DNA of 64,000 nucleotides from Candidatus Promineifilum breve (lineage in GTDB: Bacteria; Chloroflexota; Anaerolineae; Promineifilales; Promineifilaceae), in contig NZ_LN890655.1 in assembly GCF_900066015.1 (NCBI RefSeq), forward strand, positions 496,001-560,000, read 5' to 3'. The stretch's first letter is position 1. Each line of letters starts with the position of its first letter. Position numbers and translations under genes: made by a program. Positions 1 to 64,000 of the stretch are shown piece after piece. The notes beneath the pieces are model-generated. The model saw nothing but the letters and a program-made list of their open reading frames with translations. It was not told where the DNA came from and made no database searches.

Positions 1-1
1 A

Positions 2-553
2 CCCGTACAAACCCTGGCCGAATATTGCGCCGCCAACAGCGACCGCTGCGCTTTTTCCGGCGAGGAGAATGCGCCGGTCAAGATGATCGAAGTTTCCGAT
101 TTCGGCTGCCCCCATTGCCAGTCCTTTCACGCCGATACGGCCGAGGCGCTGCGCGAGCAATATGTCGTCCCCGGCACGATGCGCTGGGTGGCCCTGCCCT
201 ATGCCCTGAGCACCACCACCGTACCGGCGGCCGCGGCGGCCATGTGCGCCAACGAGCAGGACAGCTACTTTGAATTTGCCGACGCGTTGTTCGCCATCGA
301 GCCGGTGGAAGACCGCATCACGCCCGAAGGGTATGAGCAAGCGGCGGGCACGGTCGGCCTCGATCTCGACCAATTCGGCAGTTGCATGGACGACGGCCGC
401 TATATCAGCATCGTCAACAGCAATCGCGACGCGGCCCGTGACAACCAGGTATCCGGCACGCCGACGTTCTTCCTGAATGACGAAACCCTGTCCGGCGCGC
501 AACCGCTTGCCGCCTTTTCTCAGGTAATTACTTCGCTATTGAACGCACAATAG
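2..553 (+). CDS. DsbA-like thiol:disulfide oxidoreductase (5' partial)
   Basis: C-terminal part of a thioredoxin-fold disulfide oxidoreductase of the DsbA/DsbG type. The reading frame is open to the left edge, so the start and any signal peptide lie outside the window. The active-site CPHC lies just after position 106 in the context SDFGCPHCQSF. Near the C-terminus SGTPTFFLND supplies the cis-proline loop of the fold. The family oxidises or isomerises cysteines of exported proteins. It is followed 52 bp downstream by a VKOR-like protein, the usual membrane partner that re-oxidises DsbA in bacteria without DsbB, so the two probably form one extracytoplasmic disulfide-forming system. Confidence 0.88.
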   Translation, partial: PVQTLAEYCAANSDRCAFSGEENAPVKMIEVSDFGCPHCQSFHADTAEALREQYVVPGTMRWVALPYALSTTTVPAAAAAMCANEQDSYFEFADALFAIEPVEDRITPEGYEQAAGTVGLDLDQFGSCMDDGRYISIVNSNRDAARDNQVSGTPTFFLNDETLSGAQPLAAFSQVITSLLNAQ

Positions 554-605
554 CCCCTTGGCCGGAGCCGGGTTCGGCCGGCACGGCTAACAACGGAATA
601 AAGTC

Positions 606-1097
606 GTGAACATCAATCAATGGCCGGCGCGGCTCATCCAACTCCTGGCTGTGCCGGGCCTGCTGGTGGCCTTCTATCTCTGGCTCTATCATAATGGCGC
701 GCTCACGGCCACGTGCACGGTGGGCAGTTGGGAAGATTGCGGTCTGGTGAGCGGCCCCAATGCGCCGTATGCTTCCATTGGCCCGATCCCCGTGGCCCTC
801 ATTGGGCTGGTCGGCTATGCGCTGATCTTTCTCGCCGTCTGGCTGGCCGATTTTATCCCGCTCATCGAGCGCTATTTGCCTGAGTTATTGGTCGGTTTGA
901 CCGGCACGGCGCTTTTGTTCACCGCCGGGTTGACGGCGCTGGAGATTTTTGTCATCCATGCCGTATGCCGCTACTGCCTCGTCTCGGCGGCGATCATCGT
1001 CTTGATGTTCATCCTGGCCGTCCACAACCTGCGTGTCGCCAATCGCGCCGGGCGGTCGCTCGAAAGAGGGGAGTTCAATGAGGCTAGAACTGGTTAA
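606..1097 (+). CDS. Vitamin K epoxide reductase (VKOR) family protein
   Basis: Integral membrane protein of 163 residues with about four hydrophobic segments (roughly 10-28, 58-82, 92-117, 120-140). The VKOR cysteine set is present: a loop pair C37/C45 and the redox CRYC motif at 121-124. Bacterial VKOR proteins pass electrons from DsbA-like proteins to quinone. The GTG start at 606 is preceded only by a weak GGAA. It lies between a DsbA-like gene and the CBS gene, and its 3' end overlaps the next gene by 20 bp, so translation is probably coupled. Confidence 0.88.
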   Translation: MNINQWPARLIQLLAVPGLLVAFYLWLYHNGALTATCTVGSWEDCGLVSGPNAPYASIGPIPVALIGLVGYALIFLAVWLADFIPLIERYLPELLVGLTGTALLFTAGLTALEIFVIHAVCRYCLVSAAIIVLMFILAVHNLRVANRAGRSLERGEFNEARTG

Positions 1098-1545
1098 AGA
1101 TTGGATGACGCGCGAGCCGATTACGGTCGGGCCGGACGTGACGGTGCTGGATGCCGGCCGCCTGATGGTCGATCGCACCATACGTCGCCTGCCGGTGCTG
1201 GAGCAGGACGAATTAGTGGGCATCGTCACCTATGGCGACGTGCGCGGCGCGCGGGCGGCGGCCGTGGCCGGAACCGACATCTGGGAGTTGGGTAATTCTC
1301 TCGCCCGGCTGACCATCCGCGAGATAATGACCCCCAACCCGGTGACCATCACGCCCGACGAGACCATCGGCGCGGCGGCGCGGCTGATGCTGAAATATAT
1401 GATCGGCGGCCTGCCCGTGCTCGAAGCGCGCGGCCGGTTGGTGGGCATCATCACCGAATCCGACATTTTCCGGCTGGTTGTGCGCGATTGGATGCGTTCG
1501 GAAGAGGATCCCAGCGAGCCATACGCCCATTATGAACAGGAGTGA
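1078..1545 (+). CDS. Tandem CBS-domain protein
   Basis: A 155-residue protein consisting of two CBS domains (about 1-65 and 78-150), each with the VGIVT/VGIIT strand and the preceding PVLE segment. It resembles stand-alone CBS pairs such as the hypoxic response protein of mycobacteria; ligand specificity (adenine nucleotides in the family) is not evident. An upstream frame extension exists, but the ATG at 1078 has a strong GAGGGGAG site 4 bp before it and fits the domain start. Its TGA overlaps a GTG of the next gene, which encodes a universal stress protein. CBS plus Usp next to a DosS/DosR-like pair recalls the mycobacterial dormancy regulon. Confidence 0.85.
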   Translation: MRLELVKDWMTREPITVGPDVTVLDAGRLMVDRTIRRLPVLEQDELVGIVTYGDVRGARAAAVAGTDIWELGNSLARLTIREIMTPNPVTITPDETIGAAARLMLKYMIGGLPVLEARGRLVGIITESDIFRLVVRDWMRSEEDPSEPYAHYEQE

Positions 1546-1550
1546 GAGCG

Positions 1551-2015
1551 TTGTTTAAACACATCGTTGTGCCCCTCGACGGTTCCGGTTTTGCCGAGGC
1601 GGCCCTGCCCTATGCCCTGGAGATAGCTGCCCAATTCGACAGCGATATCACCCTGTTGCGCGTGGTCATGCCGCCGCGAATCGGCGAAGGAGCGCTCTCG
1701 CCCGAATCGGCCAACTACGTGATCAATATGCGCGACGACCTGTATAAAGAGGCCATCGACTACCTGCAACAACAAAAGGGATCGCTGCGCCAGCAAAACT
1801 TTCGGGTGCACTATCAGGTTGTGGAGTCGGATGACATTGCCGCGGAGATCATCAGCGCGGTGCGCGGGGCCGACGCCGATACGATTGTCATGTGTACCCA
1901 CGGCCGCGGCGGCCTGAGCCGCTGGTTATTCGGCAGCGTGGCGACGCGCCTGCTGCAATCGGCCCACGTGCCCGTGCTGGTCATTCGTCCCAGCGGCGCG
2001 CCCGACCGCGAGTGA
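1551..2015 (+). CDS. Universal stress protein (UspA family)
   Basis: A 154-residue single Usp domain. It starts FKHIVVPLDGSGFAE, carries the ATP-binding-type motif GRGGLSRWLFGSVATRLL near the C-terminus, and ends with PVLVIRP. I prefer the TTG start at 1551 because AGGAG (1537-1541) lies 9 bp before it; a GTG at 1542 overlapping the CBS stop is the alternative. It is the last gene of the dsbA-like/VKOR/CBS/usp run and converges with the degenerate receiver gene, whose stop is one base downstream. Usp proteins of this kind are typically induced by hypoxia or starvation. Confidence 0.85.
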   Translation: MFKHIVVPLDGSGFAEAALPYALEIAAQFDSDITLLRVVMPPRIGEGALSPESANYVINMRDDLYKEAIDYLQQQKGSLRQQNFRVHYQVVESDDIAAEIISAVRGADADTIVMCTHGRGGLSRWLFGSVATRLLQSAHVPVLVIRPSGAPDRE

Positions 2016-2016
2016 G

Positions 2017-2490
2017 CTAGGAAGAGGCGGCCAGTGGCGACAGCCCTCGCTGCGCGGCGGTCTCGATGACCTGAATCAACCGACCGGAATCGATATACTT
2101 CAACAAATAGCCGAAGACGCCCGCCTGTTGCAAGAGAAGGCGCTCGACCTCATCCGCGTAAGGGGCCAGAGCAATGACGACGGCCGGCAGGCGCACGATC
2201 TGTTCAATTGTTTTGAGCGTCCGGAATAGTTCCTCATCCGGCCCGTTTTGCAAGCCGATCAAGACCACGTTGGGGCCGCACCTGCCATTCTGATTCTCCG
2301 GATCGTTCAAGTAAGCCAGGGCGGCCGACGCTTCAGGCACGGCGGTCACGACTTCCAGACGCGGAGAAGCGCTCAGCCGCTTGCGCAGGGCGCGACGCAC
2401 CGCCGCGTGCTTTTCCACGATCACGATCCGAATGTTGGGCGTACTTTCCAGGCCGGTCATTGTGCCCGTCTCAAGGCGTGCTTGCCACAC
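2017..2490 (-). CDS. Degenerate response-regulator receiver (pseudo-receiver)
   Basis: A single-domain protein of 157 residues with the CheY-like pattern IRIVIVEKHAAVRRAL at the start. The acidic pair is E26-K27 instead of DD, and the phospho-acceptor position in VVLIGLQ is Gly79 instead of Asp. Ala109 replaces the conserved Thr/Ser, while the Lys of GYLLK (131) is kept. It therefore cannot be phosphorylated normally and has no output domain. The GTG start is favoured by GGGAGGGG 7 bp upstream. It lies downstream of the sensor-kinase gene on the same strand but has its own promoter region with three DosR-like boxes, so it may modulate that signalling pathway. Confidence 0.75.
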   Translation of the reverse strand: MWQARLETGTMTGLESTPNIRIVIVEKHAAVRRALRKRLSASPRLEVVTAVPEASAALAYLNDPENQNGRCGPNVVLIGLQNGPDEELFRTLKTIEQIVRLPAVVIALAPYADEVERLLLQQAGVFGYLLKYIDSGRLIQVIETAAQRGLSPLAASS

Positions 2491-2552
2491 AGCCCACCCC
2501 TCCCTTCACCAAGCAACCAATTCCTGGAATCAGGCCAATGGTCGCATGGTGC

Positions 2553-2665
2553 AACATATTGACGGAAAGCGGCGAACGCATGACGGTGGTCATTGCTGGC
2601 AGTATAGCCTGCCACGCGGCGAAATCTCAATGACGAAAGTCATTGATCCGCATGACATCTATCAC
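2553..2665 (-). promoter_or_regulatory. DosR-like boxes upstream of the pseudo-receiver gene
   Basis: The 221-bp gap 2491-2711 holds three 5+4+5 inverted repeats. They are ATGAC-GGTG-GTCAT (2580-2593), ATGAC-GAAA-GTCAT (2630-2643, arms extending to 7 bp at 2628-2645) and ATGAC-ATCT-ATCAC (2652-2665). The last two are 22 bp apart, the same spacing seen at 4.6, 12.9 and 18.8 kb. A minus-strand -10-like TATGTT lies at 2553-2558, placing the first box about 40 bp before the inferred start site. The boxes are seen directly; DosR-type binding is inference. Confidence 0.6.
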
Positions 2666-2711
2666 CAACTATGGCGCAAAACGGTCTGGTTTGGGGCGTG
2701 GGGAGCCCAGG

Positions 2712-3878
2712 CTACAATGGGAGGCTCATCAGCAGTGTCGTTCCCTTGTGGAGGGTCGCTTCAATCAGGAATGAGCCGTGCAGACTCTCGGCCCGGGCTT
2801 GCATGTTAGCCAGGCCATGACCGACGCGCAACGATTCGTTGGTCACATCGAAGCCCCGGCCATTGTCCTGAACGGTCAGCATGACGCTTTTATCGGCGTA
2901 TTTAAGGCTGAGGATAACGTTCTTGGCCCGCGCATGGCGGGCGATGTTGGCTAACGCTTCCTGCGTGGTCAGAAAGATGGCCCGGCCGATGGGCAACGGC
3001 AAATCTTCCAGCCGCTCCGGGAAATCGACTGACACCGGCACCATCGTGTTGGCCTGGAATTCACGCACGAGTTGGGCCAGCCCCTGCTGCACGTCGCCGG
3101 CAAAACGGCGTGGCCGGAGATCGAGAATGAAATTGCGGATGTCGCGGATGGCGTCGTTCAACCCTTCAATCGCCACGTCGAGCAATGAGGAAACCTCGTC
3201 CGCGTCGTCGGGCAACGCCAGGCGGGTCGATTCGAGCGTCAGCCCGACGGCATAGATCGATTGGATGACCCCATCGTGCAGATCCATGCCGATGCGGGTG
3301 CGCTCTTCCAAAATAGCCAGGCGTTCCACCTGGGCATAGAGGCGCGCGTTCTGGATTGCCACCGCGGCGTGGGCGGCCAACATCTCGATGAGCTGCTGAT
3401 CGGCCGCGGTGAACTCCAGCCCCTCCTGCTTATTGGTCAGGTAGAGATTGCCGAGCGTCTCGCCCGAGCCGATGATGGGCACGCCCAGGAAACCCTCGAC
3501 CGGCGGATGGCCTTTGGGATAGCCGACCGAGCGCGGGTCGTCGTGAATATGCTTCAGGCGAATCGGCTCCTGGCCGTGGATGACCGCGCCGAGCAGACCG
3601 CGGCCGTGGGGCCAATGGATGACGTTGCTAATCTCGTCGCGGCCCATGCCACTGACGACGAAGCGATGCACGTTGCCGGGGCCGGGCACGCGCCAATCCC
3701 CAACCGCCAGCGCGGCGTACGCCGCGCCCACCACCTCACGCGCTGAATCGACGATCAGTTGTAGCACTTTGTCAACGTCCAACTCGCCGGCAATCGCCAG
3801 GGCCGCCCGGTTGAGGGCCACCAAGGCTCGTTGGGCCGACGTATCGTCGATAGAAAAGCTCTCTATTGGCTCAGCCAT
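2712..3878 (-). CDS. GAF-domain sensor histidine kinase, DosS/DevS-like
   Basis: A 388-residue cytoplasmic sensor kinase. A GAF domain (about 32-178) is followed by a HisKA_3 dimerisation helix with phospho-acceptor His201 (MDLHDGVIQSIYAV) and an HATPase domain with EALANIARHA and DNGRGFD. The GAF contains GHPPVEGFLGVP (123-134) and GNLYLTNK, close to the oxygen/redox-sensing GAF of mycobacterial DosS/DosT; whether heme binds cannot be judged from sequence. No membrane segment or second GAF is present. It follows the regulator gene by 27 bp on the same strand, so regulator and kinase form an operon. Redox or oxygen sensing is inferred from the similarity and from the anaerobic genes around it. 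Confidence 0.88.
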   Translation of the reverse strand: MAEPIESFSIDDTSAQRALVALNRAALAIAGELDVDKVLQLIVDSAREVVGAAYAALAVGDWRVPGPGNVHRFVVSGMGRDEISNVIHWPHGRGLLGAVIHGQEPIRLKHIHDDPRSVGYPKGHPPVEGFLGVPIIGSGETLGNLYLTNKQEGLEFTAADQQLIEMLAAHAAVAIQNARLYAQVERLAILEERTRIGMDLHDGVIQSIYAVGLTLESTRLALPDDADEVSSLLDVAIEGLNDAIRDIRNFILDLRPRRFAGDVQQGLAQLVREFQANTMVPVSVDFPERLEDLPLPIGRAIFLTTQEALANIARHARAKNVILSLKYADKSVMLTVQDNGRGFDVTNESLRVGHGLANMQARAESLHGSFLIEATLHKGTTLLMSLPL

Positions 3879-3905
3879 GAAGGGTTACCAGGGTTACCTA
3901 TCGCC

Positions 3906-4562
3906 TCAGATGTGGTCGGATAGATGATGCTTGATGGCGTAGGCCGCGGCTTCGGCCCGATTGGACACGCCCAACTTCGACAGGATGCTGCTGACGTAAT
4001 TGCGTACCGTGCCCTCGCTCAGAAATAGTTCGGTGGCGATTTCCCGGTTCGTCCGCCCTTCAGCGATGAGCAACAGGACTTGCCGCTCCTGGCTGGTCAG
4101 GTCCTGGAAGGCGACCGCCTCTTCCTTCTTGATCGAGCGCCGCACCTCGAAGAAGACGCGCTGGGTCAAAGACGGATCGAGCATCGACTCGCCGCGGGCC
4201 GCGCCTTCAATGGCGCGCACCACGTCACCGCCGGCGATCTGCTTCAATAAGTAGCCGGTGGCCCCGGCGCGGATGGCGGCGAAAAGCAACTCATCCTCGG
4301 CAAAGGACGTCAGCATGATGACTTTGGTCAGCGGCAGGCGTTCCTTGATTTGCTGGCAAGCCTCGATGCCGCTGCCGCCGGCCAGGCGAATGTCCATCAG
4401 GACGATATCGGGTTGCATCTCCTCGGCGATGGTCACCGCTTCTTCCTGGGTTGAAGCCTCACCGACTACGGTGAAGGTTGGATGGCGTTCGAGCAAAGCC
4501 CGCATCCCCAGCCGGACAACTTCGTGGTCATCGACGATCAGCAGCCGCAACAGTTCGGTCAT
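3906..4562 (-). CDS. NarL/LuxR-family response regulator, DosR-like
   Basis: A 218-residue regulator with an intact receiver (D11, D12, phospho-acceptor D57, T85, K107) and a C-terminal LuxR-type helix-turn-helix. The recognition helix reads [16 protein letters not shown], sharing the NYVS and KLG pattern of mycobacterial DosR. It is the cognate partner of the adjacent GAF kinase. The start is the ATG at 4562; a TTG three codons upstream is also possible, and neither has a clear Shine-Dalgarno site. Its promoter faces ppdK across a region with two DosR-like boxes, and a TATTGT -10 sits exactly where a class II activator site at -42.5 would require, so autoregulation is likely. Confidence 0.9.
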
Positions 4563-4588
4563 ATCGGTCAAGTATAGCCAAACCAGCC

Positions 4589-4696
4589 CACTATCACAAT
4601 ATGACGCCCACGATCCGGCGAGGTATGACTTTTGTCAGCGATACAGGTGCAATCTGTCACTAACCCCAAGGGGGCATAATTCTTACACTAGTTACG
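4589..4696. promoter_or_regulatory. Divergent promoter region with two DosR-like boxes (RR-HK / ppdK)
   Basis: Two inverted repeats 22 bp apart: ATGAC-TTTT-GTCAG (4625-4638) and GTGCA-ATCT-GTCAC (4647-4660). Rightward, TACACT (4684-4689) is a -10 that puts the second box at -42.5 from an inferred start near 4696. Leftward, TATTGT (4596-4601, minus strand) does the same for the first box with a start near 4589. Each box would thus serve one of the divergent promoters. The sequences are seen directly; binding by the adjacent regulator is inferred. Confidence 0.65.
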
Positions 4697-4808
4697 GATT
4701 GATAGCGGAAACGAATCGACCGCGGGCACGATGGCGAGACGAAGCGACAATCGGCCGTCGGAGGTAGCCCGGGCAATGGCCGGCAGGCCAATTAAGGAGA
4801 TCACACTC

Positions 4809-7604
<2,796 letters not shown>

Positions 7605-7622
7605 ACTCTTTCAAGTCATGCT

Positions 7623-7698
7623 AGACCTGACAGGTATGGCACACAGGAGTGTGAGACACCTGTGTGTCCCACTTCTGTGTGCCCCACCTGTCAGGTCT
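7623..7698. repeat. Long palindrome between ppdK and nifJ
   Basis: Thirteen-base perfect arms AGACCTGACAGGT (7623-7635) and ACCTGTCAGGTCT (7686-7698) enclose further complementary blocks (GGCACACAG with CTGTGTGCC, AGTG with CACT), so most of the 76 bp can fold into one hairpin. There is no T-run, so it is more likely an RNA-processing or repeat element than a strong terminator. The arms share the CTGAC/GTCAG flavour of the hairpin repeat at 25176. Confidence 0.7.
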
Positions 7699-7723
7699 TT
7701 CGTCAACGAATGAAGGAATTGCT

Positions 7724-11392
<3,669 letters not shown>

Positions 11393-11406
11393 AGGGGCGA
11401 GCCGTA

Positions 11407-11442
11407 GAGCTTCCCGGCCGGTCTTCATCGGCCGGGAAGCTC
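11407..11442. repeat. Perfect 14-bp stem hairpin between nifJ and the next gene
   Basis: GAGCTTCCCGGCCG (11407-11420) pairs perfectly with 11429-11442 around an 8-base loop. A competing outer arm GGGCGA/TCGCCC lies at 11395 and 11441. There is no poly-T tail, so it probably stabilises or attenuates the nifJ transcript before the dihydroorotate-dehydrogenase-like gene. Confidence 0.6.
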
Positions 11443-11469
11443 GCCCTCGACCATCCAGGAGAAAATAGC

Positions 11470-12474
11470 ATGGATCTGCGAACGAACTATCTGGGCCTTG
11501 AACTGAAAAATCCCCTCGTCGCCTCGCCCTCGCCGCTGAGCCGCGATCTGGGCAACATCCGGCGCATGGAAGACGCCGGCGCGTCGGCCGTCGTGCTCTA
11601 TTCCCTCTTTGAAGAGGAGATCAATCAGGAGAGCCACGCGCTGGATCGCTATCTGAGCGACGGCACGGAGAGCTATGCCGAGGCGCTGACCTACTTCCCC
11701 GAAGCGCCGGCCTACCGGGCCATCGGCCCCGATGCCTATCTGGAGCACATCTTCCGCGCCAAACACGCGGTCAATCTGCCCATCATCGCCAGCCTCAACG
11801 GCGTCTCCACCGGCGGCTGGGTGCGCTATGCGCGCGAGATGCAGGGCGCGGGCGCCGATGCCCTGGAACTGAACATCTACTACGTCCCCACCAGCATCGA
11901 CCTGCCGGGGGCCGAGGTGGAGCAAATCTACATCGATCTGATCCACGACGTGCGCGCCTCGGTGCAAATCCCCATCGCCGTCAAGCTCAGCCCCTATTTC
12001 AGCGCGACGGCCAACATGATGCACCGTCTGAGCGAGGCCGGGGCCGACGGCCTGGTGCTGTTCAATCGCTTCTACCAGCCCGACCTCGATCTGGAAAATC
12101 TGGAAGTCGTGCCCAATCTCATCCTCAGCCGATCGGACGAGATGCGCCTGCCGCTGCGCTGGATCGCCATCCTCTACGGCCGCATCAAGGCCGACCTGGC
12201 GCTGACGACGGGCGTCCACTCCGCCCAGGACGCGCTGAAGGCCGTGGCCGCCGGGGCCAACGTGGCGATGATGACGTCGGAGATTTTATTGAACGGCATC
12301 GGCCGCTTCGGCGAAATCCTGCACGAGATGTCGCGTTGGCTGGAAGAGCGCGAGTATCAATCGCTGGAAGAGCTGCATGGCAGCTTGAGCCAGGTCAACG
12401 TGGCCGCGCCGGCCGCCTTCGAGCGGGCCAACTACATCCAGATCGTCCGCTCCTATTCACCGACGTTTCGTTGA
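11470..12474 (+). CDS. Dihydroorotate dehydrogenase-like flavoprotein, copy 1
   Basis: A 334-residue TIM-barrel protein of the dihydroorotate dehydrogenase superfamily. Features are [18 protein letters not shown] at the N-terminus, [17 protein letters not shown], and a C-terminal phosphate-binding segment ([19 protein letters not shown]). The catalytic loop that in class 1 enzymes holds Cys or Ser after ELN reads [10 protein letters not shown], so the usual catalytic base is missing and orotate formation is unlikely. The gene starts 78 bp after nifJ with AGGAG upstream. A paralogue with the same ELNIYY change lies at 45736-46743. An electron-transfer or flavin role connected with PFOR is inference only. 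Confidence 0.85.
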
Positions 12475-12520
12475 GACACCCTCCAGGTTTCCGGTGACTT
12501 AACGGGAGCCAATAAACCAG

Positions 12521-12548
12521 AAGAGGCCCAGGATTCCCTGGGCCTCTT
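12521..12548. terminator. Hairpin terminator candidate after the nifJ cluster
   Basis: A perfect 12-bp stem AAGAGGCCCAGG / CCTGGGCCTCTT with an ATTC loop lies 47 bp after the stop of the dihydroorotate-dehydrogenase-like gene and before a convergent small gene. The stem ends in AAGA/TCTT rather than a long T-run, so it may act in both directions. Confidence 0.6.
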
Positions 12549-12602
12549 CCGTCGGAGGTGATGCGGTCAGAAAGCAGAACGGAAAGGAGAGATGTCTTCT
12601 CG

Positions 12603-12827
12603 CTAGAATCGATCGTTGTCGGGGCTGGTGAAAGCCCAGCGGCAGGGGATGCCGGCCAGATTGCATTGAATGGCCGCGGTGCAGGTGCACGCTTCGACCC
12701 GGTATTCATTGCCCTGCGTTTTCAGGAAGTCGGCCGTCGGGTAGACGCGATGTTCCTTCAATTCCACATCCAGGGCGATCAGGTCGCAATGCTTTTTGCC
12801 CACGGTCGTCCATTTTTCTCTAGCCAT
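12603..12827 (-). CDS. Small cysteine-rich protein of unknown function
   Basis: A 74-residue soluble protein with five cysteines, four of them clustered as EACTCTAAIQC and GIPCRW in the C-terminal half. This could bind a metal or Fe-S cluster; I do not recognise the family. ATG 12827 is preceded by GAGG at 5 bp; a TTG six codons upstream is less likely. It is transcribed away from the formate dehydrogenase gene across the DosR-like box region. A minus-strand -10-like TAAGAT (12863-12868) sits one base from the position expected for activation by the nearest box, so it may be a hypoxia-induced protein. Confidence 0.6.
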   Translation of the reverse strand: MAREKWTTVGKKHCDLIALDVELKEHRVYPTADFLKTQGNEYRVEACTCTAAIQCNLAGIPCRWAFTSPDNDRF

Positions 12828-12862
12828 CACAGCCTCGTTCGCCAACTTGTGTATCTGGAGCC

Positions 12863-12986
12863 ATCTTACCAGAAGCGAGGCGATCTTGATTAGTGCCGAT
12901 TGTCACCGATATAGGTGACATTCGTCATTATCATTTGTGAAATTTATCACTGATATGCCCATCCCTACTCGGCTATGATATGGCTA
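12863..12986. promoter_or_regulatory. Promoter region with three DosR-like boxes at 22-bp spacing (fdh)
   Basis: Three inverted repeats start at 12893 (GTGCC-GATT-GTCAC), 12915 (GTGAC-ATTC-GTCAT) and 12937 (GTGAA-ATTT-ATCAC), each exactly 22 bp from the next. The -10 TATGAT at 12974-12979 places the last box at -42.5 from an inferred start near 12986. The stretch TTGTCA.CGATA.AGGTG is also conserved with the ppdK promoter. Leftward, TAAGAT (12863-12868) could serve the small cysteine-rich gene. Confidence 0.68.
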
Positions 12987-13034
12987 CGTGCTACTTCGCG
13001 CGACGGCGAGGATTGGTCGCGCAAGGAGAGTAGA

Positions 13035-15158
13035 ATGATCATAGCGGATGAGATCGTTCAGACAACCTGCCCCTACTGTGGCGTCGGCTGCCAGGTGGAT
13101 TTACATGTGAAGGATGGGCTTATCTATCGCGTCAATGGCCGCTTCGACAATCCCGTCAATCACGGCAACCTATGTGTCAAGGGGCGCTTCGGTTTCGATT
13201 ACGTCCACGCGCCCGACCGCCTGACGACACCCCTGGTGCGCCGGGATCGCCACACGCCGTTCGCCGCCGGCGACCGAGCGTCGTGGCCCCAAGCGCTGGA
13301 CTTCGTCGCCGGACGGCTGCGGGCCATCCGCGACACCTATGGCCCGGACAGCATCGCCTTTCTGACCTCGGCTAAATGCACTAACGAAGAGAATTACCTG
13401 CTCCAGAAAGTGGCCCGCGCGGTGGTCGGGACGAACAACGTCGACCACTGCGCCCGTCTCTGACACAGCAGTAGCGTGGCCGGTCTGGCCGCGACACTCG
13501 GTTCCGGCGCGATGACTGACTCGATCAGCAACATCAAGGACGCCGATTTGCTCTTCGTCACCGGCTCCAATACGACCGAGGCCCATCCGGTCATCGCATT
13601 GGAGATGAAGAAGGCCGTTCGCCGGTTCGGGGCCAAGCTGATCCTGCTCGACCCGCGCGCGATCGAACTGGCCGACTTCGCCACGCTCCACCTGCGCCAG
13701 CGGCCGGGCACCGACGTGGCCGTGCTGAACGCCATAGCCCACGTCATCATCCGCGATAGTCTGGCGAACAGCGCCTTCATCGAGGAGCGCACCGAGGGCT
13801 TCGATGCCCTGGCCGCGGCCGTGGCCGGCTGGACACCGGAGCGGGCCGAGGTGATCTCCGGCGTGCCGGCGCAACTGATCGTCGATGCCGCCTATCTCTA
13901 CGCCCACGCCCGCAACGCGATGATCTTCTGGGCGATGGGCATCACCCAACACACGACCGGCACCGACAACGTCAAGGCCTGCTCCAATCTGGCCCTGCTG
14001 ACCGGCCATATCGGCCGCCCGGCCACCGGCCTCAATCCGCTGCGCGGCCAGAACAACGTCCAGGGCGCGTGCGATATGGGCGGGCTGCCCAACGTCTTCC
14101 CCGGTTATCAGGCCGTGACCGATGAGGCCATCCGCCGCAAATTCGCCGCCGGCTGGGGCGTGGCCTACGAGGCGCTGTCCCCCACGCCGGGCCTGACCGT
14201 GACCGAGATTAGCCGTGGGGCGCTGGAAGGGCGCATCAAGGCCATCTACATCATGGGCGAGAATCCCATGCTGTCCGACCCCAACCTCAGCCACGTGGCC
14301 GAGGCGTTTGAGAGAGTCGAGTTACTGGTGTGCCAGGACATCTTCCTGAACGAAACGGCCCAGCGCGCCGACGTGGTGTTACCCGCGGCCAGTTTCGCCG
14401 AGAAGGGCGGCACGTTCACCAACACCGAGCGACGCGTGCAACTCATCCGGCCGGCCCTGCCCCCGCCCGGCGAGGCCCGGCCCGACTGGGCCATCCTGCT
14501 CGACCTGGCCCGGCGGTTGGGAGCCGATTGGCGCTACGACGGCCCGGCCGATATCCTGGCCGAGATGGCGACCCTGACGCCGCAATACGCGGGCCTAAGC
14601 CACGCGCGGCTGGCGGCGGGCGGCCTGCAATGGCCCTGCCCCACGGCCGAGCATCCGGGCACGCCGGTGCTCCACATCGGCAAGTTCACCCGCGGCCGGG
14701 GCCTCTTCGCCCCGCTTGAATTCCGGCCGCCGGCCGAGTTGCCCGACGACGACTTTCCCTTTTTGCTGTCCACCGGCCGCATCCTCTTCCACTGGCACGG
14801 CGGCACGATGTCGCGCCGCTCGGCCGGGCTGGAGGCCATCGCCCCCGAAGCCGAGGCCGAGATTCATCCGGCTGATGCCGCGCGGCTGGGCATTGCCGAC
14901 GGCGAGCCGGTCTGTGTCTCGTCGCGGCGCGGCCGGGTCGTGGCCGCGGCCCGTCTCACGCCTCGTTCGTCGCCGGGCATGGTGTTTATGACCTTCCACT
15001 ATGCCGAGGCGGCGGTTAATCTGCTGACCATCGACGCGGTTGATCCCACCGCCAAAATCCCAGAATACAAGGTATGCGCCGTGAACATCACCAAACTGGC
15101 GCAACCCATCAACAAGGAGTTATCCCATGAATCCGAATCCCCCTTTGCCCTCGCTTGA
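13035..15158 (+). CDS. fdhF: Selenocysteine-containing formate dehydrogenase, catalytic subunit (TGA read-through)
   Basis: A 707-residue molybdopterin formate dehydrogenase of the compact FdhF type, oxidising formate to CO2. The N-terminal 4Fe-4S site is C12, C15, C19 and C47 (CPYCGVGC...CVKG). The frame meets one in-frame TGA at 13461-13463, codon 143. The context is [18 protein letters not shown], where FdhF enzymes carry selenocysteine (codon 140 in Escherichia coli). A SECIS-like hairpin follows at the standard distance. Downstream come the Mo-bisPGD domains ([16 protein letters not shown]) and a C-terminal dinucleotide-binding domain. No NAD-binding or diaphorase subunit is adjacent, so the electron partner (ferredoxin or another) is not encoded here. 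The start ATG follows AAGGAG. The 3' end overlaps the formate channel gene by 32 bp. Confidence 0.93.
13461..13493 (+). promoter_or_regulatory. Bacterial SECIS element directing selenocysteine at TGA 13461
   Basis: The TGA is followed by an 18-nt interval ending in the 5' stem arm CGTGGCC (13475-13481). A GGTCT loop (13482-13486) and the complementary arm GGCCGCG (13487-13493) complete it, a 7-bp stem with one G-U pair. The 18-nt distance and GGUCU apical loop match the E. coli fdhF element, which SelB recognises. This rules out a simple nonsense mutation as the best explanation. Confidence 0.9.
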
Positions 15159-16041
15159 TGCCCTGTTGCCGGCCGACATGGCGAAGAAGGCCGAGAACAT
15201 CGGCGTCACCAAAGCCAACCTTGGCCCGTTTCGCATGTTCGCGCTGGCCGTGCTGGCCGGGGCGTTCATCGCCATGGGCGCGGTGTTTATGACCACCGTG
15301 ACCACCGGCGCGACCGATTTCCTGTCCTACGGCGTGACCCGCCTGCTGGGTGGCCTCGTCTTCTGCCTGGGGCTGGTGCTGGTCGTCGTGGCCGGGGCCG
15401 AGCTATTCACTGGCAACAACCTGATCGTCATGGCCTGGGCCGGGCGCAAGGTGAGCACGGCCAAGCTGCTGCGCAACTGGGTCATCGTTTACCTGGGCAA
15501 TTTCGTCGGCTCCATCGCCACCGCCTATGGCATGTTCCTGAGCGGCCAATATCTGTTCAACAAGGGGGCACTGGGCCTCAACGCGCTGAACATCGCCAAC
15601 GCCAAGGTGAGCCACGACTTCATCCCGGCCCTCGTGCTGGGTATTTTCTGCAACGCCCTGGTCTGTCTGGCGGTGTGGTTGTGCATGGGCGCGCGCACCA
15701 CGACCGACAAGATCGCGGCCATCATCTTCCCCATCACGGCCTTCGTCGCCGCGGGGTTCGAGCACAGCATCGCCAATATGTATTTCATCCCCATCGGGTT
15801 GTTCATCAAGGGCGGCGCGCCGGCCGAATTCTGGACCAACATCGGCAAGACGGCGGCCGATTTCAGTGGCCTGACCTGGGGCAGCTTCTTCGTCGCCAAC
15901 CTGTTGCCGGTGACCATCGGCAATATCATCGGCGGGGCGCTGATGGTCGGCCTGGTCTACTGGTTTATCTACCTGCGGCCCAGCTGGACCGGCCACAAGG
16001 AAGAAGCCGACAAGCCGGAGCCGAAATTAAAGAAGGCCTGA
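15127..16041 (+). CDS. focA: Formate/nitrite transporter family channel
   Basis: A 304-residue FNT-family pentameric channel with six membrane segments (first around 38-60). The family signatures GAFIAMGAVF, ELFTGNNLIVMAW and GNFVGSIATAYGMF are visible, as is the second half-repeat pattern NALVCLAVWLCMGART. Sitting directly after formate dehydrogenase with a 32-bp overlap, it most likely carries formate rather than nitrite. The ATG at 15127 follows AAGGAG. A terminator lies 12 bp after the stop. Confidence 0.92.
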   Translation: MNPNPPLPSLDALLPADMAKKAENIGVTKANLGPFRMFALAVLAGAFIAMGAVFMTTVTTGATDFLSYGVTRLLGGLVFCLGLVLVVVAGAELFTGNNLIVMAWAGRKVSTAKLLRNWVIVYLGNFVGSIATAYGMFLSGQYLFNKGALGLNALNIANAKVSHDFIPALVLGIFCNALVCLAVWLCMGARTTTDKIAAIIFPITAFVAAGFEHSIANMYFIPIGLFIKGGAPAEFWTNIGKTAADFSGLTWGSFFVANLLPVTIGNIIGGALMVGLVYWFIYLRPSWTGHKEEADKPEPKLKKA

Positions 16042-16052
16042 CCCCCGGCCTC

Positions 16053-16086
16053 GCCCGGTTGGATTCGACCAACGGGCTGTTTTTCC
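16053..16086 (+). terminator. Rho-independent terminator of fdhF-focA
   Basis: GCCCGGTTGG (16053-16062) pairs with CCAACGGGC (16069-16077), one G bulged, around a 6-base loop. It is followed by TGTTTTTCC, 12 bp after the focA stop. Confidence 0.8.
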
Positions 16087-16090
16087 CCAT

Positions 16091-16131
16091 AAACGACAGC
16101 CGCCTCCGGTGACCGGCGGCGGCTGTCGTTT
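16091..16131. terminator. Bidirectional terminator between convergent genes
   Basis: A perfect 14-bp stem AAACGACAGCCGCC (16091-16104) / 16118-16131, A-rich on one side and T-rich on the other, stands between focA and the oppositely oriented CoA-transferase gene and can terminate both. Confidence 0.75.
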
Positions 16132-16156
16132 GGGAAGAAGGGAACCAGACTAAGGC

Positions 16157-17452
16157 TTACAGATAGCCGATCTTTTTCGCGGCGAAAGCCAGTTCGTCGC
16201 GGAATTTGGGATGGGCGATATTGATCAGGGCTTGCGCGCGCTGGCGGATGGTCTTGCCGTACAGTTCGGCCACGCCGTACTCCGTCACGATGAAGTGAAC
16301 GTCGTTGCGGGTCGTGGTCACGCCGGAGCCTTCGGGCAGCATCAGGGAGATGCGGCTGATGGTGTCGTTTTTGGCCGTCGAGGGCAGGGCGATGATCGGC
16401 AGGCCGCCCTTGGAGCGGGCCGCGCCGCGAATGAAATCGAGCTGGCCGCCCACGCCGCTATAGAACACCGGGCCGATGGAATCGGCGCAGACCTGGCCGG
16501 TCAGGTCAACTTGCAGCGCGGCGTTAATCGCCACCATATTGTCGTTCAGGGCGATGTTGAACGGATCGTTGACGTAGTCGGTCGGGTGCAATTCGACGAT
16601 GGCGTTGTTGTCCACGAAACGATAGAGCTGCTCCGTGCCGAACAGGAAGCCGGCCACCATCTTGCCCGGATGGAACGTCTTGCGGCTACAGGTGATGATG
16701 CCCTGCTCGAACAGCGACACCACGCCGTCGGAAAACAGCTCAGTGTGGATGCCCAAATCCTTGTGATTGGTCAGATTTTGTAGCACGGCATCGGGCAGGC
16801 CGCCGATACCCATTTGCAGCGTTGCCCCGTCGGGTATCATCCCGGCGATGTGGTGGCCGATGCGCATGTTCTCCGGCGTGTTGCCGCCCTGTACGGCCAG
16901 CGGCAGCGGGTGATCGACTTCCACGACCTGGCTCAGACGGCTGACGTGGATAAAGCTGTCGCCCAGCGTGCGCGGCATCTGTTGGTTCACTTCGGCGATG
17001 ATGTGGCGGGCTGATTCGGCCGCCGGTTTCGTCGTGCCGACCTCGACGCCGAAGCTACAAAAGCCGTGCTCGTCGGGCGGCGACAGCGCGACGATTGCCA
17101 CGTCAATGGGCAGAATCTTCTTCTGGAATAGTCCCGGTATCTCTGACAGAAAAATGGGCGTGAAGTCGGCCCGCCCTTCCTGCACCGCCTTGCGCACGTT
17201 GTGACCGATGAAAAGCGAGTTGGATCGGAACGATCCTTCGTATTTCGGATCGACGTAAGGCGCGTCGATAAAGGTCAGGATGTGGATCAACTGGACATCG
17301 CGCAGTTCGGCCGCCCGCCCGCACAGGGCATCGACCAGCACCGACGGCGCGCCGGCGCCGCCGCCCACGTAGATGGAATTGCCCGACTCAACACACGACA
17401 TCGCCGCGCCGGCGTCGACGACCTTGCGGCGATAAATATCCTCCCAATTCAC
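16157..17452 (-). CDS. Acetyl-CoA hydrolase/transferase family CoA-transferase
   Basis: A 431-residue CoA-transferase of the acetyl-CoA hydrolase / 4-hydroxybutyrate CoA-transferase family. Visible markers are IYVGGGAGAPSVL near the N-terminus, the presumed catalytic Glu in GIHTELFSDGVV, GVGGQLDF, and the C-terminal TEYGVAELYGKTIRQRA. It would exchange CoA between acetyl-CoA and another carboxylate such as succinate, butyrate or acetate; the substrate is not readable from the sequence. Its start overlaps the stop of alanine dehydrogenase by 4 bp, so the two form one operon. Together with PFOR this gives a route from alanine through pyruvate and acetyl-CoA to acetate. Confidence 0.88.
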   Translation of the reverse strand: MNWEDIYRRKVVDAGAAMSCVESGNSIYVGGGAGAPSVLVDALCGRAAELRDVQLIHILTFIDAPYVDPKYEGSFRSNSLFIGHNVRKAVQEGRADFTPIFLSEIPGLFQKKILPIDVAIVALSPPDEHGFCSFGVEVGTTKPAAESARHIIAEVNQQMPRTLGDSFIHVSRLSQVVEVDHPLPLAVQGGNTPENMRIGHHIAGMIPDGATLQMGIGGLPDAVLQNLTNHKDLGIHTELFSDGVVSLFEQGIITCSRKTFHPGKMVAGFLFGTEQLYRFVDNNAIVELHPTDYVNDPFNIALNDNMVAINAALQVDLTGQVCADSIGPVFYSGVGGQLDFIRGAARSKGGLPIIALPSTAKNDTISRISLMLPEGSGVTTTRNDVHFIVTEYGVAELYGKTIRQRAQALINIAHPKFRDELAFAAKKIGYL

Positions 17453-18603
17453 TGTTCACCTCCAACCGGCGCGACGGCGGCATTGCTATTGGTATGGGGC
17501 AGGCTTATCTCCAGCTTCTTGCCCAACGCCTGCGCCAATTCCCGATTACAGAGCTTGCCCTGATAGAGATTGAGACCGGGCGTAATTTCCGGTATGCGCT
17601 CCAGCGTGCCCAGGATACCAAACTCGCCCATCGCTATCAGATAGGGGAGCAAGGAATTGGTCAAACCATAGCTGGTGGTACGCGCGACGGCGGCCGTCAG
17701 ATTGGGCACACAATAATGGATCACGCCATCGACGATATAGGTCTGATCGCGCAATGTGGTCGGGCGGCTCGTCTCCGAGCAACCGCCCTGATCGATTGAA
17801 AAATCAATGAAAACCGCGCCGGGGCGCATGTGGCTCACCATTTCGCGGGTGATGACGATGGGCGCGCGGCGGCCGGAGCTGAGCACCGCGCCAACGATGA
17901 CGTCGGCGAACTCGGTGACACGATCCAGGTTATAGTTCGTGGACAGCATCGTCGTGACCCGGCCGTTGAGTACCTCGTCGAGATGTTGCAGGCGGCTGAT
18001 GTCGTTATCGAGGACGACGACCTGCGCCCCGACGTTCAGGAAGGCGCGGGCGGCATTGGCCCCCAGCACGCCCCCGCCGATGATGACCACTACCCCGCGC
18101 GGCACGCCGGGGATGCCGCTAAGCAGCGTACCGCGACCGCCGCCGGGCGTCATCAGCAATTGCCCGGCGACCATCGGGGCCAGTCGTCCGGCCACTTCGC
18201 TCATCGGCACCAGGATCGGCCGCGCGCCATTGGGCCGTTCGATCATCTCGTAGGCGATGGCCGTAATCTCCCGGTCATGCAAGGCGACCAGGAAATCGGG
18301 CGAGGCAACGGCCATGTGGAGAAAGGCCATAATCGTCTGGCCGGAGCGAAAGAGGGTGTGCTCGGCGGCGGTGGGCCGGGTCACCTTGACCACCACGTCG
18401 GCGCGGCCATACGCTTCGGCGGCCGAATAGACCACCCGCGCGCCGCTGTGGCGATAGGTCTCATCGCTGAAACCGGCGGCAACCCCGGCGTTCTTTTCTA
18501 CGTAAACGGTGTGTCCGCGGCGGACGAGGGACGAAACGCCGGCCGGTGTCAGACCGACACGGGATTCCAGGTCCCTGACCTCCTTGGGGATGCTAAATTC
18601 CAT
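17449..18603 (-). CDS. ald: Alanine dehydrogenase
   Basis: A 384-residue NAD-dependent L-alanine dehydrogenase, reversibly converting alanine to pyruvate and ammonia. Features are the start MEFSIPKEV, substrate-binding Lys in VVKVTRP and His in AFLHMA, the Rossmann motif IGGGVLGANAA at about 175-185, and DFSIDQGGCSET. Length matches the family (about 370-385). AGGAGAGA precedes the start. It is the first gene of the operon with the CoA-transferase and is divergent from the 2-oxoacid:ferredoxin oxidoreductase operon. A minus-strand -10-like TATGCT (18744-18749) lies at the distance expected from the DosR-like box at 18772. Confidence 0.93.
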   Translation of the reverse strand: MEFSIPKEVRDLESRVGLTPAGVSSLVRRGHTVYVEKNAGVAAGFSDETYRHSGARVVYSAAEAYGRADVVVKVTRPTAAEHTLFRSGQTIMAFLHMAVASPDFLVALHDREITAIAYEMIERPNGARPILVPMSEVAGRLAPMVAGQLLMTPGGGRGTLLSGIPGVPRGVVVIIGGGVLGANAARAFLNVGAQVVVLDNDISRLQHLDEVLNGRVTTMLSTNYNLDRVTEFADVIVGAVLSSGRRAPIVITREMVSHMRPGAVFIDFSIDQGGCSETSRPTTLRDQTYIVDGVIHYCVPNLTAAVARTTSYGLTNSLLPYLIAMGEFGILGTLERIPEITPGLNLYQGKLCNRELAQALGKKLEISLPHTNSNAAVAPVGGEQ

Positions 18604-18743
18604 AATGTCTCTCCTATTCAGGCGGCATCGCAGTTCTCAAATACAGTCTACTCAAAATCGGCCGCCGGGGGAGTGTCTAAAGTAATCCAATCGCCTGACA
18701 AAGCTCATAACCTGGAGAAGTCTTCTCCTGTGAGTCATCGCCA

Positions 18744-18843
18744 AGCATATCAGTTACGGCCCGATAAACAGGTGACTTTCTTCATCAATAGAACTGCCAT
18801 TTGTCACTAGAGGAATAACCCCGTCTATGTCATACTGACACAA
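18744..18843. promoter_or_regulatory. Divergent promoter region with two DosR-like boxes (ald / kor operon)
   Basis: The 421-bp gap 18604-19024 contains GTGAC-TTTC-TTCAT (18772-18785) and CTGCC-ATTT-GTCAC (18794-18807), 22 bp apart, preceded by CCGATAAACAGGTGAC, which resembles the fdh promoter. CATACT (18831-18836) is the rightward -10 with the second box at -42.5 from about 18843. TATGCT (18744-18749) is the leftward -10 for ald. The -10 is overlapped by a separate perfect repeat TGTCA-TAC-TGACA (18828-18840). The remaining 18844-19024 is a long leader with a possible second promoter TTGACA near 18875; I see no gene in it. Confidence 0.62.
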
Positions 18844-19024
18844 GACTAATACTCTCGCCTGGCGTTCCTGTACGTTGACAACCAACTCTGAGATAAGCAA
18901 ATAACAATCGGGTAGCGGCGGCCAACGCAAGCCTGTTCTTTTCCACTCCGCCGGCCCCCAACGATAACCGTAGCCAATCGCGGAACCCCAGGCAATTTTC
19001 CCACTTCACCGGAGGTTTTCATAG

Positions 19025-19345
19025 ATGGCAACTGGAAGAGTTGTAATTGATGTCGAACGGTGCAAGGGATGCGATCTGTGTCGCGAGGCCTGTCCCCAGG
19101 ATGTTCTGGCTCTGGCGGAGGAGCTGAACAGCAAGGGCTACCGGCCGGTGATCCTGCTCGATCCCGTTCACCATTGCACCGGCTGCGCCTTGTGCGCCGT
19201 AGTTTGCCCCGACGGCTGCATCACCGTCTACCGCGACGTCGTCGACAAGACACGTCCGGCTTCTTCTCGGTCGATGGCTTCCTCGCCAAGCAATCGCATA
19301 CCGCAGACAACCCTCATTCAACAGGAGGTAGTTCAGCATGGCTAA
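19025..19345 (+). CDS. 2-oxoacid:ferredoxin oxidoreductase, ferredoxin (delta) subunit
   Basis: A 106-residue di-cluster ferredoxin with [12 protein letters not shown] (about 14-25) and [12 protein letters not shown] (about 57-68), each followed by a canonical fourth Cys arrangement for two 4Fe-4S clusters. The C-terminal 25 residues are a low-complexity Ser/Pro tail. It is the first gene of the kor-type operon and overlaps the alpha-subunit gene by 8 bp. GGAGG lies 11 bp before the ATG. Confidence 0.9.
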
Positions 19346-20433
19346 GCAACTGTTGAAAGGCAATATCGCCTTCGCCGAGGCGGCCATCCGCGCCGGCTGC
19401 GAGGCGTACTTCGGCTATCCCATCACACCGCAAACGGAACTTCTGGAGCACATGGCGCAACGCATGGTCGAGTTGGGCCGGGTGTTCCTGCAAGCCGAGA
19501 GCGAGGTGGCGGCGGTCAATATGGTCTATGGCGCGGCGGCGGCCGGGGCCAGGGTGATGACCTCTTCCAGCAGCCCCGGCATCAGCCTGATGCAGGAAGG
19601 CTTCAGCTACATGGCCGCCTCCCAGGTGCCCGCGGTGGTCATCGACATCATGCGCGGTGGGCCGGGCCTGGGCAATATCCAGCCCAGCCAGGCCGACTAC
19701 AATCAGGTGACCAAGACGGCCGGCCACGGCGATTTCCACCCCATCGTCCTGGCCCCCGCCACCGTCCAGGAAGCCATCGACCTCACCGTGCTGGCCTTCG
19801 ACCTGGCCGAGAAGTATCGCACCCTGGTCTTCGTCGTCGCCGACGGGGCCATCGGGCAGATGATGGAGCCGGCTGAGTTACCGGAGATGCGCCCCATGGC
19901 CGAGAAGCGTCCGGCCTGGGCCGTCACCGGGGCCAGAGGCCGGCCGCACAACGTCATCACTTCCCTCTACATGGGGGCCGACGAGTTAGAACAATTTAAC
20001 ATTGAATTGCAGACCAAGCTGCACACGATCGAGACGAGCAGCGAAGTGCGCTTCGAGGCTGTCCACGTGGACGACGCCGAGATCGTTATTGTCGCTTTCG
20101 GCACGGCGGCCCGCGTGGCCCAGACGGCCGTCAATCGCTTGCGGGCGACGGGCGTGCCGGTCGGCCTGTTCCGGCCCATCTCGCTGTGGCCTTTCCCCGA
20201 ACAAGAGTTGAGCCGGTTAGCCAAACGCATTCCCTCCATCCGCTCGTTTCTGGTGGTGGAGATGAACGCCGGGCAGATGCTCCACGACGTGCGCGAGGCG
20301 GTCGGCGAGCGCGTGCCGGTGCGTTTCAAGGGCCGTATGGGCGGGATCATTCCCCTGCCCGAAGAGATTGAAGAAGAGATTCGCCTGATGCTCATGTCCG
20401 CGAGCGCCCACCCCAACCGTAAGGAGGCAAGCA

Positions 20434-20456
<23 letters not shown>
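19338..20456 (+). CDS. 2-oxoacid:ferredoxin oxidoreductase, alpha subunit
   Basis: A 372-residue alpha subunit of the KorA/VorA type. It contains [14 protein letters not shown], the glutamate stretch [15 protein letters not shown], and [14 protein letters not shown] in the pyrimidine-binding domain. Transketolase C-terminal-like strands follow ([29 protein letters not shown]). With the neighbouring beta, gamma and delta subunits it oxidises a 2-oxoacid to acyl-CoA and CO2 with ferredoxin as acceptor. AGGAGG precedes the ATG. The beta gene overlaps by 23 bp. Confidence 0.92.
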
Positions 20457-21252
<796 letters not shown>

Positions 21253-21293
21253 CGCGGTTGCCGCCCACGAAAACCGCAACAAGGACGAATCCC

Positions 21294-22640
21294 ATGACAA
21301 CCCCCTGGAACCATCGTTGCTCCTTACGAATGCAATCGATGCGTGGCTCCGCCATTCGCGAACTGCTCAAGCTGACCGAAAACCCGGAAATCATCTCGTT
21401 TGGCGGCGGGATGCCCGCGCCGGAGGTCTTTCCGGTCGAAGCGTTTCGGGCCGCGGCCGATCGCGTGCTGGATCGCCACGGCCGCAATGCCCTGCAATAT
21501 AGCGCCACCGAAGGCTATCGCCCGTTGCGCGAATGGATCGTGCGCCAGATGGCCCGCTACGGCATCGAATCGGCCCCGGAGAATGTGCTCATCACCAGCG
21601 GCTCGCAACAGGCGCTCGACCTGCTGGGCACGTTGCTCATCAATCCCGGCGACCTCATCCTGACTGAGCGGCCGACCTATCTGGGCGCGCTGCAAGCATG
21701 GCGCGCCTATCAAGCCCGTTTCGTCTCCGTGCCCGTGGACGACGACGGGCTGCAAGTGGATCTGCTGGAAGAGGCTCTCTGCGCCGGGCCGAAGTTCATG
21801 TACATCCTGCCCAACTTCCAGAACCCCGGCGGCGTCACCCTGTCGTTGGAGCGCCGCCACAAGCTGATCGAGTTTTCCGACCGCTACGGCGTGCCCATCA
21901 TCGAGGATGATCCCTACGGCGAACTGCGCTACGAGGGCGACCACCTGCCGCCGCTGGTGGTGGTCGACGCCGAACGCTGCAAGAGCCGTCCCGCGCGGGC
22001 CATCGAGCCGGGCTATTACGACGAGAGCCAACCGCGTAACGGCAACGGCCGGGCCTACATGCGCGGTAACGTCATCTACCTGAGCACGTTCTCCAAGACG
22101 CTGGCCCCGGGGCTGCGCCTGGCGTGGATGGTGGCCCCGGTCGAGGTTATCCAGCGTTGCGTTGTCGCCAAGCAGGGCATGGACCTGCACACGGCGACGC
22201 TGAACCAGGCCATCGCCCACGAGATTTTGACCGGCGGCGAGGAGGGCGAGGGCTTCCTGATGGGCCACGTCCGCCTCATCCGCGACGTCTATCGCGAGCG
22301 GCGCGACGTCATGCTGACCGCCATGCGCCGCCACTTCCCGCCCGGCGTCACCTGGACGGAGCCGACCGGTGGGTTGTTCCTGTGGGTCACGCTGCCGGAC
22401 TATCTGGACGCCACGGAACTGTTGAAGAAGGCGCTGGAACAGAAGGTGGCCTACGTGCCCGGCGTGGCCTTCTCGCCCGACGGCAGCGAGCGCAATAGCC
22501 TGCGGCTCAACTTCTCGTTCTGCACGCCGGAAAAGATCAATATCGGCATCCAACGGTTGGGCGACGTTTTCAGCCAGGCCATCGAAGACCACGCCGTGGA
22601 AATGGCCCGTAGCTTTGAGCCTGTGCTCCAGGCCGCCTGA
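21294..22640 (+). CDS. PLP-dependent aminotransferase, 2-aminoadipate/aromatic type
   Basis: A 448-residue fold-type I aminotransferase. Visible are SFGGGMPAPEVFP, the cofactor region TSGSQQALDLLG, PNFQNPGG, EDDPYGELRYEG, the PLP lysine in STFSKTLAPGLRLAW and the arginine in LRLNFSF. It resembles LysN/AromaticAT-like enzymes related to MocR C-terminal domains but has no DNA-binding domain. It lies inside the oxidoreductase operon, between the beta and gamma subunits, so it probably makes the 2-oxoacid substrate from an amino acid (branched-chain, aromatic or glutamate-type). The ATG at 21294 follows AAGGA; an upstream frame extension overlaps the spacer and is not favoured. Confidence 0.88.
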   Translation: MTTPWNHRCSLRMQSMRGSAIRELLKLTENPEIISFGGGMPAPEVFPVEAFRAAADRVLDRHGRNALQYSATEGYRPLREWIVRQMARYGIESAPENVLITSGSQQALDLLGTLLINPGDLILTERPTYLGALQAWRAYQARFVSVPVDDDGLQVDLLEEALCAGPKFMYILPNFQNPGGVTLSLERRHKLIEFSDRYGVPIIEDDPYGELRYEGDHLPPLVVVDAERCKSRPARAIEPGYYDESQPRNGNGRAYMRGNVIYLSTFSKTLAPGLRLAWMVAPVEVIQRCVVAKQGMDLHTATLNQAIAHEILTGGEEGEGFLMGHVRLIRDVYRERRDVMLTAMRRHFPPGVTWTEPTGGLFLWVTLPDYLDATELLKKALEQKVAYVPGVAFSPDGSERNSLRLNFSFCTPEKINIGIQRLGDVFSQAIEDHAVEMARSFEPVLQAA

Positions 22641-22664
22641 TCGCTTCAAGAGGTAACGATTCCC

Positions 22665-23213
22665 ATGGAAACATCCATCATCATCTCCGGATTCGGCGGC
22701 CAGGGCGTCCTGTTCGCCGGGCAACTGCTGGCCTATGCCGGCATGGACGCCGGCCGCCACGTCACCTGGATTCCCTCCTATGGCCCGGAAATGCGCGGCG
22801 GCACGGCCCATTGTGTGGTCATCATCAGCGATGACCCCATCGGCGCGCCCACCGTGGCCCGGCCCGACGTGGCCGTGGTGCTCAATTTGCCGTCGTTCGA
22901 CAAGTACGAAACGGTCGTTAAGCCGGGCGGCCTGCTCGTGGTCAATAATTCACTCATCGAGTCCGAGACGGAACGGCAGGACATCGACGTCGTTGGCGTT
23001 CCGGCCAACGCCATCGCCGAAGAGTGGGGCACGGTCAAGATGCTGAACATGGCCGCGCTGGGGGCGCTGCTGGCCGCCCGCCCGGTGCTGCCGCTGGAGA
23101 TCGTCGAGAAGGCGCTGGCCGAACATTTGCCGGCCGGCAAGCAACATCTGATCGAGGCTAACCTACGGGTGATTCGGCGCGGCTATGAAGTCGTGGCGCC
23201 CGTGCCCGGTTAA
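22665..23213 (+). CDS. 2-oxoacid:ferredoxin oxidoreductase, gamma subunit
   Basis: A 182-residue gamma subunit with the typical opening GFGGQGVLFAGQLLAYA, SYGPEMRGGTAHC and ARPDVAVVLN. It completes the four-subunit enzyme. The order delta-alpha-beta-aminotransferase-gamma differs from common kor operons by the inserted aminotransferase. A terminator hairpin follows 30 bp later. Confidence 0.92.
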   Translation: METSIIISGFGGQGVLFAGQLLAYAGMDAGRHVTWIPSYGPEMRGGTAHCVVIISDDPIGAPTVARPDVAVVLNLPSFDKYETVVKPGGLLVVNNSLIESETERQDIDVVGVPANAIAEEWGTVKMLNMAALGALLAARPVLPLEIVEKALAEHLPAGKQHLIEANLRVIRRGYEVVAPVPG

Positions 23214-23242
23214 CTCATTTACACCGCTGTTCGCACGCGTAG

Positions 23243-23275
23243 ATGCCCCTCTGGCCTGTGGCGAGGGGCATTTTC
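23243..23275 (+). terminator. Rho-independent terminator of the kor-type operon
   Basis: ATGCCCCTC (23243-23251) pairs with GAGGGGCAT (23263-23271) around an 11-base loop and is followed by TTTTC. Confidence 0.8.
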
Positions 23276-23312
23276 ATGGTACCCGCACAGTGGCGTGCGG
23301 CGTAGATTTGGC

Positions 23313-23318
23313 TACAAT
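23313..23318 (+). promoter_or_regulatory. Probable -10 element of the formate-THF ligase gene
   Basis: TACAAT lies 64 bp before the ATG and directly after the preceding operon's terminator. No good -35 is visible, and no DosR-like box occurs here, so this gene looks independently controlled. Confidence 0.4.
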
Positions 23319-23381
23319 GACCTGACCTGCATTACCCACCAAGCCGCCACGATCCTGGATGGCGTCATTCCGAGGAGACAT

Positions 23382-25163
23382 ATGAACCCGGCTATCAAGC
23401 GTCTATCCCCCGTCCCGTCCGATCTGGACATAGCCCAAGCCGCCCAGCCCTTGCCCATTTCCGAAGTCGCCGCCCAATTGGGCCTGACCGATGACGATCT
23501 GATCCATTACGGCAAGCACAAGGCCAAAGTCCATCTGGACACCCTGCCCAAGCTGGCCGATCGGCCGCTGGGCAAGTACATCGACGTCACGGCCATCACC
23601 CCCACGCCGCTGGGCGAAGGCAAGACGACCACCACCGTCGGCCTGGTGCAGGGCCTGGGTCAATTAGGCCATAAGGCGATTGCTTGCATCCGCCAGCCCA
23701 GCATGGGGCCGACGTTCGGCATCAAGGGCGGCGCGGCCGGCGGCGGCTATAGCCAGGTCATCCCGATGGAGGATTTCAACCTGCATCTGACCGGCGACAT
23801 CCACGCCATCACCGCCGCGCACAATTTGGTGGCCGCGGCCATCGACGCCCGCTGGTATCACGAAGATCGGATGAACGACGAAAAACTGGCCAAGGTCGGC
23901 CTGTCGCGGCTCAACATCGACCCCTACCGGCTGACCTGGAACCGGGTGATGGACGTGAACGACCGCGCTCTGCGCCGGGTGATGGTGGGCCTGGGGCCGG
24001 AAGACGACGGCCGCCCGCGCCAGACCGGCTTCGATATCACCGTCGCTAGCGAGATCATGGCCATCCTGGCCCTGGTCAACGGTAACGATTTCAAGAGCGC
24101 TCTACACGACCTGCGCCAGCGCGCCGGCCGCACCGTCATCGGCACCAACAAGGACGGCCAGCCCATTACGCTGGAAGACCTCAAGGTGGCCGGGGCCGTC
24201 ACTGTGCTCATGCGCGACGCGCTGCACCCCAACCTGTTGCAGACGCTGGAGGGGCAGCCGGCCTTCGTCCACGCCGGGCCGTTCGCCAACATCGCCCACG
24301 GCAACTCCTCGATCCTGGCCGACCAACTGGCACTGCGCCTGGGCGATTACGTCGTCACCGAGTCCGGCTTTGGGGCCGACATCGGCATGGAGAAATTCTT
24401 CGACATCAAGTGCCGCTATTCGGGCCTGATCCCCGATTGTGTGGTGCTGGTCGCCACCATCCGGGCGCTGAAGATGCACGGCGGCGGGCCGCGCGTCATC
24501 CCCGGCCGGCCGCTCGACAAGGCGTACACCGATGAGAACGTCGGGTTGCTGGAGGCCGGGCTGGCGAATCTGGAAGCCCACATCCGCAACGCCAAGCGCT
24601 TCGGCGTGCCGGTCGTCGTGGCCGTCAACAAGTTCCACACCGACACCCCGGCCGAGATCGCCGCCGTGGAGCGCGCGGCGCTGGCGGCCGGCGCGGAGGC
24701 GGCGGTGATGACCGACCACTGGGCCAGCGGCGGCGATGGGGCCATCCAGCTTTCCGAAGCGGTGGTCGCCGCCTGCGAAAAGCCGTCGAACTTCCAGTTC
24801 CTCTATCCGCTCGACCTGCCGATCAAGGCCAAGATCGAGACGATTGCCAAAGAGATCTACAGCGCGGGCGAAGTCATCTATGACCCGCAAGCGGAGAAGC
24901 AGATCAAGTCCTATGAGGCGAACGGCTTCGGCAATCTGCCCATCTGCATGGCCAAGACTCACCTGAGCATCAGCGACGACCCGCTGCTGAAGAACGCGCC
25001 GTCGGGCTATACCCTGACCGTGCGCGAGGTGCGGGCCTCGGTCGGCGCGGGCTTCATCTACCCCCTGCTGGGCGAGATGCGCACGATGCCCGGCCTGGGC
25101 ACCAAGCCGGCCTATATGAACGTCGACGTTGACGAAGACGGCCGCATCATGGGTTTGTTCTAG
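23382..25163 (+). CDS. fhs: Formate--tetrahydrofolate ligase
   Basis: A 593-residue 10-formyl-THF synthetase, joining formate to tetrahydrofolate with ATP. It has the P-loop TPLGEGKTTTTVGL, the signatures GIKGGAAGGGYSQVIP and HGNSSILADQLAL, and VAVNKFHTDT. The C-terminal PLLGEMRTMPGLG is the family ending. The start ATG 23382 follows GAGGAG; the 29-codon upstream extension would translate the promoter. It feeds formate carbon into the folate pool and is the first gene of the one-carbon cluster, which suits the formate dehydrogenase and channel upstream. Folate dehydrogenase/cyclohydrolase genes are not in the window. Confidence 0.97.
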   Translation: MNPAIKRLSPVPSDLDIAQAAQPLPISEVAAQLGLTDDDLIHYGKHKAKVHLDTLPKLADRPLGKYIDVTAITPTPLGEGKTTTTVGLVQGLGQLGHKAIACIRQPSMGPTFGIKGGAAGGGYSQVIPMEDFNLHLTGDIHAITAAHNLVAAAIDARWYHEDRMNDEKLAKVGLSRLNIDPYRLTWNRVMDVNDRALRRVMVGLGPEDDGRPRQTGFDITVASEIMAILALVNGNDFKSALHDLRQRAGRTVIGTNKDGQPITLEDLKVAGAVTVLMRDALHPNLLQTLEGQPAFVHAGPFANIAHGNSSILADQLALRLGDYVVTESGFGADIGMEKFFDIKCRYSGLIPDCVVLVATIRALKMHGGGPRVIPGRPLDKAYTDENVGLLEAGLANLEAHIRNAKRFGVPVVVAVNKFHTDTPAEIAAVERAALAAGAEAAVMTDHWASGGDGAIQLSEAVVAACEKPSNFQFLYPLDLPIKAKIETIAKEIYSAGEVIYDPQAEKQIKSYEANGFGNLPICMAKTHLSISDDPLLKNAPSGYTLTVREVRASVGAGFIYPLLGEMRTMPGLGTKPAYMNVDVDEDGRIMGLF

Positions 25164-25175
25164 ACCGATTATCCA

Positions 25176-25225
25176 GGCAAGTCAGGTGCGATGCACTTTC
25201 CGAAGTGCGTCGCACCTGACTTGCC
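25176..25225. repeat. REP-like hairpin, GGTGCGA family, copy 1
   Basis: A 23-bp stem with one G-U pair and a TCCG loop begins 12 bp after the fhs stop. Its inner core, GTGCGA.GCACTT TCCG AAGTGC, recurs at 53881 and 53932. It may double as a transcript-end hairpin. Confidence 0.75.
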
Positions 25226-25234
25226 TCCAAACCC

Positions 25235-25540
25235 ATGACCACCTATCAAATCATGTCCTGGCACGACATCCCCGTGCAAGTCCGCGCCGGCGGGCGGCGC
25301 GACCGGGTCAGCCTTCAGCTCGATCCCCGCTTCATGGCCGCCGTCGATAGCGCCGCCATGGCCGCCGGCCTGACCGGCAGCGACGCCTATCTGGCCGGCT
25401 TCGTCTGGGGCGAAGCGCAAGAGCGCGACGGCGCGCCCGAGGCGGTGGCCGCGGCCGTGGCCGCCGAACTGGAAGACCAATTCGCCACCATCGATTGGCG
25501 GGCCACGGCCGTCGCTCTCCGCTCGTCCACGGAAAACTGA
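25235..25540 (+). CDS. Small PF13769-like ('virulence factor') protein
   Basis: A 101-residue soluble protein. The pattern MSWHDIPVQV near the N-terminus and RFMAAVDSAAMAAGL...SDAYL in the middle match my memory of the PF13769 family. In proteobacteria, genes of that family neighbour methylenetetrahydrofolate reductase and corrinoid genes. Its biochemical role is unknown. Its position between formate-THF ligase and a corrinoid activator supports a link to one-carbon metabolism. There is no clear Shine-Dalgarno site, and the hairpin repeat ends 9 bp before the ATG. Confidence 0.7.
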   Translation: MTTYQIMSWHDIPVQVRAGGRRDRVSLQLDPRFMAAVDSAAMAAGLTGSDAYLAGFVWGEAQERDGAPEAVAAAVAAELEDQFATIDWRATAVALRSSTEN

Positions 25541-25553
25541 TAGTCCTCAGATA

Positions 25554-25655
25554 ACACAGAGTTCACAGAGTCACAGAGGACACAGAGCCACAAGAAGTGC
25601 TTCTGAAAATCTCTGTGTAACTCTGTGATTTCTCTGCGCACTCTGTGTAACTTCT
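25554..25655. repeat. ACACAGAG/CTCTGTGT palindromic repeat, copy 1
   Basis: Several CACAGAG motifs on the left are mirrored by CTCTGTG motifs on the right, making an imperfect 100-bp hairpin. Related copies lie at 41875-41970 and 52508-52610. All three are intergenic. Confidence 0.7.
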
Positions 25656-25743
25656 CAAGTTGTGCGCCCGGCCACTCATGCTAGAATCCTGAATCTGGCG
25701 GATCGGGCGGGCCGATCCCGATTTTTCTCCGGCGGGAAGTTAC

Positions 25744-27933
25744 ATGTCGGCGGCAAGCGAAGCGTATCAAGTCATCTTCATGCCCTCAGGGCGGCGCGGC
25801 GAGGCCGGCGGCGAATCGCTGCTGGATGCCGCGCGCCGCTTGGGCGTGGAGATCGAGAGCATTTGCGGCGGCCGCCTCACCTGCGCCAAATGCAAGGTGC
25901 GGGTCGAGGAGGGGCATTTCGCCAAGCACGGCATCCATTCGACCGCCACCCACCTCACCCCGACCGATGAGCGGGAGGCTGCCCTGCTGGCCCGCACGAA
26001 CGGCGATGGAGCCGCCCACGACTACCGCCTCGCCTGTTCGGCCCACGTGCGCGGCGATCTGCTGGTCTACGTGCCGGAGGAAAGCCGCGCCCACAAGCAG
26101 GTGATCCGCAAGGACGCCACCGAGCGGGTCATCGACGTTGACCCGGCCGTGCGCCAAGTGTACGTCGAGGTGGAACCGGCCCAATTGGGCGAGCACCGCG
26201 GCGATTGGGGCCGCCTGAGCGCCGCGCTGGCTGACCAATGGGGCCTGACCGCCCTGCACATCGATCTGCCTGCTCTGCGCCGCCTACAACCGGCCCTGCG
26301 CGCAGGCAATTGGGGCGTCACGGTCATCCTGTGGCAAGAGCGCGAAGTGATCGACGTGCGCCCCGGCTATAGCGAGGGCCTCTATGGGCTGGCCGTGGAC
26401 ATCGGCAGCACGACCGTGGCCGGGCATCTGTGCGATCTACGCACCGGGGCCGTGCTGGCGACCGAGGCGCTGATGAACCCCCAGGTGACCTTTGGCGAAG
26501 ACCTGATGAGCCGCGTCTCCTATGCCATGACCAACCCAACGGGGCTGGACAAGATGCACGGAGCGATCATCGAGGCGCTCAATACGTTAGCCTCTCGCGC
26601 GGCGCGGGCCGCCAACCTGCAACCGCGCGACATCCACGACGCCGTTTTCGTGGGCAACACGACGATGATCCACATCCTGCTGGGCATCAACCCGCAGGAG
26701 TTGGGCGGCGCGCCCTTTGCCCTGGCTAACCGCGAGGCGATGGACGTGAAGGCCCGCGAGTTGGGATTGCGTTTCCATCCGGGAGCTTACGCCCACGTCC
26801 TGCCGGCCGAGGCCGGGCACGTGGGCGCGGATAACGTGGCCGTGCTGCTGGCCGAGGAACCGCACCGGCGCGCGGAACTGGCCCTGATCGTCGACGTGGG
26901 CACCAACGCCGAGATCGTGCTGGGCAACCGCGAGCGCCTGCTGAGCGCCTCCAGCCCAACCGGCCCGGCCTTCGAGGGGGCGCAGATCAGCCACGGGATG
27001 CGCGCCGCGCCGGGGGCCATTGAGCGCGTGCGCATCGACCCGGCCACCTGGGCCGCCCGCTTCCGCGTCATCGGCGAGGAGCGCTGGTCGGACGGCTGGC
27101 AGACCGGGCCGGACGCCCCGCCAGCCGCCCAACCGGCCCATCTGGCGGCCGGCATCTGCGGCTCAGGCATCATCGAGGTCGTGGCCGAGATGTTTCTGGC
27201 GGGCATTATCCGCGCCGACGGCCGCTTTGACCCCGACCGGCCGCACGAGCGGGTCACCTGGCAGGGCAAGCGGGGGGCCTACGTGCTGGCGACGGCCGAG
27301 CAGACGACCACCGGCCGGGCCATCCTGGTGACGCAGGACGACGTGCGCAATATTCAACTGGCCAAGGCGGCCCTCTATGCCGGGGCGAAGCTGCTGATGA
27401 ACCGCGCCGGCGTATCGGCCATGGAACGCATCACCCTGGCCGGCGCGTTCGGCAGCTACATCGATCCGCGCTACGCCATGCTGCTGGGGCTGATTCCCGA
27501 CTGCCCGCTGGAGCGCGTGACGGCCGTGGGCAACGCCGCCGGGGATGGGGCGCGCATCGCCCTGCTGAACCGCCACAAGCGCCGGGAAGCGGCCGACATC
27601 GCCCGCCGGGCTACCTACGTCGAGACGGCCGTCGATCCCGACTTTCAGGCCGAATTCGTGGCCGCGATCCACATTCCCCACGCCGCCGACGCCTTCCCCA
27701 ACGTGGAAGCGGGCTTCAACGTGACGTTGACCCGCTCGGCCGAGGCTGAGGGCGACGTTCGCCGGGAACGCCGCGCCGAACGCATACGCGGCCGGCGGGC
27801 AGCCGTGGCGGCGGACAGCACCGCCGTGGCGGACAGCACCGCCGTGGCGGACAGCACCGCCGTGGCGGACAGCACCGCCGTGGCGGACAGTACCGCCGTA
27901 GCGGGCAGCACCGCCGTGGCCGAAGATGAGTAG
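25744..27933 (+). CDS. Reductive activator of corrinoid proteins (2Fe-2S/ASKHA, RamA-like)
   Basis: A 729-residue protein of the RACE (DUF4445/ASKHA) type that reduces inactive Co(II) corrinoid proteins using ATP. The N-terminal plant-type 2Fe-2S domain has C41, C47, C50 and C98 (SICGGRLTCAKC...RLACSA). The large ASKHA domain shows AVDIGSTTVAGHL, VDVGTNAEIVLGN and AGICGSGIIEVVAE. The extreme C-terminus is unusual: six near-identical DSTAVA repeats encoded by an 18-bp tandem array. It lies directly before a corrinoid protein, its expected substrate. ATG 25744 follows a weak GGGAAG. Confidence 0.92.
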   Translation: MSAASEAYQVIFMPSGRRGEAGGESLLDAARRLGVEIESICGGRLTCAKCKVRVEEGHFAKHGIHSTATHLTPTDEREAALLARTNGDGAAHDYRLACSAHVRGDLLVYVPEESRAHKQVIRKDATERVIDVDPAVRQVYVEVEPAQLGEHRGDWGRLSAALADQWGLTALHIDLPALRRLQPALRAGNWGVTVILWQEREVIDVRPGYSEGLYGLAVDIGSTTVAGHLCDLRTGAVLATEALMNPQVTFGEDLMSRVSYAMTNPTGLDKMHGAIIEALNTLASRAARAANLQPRDIHDAVFVGNTTMIHILLGINPQELGGAPFALANREAMDVKARELGLRFHPGAYAHVLPAEAGHVGADNVAVLLAEEPHRRAELALIVDVGTNAEIVLGNRERLLSASSPTGPAFEGAQISHGMRAAPGAIERVRIDPATWAARFRVIGEERWSDGWQTGPDAPPAAQPAHLAAGICGSGIIEVVAEMFLAGIIRADGRFDPDRPHERVTWQGKRGAYVLATAEQTTTGRAILVTQDDVRNIQLAKAALYAGAKLLMNRAGVSAMERITLAGAFGSYIDPRYAMLLGLIPDCPLERVTAVGNAAGDGARIALLNRHKRREAADIARRATYVETAVDPDFQAEFVAAIHIPHAADAFPNVEAGFNVTLTRSAEAEGDVRRERRAERIRGRRAAVAADSTAVADSTAVADSTAVADSTAVADSTAVAGSTAVAEDE
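27811..27918 (+). repeat. 18-bp minisatellite at the 3' end of the corrinoid-activator gene
   Basis: Six contiguous copies of GCGGACAGCACCGCCGTG; the fifth and sixth carry one or two substitutions. Each copy adds Ala-Asp-Ser-Thr-Ala-Val in frame, so copy-number changes would not break the gene. Confidence 0.95.
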
Positions 27934-27969
27934 AGCGCCGACGCGCCGGCCGTGGCGCAAGGAAACACT

Positions 27970-28668
27970 ATGAGCGACGAACAAATCAACCTGAAAGAGA
28001 TGTCGGATGATGACATCTACGAATTGATGAAGGAAGACCTCTACGACGGTTACGCGGCGGAGATCGAGGAGGAAGTCCGCGAGATGCTGGGGCGCGGCCA
28101 TCAGCCCTACGACATCCTCACCAACGGTCTGGTGGCCGGGATGGACATCGTCGGTGCCGACTTCCGCGACGGCATCCTTTTCGTGCCGGAGGTCTTGATG
28201 GCCGCCAAGGCCATGAAGGCGGGCATGGCGATCCTGCGCCCGCTGCTGGTCGAGACCGGCGCGGAGAAGATCGGCACGATGGTCGTCGGCACGGTGAAGG
28301 GCGACATCCACGACATCGGCAAAAACCTGACGGCGATGATGATGGAAGGCGCGGGCTTCGAGGTCTACGATCTGGGCATCAACAATTCGGTCGATAACTT
28401 CATGGCCGCCATCGCCGAACACAAGCCCGACATCGTGGGCATGAGCGCGCTGCTGACGACGACGATGCCCTACATGCGCGTGGTCATCGATGCCCTGCGG
28501 GAGGCGGGCATTCGCCAGGACCTCATCGTCATGGTCGGCGGCGCGCCGCTCAACGAAGCGTTCGCCGAGGACATTGGGGCCGACGCCTACTGCCGTGACG
28601 CGGCCGTGGCCGTGGAGACGGCCAAGAAATTCATGCTCATCCGGCGTCAGCGGGCGAAAGCGTCCTGA
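27970..28668 (+). CDS. Corrinoid (B12-binding) methyl-carrier protein
   Basis: A 232-residue two-domain corrinoid protein of the MtbC/MttC type. A helical cap domain (about 12-95) precedes a Rossmann-like B12 domain with the cobalt-ligating His114 in GDIHDIGKN, then GMSALLTTTMPYM and MVGGAPLNEAFAEDIGADAY. It carries a methyl group between a donor methyltransferase and an acceptor. The start ATG 27970 follows AAGGAAA; a GTG six codons upstream is not needed. It is flanked by its likely activator and a homocysteine methyltransferase-type protein. Confidence 0.93.
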   Translation: MSDEQINLKEMSDDDIYELMKEDLYDGYAAEIEEEVREMLGRGHQPYDILTNGLVAGMDIVGADFRDGILFVPEVLMAAKAMKAGMAILRPLLVETGAEKIGTMVVGTVKGDIHDIGKNLTAMMMEGAGFEVYDLGINNSVDNFMAAIAEHKPDIVGMSALLTTTMPYMRVVIDALREAGIRQDLIVMVGGAPLNEAFAEDIGADAYCRDAAVAVETAKKFMLIRRQRAKAS

Positions 28669-28694
28669 ACAGCAACAAGCGAGGCGTGAACCCT

Positions 28695-29684
28695 ATGAAC
28701 ACATTGGAACAACTGCTCACCACAACGGACACGGTCGTGCTGGATGGGGCGATGGGGACGATGCTCTTCGCCGCCGGGCTGGTGGCGGGCGCGTCGCCGG
28801 AGGAGTGGAACGTCGCCCACCCCGACCGCATCCGCGCCGTTCATCGCGCCTACATCGCCTCCGGCTCGCGCATTATTCTGACCAACTCCTTCGGCGGCAC
28901 GCGCTACCGGCTCAAACTGCACCACATGGAAGACCGCGTGTATGCGTTCAATCGCGCCGCCGCCCGCAACGCCCGCGCCGAGGCCGACGCCGTGCCTTAC
29001 CCGGTTCTCGTCGCCGGGTCAATTGGCCCCACGGGCGAACTGCTGGTGCCGATGGGCAACATGGAATTCGCCGACGCCCAGGCCGCCTTTGCCGAACAGG
29101 CGCGCGGTCTGGTCGATGGCGGTGTTGACCTGCTGTGGATTGAGACGATGAGCGATTTGGAAGAGGTACGCGCCGCGGTCGAGGGAGTGCGATCCATCAC
29201 CGACCTGCCGGTGTGCGCCACGATGAGCTTCGATACCAACGGCCGCACCATGATGGGTGTTACCCCCGCCCAGGCCGTGCGAACGATGGCAGCGTGGGGG
29301 CTGGCCGCCGTCGGGGCCAATTGCGGCAACGGGATCGATGAGATCGAAGACGTGATCGCCGCCATGCACCACGAGGCACCGGGGATGCGCCTCATCGCCA
29401 AGGCCAACGCGGGCATCCCCCAATGGCGCAATAATGAGCTACTCTACGACGCCACGCCGCCGGTCATGGGTCACTATGCGCAACGAGTGCGCGCGCTGGG
29501 CGCGACCTTCATTGGCGGCTGCTGCGGCAACGGCCCCAGCCACATCGCGGCCATCGCCGAGGCGTTACGCGTGCCCATCTCCGACGTCGACCTGGCCGCC
29601 CTCCTGGCCGAGCGCGCCAACAACGACAACGGCGCGAGCGACCCGGCCAGGCGGCAACGGACGCGGCGGCGCGATCGGGATTAA
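28695..29684 (+). CDS. Homocysteine S-methyltransferase family protein
   Basis: A 329-residue zinc methyltransferase similar to the homocysteine domain of MetH and to BHMT. It shows DGAMGTMLFA at the start, LTNSFGGTRYRL, and zinc cysteines in GANCGNG and GGCCGNGPSHI. The product is presumably methionine formed from homocysteine, with the neighbouring corrinoid protein as methyl carrier; a folate-binding domain, as in MetH, is absent. The C-terminal 25 residues are a basic, Arg-rich tail. ATG 28695 is preferred over GTG 28686 because GAGG lies 10 bp upstream. The gene converges with coaBC. Confidence 0.88.
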   Translation: MNTLEQLLTTTDTVVLDGAMGTMLFAAGLVAGASPEEWNVAHPDRIRAVHRAYIASGSRIILTNSFGGTRYRLKLHHMEDRVYAFNRAAARNARAEADAVPYPVLVAGSIGPTGELLVPMGNMEFADAQAAFAEQARGLVDGGVDLLWIETMSDLEEVRAAVEGVRSITDLPVCATMSFDTNGRTMMGVTPAQAVRTMAAWGLAAVGANCGNGIDEIEDVIAAMHHEAPGMRLIAKANAGIPQWRNNELLYDATPPVMGHYAQRVRALGATFIGGCCGNGPSHIAAIAEALRVPISDVDLAALLAERANNDNGASDPARRQRTRRRDRD

Positions 29685-29689
29685 GCGAG

Positions 29690-29770
29690 TGGCGGGTGGC
29701 GGGTGGCGAGTGGCGGGTGGCAAGTAGCGGGTGACGCCACTCGCCACTCGCTACTCGCTACCCGCCACCT
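29690..29770. repeat. GAGTGGCGGGTGGC palindromic repeat
   Basis: Tandem GGCGGGTGGC-like units on the left are complementary to ACTCGCC/ACTCGCT units on the right, giving an imperfect long hairpin between two convergent genes, where it may also act as a terminator. Confidence 0.65.
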
Positions 29771-29776
29771 TTCTCG

Positions 29777-31006
29777 TTAGTCGTTGCCCAACGCCCCAGC
29801 AACGTGCTCGATCAGCCGTTCGGCGACGGCGGCCTTGCTCTGGAGCGGCATCTCTTCGACCACCCCGCCGCGGCCGAGAAGGATGACGCGGTTGGTCTCC
29901 ACGGCGAAGCCGGCGCCCTCGGCCATCACGTCGTTGACGGCGATGAAGTCCAACCCCTTGCGCAAAAGCTTATCGCGGCCATATTCAAAGGCGTTGTGGG
30001 TCTCGGCGGCGAAGCCCAGGACGATGCGCGGGAAGCCCGTCCGGTCGCGCCGCTCTTTCACCGCCGTCAGGATATCGAGCGTCTTCTCCAGGCCGATCGC
30101 CAGCCCCCACTGCGCATTTTCCGTCTTTTTGATCTTGCGGTCGGCCACGGTCTGCGGCCGGAAGTCGGCCACGGCGGCGACCATGAGCAGCGCGTCGGCG
30201 TCGGCCGTGCCGGCCAGCGTGGCCTCGCCCATCTCCTGCGTGGTCTGTACCGCCACGACGAGCGCCCCATAGGGCGGCAGTTCGCACGTCGGCCCGGCGA
30301 TGAGCGTCACCCGCGCCCCGGCATCCAGCGCCGCCTGGGCCATCGCCATCCCCTGCTTGCCCGATGAGCGGTTGCTGATGAAGCGCACCGGGTCGAGGGC
30401 CTCGCGCGTGGGGCCGGTGGTGACCACCACGTGCCGCCCGGCCAGCGGGCCGCCCCGGGCCAACACGCGGCGCGCCTCGCCCAGCAGTTCCAGCGGCTCC
30501 AGCATCCGCCCCATGCCGCTCAGGCCGGAAGCCATGCGCCCCTCGACCGGCCCGGCGAAGAGGACGCCGCGCTCGCTGAGAGTGGCGACGTTGGCCCGCG
30601 TGGCCGGGTGCTGCCACATGCCGCCGTCCATGGCCGGGGCGACGACAATGGGGCAGCGCGCGGCCAGGGCGGTCAAGGTTAGCAGGTTATCGGCTTGCCC
30701 ATAGGCCAGCTTGCTGAGCGTGTGGGCCGTGGCCGGGGCGATGAGCAGCAGGTCGGCCGCCTCGCCCAGCCCGACGTGGCGCACGTGAGCATCCAGCGCC
30801 CACATATCGGTATAGACGGCGCGGCCGGTGACCGATCCAAAGGCCAGCGGAGTTACGAAACGGGCGGCCGAGTCGGTCAGGATCACATCGACCAGCGCCC
30901 CGGCCTGGGTCAGCTTAGACGCCAGATCGACGGCTTTGTAGGCGGCGATGGAGCCGGTGACGCCAAGGAGGATGTGTTTTTCGTGCAGCAGAGGGATGGG
31001 ATTCAT
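29777..31006 (-). CDS. coaBC: Phosphopantothenoylcysteine decarboxylase / phosphopantothenate-cysteine ligase
   Basis: A 409-residue bifunctional enzyme for two steps of coenzyme A synthesis. The N-terminal flavodoxin-like CoaC domain shows [14 protein letters not shown], the His in [15 protein letters not shown] and PAMDGGMW (usually PAMNxxMW, here Asp for Asn). The C-terminal CoaB domain has [24 protein letters not shown] and AVADFRP. The start ATG 31006 is chosen by homology; a TTG six codons upstream is open, and no Shine-Dalgarno site is evident. Confidence 0.93.
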
Positions 31007-31087
31007 AGCGCCCAAGTGTAGCAAATGGCGCGGCGGGCGTCACCCGTTCGTGACATAAGTAAATATGGTGAGCTTTGTGTCCGTGGC

Positions 31088-31093
31088 TATAAT
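31088..31093 (+). promoter_or_regulatory. -10 element just before the amine-oxidase-like/cytochrome gene
   Basis: A perfect TATAAT lies 7 bp before the GTG chosen as start (31101), so the transcript would begin at or next to the start codon. No clear -35 is present. Confidence 0.55.
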
Positions 31094-31100
31094 CAGAGGT

Positions 31101-33311
31101 GTGAGACCCTCTAATTACCATCGCCGAATTGCCCAACTACTGATCGTCAATCTCATCGTCATTGGTCTGGTCGTCCTCTGGAATCGCGGCCAGGCCCAGG
31201 AAAGCGTGCAACTGGCCGTCGCCAAGAGCCAGGCGTTTCTGGACATGCCCGCCGCTGTGGCCGGCTATCCGGCCGGCTACGTGCTCGACGTGGCGGCCAT
31301 CGAACAGATGGCCCTGAGCGACAAGACACTCCAGGCGACCATAGCCGGCAAAGACACCGAGTTCGTCTCGGCCGTGCGCCTGACGGCCGGCGAGGCGCGC
31401 TACTGGCAAGACCAGGGCTGCGACCGGCTCAATTGCGCCTTCGTGACCCTCTACGACTACTCCGAGCAAGGGACGATTGAGGCCATCGTCAACGTGGACA
31501 GCGGCCAGGTCATCGGCCACTGGACCAACGCCGCGGCCAGGCCGGGCGGCACGAGCCAAATCCTGCCCAAGGCGGTGGACATCGCCGCCGCCGACCCCCA
31601 GGTGCGGGCCATCCTGGGGGCCGACATCGGCGCGGCCGATCCGACCATGATCCCCATGTCGGGCTGGCTGATGGACAACGCCTGCCGCGAGGAGTGGTGC
31701 GTCGATCTGACTTTCCACGACCCATCGGGCACGGGGCGCATCTTCCACGTCTTCGTCAATCTGGAGCAGGAGATCGTGGCCCGCACGTTCTACACCCGCG
31801 CCCGCGCCGACCGCAGCGCGGCCAAACCGCTGGCCCAACGGGATGCCTTCACCGACGGCTGCCACGACCAATACGGCTGGAGCGTCTGCTGGGAGATGAC
31901 GGCCAACGACGGCATCAACTTCCGCGACGCCACCTACAACGGCCAACTGATCTTCTCCAGCGCCAAGATCGGCCAGATCGAGGCCTGGTATCCCAGCTGG
32001 CCGGGCGGCTACCGCGACGAGATCGGCTTTGCCGCCACGGTGCCGCCCTTTGGCGGCACGCTGATCAACGATCTGGGCGACGGCTACGAGGTGGGGCAGA
32101 TTTTCACCGAGTTCACCCGATGGCCCAACTGCATCTGCTGCTATCGCTACGAGCAGGTCTTGCGTTTTTTCTCCGACGGCCGCTTCGAGTTGCGCTTCAT
32201 TTCCCACGGCCCCGGTTGTGATGATATTTCCATCTATCGTCCGTTCTGGCGGGTGGACATCGATCTGGATGGCCCGGAGAATGATCAGGTATGGCTATTC
32301 GAGGAAGCGCAATGGCGCGAGATGGCCGAAGAGTTCGAGACGTTCCCGGTCGTTGAGGCCCTGTCGCCCGAAGGCCACAAGCTGGCGACGTTCGACGGCG
32401 ACCTGCATTACCGCTGGTCGATGGCACGCACCGACCCGCTGGGGCTGGATGAGGGGTATCTCTTCCTCTTGCAACACCGCGACCTGGAGGGGGACGGCCC
32501 CATCACCACCGGCCCCGGCGATACGTTCATCCCGCCCCGGCAGTGGATCGATGGCGATGCACTATCGGGCGAGAACGTCGTCCTGTGGCACGTGCCGCTG
32601 CTGAAGACCAAGAAGGGCGGGCCGTGGTGGTGTATGCCCGACCCCGATCCCGATTTTTCGCCGTGCGAGGCCATCTTGCGCGCCGACCCAGCCGGCGAAA
32701 TTCGCCAGCCGACGGCCGAAGAAGCGGCCGCCCTGCTGGCCCAATCGGCGGCCACACCGACACCGGGCGCGCCCACCCCTTCGCCCGCGCCCACGGCCAC
32801 GCCGCGGCCCATTGACGGCCGCGCGCCGGACGAGATCATCCAGAACGCCGGTTGCGGCTCCTGCCACAAGATCGGCGCCATCGGCGAGGCCCACAAGGTC
32901 GGCCCCGACCTGACCTACATCGGTCTGACGGCCGGCGAGCGCGTGACCGGCATGACCGCCGAGGAATACATCCACCAGTCCATCGTCGAGCCGAACGCCT
33001 ATCTGGCCCCGGAGTGCCCCAATACGTCGTGCCTGCCGGGCATCATGCCGCAAAATTTCGCCACGCGCCTCAGCGCGGAGCAGATTGACACGATGGTGGC
33101 GTTTTTGTTGGCGCAGCAAGGGCCGGCGCCGACGCCTGTGCCCATCGGCGGCGAATTAGCCGCGGCGACGGCCGCGCCCAAGGCGGTCGGCGCGGGCAAG
33201 GTGGCCCCATTGCCGGCGGCGACGACGCTGCCGTCGGCGACGATCGGGATTATTTTGATCGTGTTGGTGGCGGCGGTTAGTTTGGTGTTGATTTGGAAGA
33301 ATCGGTCGTGA
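31101..33311 (+). CDS. Membrane-anchored copper-amine-oxidase-like / cytochrome c fusion
   Basis: A 736-residue exported protein. A hydrophobic anchor (about 10-27) is followed by a long region resembling the copper amine oxidase fold (INFRDATYNGQLIFSSAKIG, FRFFSDGR-like strands, FWRVDIDLDG). Next is a Thr/Pro linker, a class I cytochrome c domain with heme motif CGSCH (codons 32853-32867) and likely Met ligand in GIMPQNF, and a C-terminal membrane helix. The usual topaquinone N-Y-D/E motif is replaced by a Cys-rich PNCICCYRYEQ, and the copper HxH is not seen. Catalysis is therefore uncertain; an extracytoplasmic electron-transfer role is inferred. I choose GTG 31101 because the ATG at 31065 lies upstream of the -10. 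Confidence 0.62.
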   Translation: MRPSNYHRRIAQLLIVNLIVIGLVVLWNRGQAQESVQLAVAKSQAFLDMPAAVAGYPAGYVLDVAAIEQMALSDKTLQATIAGKDTEFVSAVRLTAGEARYWQDQGCDRLNCAFVTLYDYSEQGTIEAIVNVDSGQVIGHWTNAAARPGGTSQILPKAVDIAAADPQVRAILGADIGAADPTMIPMSGWLMDNACREEWCVDLTFHDPSGTGRIFHVFVNLEQEIVARTFYTRARADRSAAKPLAQRDAFTDGCHDQYGWSVCWEMTANDGINFRDATYNGQLIFSSAKIGQIEAWYPSWPGGYRDEIGFAATVPPFGGTLINDLGDGYEVGQIFTEFTRWPNCICCYRYEQVLRFFSDGRFELRFISHGPGCDDISIYRPFWRVDIDLDGPENDQVWLFEEAQWREMAEEFETFPVVEALSPEGHKLATFDGDLHYRWSMARTDPLGLDEGYLFLLQHRDLEGDGPITTGPGDTFIPPRQWIDGDALSGENVVLWHVPLLKTKKGGPWWCMPDPDPDFSPCEAILRADPAGEIRQPTAEEAAALLAQSAATPTPGAPTPSPAPTATPRPIDGRAPDEIIQNAGCGSCHKIGAIGEAHKVGPDLTYIGLTAGERVTGMTAEEYIHQSIVEPNAYLAPECPNTSCLPGIMPQNFATRLSAEQIDTMVAFLLAQQGPAPTPVPIGGELAAATAAPKAVGAGKVAPLPAATTLPSATIGIILIVLVAAVSLVLIWKNRS

Positions 33312-33320
33312 GGGGTGAAG

Positions 33321-33397
33321 ACCCTCTCCCCAACCCTCTCCCGGGGGGAGAGGGAGTCGGAGACCCTCTCCCCAGCCCTCTCCCGGGGGGAAAGGGG
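33321..33397. repeat. Two tandem copies of a CCCTCTCCC...GGGAGAGGG palindrome
   Basis: Each unit (33321-33355 and 33363-33397, 42-bp period) contains CCCTCTCCC followed by a complementary GGGGGAGAGGG-type arm. The pair separates two convergent genes and could act as a terminator. This type of sequence is common in many bacterial genomes. Confidence 0.75.
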
Positions 33398-33405
33398 GCA
33401 AGAGG

Positions 33406-33876
33406 TTAGCGATACTTTTCGCGGAGGGCGCGCTCTACCTGGCGGTCGGCGTCGCGGCGGGCGATGTCGTCGCGTTTGTCGAATTTGCGCTTGCCGCGGG
33501 CCAGGGCGATCTCTACCTTGGCCCGGCCGCCTTTCAGATAGAGGCGCGTCGGCACGATGGTCAACCCTTTCTGGACCATATTGCTGAGGATGCGGTTGAT
33601 CTCTCGGCGGTGGAGCAGCAGCTTGCGCGGCCGGGTCGGCTCGTGGTTCTCGCGGTTGCCGTGCTCATAGGGCGAGATGTTGGCCTCCAACAACCAAAGC
33701 TCGTCGCCGCGCGCCTGCACGTAGCTCCGTTGCAGGCTGACGTTATTAGACCGCACCGACTTGATCTCCGTGCCGGTCAGGGCAATGCCCGCCTCAAGAC
33801 GCTCCAGCAATTCATAGTCGAACGTGGCCCGCTTGTTGTTGTAGACTACCTTGATCTTGTCGCTTTTCTGGTCCAT
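33406..33876 (-). CDS. smpB: SsrA-binding protein SmpB
   Basis: A 156-residue tmRNA-binding protein of trans-translation. Visible are KVVYNNKRATFDYELLE, GIALTGTEIKSVR, the conserved ANISPYEHGNRENHEPTRPRKLLL and the basic tail with KRKFDKRDDI. Length matches the family. ATG 33876 is chosen; the 13-codon extension overlaps the end of the preceding protease gene. The tmRNA gene itself is not in the window. Confidence 0.96.
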   Translation of the reverse strand: MDQKSDKIKVVYNNKRATFDYELLERLEAGIALTGTEIKSVRSNNVSLQRSYVQARGDELWLLEANISPYEHGNRENHEPTRPRKLLLHRREINRILSNMVQKGLTIVPTRLYLKGGRAKVEIALARGKRKFDKRDDIARRDADRQVERALREKYR

Positions 33877-33893
33877 AGCCCGGCCCTGTTCGC

Positions 33894-35348
33894 CTATTGG
33901 CCCGTCAGCAGCCATTCAATGGCCCGCATCAACTGGCCGTCTTCCGGCCCGCCCAAATCTTCGGGCGATTCGACTTCGATGTCGGGGGTGATGCCGACGC
34001 TATCGATGGTATTATCGTTGGGGGTGTACCAGCGGGCAATGGTGACCCGCAGTTCCGAGCCGTCGGACAACGGGTGGATCTGCTGCACCGAGCCTTTGCC
34101 GAAGGTCGTCTCGCCCACCAGCACGGCCCGGCCGCGATCCTGGAGCGCCCCGGCCACGATCTCCGAGGCGCTGGCGCTGCCGGCGTTGACCAGCACCACC
34201 AGCGGGATCGACTCGGCCGCGTCGCCGTCAATACTGGTGAACGTCTCGTCCAGCCCGCGCATGTTGCGCTCGTAGAGGACAACGCCCTCCGGCAGGAACG
34301 CGTCGGCCACGGCCACGGATTGATCGAGAAAGCCGCCGGGGTTGTCGCGCAAATCCAGCACCAGGCCGGTCACGCCCTGAGCCAATAATTGATCGATGGC
34401 CTCATACAGCTTTTCCTCGGCGTTGGTCGTGAACTCAGTCAGGTGGATGTAGCCGATGGCTGCGCCGCCGGTCATCTCGGTTGGCAGCACCTCGGCGGTG
34501 ACCACCGGCACTTCGAAGCGAGTCCGCACAATCGTGAACTCCAGCGGCTCTTCCTCGCCCTCGCGCAGGAATTTCAGATTGACCGACGTGCCTTGCGGGC
34601 CGCGCACGAGCAGGATTACCTCGTCGAAGCTGAGATCGATCACCGATTGCCCATCGATTTCGATCAGCACGTCACCGGCCTTGACGCCGGCCAGGTCGGC
34701 CGGCTGGCCGTCGATGGGGCGCACGATCTCGAACAGCCCTTCGTCGTTCTCAAGGACGAACGCGCCGATGCCTTCCACGGCTCCGTCCTGATCTTCGCGC
34801 ATCCGCTGGGCCACATCGGCCGGCACGTAACGGGTGTAATCGTCGTTCAGCGTCTCCAGCGAGCCGGAGACGAGGGCCTGAATGAGTTCCTCGGCCGGCG
34901 GCAGGTCGCCGTCGTATTGCTCGGCGATGATGTCCCATACTTCGTAGAGGGTGGCGAAATCGACACTGCTCAATGGCGAACCCGGCGGCGGGGCGATGAT
35001 GCCCAGGCCATCCGGCTCGGCCGTGGGCGGGAACGGTTCCGCTGTCGGCTCGCTCGTCGCCGAGGGCAAGGCGGTGGGCGGCTGGGTGGGCAGCGGTGTG
35101 GCCGTTGGCGCTGCGGTGGCCGTCGCGGATTGGCCGCTCAACGGCTCGGCATCATTCGCGGGCGCGGCCGTCGGCACAGTCGTGGGCAGCGCCGCTACGG
35201 CCGCCGCCGGTTCAGCCGTGGCCCGCCCGGCCAGAAAGCCGGCCAGGCCCATGCCGGCGCCGAACAGCAGCGCCAGGGCCAGAAGCAGCCAACCCGGTCG
35301 TGTCGAACGGGATGGTGGGGGAGAAGAGTCGTGGTAGTTACTAGCCAT
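33894..35348 (-). CDS. S41 family C-terminal processing peptidase, copy 1
   Basis: A 484-residue membrane-anchored serine protease. An N-terminal hydrophobic anchor (about 20-42) precedes a Thr/Ala/Pro-rich linker of roughly 70 residues, a PDZ domain (QDGAVEGIGAFV to VLIEIDG) and the S41 catalytic domain. The Ser is in NAGSASASEI and the Lys in ETTFGKGSVQ. It degrades or trims exported proteins. A second paralogue lies 42 bp upstream on the same strand and smpB follows 17 bp downstream, so all three may be co-transcribed. Confidence 0.92.
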   Translation of the reverse strand: MASNYHDSSPPPSRSTRPGWLLLALALLFGAGMGLAGFLAGRATAEPAAAVAALPTTVPTAAPANDAEPLSGQSATATAAPTATPLPTQPPTALPSATSEPTAEPFPPTAEPDGLGIIAPPPGSPLSSVDFATLYEVWDIIAEQYDGDLPPAEELIQALVSGSLETLNDDYTRYVPADVAQRMREDQDGAVEGIGAFVLENDEGLFEIVRPIDGQPADLAGVKAGDVLIEIDGQSVIDLSFDEVILLVRGPQGTSVNLKFLREGEEEPLEFTIVRTRFEVPVVTAEVLPTEMTGGAAIGYIHLTEFTTNAEEKLYEAIDQLLAQGVTGLVLDLRDNPGGFLDQSVAVADAFLPEGVVLYERNMRGLDETFTSIDGDAAESIPLVVLVNAGSASASEIVAGALQDRGRAVLVGETTFGKGSVQQIHPLSDGSELRVTIARWYTPNDNTIDSVGITPDIEVESPEDLGGPEDGQLMRAIEWLLTGQ

Positions 35349-35390
35349 GAGAAAATAGCGGGCGACGTCCGCGCCCGGCGGTTTACTGGG

Positions 35391-36593
35391 TCAGGGGGTG
35401 GCTTCCTGCAAATAGGTGACGGCCCGATCGAGCACCGGGTCGCGGCCGTTGTCAATGTCATCTTGCGTCACTTCGACCAGCACGTCGGGCTGCAAACCGC
35501 TCTGATCGATCTGGTGCCGGTTGGGTGTGAGCCAGCGGGCCGAGGTGACGTGAACCGATGAGCCGTCGCTCAGGTCGAAGACCAACTGCACCGAGCCTTT
35601 GCCGAACGTCGGGCTGTTGCCGATTAGGGCCGCCCGCCCGCGATCCTGCAAGGCCCCGGCGACGATCTCCGACGCGCTGGCCGTGCCGCCATCGACCAAT
35701 ACCACCAGCGGTTCGTTTAGGGCGATGGTCTCGGCCGTGGCGTTGAAGATTCGCTCGCCTTCCTCCTGACTTTCCAGGATGAGCACCGGGCCGTCAGCTA
35801 GAAAATGATCGACCACTTCGACGGCCGCGTCGCGCAGTCCGCCGCCGTTCTGGCGCAGATCGAGGATAAACTTCGTCGCGCCCTGAGCCTGAAGCGCCTG
35901 GAGGGCCACGCCCACCTCGGTGCTGCTTTCGCCACTGAAGCGCGAGAGCTGGATGTAACCGATGGTCGCGTCCTGTTCCAGCAGACGATAGACAACCGAC
36001 GGCAACAAAATGTCGTCGCGCACCACGCTGATATCCACCGGCTCGGCCGCGCCCGGATGGCGCACGGTCAGGACGACGGTTGTGCCCTTCTCGCCCTTCA
36101 CGCGCTCGATGATGTCGGGCACGGTCTCTTCGGCGGTGATGGGATTGCCGTCAACGGCCAATAACACGTCGCCGGTCAGGATGCCGGCGGCCTCGGCCGG
36201 GTTGCCGGGAATCGGCTCCAGGATGACCTCACCGGTCTCTTCGGAGCGGGTGATGTAGGCCCCGATGCCGCCAAAGGTGCCTTGCAGCCGCTCCCGTTCC
36301 ACCTCGCGGGCGGCCGGCTCGATGAAGACGGTATAGGGGTCGGCCAGCGTGCTCAGCGCGCCGCGGATGACGCCATAGGTGACGGCCCGCGAATCGGGGA
36401 TGACGCCGATGAAGTTCTCCTCGATGAGACCCCAGGCCTCATTGAAGAGAGCCATCTCCTGTTCGGCGTAGGCCGGTGACGCGCTGCCGCGCCCATTGAG
36501 CAACTCGCGCGTCAAATAGCCGGCGCCAAAAGCGCCGCCGACCAGCAGGACGAGCAAGAATAATGTGAGACCACCGCGCACGCGATTCGACAT
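35391..36593 (-). CDS. S41 family C-terminal processing peptidase, copy 2
   Basis: A 400-residue paralogue of the next gene. It has an N-terminal anchor (about 8-25), a short linker, a PDZ domain (FGGIGAYITRSE, DVLLAVDG), and a catalytic domain with nucleophile Ser in DGGTASASEI and Lys in SPTFGKGSVQ. The ATG at 36593 is preferred because it puts the hydrophobic anchor at the very N-terminus; 25 more codons are open upstream. No strong ribosome-binding site is seen. Confidence 0.91.
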   Translation of the reverse strand: MSNRVRGGLTLFLLVLLVGGAFGAGYLTRELLNGRGSASPAYAEQEMALFNEAWGLIEENFIGVIPDSRAVTYGVIRGALSTLADPYTVFIEPAAREVERERLQGTFGGIGAYITRSEETGEVILEPIPGNPAEAAGILTGDVLLAVDGNPITAEETVPDIIERVKGEKGTTVVLTVRHPGAAEPVDISVVRDDILLPSVVYRLLEQDATIGYIQLSRFSGESSTEVGVALQALQAQGATKFILDLRQNGGGLRDAAVEVVDHFLADGPVLILESQEEGERIFNATAETIALNEPLVVLVDGGTASASEIVAGALQDRGRAALIGNSPTFGKGSVQLVFDLSDGSSVHVTSARWLTPNRHQIDQSGLQPDVLVEVTQDDIDNGRDPVLDRAVTYLQEATP

Positions 36594-36675
36594 AGCCGTT
36601 ACACACTCAAGCGCGCCGATGAGGGCGCGCATATGAAGGGATTTTAACACAGGTGTTCGGTCGGGCAATCCACGC

Positions 36676-36681
36676 TATAAT
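36676..36681 (+). promoter_or_regulatory. -10 element upstream of the GH3-like gene
   Basis: A perfect TATAAT in the 115-bp gap between divergent genes. It implies a leader of about 155 nt if the start at 36844 is right, or an earlier start such as 36709. Confidence 0.5.
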
Positions 36682-36843
36682 CAGGGGCGTTGCTGTTAGC
36701 AAGGCTTAATGCTATCGGCGATAGTTGAAGGCGCGTCCGACACGAACCGACCGCAAAACGCCGCTTGCCTCCGGTTTTTCGTTCGACGCATGGGATGGTG
36801 GTGGAGCATGCATGTCCGCCAACGCCGCAGTGTTGCCGCAATC

Positions 36844-39825
36844 ATGATGAGTAAACTGGGCGCAGTGCGTACAACTGGGCTTATATTGTTATTGTTGGGT
36901 CTGGCCTTGCTGGCCCCGTCCTCGGCTCGCGGCCAGGACGAGCCGACCCTGCCCGCCCAGGCCGAGGCGCTGTTCCAATCCATGTCGGTGGCCGAGCGCA
37001 TTGGTCAGTTGTTCCTGGTGACGTTTACCGGCGACCGCGCCCCGGCCGATAGCGCCGTGGCCGATCTGATCCTGAATTACCACATCGGCGGCGTGGCCTT
37101 GCTGACGGAAAACGACAACCTGACCGGCTATGGCGACCCGGCGGCCATCCCCCTGCAAACCAGCGAATTGACGGCCAATCTCCAGCGCCTGGCCCTGTTG
37201 GGATTCAGCAACGAACCCCTGGGCGATGCGACCGACGAAGGCATCCCCCCGACCGCCCCACCGGAGCAGCCCGCAACCGCCCCCCTGCCGCTGCTGATCG
37301 CCACGCGCAATGACGGCGACGCCCTGCCCGTTGCCAACGTGATGGCCGGGTTCACGGCGATTCCCAACAACATGGCCCTGGGGGCCACCTGGGAACCGAA
37401 TCACGCCCGTCGCGTGGGCGAAGTCATCGGCCGCGAATTGGCCGCCACGGGCATCAACATGCTGCTGGGGCCGACGCTCGACGTGCTGGAGCGGCCGTCG
37501 CCGCTCAGCGCCGGCGATCTGGGCACGCACTCCTTCGGCGGCGACCCGTACTGGGTCGGGCTGATGGGCCGGGCCTACGTCGAAGGGGCGCACACCGGCA
37601 GCAACAACCGCCTGGCCGTCGTGGCCCGCAGCTTCCCCGGCCAGGGCAGCAGCGACCGGCCGGTGGACGAGGAAGTACCGACGGTGCGCCGTTCGCTGGA
37701 CCAATTGAAGCAGATCGAACTGGCCCCTTTCTTTGCCGTCACGCGCGATACGATCGGTTCGCCGGCCGCGGCCGATGCCCTGCTGGCAACCCACATCCGC
37801 TATCAGGGCTTACAGGGCAACATCCGCGCCACCACCGCCCCGATCAGCCTCGACCCGCAGGCGCTCAACGACTTGCTGGGCCTGCCCGAGCTGGCCCCCT
37901 GGCGGCAGGCGGGCGGCATCGTCGTCTCCGACGCGCTGGGCGTGCGCAGCGTGGAGCTATTCTACGACGACACCGAGCGCGAATTTCCCCACCGGCAGGT
38001 CGCCAAGGATGCCCTGCTGGCCGGCAACGACTTGCTGTACGTGGCCGACTTCGCCGGCGGCGCGGCTAACGAGGCCGCCGAATTGGCTAACGTCAAGGAT
38101 ACGATCATCTGGTTTCGCGAACGGTACGAGACCGACCCCACCTTTCGTCTACGGGCCGACGACGCGGTGATGCGCATTCTGCAATTGAAACTGCGTCTCT
38201 ATGGCGGCGACCTGTCGGCCGAGAACGTCATCCCGCCGGCCGCCGAAGTCGTCACCTCCCCCGTCCAGCCGCTCGATAGCGCCGCGTTCTTCGATATCGC
38301 CGAATCGGCCGTCACCCTGCTGGCCCCCAGCCCGGATGAGCTAATCAGCCGCCTGGCCCGGCCGCCGGGCAGCACGGATTCAATCGTGATCTTCACCGAC
38401 ATCCATGAGGTGCAGTCCTGCGCGGCGTGCGAACCGATGGCGATATTGTCGCCGACGGCGCTGCAGGAGCGGATTTTGGCGCTCTATGGCCCGCAAGGCA
38501 GCGGGCAGGTGCAGCCGGACAACGTCACCAGTTTCTCCTTCGCCGACCTGAACGAGTTTCTGAGCGCCGGCCCAACCACCATCCCGCTGCCCACGGCCCC
38601 CATTGTCCCCACGATTGACGCCACGACCGAGCAACCCAACCCCACTCCGGACGCCACGGCCACCTTGCCGGCCGACTACCGGGTGCAGGAAGCCCTGCGT
38701 GAGGCCGATTGGCTGGTGTTCGCCTTGCTCAATTCCGGCACGCGCGCCGGCGCGCCCGACTCCAATGCCCTCAGCCGCTTTTTAGCGTTGCGGCCAGACC
38801 TGGCCAGCAGCCGCCAGGTGGTCGTGCTGGCCTTCGACGCGCCGTACTTTCTGGACAGCACGGAAATCAGCAAACTGAGCGCCTATTATGGTATCTATAG
38901 CAAGACCGGCGCGTTCGTCGATGCCGGGGTGCGGGCGCTATTCCTGGAGTCGCCCCTGACCGGCGCGTCACCGGTCAACGTCGAGGGCATCCAGTACGAC
39001 CTGTTCAGCCAGACCCAGCCCGCGCCCGATCAGGTGATCGAACTGTTCTTGATCATCGGCGATGAGATCGAGTCGCCCTCGCGCCAGGAGCCATTGGCCT
39101 CGGCCATCGGCGACACGCTGCGCCTGCAAACGGGTATCGTGACCGATCGCAACGGCCGCGCCGTGCCCGACGGCACGATCGTGCGCTTCTTCCTGCGCAA
39201 CCGGGTGCAGGGCACGGTGACTATTCTGGGCGACCGGCCGACGACCGGCGGCGTGGCCCAACTGGATTACGTGCTGGATGCCAGCATGGGGCCGGGGCAG
39301 TTCCGCATCACGGCCGAGTCCGGCGCGGCCACCCTGTCGCAGGAAGTGGACATCACGATCGAGGAAGACGCGCGCCTGTCGATCATCATCCCCACCGCCG
39401 CGCCCACGGCCACCATCACCCCCTCGCCCACGCCGACGGCCACCCCGCCACCCACCGCGACGCCCCCGCCCCAGCCGCCGACGGCCACGCCACCGGCCCC
39501 GGAACCACCGGCCGAACCCGGCTGGCTGATTGGCCTGTCGGAGATGTGGTCGGTCGTGGGTTTGATGGTGGGCCTGCTGTCGGTTAGCGGTCTGGCCTTA
39601 CTGGCGAACCGGCGCTACCCGGCGGCCTCGCTGGTGGAACAACTCGGCCGCCTGTTGTGGGGCATCACCGGCGGGCTGCTGGTTTACAATTATTATGCCC
39701 TGGGGATGCCCGGCTCAGCGCCCTTTGCCGGTTTGGGCAGCCTGGCCGGTTTAATCCTCATCATCGCCGGCGGCGTCATCGGTCTGGCGCTCTACCGTCC
39801 GGGCAGGGCGTTATCCAAACCTTAA
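36844..39825 (+). CDS. Exported glycoside hydrolase family 3-like protein with C-terminal membrane helices
   Basis: About 993 residues from ATG 36844. A signal peptide is followed by a GH3 N-terminal barrel (MSVAERIGQLFLVTF, IGGVALLTENDN) and the position equivalent to the nucleophile region, GGIVVSDALGV. The substrate loop normally reading KHFPGHGD is RSFPGQGSSD, so the catalytic His is missing. Later parts are a GH3 C-terminal-like domain, an Ig-like domain (RLQTGIVTDRNGRAVPDGT), a Pro/Thr linker and two or three membrane helices at the end. It may bind or weakly hydrolyse cell-wall glycans at the surface. Upstream in-frame starts at 36709 and 36808 are possible. It converges with a CDF gene, overlapping 4 bp. 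Confidence 0.72.
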   Translation: MMSKLGAVRTTGLILLLLGLALLAPSSARGQDEPTLPAQAEALFQSMSVAERIGQLFLVTFTGDRAPADSAVADLILNYHIGGVALLTENDNLTGYGDPAAIPLQTSELTANLQRLALLGFSNEPLGDATDEGIPPTAPPEQPATAPLPLLIATRNDGDALPVANVMAGFTAIPNNMALGATWEPNHARRVGEVIGRELAATGINMLLGPTLDVLERPSPLSAGDLGTHSFGGDPYWVGLMGRAYVEGAHTGSNNRLAVVARSFPGQGSSDRPVDEEVPTVRRSLDQLKQIELAPFFAVTRDTIGSPAAADALLATHIRYQGLQGNIRATTAPISLDPQALNDLLGLPELAPWRQAGGIVVSDALGVRSVELFYDDTEREFPHRQVAKDALLAGNDLLYVADFAGGAANEAAELANVKDTIIWFRERYETDPTFRLRADDAVMRILQLKLRLYGGDLSAENVIPPAAEVVTSPVQPLDSAAFFDIAESAVTLLAPSPDELISRLARPPGSTDSIVIFTDIHEVQSCAACEPMAILSPTALQERILALYGPQGSGQVQPDNVTSFSFADLNEFLSAGPTTIPLPTAPIVPTIDATTEQPNPTPDATATLPADYRVQEALREADWLVFALLNSGTRAGAPDSNALSRFLALRPDLASSRQVVVLAFDAPYFLDSTEISKLSAYYGIYSKTGAFVDAGVRALFLESPLTGASPVNVEGIQYDLFSQTQPAPDQVIELFLIIGDEIESPSRQEPLASAIGDTLRLQTGIVTDRNGRAVPDGTIVRFFLRNRVQGTVTILGDRPTTGGVAQLDYVLDASMGPGQFRITAESGAATLSQEVDITIEEDARLSIIIPTAAPTATITPSPTPTATPPPTATPPPQPPTATPPAPEPPAEPGWLIGLSEMWSVVGLMVGLLSVSGLALLANRRYPAASLVEQLGRLLWGITGGLLVYNYYALGMPGSAPFAGLGSLAGLILIIAGGVIGLALYRPGRALSKP

Positions 39826-40730
39826 TCCGTGCGGTATAGAGTCGCGTCTTGCCAGGACGCCGGGTCTTCGGCCGGCTCCAGGTGGGTGAAGACCGTGGCC
39901 GGGGCCAGCGCCTGACGCATCTCGTATTCGATCTGCTCCAGCAATTCGTGCCCCTGCTGCACACTCCATTGGCCCGGCACCTGGATGTGGACGGAGATGA
40001 AGCGCTGCGCCCCCGCCTGGCGCGTGCGCAAGGCGTGGAACGTGACGCCGTCGGCCGCATACCGCTCCAGAATCTCGTGTACCTGGGCGATCTCCGCCTC
40101 CGGCAGCCCGGCATCCATCAGGCCATCGACGGCCACGTGGATTAGCTTAAGCGCCGTCCAGAGTATTTGCAGGGCTACCACCAAGCCGATCACCGGGTCG
40201 AGCCATAGGCGGCCGGTCAGGCTGACCAGGACGACCCCGACGATGACGCCCAGCGACGTCCACACATCGGTCAGCAGGTGATGGGCGTCGGCCGTCAGAG
40301 CCGTGGAGCGATGTTGCCGGCCGGCGCGCAGCAATACGCGGGCCACGACAAAATTGCCCACGGCGGCCACGGCCGACACGGCCACGCCGAAGCCAACTTG
40401 TTCCAGCGGCTGGGGATTGAGCAGCCGTTGCCCGGCCTGCAAGGCAATGACCAGCGCGGCGACGAAGATCAGCCCGCCCTCGATGCCGGTCGAGAAATAC
40501 TCGATCTTGGCGTGGCCGTAGGCATGTTCCTGATCGGGCGGCCGCGCCGCCACGATGAGGGCCACCAGGGTGAAGATGGCGGCGATGATATTGGCTCCGG
40601 ACTCCAGCGCGTCGGAGAGAAAGCCGATAGACCCCGTCAGCCAATAGGCGACAGCTTTCAGGATGATGATGGCGACGGCCGTGAAGACCGACAGCCAGGC
40701 ATAGCGCGTCAGACGGCTGCGGGATTCCAT
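39822..40730 (-). CDS. Cation diffusion facilitator family transporter
   Basis: A 302-residue CDF exporter, usually zinc, iron or manganese out of the cytoplasm. Six membrane segments are followed by a cytoplasmic ferredoxin-like domain. TM2 metal-site residues appear in FLSDALESGANI and TM5 residues in ALTADAHHLLTDVWTS; DQEHAYGHAKIEYFS is the family loop. The metal cannot be assigned because TM2 lacks the classical zinc H/D pair. ATG 40730 chosen; a start 10 codons upstream is open. Confidence 0.9.
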   Translation of the reverse strand: MESRSRLTRYAWLSVFTAVAIIILKAVAYWLTGSIGFLSDALESGANIIAAIFTLVALIVAARPPDQEHAYGHAKIEYFSTGIEGGLIFVAALVIALQAGQRLLNPQPLEQVGFGVAVSAVAAVGNFVVARVLLRAGRQHRSTALTADAHHLLTDVWTSLGVIVGVVLVSLTGRLWLDPVIGLVVALQILWTALKLIHVAVDGLMDAGLPEAEIAQVHEILERYAADGVTFHALRTRQAGAQRFISVHIQVPGQWSVQQGHELLEQIEYEMRQALAPATVFTHLEPAEDPASWQDATLYRTD

Positions 40731-40832
40731 GGCGCGATTATCGCCCCATCGCCGCGCCAAATCCAGCGCCGTTGATCATTCAGGCGTTAGAAGACGCTAA
40801 GAGCCGCATTTTGGCGGGCATAAATCCGGCCC

Positions 40833-41849
40833 TCATTGATAGCGCTCGTGGATATTAGGCACCAGATATTCATCGAAGGCGCGTTGCAGGCCATAGGCCG
40901 GCGCCCAGCCCCAATCCTGGCGCGCCGCCGTATCATCCAGTTCGGCCGGCCAGCTATCGACGATCCCCTGTCGTTGCCAGTCGGGTTCAAATGTCACCTC
41001 GGCCTCGGGGAACGCGCCCATGACCTGATCGCGAAAGTCGGCGGCCGAGAGGGTGAAGCTGGTGACGTTGTAGACGGAACGGCTCAGGCTTTCGGCCGGC
41101 GCGGCGGCCAGTTGCAGCAGGGCGGTCACGGCGTCGGGCATGGCCATGAACGGCAGTTCGCTGTCCTCGCGCACGAAGCAGGCATAGGGCCGGCCCTGGG
41201 CCGCGGCGTGGAGCATCTCCGGGCCGTAATCGGTCGTGCCGCCCGAGGGCACGGTGTAGGCGCTGATCAGGCCGGGGAAGCGCAGGCTGCGGAAATCGAG
41301 CATGACCGGCTTGCTGGCCGATAGCTGCTGGTAATGTTTGCTATAGTAAATACCTAGTTGCTCGCAATAGAGCTTGTTGCAGCCGTACATCGTCGTGGGG
41401 TTGTTCCACTGCCACTCCTTGACGCGCCGGTCGCGGGCCTTCATCGCCAGCGTGGGCAGGCCATAGGCGGCGATGGAACTGGGGAAGATGAAGCTGACCG
41501 GCTTGCCGCGGCGCTGCGATTGCTCGGCGGCGACCTGGAACAGGGCCAACGTGCCATCGACGTTCACCTGATGGGCCAGTTCGGGCGAGAATTCGCTGCG
41601 CGTGGACAGGAGCGCCGCCAGATGAAAGATCATTTCGAAGTCATACTCCGTCACCAGCCGGGCCAGGAGCTTATGATCGAGAATATCGCCGCTCATATGG
41701 GTGCAAAGCCGCAGCAGTTCCGGCGGGATGGCGTGGAGATCAAGCGTCAGCAGCGGCAAGGACGAGGTCTGCGCCAGACTGTTGATGAGCGCCTGACCGA
41801 TTTCACCGGATGCGCCGGTGATCAGAATGGCTTTTTTTCGCATCATCAC
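40833..41849 (-). CDS. NAD-dependent L-threonine 3-dehydrogenase, SDR (epimerase-like) type
   Basis: A 338-residue extended short-chain dehydrogenase. The NAD site is ITGASGEIGQAL at about 9-20, the catalytic Ser and Tyr are in FPSSIAAYG and NPTTMYGCNK, and RFPGLISAYTVPSGGTTDY is characteristic of SDR-type threonine dehydrogenases. It would oxidise threonine to 2-amino-3-oxobutyrate. Three consecutive Met codons open the gene. A CACAGAG-type palindrome lies directly upstream. Confidence 0.85.
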   Translation of the reverse strand: MMMRKKAILITGASGEIGQALINSLAQTSSLPLLTLDLHAIPPELLRLCTHMSGDILDHKLLARLVTEYDFEMIFHLAALLSTRSEFSPELAHQVNVDGTLALFQVAAEQSQRRGKPVSFIFPSSIAAYGLPTLAMKARDRRVKEWQWNNPTTMYGCNKLYCEQLGIYYSKHYQQLSASKPVMLDFRSLRFPGLISAYTVPSGGTTDYGPEMLHAAAQGRPYACFVREDSELPFMAMPDAVTALLQLAAAPAESLSRSVYNVTSFTLSAADFRDQVMGAFPEAEVTFEPDWQRQGIVDSWPAELDDTAARQDWGWAPAYGLQRAFDEYLVPNIHERYQ

Positions 41850-41874
41850 AAGCTCCTATGGGTTGTGGGAATGG

Positions 41875-41970
41875 AGACACAGAGTACACAGAGCGTTCAC
41901 TGAGATTCACAGAGGAAGCGTCTGTTTTCTCTCAGTGTTCTCCGTGACTTCTCTGTGATCTCTGTGTCCG
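41875..41970. repeat. ACACAGAG/CTCTGTGT palindromic repeat, copy 2
   Basis: Alternating CACAGAG and CTCTGTG motifs around a TCTGTTTTCTCT centre make an imperfect hairpin in the 270-bp gap between divergent genes. The remainder of the gap holds only a -10-like TATACT. Confidence 0.7.
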
Positions 41971-42018
41971 TATTTGACAACTGAATAACCCTGGTATGGC
42001 GACCGATGCTCGCCATGT

Positions 42019-42024
42019 TATACT
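42019..42024 (+). promoter_or_regulatory. -10 element of the flippase-like gene
   Basis: TATACT about 95 bp before the chosen ATG, downstream of the palindromic repeat; no good -35 is seen. Confidence 0.4.
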
Positions 42025-42119
42025 CACCCCTGGTATTTTACCGAGATTCTCAAATAACCGTAAGCGCGTGCTGGATTTCCGCAACGAATATTCCCGGGAA
42101 GCGGCGCGCGGGGATTAGC

Positions 42120-43451
42120 ATGCGTCAACGCGAGATATTCTGGTTCTGGCTGCCTCTGTTCGCCAGTTGGTTATTGATGACCGCCGAAGGGCCGCTCATC
42201 TCGGCCGCCATCAACCGCTTGCCCGACGAAGTGATTATGCTGGCGGCCATGGGCATCGTCACCAGCCTATCGGTCACCATCGAAAGCCCGATCATCAATC
42301 TGCTGGCGACTTCGACCGCGCTGGTGCGCGACTACAGCTCCTACCGGCTGGTGCGACGCTTCACCATTCATTGGTGTCTGGCCCTGACGGTGTTGGCGAT
42401 TTTGGTGGCCTATACGCCTCTCTTCGACCTCATCGTCTATCGCTGGCTCGACCTGCCGGCGGAAATCGCCCGCTGGGTGCGGCCGGGGATGCAGATCATG
42501 ATCTTCTGGAGCGCGGCCATCGGTTGGCGGCGCTTTCTGCAAGGAATCATGATCCGCCATCAGGCGACGCGACAGGTGGCCTATGGCACGGCTGTGCGGC
42601 TGCTGGCGTCGGGTGGGGTGGTCATCGCCCTGGCGGTTTGGGGCCGCTGGCCGGGGGTCATCATCGGCGCGCTGGGCCTCATGGCCGGCGTCCTGGCCGA
42701 AGCCACCTACGCCACGCTGGCCGTGCGGCCGATTCTGCGCGGCGCGCTGGCCCCCACGGCTCCCGCGGCCGAAGGCAAACCGTTGACCTACCGCTATCTG
42801 TTCAAGTTCCACATGCCGCTGGCGGCCACGTCGTTGCTCGTGTTGTTGATGCAGCCGATGGTCACGTCCAGTCTGGCCCGGCTGGACAACCCTACCCAAT
42901 CGCTGGCCGCCTGGCCGGTGCTGTTCCAGGTGCTGCTGATGGCCCGCGCCGCGGCGTTGGCCCTGCCCGAGGTCGTGATTGCCCTGCATCACGGGGCGCG
43001 CACGTTTAACCCCATCCGCCGCTTCACTCTGCTGATGACCGGCATCGTGACCGTGGCCTTCGTCGCCTTCGTCATGACGCCGCTGGCCGAGTGGTACGTT
43101 TTCCAGGTGCAGGATATGACGCCGGATGTCGGGCCGTTGGCGCTGTCGAGCATGATCCTCTTCCTGCCCTTCCCGGCGCTGGCCGTCCTCACCTCGTGGC
43201 TGCGCGGGTTGCTCATCCAGAGCCGCCACACGCGTTATGTCAATTTGGGCATGGCGATCAATCTGACGATCACCGGCATTACCCTGGCCGTCGGCGTCGC
43301 CCGGCAATGGCCGGGACTGCCCACGGCGGCGCTGGCCCTGAATCTGTCGTCGCTGGGCGAGGTCGTCTATCTGGCCTGGCGCACCCAACAAACCCTGCCG
43401 CTGGAGTTGACGCTGTTCGGCTCCGCCAAAATCCAGACTTCCCAAACCTGA
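42120..43451 (+). CDS. Polytopic membrane protein, MOP/flippase-like
   Basis: A 443-residue protein with about 12 hydrophobic segments, beginning FWFWLPLFASWLLMTAEGPLI. The layout (paired helices, GPLISAAI in TM1 and PMVTSSLARLDNP in the seventh region, an internal duplication) resembles MATE/polysaccharide-flippase carriers and ANK-type transporters. I cannot assign a substrate. ATG 42120 follows GGGGAT; the upstream 38 codons overlap the promoter and look non-coding. An MBL-fold hydrolase gene starts 9 bp downstream. Confidence 0.65.
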   Translation: MRQREIFWFWLPLFASWLLMTAEGPLISAAINRLPDEVIMLAAMGIVTSLSVTIESPIINLLATSTALVRDYSSYRLVRRFTIHWCLALTVLAILVAYTPLFDLIVYRWLDLPAEIARWVRPGMQIMIFWSAAIGWRRFLQGIMIRHQATRQVAYGTAVRLLASGGVVIALAVWGRWPGVIIGALGLMAGVLAEATYATLAVRPILRGALAPTAPAAEGKPLTYRYLFKFHMPLAATSLLVLLMQPMVTSSLARLDNPTQSLAAWPVLFQVLLMARAAALALPEVVIALHHGARTFNPIRRFTLLMTGIVTVAFVAFVMTPLAEWYVFQVQDMTPDVGPLALSSMILFLPFPALAVLTSWLRGLLIQSRHTRYVNLGMAINLTITGITLAVGVARQWPGLPTAALALNLSSLGEVVYLAWRTQQTLPLELTLFGSAKIQTSQT

Positions 43452-43460
43452 GAAATCGCC

Positions 43461-44090
43461 ATGATCCGTATCCTGCAACTGCCGCTTGGCCCCCTTCAAA
43501 CCAACTGCTACGTGCTGGCCGACCTGGACACCAAACAGGCGGCGGTGATCGACCCCTCTTGGGACGGCCGGGCCATCGCCGAACAGGCGCGCCAACAGGG
43601 CTGGACGATCAGCCACATCCTGCTGACCCACACCCATTTCGATCACGTCGGCGGCCTGGCGGAATTGAAAGCGCTCAGCGGCGCACCGATCTACGTCCAC
43701 CCCGACGCCACGGCCATGCTGAGCAATGCCCCACGGGCGGCGATGATCTGGGGCATCACCATCGACCCGCCGCCACCGCCGGATGTGCTGTTGCAGGGCG
43801 ACGAGACGATTCAAGTGGGCACGTTGCTGCTGGACGTTCTCTACACGCCGGGCCACGCGCCGGGCCACGTCTGCTTCCATCTGGCGGCCGAAAAGGTTCT
43901 ATTCGACGGGGACGTGCTGTTCCAGGACAGCATCGGCCGCACCGACCTGCCGGGCGGCGATTACGATCTGCTGCTGACCAGCATTCGCGACAAGCTGTTA
44001 CCCTTGCCCGACGAAACGGCGGTGCTCTCCGGCCACGGCCCGGCCACCACCATCGGCGACGAACGGCGGACGAACCCGTTTTTGACTTAG
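43461..44090 (+). CDS. MBL-fold metallohydrolase, glyoxalase II-like
   Basis: A 209-residue metallo-beta-lactamase-fold hydrolase. Motifs are THTHFDHVGG (metal site), a His in TPGHAPGHVCF, an Asp in LFDGDVLF and a final His in LSGHGPATTIG. The opening LPLGPLQTNCYVL is typical of the YcbL/GloB-like subgroup acting on thioesters or sulfur compounds. The substrate is unknown. It is likely co-transcribed with the upstream membrane protein. Confidence 0.9.
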   Translation: MIRILQLPLGPLQTNCYVLADLDTKQAAVIDPSWDGRAIAEQARQQGWTISHILLTHTHFDHVGGLAELKALSGAPIYVHPDATAMLSNAPRAAMIWGITIDPPPPPDVLLQGDETIQVGTLLLDVLYTPGHAPGHVCFHLAAEKVLFDGDVLFQDSIGRTDLPGGDYDLLLTSIRDKLLPLPDETAVLSGHGPATTIGDERRTNPFLT

Positions 44091-44126
44091 GCGTTGCGGG
44101 AAAATGATTTCACCACGGATAAGGGG

Positions 44127-44181
44127 TACGAAATCCGTTTTTATCCGTACCGAATCAGCGTCCTATCCGTAGCCAATTCTT
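44127..44181. repeat. Palindromic intergenic repeat, ATCCGTAGCCAATTC family, copy 1
   Basis: GGTACG/CGTACC arms enclose an ATCCG-rich centre. The tail ATCCGTAGCCAATTCTT (44165-44181) is identical to the end of the longer palindrome at 59281-59372. It lies between convergent genes. Confidence 0.6.
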
Positions 44182-44190
44182 TAATCTTCA

Positions 44191-45525
44191 TCATTCGCCG
44201 GCTGGTTCCGGCGTGGGCGTGAAGGTTGGGCGGGGCGTGGCCGTCGGCACGGCTCCCTGCCACAGGAAGCTGGCCGGGGCGCTGCTGTTGCCGCCAAAGG
44301 TGTAGATAAAGCCGCCGTCACTGCGCCGCCCGGTCACGCGCACGATGCTGACCGCCCACGCCATCCGGCGCATCTCGTCCAGTGCCGGCCGCCATTCGGC
44401 CGGGACGCGGAAAGAGGGGTCGCGGGTGAAGCCACGCCGGGGCAGGCTATCCCGGTTGTCGGCGTCGCGCAGCTCGACCATATACCACTCATCGGCGGCC
44501 AGATTCTGCCCGGCCGTCCATTGCATGACGATCGGCGCGGCGGGATCGGCCACGGTCGCGCCGTCCACCGGATAGAGGAGCGCCGGCCCGTCGGGCGGCG
44601 GCGTCAATGACGGCGTGGGCGACGGCCCGGCGGTGGGCGGGATGGCATCGCCATAGACGATCTTGGGAATGCACAGCGTGTCGCCCGGCTGGAGAAGCTG
44701 GATCGATTCCTGGGTCTGCCGGTTGACAGTGATGATAGCCTCCAGCGGCACGCCCTTCAGTGCCGACAGGCCATAGGCCGAATCGCCGGACTGGATGACG
44801 ATGATCTCGCAATTGGTGGCGTCGGCCATGATCTGCTCGCCATTGATCTCCAGCAAGATAGATTCCAGTGGCGGCGTGGCCGTGGGCCAGGGGATGACCA
44901 GCGACTGGCCAGATTGAATCGGCGTGTTGATGTCGAAGCCGTTGCTCTGGGCGATGCTATCGGCCGAGATGCGATAGAGGAGCGACAGGCCGAACAGCGT
45001 TTCGCCGGCGGCCACGGTGTGGGCGCGCGGGTCGCGCGGCGTGCCGGTGGGCGCGGGCGTCTCCGTGGGCGGCAGCGTGGCGCTGGGCGGGGCCGTCTCC
45101 GAGGGCAGCGGCGTCCAGGTCGGCGTGGCGGTAATCGTCGGCGGCAGCGGCGTTGTCGTGGGGATGAAGGCGGCCATGACCGTCGGCCCCTGATCGCGCA
45201 GGGCCAGCCAACCGATACCCAGTGACGCCACGACCGCGGCGGCCACGACCCAGAACAGAAGCGACGACCGGGATTCGCGCACGGTCGACGTGATCTCCGT
45301 CGGCATAGCCTCTTCCACTACCGGCGGCGCGGGCGGTTCCGATGCGACGGGTTGGGCAACGGTTGGCTGTTCAACTAAGGTTTGCTCGACGACGGGTTGC
45401 GGGGCGAGAGCGCGCGGGAAGCCGCACATGAGGCACTTCTCCGCGCCATCGGGCACAACCGTGTCGCAGCGCGGACACCGGTATGGGGCCGCTCCCGCCG
45501 TCTGGATGCTCGTTTTTTTGCTCAT
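44191..45525 (-). CDS. Membrane protein with zinc ribbon and two LysM domains
   Basis: A 444-residue protein. An N-terminal zinc ribbon (CPRCDTVVPDGAEKCLMC, about 18-37) is followed by a Pro/Val-rich stretch, a single membrane helix near 88-110, a Thr/Pro linker and two LysM modules (HTVAAGETLFGLSLLY..., IVIQSGDSAYGLSAL...). The C-terminal domain of about 130 residues is unrecognised. The layout puts the zinc ribbon inside the cell and the LysM domains on peptidoglycan. The final 15 residues are a Thr/Pro tail. Confidence 0.85.
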   Translation of the reverse strand: MSKKTSIQTAGAAPYRCPRCDTVVPDGAEKCLMCGFPRALAPQPVVEQTLVEQPTVAQPVASEPPAPPVVEEAMPTEITSTVRESRSSLLFWVVAAAVVASLGIGWLALRDQGPTVMAAFIPTTTPLPPTITATPTWTPLPSETAPPSATLPPTETPAPTGTPRDPRAHTVAAGETLFGLSLLYRISADSIAQSNGFDINTPIQSGQSLVIPWPTATPPLESILLEINGEQIMADATNCEIIVIQSGDSAYGLSALKGVPLEAIITVNRQTQESIQLLQPGDTLCIPKIVYGDAIPPTAGPSPTPSLTPPPDGPALLYPVDGATVADPAAPIVMQWTAGQNLAADEWYMVELRDADNRDSLPRRGFTRDPSFRVPAEWRPALDEMRRMAWAVSIVRVTGRRSDGGFIYTFGGNSSAPASFLWQGAVPTATPRPTFTPTPEPAGE

Positions 45526-45735
45526 ACGCCTACAACTGTCAACCGGGCATTATAGCCGCTGGCTTTCCCCGGCTCAAACCCCGGTAAGGCCGCGCTCATA
45601 ATTCTGCACGTTTGAGAAATCTGGTACAATAGGCGCTGTTCGCCCCGGCGACCGCGATGTTTACCAATTTCCCGGGGGACGCCCGGCGTTACCCTCGTAT
45701 GCCCCACGGCAAACCACACAGACGGAAAGAATGCT

Positions 45736-46743
45736 ATGGCCGATCTTAATACATCCTACCTGGACCTTGCCCTCAAATCGCCGCTAGTCGTCTCATCCAA
45801 TCCTCTTACCTACGATTTGGACAACCTGCGTCGTCTGGAGGCGGCCGGCGCCGGCGCGGTCGTCCTCTACTCCTTATTCGAGGAACAGATTGAACTGGCG
45901 GAACTGGGTTTCGCCGATTATTACAAGTCCCACAGCGACGAATTGCCCGAGGCCATTCGCCACGTGGCGGCCATGAAAGAGTACAATCAGGGGGCCGGCA
46001 GCTATCTGGCCCATTTGTATCAGGCCAAGCATGCCCTCTCGATCCCCGTCATCGGCAGCCTGAACGGCTATTATAGCAGCGGTTGGACGCGTTACGCCCG
46101 GCTCATCGAGGCCGCCGGGGCCGACGCGCTGGAACTCAATATCTACTACATGCCGACCAAGCTCCACATCTCCGGGGCCGACGTGGAGCAGATGTACATC
46201 GACCTGGTGCGCGATGTGACCCAATCGGTGCGCATCCCGGTGGCGGTGAAGCTCAGCCCCTATTTCAGCGCCATGGCGAATATGGCCCGCCGTCTGACCG
46301 GCGCGGGGGCGAGCGGTCTGGTGCTGTTCAACCGCTTCTACCAGCCCGATTTCGACGTGGTTAATCGGGCTGTCGTGCCCACGCTCGACCTGAGCATTTC
46401 CAGCGAGTTGCGCCTGCGGCTGCGCTGGGTGGCCTTGCTGGCCGGGGAGATCGAGGCCGATCTGGCGATCACCGGCGGCGTGCATTCGGCCGAAGACGTG
46501 GTGAAAAGCCTCATGGCCGGGGCCAACGTGGCGATGATGGCCTCGGCGCTCATCCAGCGCGGCATCGATCATCTGGCCGTCGTGAAGAGCGATTTGAATC
46601 AGTGGCTCGATCAGAATGGCTATGCCTCCGTCAAGGAAATTCGCGGCCTGCTCAGCCACGCCCAGATCGGCGACACGGCCGCACTGGAACGGGCGAACTA
46701 TCTCAACGTGCTACGCACCGCCCGGAGCAAGAAGGAATCGTAG
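45736..46743 (+). CDS. Dihydroorotate dehydrogenase-like flavoprotein, copy 2
   Basis: A 335-residue paralogue of the gene at 11470, similar along its whole length ([46 protein letters not shown]). The catalytic loop reads ELNIYYMPTK, again without the Cys/Ser base of true dihydroorotate dehydrogenases. It stands apart from nifJ, upstream of a molybdenum hydroxylase. A -10-like TACAAT lies at 45625-45630, and AAAGAA precedes the ATG. Function unknown; FMN binding is inferred from the fold. Confidence 0.83.
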   Translation: MADLNTSYLDLALKSPLVVSSNPLTYDLDNLRRLEAAGAGAVVLYSLFEEQIELAELGFADYYKSHSDELPEAIRHVAAMKEYNQGAGSYLAHLYQAKHALSIPVIGSLNGYYSSGWTRYARLIEAAGADALELNIYYMPTKLHISGADVEQMYIDLVRDVTQSVRIPVAVKLSPYFSAMANMARRLTGAGASGLVLFNRFYQPDFDVVNRAVVPTLDLSISSELRLRLRWVALLAGEIEADLAITGGVHSAEDVVKSLMAGANVAMMASALIQRGIDHLAVVKSDLNQWLDQNGYASVKEIRGLLSHAQIGDTAALERANYLNVLRTARSKKES

Positions 46744-46811
46744 ACACGTCCACTTTTATCAATGCGCTGCTTGATCGGTAAGCCATCAGGCGGGCAACCG
46801 GAGACGACCCC

Positions 46812-49793
46812 ATGTCGGTCACCCTACACGTAAACGGGCGCGACGAGGAATTCCCCGCCCTTCTCAGCGACACCTTGCGCGATGCGCTACGCCACGGCGG
46901 CTACGTCAGCGTGCGCTTCGGCAGCCACTCCGGCGAAACCGGCGCGGCGGCGATCCTGCTCGACGGCCGTCTGGTCAGCGCCGATACCCTGCTCGTCGGT
47001 CAGGCCGCCGGCCACCGCATCGAGACGATTGAGGGGCTGAACGCGCGCGTGGGCGAACTGCACCCACTGCAACAAGCGTTCATCGAGACGGGGGCCATCC
47101 AGTCGGGCTATTCGACGCCGGCCATGATCCTGGCCGCCAAGGCGCTGCTCGACCGCAACCTTAACCCCACCGAGTCCGAAGTGCGCGACGCGCTATCGGG
47201 CGTGCTGTGCCGCGAGACGGGCTATTTGCGGCCGGTTATGGCCGTGCTGCGCGCCGCGGCCGTGCTGCGCGGCGAGGAACCGCCGCCGGGCGTCGATCCG
47301 CAGGTGGTCGATGCCGGCTACCTGGTCACTGCCTTCCCCGTCGATGAGGATGGGGATACCGAGGGCGACGTGCCCGAACCGCCCGACCCGCCGGCCCACG
47401 GCGTCTTCGGCCCGACAACGCAGACCCGCAGCCACACCGTCCTCGTCCTGCATAGCAACACCGGCCCGGAGACGAAGGTTGTGGGCAAGTCGGAAACGAA
47501 GGTCGATGCCGTGAAGCTGGCTAAGGGCAACCCGGCCTTTGTCGACGACATCGAGCTGCGCGGCATGCTCTATGCCCGCCTGCTGACCAGCCCCCACGCC
47601 CACGCCCGCATCCGCGACATCGACGACAGCGCGGCGTTGGCGCTGCCGGGCGTGCGGGCCGTCATCCATTACAAGAACGTGGCCCGGGTCAAGTACGCTT
47701 CCGGCGGGCAGTCGTACCCCAACCCGCCGCCGCACGATCAGGTCAGCTTTGACAATAAGGTGCGCTACGTGGGCGACCGGGTGGCGGCCGTGGCCGCCGA
47801 TACGCTGGAAATCGCCGAGGCGGCGCTCAAATTGATCGCCGTCGATTACGAGATATTGCCCGCCGTCTTTGACGAGCGCGAGGCGATCCGGCCGGGCGCG
47901 CCGGTCATCCACGACGAGAGCGACACGCAGGGCATCCACGACGCCGCGCACAATCTCGTCCATCACATCTACGCCGAACTGGGCGACGTGGCCCAGGGCT
48001 ATGCCGAGGCCGACCACGTCTTCGAGCACAGCTACTACACCCACCAGGTGCAGCAAGCGCCCATCGAACCCCACATCGCCATCAGCTGGTGGGACGCCGA
48101 TGAGCGGCTGGTCATCCGTACCTCGACCCAGGTGCCGTTCCACGTCCGGCGCATGGTGGCCCCGCTGTTGGGCTTGCCGGTCGGCCGCATCCGGGTCATC
48201 AAGCCGCGCATCGGCGGCGGCTTCGGCGTGAAGCAGGAGATGCTCATCGAGGACATCGTCGGCCATCTGACCATCGCCACCGGGCGGCCGGTACGTCTGG
48301 AGCTGACCCGCGCCGAGGAATTCCACAGCAGCCGCACCCGTCACCCGGAGACGATCACCTACAAGACCGGCGTCATGGCCGACGGCACGCTCCACAGTAT
48401 GGAGATGATCGTGCTGGGCAACACCGGGGCCTATGGGACGCATGGCCTGACCGTGCTGACCGTCTCCGGCCTGCGCGGTCTCAGCAGCTACAACTGCCCC
48501 AATCGCAAGTTCGATTGCCGGGTCGTCTATACCAACCTGCCCGTGCCGGGAGCCTATCGCGGCTATGGTGGGCCGCAGGCGCTGTTTGCGCTGGAGTCCC
48601 ACATGGACGAGATCGCCCACACGCTGGGCCTCGATCCGATTGAGTTCCGCCGCAAGAACTGGGTGCAGGCCGGCGACACGCTGCCGATGGCCGTGCTGCT
48701 GGGCGAAGGCGAGAAGAAGACGGTCGTCGATGCGCCGGTTATCCAGTCGTGCGGGCTGGACGAGTGCTTTGTGCAGGGCATGGCGGCCATCGGCTGGGAG
48801 CGCCGCGATGACCCCAACTGGCGCATTGTGCCCGGCAAGCCGCATCTCCGGCGCGGGCTGGGTGCGGCCATGGGCATGCACGGCACGGCCATCCCCGGCC
48901 TGGACATGGGCGGCGCGGCGATCAAGATCAACGACGACGGCTCGTTCAACGTTACCGTCGGCGCGACCGATCTGGGCACCGGCTCCGACACCATCCTGGC
49001 CCAGATGGCGGCCGAGGTGCTGGGCGTGCCCCTCAGCGACGTGATGATCTACTCCAGCGATACCGACATGACTCCCTTCGACACCGGGGCCTATGCCAGT
49101 TCCACGACCTACATCTCCGGCACGGCCGTCAAGCGCGCCGCCGAGGCGCTGGCCGAGCAAATCCGCGAGCGGGCGGCGCTCATGCTGGGCCTGGACGAGT
49201 GGGGCGACATCCGGCTGGAGAATCGCCAGGCCATCGCCGCCGACGGCCGCGCGGTGACGATGGAGAGCCTGGCTCTGCACTCGCTCCACCAGCACGACCA
49301 GCGCCAACTCATGGCCAGCGCGTCCTACGTCAGTTCGGCCTCGCCGCCGCCCTTCGCCGGGCAGTTCGCCGAGGTCGAGGTGGACACCGAGACGGGCCAG
49401 GTGACCGTGACCAAACTAATCATGGCCGTCGATGCCGGCGTGGTCATCAACCCGCTGACGGCCGCCGGCCAGGTGGAAGGCGGCATGGTGCAGGCGTTGG
49501 GCTACGGCCATTGCGAGGAGATGGCCTATGACGCCGACGGACGCATGGTCAACCCGGCCTTTGGGCCATACTACATCTATCGCGCCGACGAAATGCCCGA
49601 CCTGAAAGCCATCCTGGTGCAAACCCACGAGCCGACCGGGCCATTCGGGGCCAAGGCTATCGCCGAAATCCCCAAGGATGGCGTGGCTCCGGCCATCGCC
49701 AATGCCGTGTTCGACGCCACCGGGGCGCGGCTGCGACGTATCCCCTTTACGCCGCAACGGGTGTATGATACGCTGCATGAGGTAAAAGCCTGA
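46812..49793 (+). CDS. Molybdenum hydroxylase (xanthine dehydrogenase family) with cysteine-less 2Fe-2S domain
   Basis: A 993-residue single-chain protein. The first 160 residues align with the small 2Fe-2S subunit of molybdenum hydroxylases, but the cluster cysteines are replaced: GSHSGETGA stands where GCxxGxCGAC is expected, GAIQSGYSTPAM replaces QCGFCTPGM, and LCRETGY replaces LCRCTGY. From about 230 on is a full molybdopterin domain with IGGGFGVKQE, GAYRGYGGPQ, GTGSDTILAQ and a catalytic-type Glu in GAKAIAEIPKDGVAPAIANAV. The N-terminal domain probably keeps only a structural role, so electrons must leave by another route. No FAD subunit gene is adjacent. Substrate unknown; a selenium-dependent relative is possible but unproven. 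Confidence 0.85.
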   Translation: MSVTLHVNGRDEEFPALLSDTLRDALRHGGYVSVRFGSHSGETGAAAILLDGRLVSADTLLVGQAAGHRIETIEGLNARVGELHPLQQAFIETGAIQSGYSTPAMILAAKALLDRNLNPTESEVRDALSGVLCRETGYLRPVMAVLRAAAVLRGEEPPPGVDPQVVDAGYLVTAFPVDEDGDTEGDVPEPPDPPAHGVFGPTTQTRSHTVLVLHSNTGPETKVVGKSETKVDAVKLAKGNPAFVDDIELRGMLYARLLTSPHAHARIRDIDDSAALALPGVRAVIHYKNVARVKYASGGQSYPNPPPHDQVSFDNKVRYVGDRVAAVAADTLEIAEAALKLIAVDYEILPAVFDEREAIRPGAPVIHDESDTQGIHDAAHNLVHHIYAELGDVAQGYAEADHVFEHSYYTHQVQQAPIEPHIAISWWDADERLVIRTSTQVPFHVRRMVAPLLGLPVGRIRVIKPRIGGGFGVKQEMLIEDIVGHLTIATGRPVRLELTRAEEFHSSRTRHPETITYKTGVMADGTLHSMEMIVLGNTGAYGTHGLTVLTVSGLRGLSSYNCPNRKFDCRVVYTNLPVPGAYRGYGGPQALFALESHMDEIAHTLGLDPIEFRRKNWVQAGDTLPMAVLLGEGEKKTVVDAPVIQSCGLDECFVQGMAAIGWERRDDPNWRIVPGKPHLRRGLGAAMGMHGTAIPGLDMGGAAIKINDDGSFNVTVGATDLGTGSDTILAQMAAEVLGVPLSDVMIYSSDTDMTPFDTGAYASSTTYISGTAVKRAAEALAEQIRERAALMLGLDEWGDIRLENRQAIAADGRAVTMESLALHSLHQHDQRQLMASASYVSSASPPPFAGQFAEVEVDTETGQVTVTKLIMAVDAGVVINPLTAAGQVEGGMVQALGYGHCEEMAYDADGRMVNPAFGPYYIYRADEMPDLKAILVQTHEPTGPFGAKAIAEIPKDGVAPAIANAVFDATGARLRRIPFTPQRVYDTLHEVKA

Positions 49794-49820
49794 ATCGCTG
49801 TCGATGCCGGCTAGTTGTCT

Positions 49821-50231
49821 ATGGTCAGTGAAATAACGAACGTGGAAAAGCCGGATGGGCCAGGGCCGGCGCCCGCCTTTTCGCATTCTATCGAAGCCGA
49901 ATTCGCCCATATCCTGGATTATTACGGCGTCGCCTGGGAGTACGAGCCGCGCTCGTTCGTGCTGGAGCGCGACCCGGACGGCAGCGTCCGCGTGGCCTTC
50001 ACGCCGGACTTCTATTTGCCGGAGCAAGATCTGTTCGTTGAGCTAACCACCATGCGGCCGAAGCTGGTCACCAAGAAGAACCGCAAAATCAGGCAGATGC
50101 ACGAACTGTACCCGGAGATCAACATCCAACTCTGGAAGCGTAGCGATCTGCGGGCGTTGATGTTGCGCTTTGGGCTGGACGACGAGGCGGCGCGCATCAT
50201 GGGCACCGATGCCCAGAGCGACACGCCATGA
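49821..50231 (+). CDS. Small protein with PD-(D/E)XK nuclease-like motif
   Basis: A 136-residue protein. The pattern EYEPRSF, then FTPDFYLPEQDLFVELT with a following basic TKKNRKIRQM, resembles the PD-(D/E)XK fold: Asp of PDF, Glu of VELT and nearby Lys residues. I do not recognise the family, and activity is inference. ATG 49821 is chosen over an upstream TTG. Its TGA overlaps the ATG of the hypoxanthine phosphoribosyltransferase gene by 4 bp, so the pair are translationally coupled. Confidence 0.65.
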   Translation: MVSEITNVEKPDGPGPAPAFSHSIEAEFAHILDYYGVAWEYEPRSFVLERDPDGSVRVAFTPDFYLPEQDLFVELTTMRPKLVTKKNRKIRQMHELYPEINIQLWKRSDLRALMLRFGLDDEAARIMGTDAQSDTP

Positions 50232-50830
50232 ATTTCCCCCAACCCCCGCGCTATGGCGCGTTGTTCGACGGCATCAGCGATGTCCTGTTCACGACGGAGC
50301 AGATCGAAAAGCGCGTGCTGGAGCTGGGCGCGGCCATCTCGCGCGATTACGAGGGCTGCCACCCGTTACTCGTCGGCGTGCTCAAGGGCGTCTTCCCGTT
50401 CATGGCCGACCTCATTCGCTCGATCACCATCCCGGTCGAGGTCGATTTCATCGCCATCGCCAGCTATAACGCCGAATCGCGGCGGCGCGGCGTGGTGCGC
50501 TTGCAAAAAGACCTGGAACAGCCGATTGCCGGGCGGCACGTCATCTTCATCGAGGACGTGGTCGATACCGGGCTGACGCTCAACTACCTGTTGCGCCAAT
50601 TGCGCAGCCGCGCACCGGCCACACTCCAGGTCTGCGCCATGTTCGACAAGCGCTCGCGGCGGCTGATCAACGTGCCGCTCCATTACAAGGGCTTCGACCT
50701 GCCCGACCGCTTCGTGGTTGGCTATGGTCTCGATTACCGCGAACTCTATCGCAATCTGCCATTTGTGGGGTTACTGAAGGCCGAGGTCATCCGGCCGGAA
50801 GAGGGCAACAAAAAGGAGAGCCCCAAGTAA
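50228..50830 (+). CDS. hpt: Hypoxanthine phosphoribosyltransferase
   Basis: A 200-residue purine-salvage phosphoribosyltransferase making IMP/GMP from hypoxanthine or guanine and PRPP. The PRPP-binding motif is VIFIEDVVDTGLTL, preceded by the flexible-loop segment VRLQKDLEQPIAGRH. LLVGVLKGVFPF is the first nucleotide loop and VVGYGLDYRELYRNLPFVG the C-terminal hallmark. Its start overlaps the upstream nuclease-like gene. No clear terminator follows. Confidence 0.95.
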   Translation: MNFPQPPRYGALFDGISDVLFTTEQIEKRVLELGAAISRDYEGCHPLLVGVLKGVFPFMADLIRSITIPVEVDFIAIASYNAESRRRGVVRLQKDLEQPIAGRHVIFIEDVVDTGLTLNYLLRQLRSRAPATLQVCAMFDKRSRRLINVPLHYKGFDLPDRFVVGYGLDYRELYRNLPFVGLLKAEVIRPEEGNKKESPK

Positions 50831-50914
50831 CCTTCCAGCTTGCTCACCTTCCACCGGCCTAAACCGGCTTCTCTCGGATCATTCTTCGTTGCGCGTCACG
50901 AGTTGTTACATCGT

Positions 50915-51092
50915 GTCCGGCAAGGAATCCTGTCGAGTTGTTCTGACGATTGTCACAGACCGGTGTTATTTACCTTTCGGTACAACCGGTAAGTACGTGA
51001 TCCGTCGTCTGAACCTGGTAAGAGCCTTCCAATTTCTTGGGGCTTCCCATTCCTCTTGAGATCATCTTAATGAATAGAATGGTCTCGCGATT
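50915..51092 (-). ncRNA. Candidate structured non-coding RNA
   Basis: The 350-bp gap 50831-51180 has no gene but a strong minus-strand promoter followed by sequence that folds extensively. Hairpin A pairs 51023-51026 with 51041-51044 and 51029-51032 with 51037-51040 around a GAAA tetraloop (transcript sense). Hairpin B pairs 50945-50949 with 51005-51009, 50953-50956 with 50997-51000, 50959-50964 with 50985-50990, and 50971-50974 with 50979-50982 around another GAAA loop. A closing stem pairs 50921-50928 with 51049-51058. The three-way-junction layout is not 6S, tmRNA, RNase P or SRP as I know them. The 3' end is not defined; 50831-50914 may belong to it. Confidence 0.5.
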
Positions 51093-51098
51093 GGTTCC

Positions 51099-51127
51099 AT
51101 CATAATGGGCGGCGCGAGGAAAGTCAA
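51099..51127 (-). promoter_or_regulatory. Sigma-70-type promoter for the candidate ncRNA
   Basis: Minus-strand TTGACT (51122-51127) and TATGAT (51099-51104) are separated by exactly 17 bp, the best canonical promoter in the window. It points into a 250-bp region without an open reading frame; the inferred start is near 51092. Confidence 0.7.
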
Positions 51128-51180
51128 TACGTATAATGACTGAATTTCACGGGACACTAAGAAACGCGTTGTGATCCAAG

Positions 51181-51254
51181 TGCGCCCAGAGGGACTCGAA
51201 CCCCCAACCGATAGCTTCGAAGGCTAGTGCTCTGTCCAATTGAGCTATGGGCGC
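51181..51254 (-). tRNA. tRNA-Arg (anticodon TCG)
   Basis: A 74-nt cloverleaf: acceptor GCGCCCA/TGGGCGC with discriminator A, D-stem GCTC/GAGC, anticodon loop CTTCGAA with anticodon TCG reading CGA, and T-arm GGGGG-TTCGAGT-CCCTC. CCA is not encoded. Confidence 0.95.
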
Positions 51255-51308
51255 GATAAATTACGGGCGGAGAAAAGATTGCGGGCGCAATCGGTAATGG
51301 TAAAAGCA

Positions 51309-51340
51309 GAAACCGGGTTTTCAAGAAAAAACCCGGTTTC
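51309..51340. terminator. Hairpin between the two tRNA genes
   Basis: GAAACCGGGTTTT (51309-51321) pairs perfectly with 51328-51340 around a 6-base A-rich loop. It lies downstream of tRNA-His on the minus strand and probably acts as terminator or processing signal. Confidence 0.7.
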
Positions 51341-51347
51341 AAAGAGG

Positions 51348-51421
51348 GGCGAGTGGTGGGACTTGAACCCACGATCTTCTGGGCCACAACCAGACGTGTT
51401 AACCCCTACACCACACCCGCC
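51348..51421 (-). tRNA. tRNA-His (anticodon GTG)
   Basis: Cloverleaf with D-stem GTGT/ACAC, anticodon loop TTGTGGC and anticodon GTG, T-arm GTGGG-TTCAAGT-CCCAC, and acceptor GCGGGTG/CACTCGC with one G-T pair. The extra G-1 opposite C73, the identity mark of tRNA-His, is encoded. CCA is not encoded. Confidence 0.95.
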
Positions 51422-51534
51422 ATCATACTCTCGCAACCAGGAGAGCCAACCGAATCGTACCACAGATGATCACCACGGACAAGTTGAGAATCCGGTAATT
51501 ACCGGCTACAGGTGCTACTCATCGCCCATGACGA

Positions 51535-52473
51535 CTAATCGAGCTGATCGATCAACTCGCGAATCAGGCCGGCGCTACGGGCCAGGGCGGCCGTCTCATC
51601 GGCGTCAAGCGGCAAGTGGTAGGTTTCCAGGACGCCATCGCCGCCCACCAAACTAGGCAGCGAGACGGTCACGTCCTTGACCCCGGCGATCTCGGCCGTC
51701 GGCGTGCAGACGGTCATAATCGCCCGCCGGTCGCCCAGGATATTGCGGGTGATGCGCGCCAAAGCGCTGCCCACGCCATAATAGGTGGCCCCCTTGCCGT
51801 CGATAATCTGGTAGGCGGCATGACGCACACCTTCGTCGATGGCCGCGCGTTCCTCGCCGGTCAATTCATGGCCGCTCAACGTCACAAAATCGCGCAGCGG
51901 CATATTGCCGATGTTGGTCAGCGACCACACCAGCACCTCGGAGTCGCCGTGCTCGCCCACCACGTAGGCGTGGACGTGGTTGGAATCGACGCCCACCGCC
52001 TGGCCCAGCAGCGAACGAAAGCGGGCCGTGTCCAGCGTCGTACCCGAGCCGACAACCCGATGCGACGGGATGCCGAACTCGGCGGCGATCTGGGCCGTGA
52101 TGTGGGTCATCACGTCGACCGGGTTGGTGGCGATGACCAGCACGGCATCGGGCGCATGTTCATAAATCTGGGGAATGACCGAGCGAAAGACGGCGGCGTT
52201 GCGCCCCAGCAATTCGATGCGCGTCTCGCCCGGCTTCTGGCCCACGCCGGCGGCCATGATCACCACCCGCGCCCCGGCCAGGTCGGCGTAGTGGCCGGCA
52301 TGGACGTTGAGGTTATGGGCAAACGGCACGGCGTGGAGAATGTCGGCCGCTTCGGCCACAGCCCGCTTTTCGTTCAAATCGACCAGCACCAATTCACGGC
52401 CGACGCCGTTCATCACCATGGCATAGGCGGCCGTCGCCCCGACGAAACCGCAGCCCACTATTCCGATCTTCAT
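51535..52473 (-). CDS. ldh: L-lactate dehydrogenase
   Basis: A 312-residue NAD-dependent 2-hydroxyacid dehydrogenase of the LDH/MDH family. It has the Rossmann motif [15 protein letters not shown], the substrate-specificity loop [10 protein letters not shown] (Gln, as in lactate rather than malate dehydrogenases), [11 protein letters not shown], and catalytic His in [13 protein letters not shown]. It reduces pyruvate to lactate, a fermentative sink matching the PPDK and PFOR genes, but it has no DosR-like box upstream. A CACAGAG-type palindrome lies in front of it. Confidence 0.94.
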
Positions 52474-52507
52474 GGCAGCTCCTTATGACTCGTAACGCCA
52501 GAGGGGG

Positions 52508-52610
52508 AACACAGAGTTCACAGAGAAATCACAGAGTGCCACAGAGATCATCAGAGGATAGGCTATTTTCCTCGGTGCTCTCTGTGACTCCTCTGTGCTC
52601 TCCGTGTCCG
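52508..52610. repeat. ACACAGAG/CTCTGTGT palindromic repeat, copy 3
   Basis: Four CACAGAG-like motifs on the left mirror CTCTGTG-like motifs on the right around GGATAGGCTATTTTCC. It lies in the 227-bp gap between ldh and the first SGNH-type gene; the rest of the gap shows nothing recognisable. Confidence 0.7.
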
Positions 52611-52700
52611 CTTAATAAGCTAAAAGAAACATTCACCCCTCGACAGGTTTTTATGTTCCAGGGAGATTCGAGTAAAATCACTCGTCATTCATTTTAGCCG

Positions 52701-53843
52701 ATGGAGCCGGCCGCTCAAAGCAGAACGCAAAACCAACCCGCAGCCACCATGACCCACCGCGCCCTTACCGTCGCCCTTTATATGATTATCAGCCTAATAG
52801 CCGTCGTTATCGCCGCACTTCTATGGTTCTACGGACCGATCGCCGGCGGCCTATTACGCGCTAGTGATGGCGAAGGGCCGACGGCCGCCGCAACAAACGG
52901 CGCGACCACGCTCGCCCAATCGGCTTCAACGGGCACGGGCGGCCGCCCGGCGGGCAGTTTAGGCCCGGCGCCATTGCCGACCATTCGCCCCTGGCCGACC
53001 ATGCAGCACACGCCGACGGCCATCCCGGCTACGGCTATCCCCCCGACGGTCGTTCCGACAATCGCCCCGGCCCTAGACCCACCGCAACAGGTTCCCGTCA
53101 ACGGCATCCCTTGGGAGAGTATCGTCGTGATGCCGCCCGACGTGGCGACTCATGCGCGAGAAATTTTCGCCGCCGGGCAGGCCCTCGGCCGCAACCCCCA
53201 CGCCTATAGCAAAGTGGGCGACAGCACGACCGAGAACCCCCATTTCCTGGCGCGCTACGACGAGGGGCCGTATAACCTCGGCCCTTTCGCCCATCTGCAA
53301 GCGGTGATCGACCACTTTCACGGCTCACATGGGCGTGACAGCATCGCCGTGCGCATCGGCCTGCACGCCTGGACGGCCAACGACCCGACCTGGGCCGAAG
53401 CCGGCATCTGCCTGCCGAATGAGACGCCGGTGCAGTGCGAGATTCGCGTCCACAATCCGGCCGTCGTCTTCATCCGCCTGGGAACCAACGACGTGGGGGT
53501 GGGCGGGATGTTCGACGCCAATATACGCCAGATCGTCGAGACGGCCATCGCCGCCGGGGTCATCCCCATCATCGGCACCAAGGGCGACCGGCACGAGGGC
53601 AGCAACGAGAACAACGACATCCTGCGCCGCATTGCCGCCGACTATCGCCTCCCCCTCTGGGATTTTGACCTCGTCGCCAACACCTTGCCCGGCCGTGGCC
53701 TGGACGTTGACGCGGCCCACATGCTCACCTTCTACGCCCACGACTACAACGACCCCACCGCCTTCACCCGCGGCCACGCCATGCACAACCTGACGGCATT
53801 AATGGTGCTGGATGCGGTCTGGCGCGAGGTCATCCAGCAGTGA
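52701..53843 (+). CDS. SGNH-hydrolase-type surface protein, copy 1
   Basis: A 380-residue protein anchored by one N-terminal helix (about 22-48), then a Thr/Pro/Ala linker and an SGNH-type domain. Block I is AYSKVGDSTTENPHF (putative nucleophile Ser), block III is FIRLGTNDVG, and the Asp/His pair is in GLDVDAAHML. Such proteins are acyl-esterases or, next to MBOAT proteins, transfer acetyl groups to polymers (AlgX/PatB-like). It is the first of four similar genes ending in an MBOAT gene. The ATG at 52749 is an alternative start. Function inferred from motif and context. Confidence 0.75.
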   Translation: MEPAAQSRTQNQPAATMTHRALTVALYMIISLIAVVIAALLWFYGPIAGGLLRASDGEGPTAAATNGATTLAQSASTGTGGRPAGSLGPAPLPTIRPWPTMQHTPTAIPATAIPPTVVPTIAPALDPPQQVPVNGIPWESIVVMPPDVATHAREIFAAGQALGRNPHAYSKVGDSTTENPHFLARYDEGPYNLGPFAHLQAVIDHFHGSHGRDSIAVRIGLHAWTANDPTWAEAGICLPNETPVQCEIRVHNPAVVFIRLGTNDVGVGGMFDANIRQIVETAIAAGVIPIIGTKGDRHEGSNENNDILRRIAADYRLPLWDFDLVANTLPGRGLDVDAAHMLTFYAHDYNDPTAFTRGHAMHNLTALMVLDAVWREVIQQ

Positions 53844-54975
53844 CGAGCATCGCGTGATAAACACAAACCAATCCCATCCCGGTGCGAGGCACTTTCCGAA
53901 GTGCCTTGCACCTCTCTTCCTCCCCCATCCCGGTACGAGGCACTTTCTGAAGTGCCTAGCACCTCTCTTCCTCATCTGCCTACTCTTCACAGCCTGCACT
54001 CCCACCCCACCCAATACCCCCGACCAGGCAGCCGACACAATACCCACCACCCCACCCACCCGCCCCGCCCCAGTCATAGAACAAAACGCCGGGCCAACCC
54101 CATCCGCGGCCACCGCCACCGCCCTCGCCGGGCCGACCGCCACCCCCGCCCCGGCCACGGCCGAACCCACGCCATCCCCAATCCCGCCAACGCCGGAGCC
54201 GTCGCCCACGCCACTTGGCCCGCAAGACATCAACGGCATCCCCCTCACCACCATTGCCCCGATGGACGCGGCAACAGCGGCCAACGTGCGGGCGATCTAT
54301 GAACGCGGCCAGGAACTCGGCCGCGACCCCAACGCCTTCTCCAAGCTGGGCGACAGCACGCTGCTCAATCCCCACTTCCTGGGGCCGTTCGACCTGGGCG
54401 ATTACACGCTGGGCGACTTCGGCCACCTTCAGCCGACGATTGACCGCTGGCGCGGCTCATTCGAGCGCCATGGCATCGGCACTCACTTCGGTCTGCACTC
54501 CTGGACGGTCTTTGACCCGATGTGGGCCGATGAGGAGTGGTGCGAAGCGGGCGAACATCTGTTGGCCTGCGAGGTGCGGCTGCAAAACCCCAGCGTCCTG
54601 TTCGTGCGCCTGGGCAGCAATGACGCCGGCGCGCCCAGCGGCTTCCGCTTCAACGTCAAGGAAGTCATCGAATACGCCATCGACAACGGCATCATCCCCA
54701 TCATCGGCACCAAAGCCGACCGCTTCGAGGGCAGCAACGAGAACAACGACATCCTGCGCGCGCTGGCGGCCGAGTACCACGTGCCCCTCTGGGATTTCGA
54801 CCGGCTGGCCGACACGCTGCCCGGCCGCGGGCTGGACACCGATCAGGTTCATCTCATTATCGACGAACTACCCCACGACTTCACCGACCCGGCCGCCTTC
54901 CAGCGCGGCCACGCCATGCAAGACCTTTCGGCTCTCATCACGCTGGATCAGGTGCGGCGAATCATCGAAGAATGA
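53812..54975 (+). CDS. SGNH-hydrolase-type lipoprotein, copy 2, with repeat-derived N-terminus
   Basis: About 387 residues. The SGNH domain has AFSKLGDSTLLNPHF, VRLGSNDAG and DTDQVHLI. It is tethered by a lipobox (LLFTAC) and a long Thr/Pro linker. The first 50 codons cross two 51-bp copies of a palindromic repeat (53876-53977), read in frame as 17-residue units HPGARHFPKCLAPLFL and HPGTRHFLKCLAPLFL. The second copy runs straight into the hydrophobic core of the signal peptide. The true start is uncertain: ATG 53812 overlaps the previous gene by 32 bp, and GTG 53854 is the alternative. Confidence 0.7.
   Translation: MRSGARSSSSDEHRVINTNQSHPGARHFPKCLAPLFLPHPGTRHFLKCLAPLFLICLLFTACTPTPPNTPDQAADTIPTTPPTRPAPVIEQNAGPTPSAATATALAGPTATPAPATAEPTPSPIPPTPEPSPTPLGPQDINGIPLTTIAPMDAATAANVRAIYERGQELGRDPNAFSKLGDSTLLNPHFLGPFDLGDYTLGDFGHLQPTIDRWRGSFERHGIGTHFGLHSWTVFDPMWADEEWCEAGEHLLACEVRLQNPSVLFVRLGSNDAGAPSGFRFNVKEVIEYAIDNGIIPIIGTKADRFEGSNENNDILRALAAEYHVPLWDFDRLADTLPGRGLDTDQVHLIIDELPHDFTDPAAFQRGHAMQDLSALITLDQVRRIIEE
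53876..53977. repeat. Two tandem 51-bp REP-like palindromes inside a coding region
   Basis: Cores at 53881-53912 and 53932-53963 fold as GGTGCGAGGCACTT/AAGTGCCTTGCACC-type stems with TCCG or TCTG loops. They belong to the family of the hairpin at 25176. Period 51 bp, that is 17 codons, so the frame of the host gene is preserved. Confidence 0.85.
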
Positions 54976-55026
54976 GCCGGACGCCGCTCCCGCAAACCCG
55001 ATTAACCCGGACCGGCTTGTTTCAAC

Positions 55027-55032
55027 TATAAT
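55027..55032 (+). promoter_or_regulatory. -10 element upstream of the small lipoprotein gene
   Basis: A perfect TATAAT in the 89-bp gap after the second SGNH gene, without a good -35; it could start a separate transcript for the rest of the cluster. Confidence 0.5.
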
Positions 55033-55064
55033 CACCCGAAATCAAGGAGATGCAGTTCAATCAC

Positions 55065-55472
55065 ATGAAGCGCGCGCAAACTTTACTTCTACTCATTCTG
55101 CTGCTCGGTTGCCTGTCGGCTTGCGCCGGCGGGGGCGGCGGCGACACGGCCGACGACCGCCCGGCCATCGCCGTGGAGGATTATCTGACCGCCAAAGTGT
55201 CGGGCAATGCCGAGGCCATCCGCGCCGGGCTGTGCGCCGAGATGGAAGCCGTCCTGGAGCGCGAACTGCGCACCTTCGAGAGCGTCAGTAACGCGGCCAT
55301 CGAGGGGATGAGTTGCGCCAGCGACGACCCGGCGGCCACCACCGAGACGGCTGTGCGCTGCACCGGCCAGATCGTCGCCCTCTACGGCACCGAGGAAACG
55401 ACCTTCCCGCTGGCCGCCTACCGCGCCGTCAACGAGGACGGCGAATGGAAGTGGTGCGGCGAGACGGAGTAA
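55065..55472 (+). CDS. Small lipoprotein of unknown function
   Basis: A 135-residue exported protein with signal peptide MKRAQTLLLLILLLGC and lipobox LSAC, followed by a Gly-rich spacer and a compact domain with three further cysteines (GLCAEME, GMSCAS, VRCTGQ) plus a final WCGE. It resembles small NTF2-like or DUF4878-type lipoproteins in size and layout, but I cannot assign a family. An ATG at 55050 lies immediately after AAGGAG, too close for normal initiation, so 55065 is a tentative choice. It sits between SGNH copies 2 and 3. Confidence 0.7.
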   Translation: MKRAQTLLLLILLLGCLSACAGGGGGDTADDRPAIAVEDYLTAKVSGNAEAIRAGLCAEMEAVLERELRTFESVSNAAIEGMSCASDDPAATTETAVRCTGQIVALYGTEETTFPLAAYRAVNEDGEWKWCGETE

Positions 55473-55492
55473 GAAGAAGAAAACCACAGATT

Positions 55493-55511
55493 TCGCAGAT
55501 TTCGCAGATTA
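55493..55511. repeat. Short CAGATTTCG direct repeat
   Basis: CAGATTTCG is repeated with an 8-9 bp period just after the small lipoprotein gene. Its role is unknown; similar intergenic strings are common in bacterial genomes. Confidence 0.4.
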
Positions 55512-55538
55512 AGAAGGGATTGAACAGGGCCATTCTTC

Positions 55539-55658
55539 ATGCGCAACCGCTTATTCAACCGCGAGAATCTCCTGGCCGTGCTGTTGTGTCTGCTGGTCGT
55601 CTTGTTGCTCATCGTCGCGTCCGATAGCTCGCCGCAATGGATCTATCAGGGGTTCTAG
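55539..55658 (+). CDS. 39-residue membrane micropeptide coupled to SGNH copy 3
   Basis: A short open frame encoding a 39-residue peptide: basic MRNRLFNREN, a single hydrophobic helix (about 11-27, LLAVLLCLLVVLLLIV) and a polar tail SSPQWIYQGF. The stop overlaps the start of the third SGNH gene by 22 bp, which suggests coupled translation. The charge-helix-aromatic tail design and the overlap argue that it is real. It may assist the MBOAT/SGNH acylation machinery, as small membrane peptides do in dlt operons; this is inference. There is no strong Shine-Dalgarno site. Confidence 0.5.
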   Translation: MRNRLFNRENLLAVLLCLLVVLLLIVASDSSPQWIYQGF

Positions 55659-56686
55659 CTCGATTATCGGCGGCGGTGATTGTCCTGCTGCTGGCCGGTT
55701 GTGGCGCGGTGGCCTCGGAGACGGCCGTCATGCTGCCCACCGTGGCCCAGACGGCGCTGCCGCCCTTCGTGCCCACCATGGCCCCGCCGTCCCCTACGCC
55801 CGCGCCGACGCTGCCCACATCCACCCCCCTGCCGACGGCCACCGCGACCGCCACGCCATCGCCGACAACCACGCCCTCCCCGGCGGCGACCGAAACGTCT
55901 ATTGCCACGACCACCGCGACGCCCGACCCGGCGCAACAAATCAACGGCGTACCTTTCAGCGCCATCGCCGTCATCCCGCCCGACGTAGCCGACCACGTGG
56001 GCCAGATCGCCGCGCGCGGCCGGGAGCTGGGGCGCAACGCCAACGCCTTCTCCAAGCTGGGCGACTCCGGGGTGCTCATCGAGTCCAACCTGACCCGCTT
56101 CGACAACGGCCCTTCCACGCTTGGCCCTTATGAGTTCCTTCAACCAACCGTCAGCCACTTTGCCGGGTCGTGGGCGCGCTATGGCGTGGGGGCGCGGGTG
56201 GCCCTGACGACCATCGGCACCTTTGATCCCCAATGGGCCGACGCGGAATGGTGTCTGCCGGGCGAGCACTTGCTGGCCTGCGAGATTCGGCTGCACAATC
56301 CGGCCGTCCTGGTCATTCGTCTGGGAACCAACGACGGCCGCGCCGAACTGTACGAACGTTATATGGCTCAAATCATCGAATTCACCATCGAAAACGGCGT
56401 CATCCCCGTCCTGGGGACGAAGGCCGACCGCTTCGAGGGGGACGACAGCATCAACGCCGCCACGCGCCGCCTGGCGGCCACCTATCGCGTGCCGCTGTGG
56501 GATTTCGACGCCGTCGCCGCCACGCTGCCCAACCGCGGGCTGACCGACGACCAGGCCCACCTGACGGTCTACGGCCGCAACGACTACACCGACCCGGAGA
56601 CGCTGCAACGCGGCTACCCGGCCAGCGATTTATCAACTCTGGTCGTCCTCGATGCCATCCGGCGCATCGCGTTGACGACCCCCTGA
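55637..56686 (+). CDS. SGNH-hydrolase-type lipoprotein, copy 3
   Basis: A 349-residue lipoprotein with lipobox LLAGC, a Thr/Pro linker of about 60 residues and the same domain as its neighbours. Motifs are AFSKLGDSGVLIESN (Ser), VIRLGTNDGR and TDDQAHLT. The repeated phrase GVIPVLGTKADRFEG, the switch to LWDFD and the C-terminal LVVLDAIRRI are shared with the other copies. It starts inside the micropeptide gene and is followed 13 bp later by copy 4. Confidence 0.78.
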   Translation: MDLSGVLARLSAAVIVLLLAGCGAVASETAVMLPTVAQTALPPFVPTMAPPSPTPAPTLPTSTPLPTATATATPSPTTTPSPAATETSIATTTATPDPAQQINGVPFSAIAVIPPDVADHVGQIAARGRELGRNANAFSKLGDSGVLIESNLTRFDNGPSTLGPYEFLQPTVSHFAGSWARYGVGARVALTTIGTFDPQWADAEWCLPGEHLLACEIRLHNPAVLVIRLGTNDGRAELYERYMAQIIEFTIENGVIPVLGTKADRFEGDDSINAATRRLAATYRVPLWDFDAVAATLPNRGLTDDQAHLTVYGRNDYTDPETLQRGYPASDLSTLVVLDAIRRIALTTP

Positions 56687-56699
56687 CCGATTTCAAGCC

Positions 56700-57737
56700 A
56701 TGCATCAACGCCTTTACATCGCTCTCGTCCCCTTGCTGTTAGCCCTGACCGCCTGCGGCCGCGTCGGCTCAGCCGCGCCGGCCGCCACCGCGTCGGTGGC
56801 CACCGCGACGGCTGCGCCGATGACCGCCACCGCCACAGCGACCGCCTCTGCCACGGCCACGGCCCTACCAACCGCGACCGCGACCAACCCGCCGCCGACG
56901 GCAACCTACGTCCCGATCCTCACGCCGTCGGCAACGCCCCCACCACCTACGCCTATCCCCACGCCCGACCCGGCGTTTTTCGTCAACGGTGTGCCGGTCG
57001 AGCATTTCATCGTCTTCCCGCCCGAAGTCGAGGCCAATGTGCGGCGTATTTTCGCCCATGGGCAGGAATTGGGACGCAATCCCCATGCCTTCTCCAAAAT
57101 CGGCGACAGCATCTCCCTGACCAGTCATTATCTGGCCCGCTTCGATCAGGGCGATTACCAGTTGGGCATCTATGAGCGCCTCCAACCGGCCATCGATCAT
57201 TACGCCCACTCCTACGAACGGTTCGGCATGGCCGTGCGCATTGGGCTGCACGCCTGGATCGCCTACCGGCCGGGGCTGGCCGACCCGGAGCAATGCGACT
57301 CCGACGAGCACATGGTCGCCTGCGAGATTCGGCTGCACAACCCCAGCGTCTTCCTCATCCGTCTGGGCACCAACGACACCGCGCCGGGCGACGCCTACGA
57401 GCGCGCCATTCGCCACGCCATCGAATACAGCATCCGCAATGGTATCATCCCGGTTCTTGTCACCAAGTCCGACCGTTTCGAGGGCGACAACCGCCACAAC
57501 GAGACGATGCGCCGGCTGGCGACCGACTATGAAGTGCCGTTGTGGGACTTCGACGTCATCGCCGGCACATTGCCCGATCGCGGGCTGGGCGGCGACGACG
57601 TGCACCTGACGATGTTCGGCCACAACGACTACAGTGATCCGGCCACGCTGTCATTCGGCTATCCGCTGAGCGATTTGACCGGCCTGATGATGCTCGACGC
57701 CATCCGCCGCACGGTCACGGAAGGCGACGCCCAGTGA
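56700..57737 (+). CDS. SGNH-hydrolase-type lipoprotein, copy 4
   Basis: A 345-residue lipoprotein (signal MHQRLYIALVPLLLAL, lipobox LTAC) with a Thr/Ala linker and an SGNH-type domain. Motifs are AFSKIGDSISLTSHY, LIRLGTNDTA and GGDDVHLTMFG. Its TGA overlaps the GTG start of the MBOAT gene, so it is the copy most tightly coupled to the acyltransferase and probably its main partner. Confidence 0.8.
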   Translation: MHQRLYIALVPLLLALTACGRVGSAAPAATASVATATAAPMTATATATASATATALPTATATNPPPTATYVPILTPSATPPPPTPIPTPDPAFFVNGVPVEHFIVFPPEVEANVRRIFAHGQELGRNPHAFSKIGDSISLTSHYLARFDQGDYQLGIYERLQPAIDHYAHSYERFGMAVRIGLHAWIAYRPGLADPEQCDSDEHMVACEIRLHNPSVFLIRLGTNDTAPGDAYERAIRHAIEYSIRNGIIPVLVTKSDRFEGDNRHNETMRRLATDYEVPLWDFDVIAGTLPDRGLGGDDVHLTMFGHNDYSDPATLSFGYPLSDLTGLMMLDAIRRTVTEGDAQ

Positions 57738-59281
57738 CGCTTAATCTGTGGGCGATTCTGGTTATTGGTCTGGCCGCGGTGGTCTATGCCGCCCTCGTGC
57801 CCGGCCGGTGGCGGGGGTGGGCCATCCTGCTGGGCAGCGTCGTCGCCCTGTTCTGGCTCCAGGCACCGCTCGCGCCGCGCTACGCCGACTTCCTGCTGCC
57901 TTGCGCCACCATTGCGATTGGCGTGGCCGGGTGGTGGCTATCCCGACCGCCGCGCCGCGCGTTCATGGCCCCGGCGCCGGGGCAGCCGATAGATCGGGAT
58001 GATCAGACCGGCGGCCAGGAATTCACCATCTCCCGCGTCTACGTCCGGGATGATTGGCTGACCCTGCTGATCATCCTGACGCTCATCCTGGGGCTGGCTC
58101 TCTTTCGCTACGTTGGGGTCGATTTTCGTCTGACGGCTTCGCGGCCGCCGTCGCCGCTCTTCGTGGCCGTCACGGCGCTGGAGGTGGGGCTGGTCTTCGC
58201 CGCCCTGGCCCTCATCCTGCGCCGCCTGCCGCACCGCGCCGTGCTGACCGGGGCCATCGTGGCCTTCGTCCTGCTCTTCGTCGCCGCCAAATACCCGCCG
58301 GCGACCGCGTTCATCGCCGGTTGGTGGCGCGGCCTCACCGGGCAAGACGTGACCCTGGCCGCGCCGTCGGACCTGGCCTGGCTGGGCTTCTCCTACGTCG
58401 CCTTCCGCATCATCCACACCCTGCGCGACCGGCAGACCGGCATACTGCCCGACCTGTCCCTGCGCGCCTATCTCAGCTACATCCTCTTCGCTCCGGCCAT
58501 CGTGGCCGGGCCAATCGACCGGGCCGAGCGTTTCCTGCTCGATTATCAGAATCTACCCCTTCTGCGCGCCTTCGATCCGGCGCGTTGGGGGCTGGGCCTG
58601 TGGCGCATCGGCCAAGGGCTGTTCAAGAAGTTCGTCATCGCCGATACGCTGGCCCAGGGGCTATCACTGACGCCCACACTGGCCGCCCAGACGGAGGGGG
58701 CCGGGGCCTTATGGCTGCTGCTCTTCGGCTATGGGCTGCGGCTCTACTTCGACTTCGGCGGCTACACCGACATCGCCATCGGCCTGGGCATCCTCTGCGG
58801 CATCCGCCTGCCGGAGAACTTCGATCGGCCCTATACGCGCAGCAACATCACCGCCTTCTGGCAAAGCTGGCACATCACCCTCGGTAATTGGGCGCGGTTC
58901 TACATCTTCACACCCCTCTCGCGGGCGCTGCTGCGGCGGCGCAAACCGGGCGCGTCGCCCCTCTTGACGCCCACGACCATCGTCCTGACCTCCCATCTGG
59001 CGACGATGATCGTCATCGGCCTGTGGCACGGCATCAGTTGGAATTTTCTCATCTGGGGCCTGTGGCACGCCGCCGGTCTTTTCATTCACAAGCAATGGAG
59101 CGACCGGACGCGCAAGTGGTATCGCGGCCTGCAAGGGCGGCCATGGCCCAGACGCATCTGGGCGGCCACCGGCTGGGCGTTGACGATTCTTTTCGTCATG
59201 CTCGGCTGGGTCTGGTTCCTGATGCCTACGGTGGATGGGGCGTTGGCGGTGTTTATGAAGCTTGTCGGCGTAAGCGGCTGA
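57734..59281 (+). CDS. MBOAT family O-acyltransferase
   Basis: A 515-residue membrane-bound O-acyltransferase of the AlgI/DltB/PatA type, moving acyl groups (usually acetyl) across the membrane to an extracellular polymer. About ten membrane segments are visible. Motifs are GPIDRAERFL, YGLRLYFDFGGYTDIAIGLG, the DRPYTRSNITAFWQSWH block and the catalytic His in GLWHGISWNFLIWGLWH. The start is GTG 57734, coupled to SGNH copy 4. With four SGNH partners and a small membrane peptide this looks like a complete cell-surface acylation cluster; the polymer is unknown. Confidence 0.93.
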   Translation: MTLNLWAILVIGLAAVVYAALVPGRWRGWAILLGSVVALFWLQAPLAPRYADFLLPCATIAIGVAGWWLSRPPRRAFMAPAPGQPIDRDDQTGGQEFTISRVYVRDDWLTLLIILTLILGLALFRYVGVDFRLTASRPPSPLFVAVTALEVGLVFAALALILRRLPHRAVLTGAIVAFVLLFVAAKYPPATAFIAGWWRGLTGQDVTLAAPSDLAWLGFSYVAFRIIHTLRDRQTGILPDLSLRAYLSYILFAPAIVAGPIDRAERFLLDYQNLPLLRAFDPARWGLGLWRIGQGLFKKFVIADTLAQGLSLTPTLAAQTEGAGALWLLLFGYGLRLYFDFGGYTDIAIGLGILCGIRLPENFDRPYTRSNITAFWQSWHITLGNWARFYIFTPLSRALLRRRKPGASPLLTPTTIVLTSHLATMIVIGLWHGISWNFLIWGLWHAAGLFIHKQWSDRTRKWYRGLQGRPWPRRIWAATGWALTILFVMLGWVWFLMPTVDGALAVFMKLVGVSG

Positions 59282-59372
59282 TTGGCTACGGATAATTACG
59301 GACGGAACGGATGAAGAACGGATACAATCGCTCTTCATCCGTTCCCTCCGTGTAAATCCGTAGCCAATTCTT
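59281..59372. repeat. Long palindrome, ATCCGTAGCCAATTC family, copy 2
   Basis: A 92-bp near-perfect inverted repeat: TTGGCTACGGAT and GGAACGGATGAAGA arms pair with TCTTCATCCGTTCC and ATCCGTAGCCAA. It begins within the stop codon of the MBOAT gene and ends 7 bp before the next ATG. Its tail matches 44165-44181. Confidence 0.8.
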
Positions 59373-59378
59373 AAAACA

Positions 59379-60011
59379 ATGGACGAAAACAACCTGCAAC
59401 AACAATTCGACCAGTGGGCCGCTACCTATGACGCCGACGTAGGCCACGGCACAGGCTTCCCCTTCGACGGCTACGACCGCGTATTGGCGCGCGTCATCGA
59501 ATTGGCGGCCATCGAACCGGGCATGGACGTACTGGAACTGGGACCGGGCACGGGCAATCTGACCGCGCGGCTGGTCGCCACCGGGGCGGAGGTATGGGCG
59601 CTGGACTTCTCGGCCGAGATGCTGGCCCGCGCCCGCGCCAAAGTCCCGGCGGCCCATTTGGCCCAAGCCGGCCTGCTCGATGACTACCCGCCCGACTTCC
59701 GCCGGCCGTTCGCCCGCGTCGTGTCCACCTACACCTTCCATGAGCTACCCCTGGCCGACAAGCTGGCCCTCTTGCGCCGGTTGGCCGGCGACACCCTGCA
59801 ACCCGGCGGCCGCATCGTTATCGGCGACATCGGCTTCCCCGACGCGGCCGCGCGCGACGCTATCCACAATGAGGCCGCCGAAACCTGGGATGATGAATAT
59901 TATTGGATCATGGATGAGGCTGGGCCGGCGCTGCGCAAAGCAGGCTTTAGCCTAGAATACGAACAGCAATCAACGTGCGGCATGACCTTGGTCATAGCGC
60001 GCCCTTCGTAG
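59379..60011 (+). CDS. Class I SAM-dependent methyltransferase
   Basis: A 210-residue methyltransferase with the SAM motif VLELGPGTGNLTARL (about 48-62), the acidic end of the second strand ALDFSAEML, and motif IV-like VVSTYTFHELPL. It looks like the YrrT/UbiE-like group of small-molecule methyltransferases; substrate unknown. The palindromic repeat directly upstream probably separates it from the MBOAT operon. Confidence 0.85.
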   Translation: MDENNLQQQFDQWAATYDADVGHGTGFPFDGYDRVLARVIELAAIEPGMDVLELGPGTGNLTARLVATGAEVWALDFSAEMLARARAKVPAAHLAQAGLLDDYPPDFRRPFARVVSTYTFHELPLADKLALLRRLAGDTLQPGGRIVIGDIGFPDAAARDAIHNEAAETWDDEYYWIMDEAGPALRKAGFSLEYEQQSTCGMTLVIARPS

Positions 60012-60082
60012 GTGGAACTTCCTAGTTCCACCCCGCCCCTCGTCTCTAAAAAAAGAGGGTGAACTGGAAGTTCACCCTACGA
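60006..60082. repeat. Inverted REP pair upstream of the RAYT gene
   Basis: TCGTAGGTGGAACTTCC begins the left unit (60006-60033), itself a palindrome. The right unit (60055-60082) ends with the complementary GGAAGTTCACCCTACGA. The pair frames an A-rich spacer and forms a BIME-like structure. Confidence 0.85.
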
Positions 60083-60102
60083 AATTGAGCTAAACTTATT
60101 GT

Positions 60103-60756
60103 ATGACATCCCCGACCCTAGAATACAAGATTTTCTATCGCCAGCATCTACCCCATATTCAACCACCCGGGGCTACATTCTTTTTGACCTTCCGTCTGGC
60201 TGGTTCAATCCCTGCCACGAAATTAGCTGAACTCCATGAGGAAGCTCAGGCAACTGAACGACGACTTGCCCAAATCAAGGTTGATGCTGATCGTTTGCGG
60301 GAAGCGCTGCTGGCGAATAAGCGTCAATTTGCCCGTTGGGATGCGCTATTAGATTCGGCAGCTTATGGGCCTATGTGGCTGAGTGAAGTACCGATCGCCA
60401 GCTTGGTATCTGGTGCGCTCCACTTTCAACACGATCGAAGAGTTGACCTGGATAGTTTTACTATTATGAGCAACCACGTCCATATCGTGTTGACACCTAT
60501 GGAGAAAGCTGACGGAACCTATTACTCACTCTCTAGAATTCTTCACTCTGTGAAGAGTTACACAGCCAATAAAGGCAATGAGCTATTAGGACGTGAAGGT
60601 GAGTTTTGGCAGCATGAGAGCTATGACCACTTCGTGCGTGACCCGGATGAGCTAATCCGTATCCGTCGCTACGTGCTCAATAATCCCGTCAAGGCTGGGC
60701 TAGTCGATTCACCTGAGAAGTGGCCATGGTCCTATTGTAAATTCGGCTTTTCGTAG
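60103..60756 (+). CDS. REP-associated tyrosine transposase (RAYT)
   Basis: A 217-residue IS200/IS605-like Y1 protein. The HUH motif is in SNHVHIVLTP, and the catalytic Tyr region is SYDHFVRDPDELIRIRRYVLNNPVKAGL, which is characteristic of RAYTs. The opening FFLTFRLAGS is typical. Codon use is more A/T-rich than the neighbours, suggesting later acquisition. REP palindromes lie on both sides, and the stop codon itself is formed by the downstream REP (TCGTAG). RAYTs are thought to move REP sequences in trans. Confidence 0.93.
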   Translation: MTSPTLEYKIFYRQHLPHIQPPGATFFLTFRLAGSIPATKLAELHEEAQATERRLAQIKVDADRLREALLANKRQFARWDALLDSAAYGPMWLSEVPIASLVSGALHFQHDRRVDLDSFTIMSNHVHIVLTPMEKADGTYYSLSRILHSVKSYTANKGNELLGREGEFWQHESYDHFVRDPDELIRIRRYVLNNPVKAGLVDSPEKWPWSYCKFGFS

Positions 60757-60777
60757 GTGGAACTTCCAGTTCCACCC
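60751..60777. repeat. REP unit overlapping the RAYT stop
   Basis: TCGTAGGTGGAACTTCCAGTTCCACCC-type palindrome, the same left-unit sequence as at 60006; its TAG is the stop of the transposase gene. Confidence 0.85.
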
Positions 60778-60840
60778 ACCAGCCAGCGAACATTGAATAA
60801 AAGAACGCGCTATCTAGAATTTCTACTGGCAAGGGGTAGC

Positions 60841-60894
60841 GGTGAACTGGAAGTTCCCCTACGAAGGAAGGGGTGAACTGGAAGTTCACCCTAC
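60841..60894. repeat. Two tandem REP units before the adenylate cyclase gene
   Basis: Units at 60841-60864 and 60870-60894 both read GGTGAACTGGAAGTTC with a CCTAC end, in the orientation opposite to 60751. The last one ends 9 bp before the next ATG and occupies the place of its ribosome-binding site. Confidence 0.85.
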
Positions 60895-60903
60895 AACAAG
60901 AAC

Positions 60904-62100
60904 ATGCAACTGATCGATCACATCGAACACCGCCTGGCCCTCCCCGGCGACGACGAAACGCTGCGCAAGCGCAAGGTGGCGGCCTTCTTCGCCGGGCTGA
61001 TGGGCGTCATCACGGCCCTCCTTTTCACCGTCCTCTACTTCATCGGCGATGCGCCACTGCTGGCCTGGCTCTTTCTGCTCACCTTTGTCTGGACGTCCAT
61101 CACCCTCGCCATCCTCTGGCTGCGCCCGCGCGCTTATTATTGGGCGGTTCTGGTGACCGCTCTCTATGTCACCATCCACCCCTGGGTCGTGGTCGTGGCC
61201 TCCGGCGGCTACCGATCCGGGCTATTACCGATGCTATGGGCGCTGATCGGTCCCGGTGTGGCCGTCGTGCTGATTGGCATTCGCCCCGCGCTCTTCAATG
61301 CCGCGCTGTACGTCGTCCTGGCCGCCGTCGCCGCGTTGCTCGATCCGTGGGCCGCGGCCCATGCCCCCCAACTGCCGGAGTGGATCCGGCTGACCATCGG
61401 CCTGATCAGCGCAGTCATACCGGGCATGATGGTCGTTTTGATCAGTCTGTTCCTCTTTCGACAGGTGGAGCGGGCGCGGATGCAGGCCGACGCGCTGCTA
61501 CGCAACATCCTGCCGTCGCCGGTCGCCGACCGGCTGAAGATCGATCCCACCTCCATCGCCGAAAGTTTCAACGAGGTGACAGTGCTCTTCGCCGACATCG
61601 TGGGCTTCACCCGGATGAGCGCCGCGGCCGACGCGCGCGAAGTCGTCGGCCTGCTCAATGCCATCTTTTCGGATTTTGATGGCCTGGCCGATAAACACGG
61701 CCTGGAAAAGATCAAGACCATCGGCGACGCTTATATGGTCGTTGGCGGTCTGCCCGAACCGCGGCCGGATCATCTGGAAGCGGTGGTGGCCTTTGCCTTC
61801 GACGCCTTGGAAGTGATGAAGAAATACCGCGCCTGGAACGGCGAAGCGATCGGCCTGCGCATCGGGATCAACACCGGCCCCATCGTGGCCGGGGTCATCG
61901 GCCGGCGCAAATTCATCTATGACCTATGGGGCGACACGGTCAACACGGCCAGCCGCATGGAATCCTTCGGGCTGGAGAACGTCATCCAGGTGACCAAAAC
62001 GGTACGCGACAAGCTCGACGGCCGCTATACATTCGAGGAGCGTGGCCCGTTCGAGGTCAAGGGCAAGGGGATGATGACAACCTACCTGCTGAATAAATAG
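60904..62100 (+). CDS. Membrane-bound class III adenylate cyclase
   Basis: A 398-residue protein. About six membrane helices (roughly 25-190) lead into a class III cyclase domain. Metal Asp residues lie in VLFADIVGFT and KIKTIGDAYM, adenine-selecting Lys in EKIKTIGD and Asp in DLWGDTVNTASRM, and the transition-state Asn/Arg in VNTASRM. All catalytic residues are present, so cAMP production is expected. A tandem REP sits where a ribosome-binding site should be, and none is recognisable. A terminator follows the stop directly. Confidence 0.93.
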   Translation: MQLIDHIEHRLALPGDDETLRKRKVAAFFAGLMGVITALLFTVLYFIGDAPLLAWLFLLTFVWTSITLAILWLRPRAYYWAVLVTALYVTIHPWVVVVASGGYRSGLLPMLWALIGPGVAVVLIGIRPALFNAALYVVLAAVAALLDPWAAAHAPQLPEWIRLTIGLISAVIPGMMVVLISLFLFRQVERARMQADALLRNILPSPVADRLKIDPTSIAESFNEVTVLFADIVGFTRMSAAADAREVVGLLNAIFSDFDGLADKHGLEKIKTIGDAYMVVGGLPEPRPDHLEAVVAFAFDALEVMKKYRAWNGEAIGLRIGINTGPIVAGVIGRRKFIYDLWGDTVNTASRMESFGLENVIQVTKTVRDKLDGRYTFEERGPFEVKGKGMMTTYLLNK

Positions 62101-62130
62101 AAAACCCGACTCAATTGAGTCGGGTTTTTT
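62101..62130 (+). terminator. Rho-independent terminator of the cyclase gene
   Basis: AAAACCCGACTCAATTGAGT pairs with itself as a perfect AAAACCCGACTC/GAGTCGGGTTTT stem with an AATT centre and a run of six T. Confidence 0.9.
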
Positions 62131-62170
62131 GTAGACAGGTTACGAAGGGCAGGGTTGCGCCCTGGTTAGC

Positions 62171-63040
62171 TTACTCTCTCGGCTCGGCCGCCGGTCGCGA
62201 TTTCATCGGCAATATCTGCGGCGCGTGATTGCCATCCAGCCCCAGGACGTTGATGACCTCGGCATTGGAGGGAATCACGTACTTGGTGCCGCTGCCCACC
62301 ATAATCTTTTCGATCACCTCGAAACGCCGCAGGTCTTTGGCGCGGTCGGTGAAGTTTTTCTCGGCGGCCAGGGCCACCACTTCAATCGACTTGGCCTCCG
62401 CCTCGGCTCGCAACAGGCGGGCCTGGGCCTCGCCTTCCGCGCGCAGGATGGCCGCCTCGCGCACGCCCTGCGCCTCCAGGATGACGGCGCGCTTCTCGCG
62501 CTCGGCCTTCATCTGCTTGCTCATGGCGTTGGTGATGTCCTGCGGCGGGTCGATCTTCTGCAATTCGACCTTGGTCACCTTGACACCCCAGGGGTTGGTG
62601 GCCTCGTCCAGCACCTCGCGCAGCGACATATTGATGATGTCGCGCGCCGTCAGCGTCTCGTCCAGCTGCTTGTCGCCGATGAGATTACGCAGGTTGGTCT
62701 GGGCCAGCGTCGTGGCCGCGAAGTTAAAGTTGGAGATCTCAAACTCGGCCTTCACCGGGTCGACGACCTTGTAATAGATGACCGCATCGACCGTCACGAC
62801 GACGTTGTCGGCGGTGATGACGCTCTGCGGCAAGACGTTGATGAGTTGCTCGCGCATGTCCACGCGTATAAGGTTGTCGATGAACGGGATGAGGAAGACC
62901 AGACCGGCATCGACCGTGTGGTCGTAGCGGCCCAGACGGATGACCAACCCCTTCTCATACTGTTTGATGACCCGCACGCTGAAGGCCAGCGCGGCGATGG
63001 CAATCAGAAAGATTAGGGTTAAAACGATGATGGTAAACAT
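62171..63040 (-). CDS. SPFH/Band 7 (stomatin-like) membrane protein
   Basis: A 289-residue flotillin/stomatin-type scaffold. An N-terminal hydrophobic helix (about 3-22) is followed by the SPFH domain (GLVIRLGRYDHTVDAGLVF to DPVKAEFEI) and an Ala/Glu/Arg-rich coiled coil (about 185-230). It is immediately downstream of an NfeD gene (11-bp gap), the standard pairing. The proteins are thought to organise membrane microdomains or protease complexes. Confidence 0.94.
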   Translation of the reverse strand: MFTIIVLTLIFLIAIAALAFSVRVIKQYEKGLVIRLGRYDHTVDAGLVFLIPFIDNLIRVDMREQLINVLPQSVITADNVVVTVDAVIYYKVVDPVKAEFEISNFNFAATTLAQTNLRNLIGDKQLDETLTARDIINMSLREVLDEATNPWGVKVTKVELQKIDPPQDITNAMSKQMKAEREKRAVILEAQGVREAAILRAEGEAQARLLRAEAEAKSIEVVALAAEKNFTDRAKDLRRFEVIEKIMVGSGTKYVIPSNAEVINVLGLDGNHAPQILPMKSRPAAEPRE

Positions 63041-63051
63041 GTTTCTCCTGC

Positions 63052-63501
63052 TTATTTGCTCAACTTGCGGACGATGACGGTGACACCATCAATGGCCTCA
63101 ATGGTGACCGCATCGCCTTCATACAGCACTTCTTCGGCCGAGGCGCGCCATTTTTCATCGTCGATGCGCACAATGCCGGCCGTGTCCGGGTTGATACCCC
63201 GCTCGACAGTGCCGGTCGCGCCGATCACCTTGTCGATATTCGTCTTCTTGGTGACGACGGTGATCTTCTGGCGGATGCGCTTGCGGCCGACGGCGATGTA
63301 GAGAACGCTCAGGCTCGTCGCTACCAACAGCATCAGCAATTCGCTGCCGGTAAATAGACCGACGAAACCGGCGAGAACCATGATCGAGCCGATCAGCAAC
63401 AGGTCGAAGCCGGTCTGGATACCGAGCAACAACTCGGCCAGCACCATGAGCAGACCAAAGACGACAAACAACTGCGGAAGGATAGCCGTGAGAGAGTCCA
63501 T
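63052..63501 (-). CDS. NfeD family membrane protein
   Basis: A 149-residue short-form NfeD protein: three membrane segments (about 8-28, 33-50, 52-70) and a C-terminal OB-fold domain (IGATGTVERGINPDTAGIVRID to DGVTVIVRKL). It is the first gene of the NfeD-SPFH pair and is preceded by a minus-strand TATAAT. Confidence 0.93.
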   Translation of the reverse strand: MDSLTAILPQLFVVFGLLMVLAELLLGIQTGFDLLLIGSIMVLAGFVGLFTGSELLMLLVATSLSVLYIAVGRKRIRQKITVVTKKTNIDKVIGATGTVERGINPDTAGIVRIDDEKWRASAEEVLYEGDAVTIEAIDGVTVIVRKLSK

Positions 63502-63642
63502 ATTTCATTTCCCGGTCCGGCGCAACCCGCTGCCGGAAATAGTGAAACCATTGCACGAACCGCTGGCCCCATCAGGTGAGGCTCACGTTATCTATACGCT
63601 GGCTCCGGCCAATAGTTGCACCAGATATGCCTGATAATAGAA

Positions 63643-63648
63643 ATTATA
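63643..63648 (-). promoter_or_regulatory. -10 element of the NfeD-SPFH operon
   Basis: A perfect minus-strand TATAAT about 140 bp before the NfeD start; no strong -35. The rest of the gap 63502-63778 shows only the terminator described next. Confidence 0.5.
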
Positions 63649-63699
63649 GCACAAATTTCCGAAATATGGGGTCGTGGGGGGCAACGCCAGGCAAGCAAC

Positions 63700-63741
63700 A
63701 ACGAGAGGCGACGCACCTCGGCGGGCACATCGCCTCTCGTT
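63700..63741 (-). terminator. Terminator of the partial right-edge gene
   Basis: A perfect 12-bp stem AACGAGAGGCGA/TCGCCTCTCGTT (63700-63711 and 63730-63741), 38 bp after the stop of the minus-strand gene at the right edge. Confidence 0.75.
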
Positions 63742-63778
63742 TTCCAGCGCCGTCGCGCCGCGTTGATAGGGACAAATG

Positions 63779-64000
63779 TTATTCGACGGTCACATCGGTG
63801 TAGGTTTCCACCCGGTTGCCGTCCAGGTCTTCGACGATGAAGCCGATGGCGTATTCGCCGGGCGGGCCGTCGAGGACTTCATACGTCCAGAGGGTGTCGC
63901 CGAAGGTCAGCGTGCCGCCTTCCTCGAAGCCCTGATTGACCAGGCGGCCGTTGCTGTCCAGATCGTACCAGCGCTCCAAGACGGTGAACCCGTCGCCGGC
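63779..64000 (-). CDS. C-terminal end of a probable secreted protein (5' partial)
   Basis: The last 73 codons of a gene that begins beyond the right edge. The visible part (VLERWYDLDSNGRLVNQG, DTLWTYEVLDGPPGEYAIGF, VEDLDGNRVETYTDVTVE) is a beta-rich, Asp/Gly-rich module like the Ig-like or bacterial surface domains that end exported proteins. No catalytic motif is visible. Confidence 0.7.
   Translation of the reverse strand, partial: AGDGFTVLERWYDLDSNGRLVNQGFEEGGTLTFGDTLWTYEVLDGPPGEYAIGFIVEDLDGNRVETYTDVTVE

Follow-up and report, generated by a model that had tools for sequence, protein, structure and literature searches.

Dlt, the teichoic acid D-alanylation system, and the PatA/PatB pair are the closest described counterparts of the gene cluster analysed here, and they differ in where the acyl-carrying motif sits. 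According to PMC12148441, PatA acetylates the Tyr of its own C-terminal FXYXXF hexapeptide, and DltX is a separate microprotein that bears the same FXYXXF motif for DltB, its Tyr being the acyl carrier. The same 2025 PatAB paper holds that MBOAT-SGNH systems other than Dlt have no DltX-like microprotein, the motif being fused to the MBOAT, and it places alginate and cellulose acetylation among the MBOAT-SGNH systems (PMC12148441).

We analysed a 64,000-nucleotide stretch of the Candidatus Promineifilum breve genome (the window) that contains one MBOAT gene and several SGNH genes. The cluster is likely to be an MBOAT-SGNH system for cell-envelope O-acylation in which a separate single-span microprotein bears the acyl-shuttle motif and several SGNH proteins act as transferases. 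Next to Dlt, this would make two split forms of the relay, with no kinship to DltX detectable in the sequence of the new one. Gene content, motifs, conservation, co-occurrence and the SGNH fold are read from sequence or from a model, and from these we infer the chemistry, the donor, the transfer steps, the acceptors and the complex.

Cluster organization

Four SGNH genes precede a single MBOAT gene (Table 1), as the original prediction had it, and intact GDS, G(T/S)ND and Asp/His motifs can be read in all four. They do form an array of four copies, but not the uninterrupted one first described: genes for an NTF2-like lipoprotein and a microprotein, both missed earlier, lie between copies 2 and 3. 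The copy 2 reading frame as listed begins within copy 1, and the microprotein gene and the start of copy 3 share 22 bases. A 4-base overlap joins the TGA of copy 4 to the GTG start of the MBOAT gene (57734) and makes the translational coupling claimed for this pair plausible.

Table 1. Genes of the acylation cluster, in window coordinates
Gene	Coordinates	Strand	Characteristics
SGNH copy 1 (s1)	52701..53843	+	380 aa; N-terminal TM anchor, Pro/Thr-rich linker, GDS, GTND, DAAH
SGNH copy 2 (s2)	53812..54975	+	lipoprotein; lipobox FTAC; GTG 53854 = alternative start
NTF2-like lipoprotein	55050..55472	+	140 aa; five invariant Cys including lipobox Cys; conserved microprotein neighbour
Microprotein	55539..55658	+	39 aa; one TM helix; C-terminal acyl-shuttle-like motif WIYQGF
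SGNH copy 3 (s3)	55637..56686	+	lipoprotein; lipobox LAGC
SGNH copy 4 (s4)	56700..57737	+	lipoprotein; lipobox LTAC; SGNH fold (AlphaFold2)
MBOAT acyltransferase	57734..59281	+	515 aa; GTG start; DltB-like core, His380 + His432; no C-terminal hexapeptide

The genome (5.03 Mb, 99.96% complete) holds these enzymes at this locus only: an SGNH profile search returned the four copies as the sole full-length members, and a Pfam MBOAT search returned this one gene. Other weak SGNH-profile matches in the genome cover just the N-terminal linker part of the profile. The cluster neighbours a lactate/malate dehydrogenase gene and a methyltransferase gene, and no polysaccharide synthesis or export genes adjoin it. 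The lipoprotein encoded beside the microprotein has a predicted NTF2-like fold (AlphaFold2 pLDDT 88.6), with PBP2a and the S1C-NTF2 part of RsgI9 among the nearest solved folds; a PDB sequence search with its profile gave no useful match.

The MBOAT lacks a tail and a microprotein carries the motif

The window MBOAT belongs to a clade whose members all end without the hexapeptide. It matches PF03062 at 71.9 bits (cut-off 27), its two core histidines are invariant among 12 members and align with the DltB histidines, and its C-terminus reads MKLVGVSG. None of the 68 clade MBOATs carries a C-terminal motif, whereas 65 other MBOATs of the tree set have one of their own, among them distant MBOATs from the window's own family (L067-L073). 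With the clade profile, members of the clade score 438-830 bits, and all come from Chloroflexota; the next MBOATs in the list reach at most 212 bits. The MBOAT tree places the 40 clade sequences together (support 99), separate from both DltB and the fused MBOATs; the clade and DltB join there on long branches, which obscure the sister group. A clade MBOAT occurs in 33 of 400 sampled genomes of the phylum, all 33 in one class. The genomes of the clade are mostly MAGs, and the clade includes the MBOAT of the cultured Leptolinea tardivitalis YMTK-2.

The microprotein is a conserved predicted product with a C-terminal motif resembling that of the acyl shuttles. Its sequence starts with basic residues, continues with one TM helix and finishes in DSSPQWIYQGF. 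P32, I35, Y36, Q37 and F39 are invariant in an alignment of 54 microproteins drawn from several families of the class; the ending across relatives is [W/F]IYQ[G/N]F, its first residue being Trp in 53 of the 54, where known motifs have Phe. Relatives in the same family have the gene at the corresponding position, its product ending in PQWIYQ(G/N)F. Net charge is about +1.6 over the first nine residues and about -1 over the last fourteen, as expected for a predicted N-in/C-out helix. The gene is under purifying selection (mean pS 0.77, pN 0.19; 190 pairs). Conservation, pN/pS and co-occurrence rule out a chance reading frame. No Pfam or NCBIfam model matched this family of 35-45-aa microproteins. 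Comparison by hhalign with the tails of fused MBOATs gave a probability of 79%, a likeness that is only suggestive because such alignments can arise between unrelated sequences that pair a TM helix with an end motif.

Presence of the microprotein follows that of the tailless MBOAT. Within the window's family, all 28 genomes with an unfused MBOAT hold exactly one microprotein, and 23 of the 24 without an unfused MBOAT have none, the exception being a genome 79% complete (Fisher p 7e-14, uncorrected for kinship). A genome with two clade MBOATs has two microproteins. Across the tree set and the clade MBOATs, the fused and separate motifs are mutually exclusive. Lipoprotein, microprotein and MBOAT genes are consecutive in most loci read, and where no microprotein gene adjoins the MBOAT, one is present elsewhere in the genome in all cases checked but one. 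The count of 57 microproteins for 68 clade MBOATs includes a bare WIYQGF stub, not a full gene, at the start of contig L060; a different contig of that genome carries the complete gene. Apparent absences at G031, G032, G035, G009, G013, G017, G046 and G399 trace to contig ends or to a separate locus in the same genome; this follow-up left out L094, a contig end. Chloroflexi J038 (L086) has the MBOAT and no detectable microprotein. As a positive control, the same scan of Streptococcus DltB loci recovered DltX ending in FIYNEF.

These patterns bear on the reading of the microprotein as a purely structural MBOAT subunit, with acyl groups reaching the SGNH proteins by some other way. Its lack of resemblance to DltX in sequence would suit such a role. 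Against it, the invariant residues cluster at the motif and include the Tyr that is the acyl carrier in PatA and DltX, and the microprotein is present where the fused motif is absent. We consider a purely structural subunit highly improbable, and a shuttle the better account.

Comparison with known acylation systems

The MBOAT and microprotein seem to function in the manner of DltB and DltX, yet by family tests the system is not Dlt. As in Dlt (DltB, DltX, DltD), an MBOAT without its own motif is found with an SGNH partner and with a separately encoded single-span microprotein whose end is aromatic-x-Tyr-x-x-Phe, and DltB is the closest solved structure to the window MBOAT by sequence. Unlike a true DltB, however, the window MBOAT scores 204.8 bits against an equivalog cut-off of 375. 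DltX (PF12459) has no match in the window's own genome, although B. subtilis and L. lactis controls matched; Pfam DltX likewise matches none of the relatives' microproteins, and comparison of the microprotein profile with DltX aligns just the last 14 residues. The best DltC score in the genome is 15.6 bits (cut-off 52.35). Nor is there a DltD family match: the cluster instead has several SGNH proteins and an additional NTF2-like lipoprotein. Dlt membership is thus rejected on the DltB, DltX and DltC tests.

PatA/PatB offers the second parallel. Both systems combine an MBOAT with membrane-tethered SGNH proteins bearing Ser-Asp-His motifs, and in both a hexapeptide Tyr is the presumed acyl carrier. 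Since no DltC-type carrier was found, acyl-CoA is the likely donor, as for PatA/PatB. They part on two points: the PatA motif is at the protein's own C-terminus (PMC12148441) and here occupies a separate gene, and the single PatB corresponds to four SGNH proteins.

The remaining systems share fewer features. AlgI/AlgJ/AlgX/AlgF and Wss likewise have one MBOAT with more than one partner protein, but their MBOAT type bears a fused tail (PMC12148441), and the cluster described here adjoins no polymer synthesis genes. With E values up to 1 allowed, no Pfam or NCBIfam model of the Alg/Wss partner families matched the window proteins. OatA has an SGNH fold and, according to PMC12148441, a Tyr-to-Ser acyl relay; its AT3 membrane domain is fused to the SGNH domain, in contrast to an MBOAT with separate SGNH proteins.

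Four SGNH partners

The four SGNH proteins are related and keep the same catalytic blocks. Copies 1-3 share about 45-50% identity with copy 4. GDS (block I), G(T/S)ND (block III) and DxxH (block V) are retained in all four, as is the same invariant Cys pair. Direct reading agrees with the original prediction on anchoring, with an N-terminal TM helix in copy 1 and a lipobox Cys in copies 2-4; the Pro/Thr linkers are long. Each copy matches Pfam Lipase_GDSL_2 at 22-31 bits (E 2e-4 to 6e-7), below the curated cut-off of 32.9. An AlphaFold2 model of copy 4 has the SGNH fold (pLDDT 87.6), and the triad motifs are in place; with the synteny described below, the original prediction survives both of the checks set against it. 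A fold search with this model returned acetylxylan esterase (Z 16.4), OatA (Z 14.7), Ape1 (Z 14.6) and PatB (Z 14.5). Transferase and esterase cannot be told apart by fold because both rank equally high.

With this ranking, transferases might number just one or two among the four, the other SGNH proteins being esterases that remove acyl groups in an on/off cycle. Ape1, for example, removes acetyl from acetylated peptidoglycan. The four SGNH groups are old and divergent, as such a split would allow, but the proteins are closely related, and one set of block motifs and one invariant Cys pair are common to all four. In addition, single-SGNH clusters exist (L054, L055, L056, L059), and the cluster can therefore do without an esterase of its own. 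Such a cycle is an unlikely though serious alternative to several transferases.

One MBOAT with several SGNH partners is an arrangement that recurs in the class. Synteny between SGNH and MBOAT genes is widespread in relatives. Copy number, which had been singled out for comparison, is 1-4 SGNH genes per cluster in the window's family, and 12 genomes across the class combine 2-5 such SGNHs with one or two MBOATs. In the SGNH tree the window's four copies fall into four position-specific groups common to several genera; the copy 1 orthologue group has 13 rows and support 98. Recent tandem duplication is ruled out by this tree, in which copies group with same-position copies elsewhere and not with their neighbours. 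Judged by these groupings, the four copies are old and have long been kept separate, which favours distinct roles. The varying copy number could be what redundant gene amplification leaves behind, with no division of labour. That account is improbable, given that copies group by position across genera and all four keep their catalytic motifs. The expectation of several SGNH partners for one MBOAT, four here, is thereby supported.

One of these lineages points to an acceptor. Orthologues of copy 1 in other genera carry a LysM domain, whereas the window's copy 1 has its TM anchor instead. LysM binds N-acetylglucosamine polymers such as peptidoglycan. The copy 1 lineage probably acts on peptidoglycan. 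An acceptor other than peptidoglycan, a secreted exopolysaccharide or sheath polymer, would have precedents in the MBOAT-SGNH systems of alginate and cellulose (PMC12148441), and the long Pro/Thr linkers could carry the SGNH domains past the wall. We find it an unlikely acceptor, because the adjoining genes include none for polysaccharide synthesis or export, copy 1 orthologues bear LysM and the window proteins match no Alg or Wss family. The original prediction had several positions or polymers being both acylated and deacylated at the surface: several partners are there, deacylation stays a putative activity, and a plurality of polymers is suggested only by the LysM domains of copy 1 orthologues in other genera.

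Proposed mechanism and implications

We propose a relay from one membrane enzyme through one peptide to several transferases. The MBOAT would take a cytoplasmic acyl group, probably acetyl from acetyl-CoA, and hand it to Tyr36 in the WIYQGF motif of the microprotein at the outer face. The microprotein would then present the acyl group to the catalytic Ser of several tethered SGNH transferases, one of them TM-anchored and three lipoproteins, each of which would put it on its own acceptor polymer. The NTF2-like lipoprotein may be an accessory or scaffold. We hypothesize that a detached shuttle visiting several SGNH proteins is a simple reason why one MBOAT could serve four. Coupling of a split shuttle with many SGNH proteins thus suggests a reason for the splitting itself: one shuttle, several clients.

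The clade would widen the range of split relays. It appears to contradict the statement that outside Dlt the motif is fused to the MBOAT (PMC12148441). With partial coverage of the literature, we found no microprotein described in a non-Dlt MBOAT-SGNH system, and an earlier mention is possible. Whether the arrangement defines a wider family is, in our judgement, evenly balanced: an undescribed, non-DltX family of shuttle microproteins would underlie class-wide O-acylation in Chloroflexota, with a single MBOAT and a single shuttle peptide, exchanging freely, to supply several different SGNH transferases, detachment enabling many acceptors. From the clade we predict envelope O-acylation in Anaerolineae, including the cultured L. 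tardivitalis YMTK-2.

SGNH partners are more varied at the edges of the group. Cys often takes the nucleophile position (GDC) in the most distant relatives, where the GxND block has also disappeared. Some SGNH partners are thus not classical Ser transferases, and some in these relatives may have another role. SH3_3 domains are present on further SGNH members.

Variation in cluster layout among relatives

In one genus (genomes G031 and G032; loci L160, L161, L044 and L046), the MBOAT gene lies on a different contig from the cluster of four SGNH genes, lipoprotein and microprotein, and both genomes retain every part of the system despite this split. In Chloroflexi bacterium J038 (locus L086), a clade MBOAT accompanies an SGNH and the lipoprotein, and no microprotein was found in its assembly. 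An Anaerolineaceae cluster (L085:3499-9419) carries two NTF2-like lipoproteins and three SGNH genes, with one SGNH gene on the opposite strand.

The SGNH motifs themselves vary in the class's distant relatives. At loci L089-L095 and L199-L228, it is often the case that GDC replaces GDS and GxND is absent; such proteins are possibly Cys enzymes or non-catalytic partners.

Some genomes of the window's family also encode distant MBOATs whose fused tail reads FVYQGF or FVYQSF, and these are adjacent in pairs (L069-L071).

Other features in and beside the cluster

The downstream genes listed here are ordinary.

Genes downstream of the cluster
Feature	Position
Class III nucleotide cyclase gene	60904-62100
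SPFH/NfeD pair	62171-63501

The palindrome GAGGCACTTTCYGAAGTGCCT occurs twice (53886-53957) in the part of SGNH copy 2 that encodes its N-terminal signal region. Genome-wide it has only four exact copies, arranged as two pairs (C1:549886/549937 and C1:1849632/1849677, in contig coordinates).
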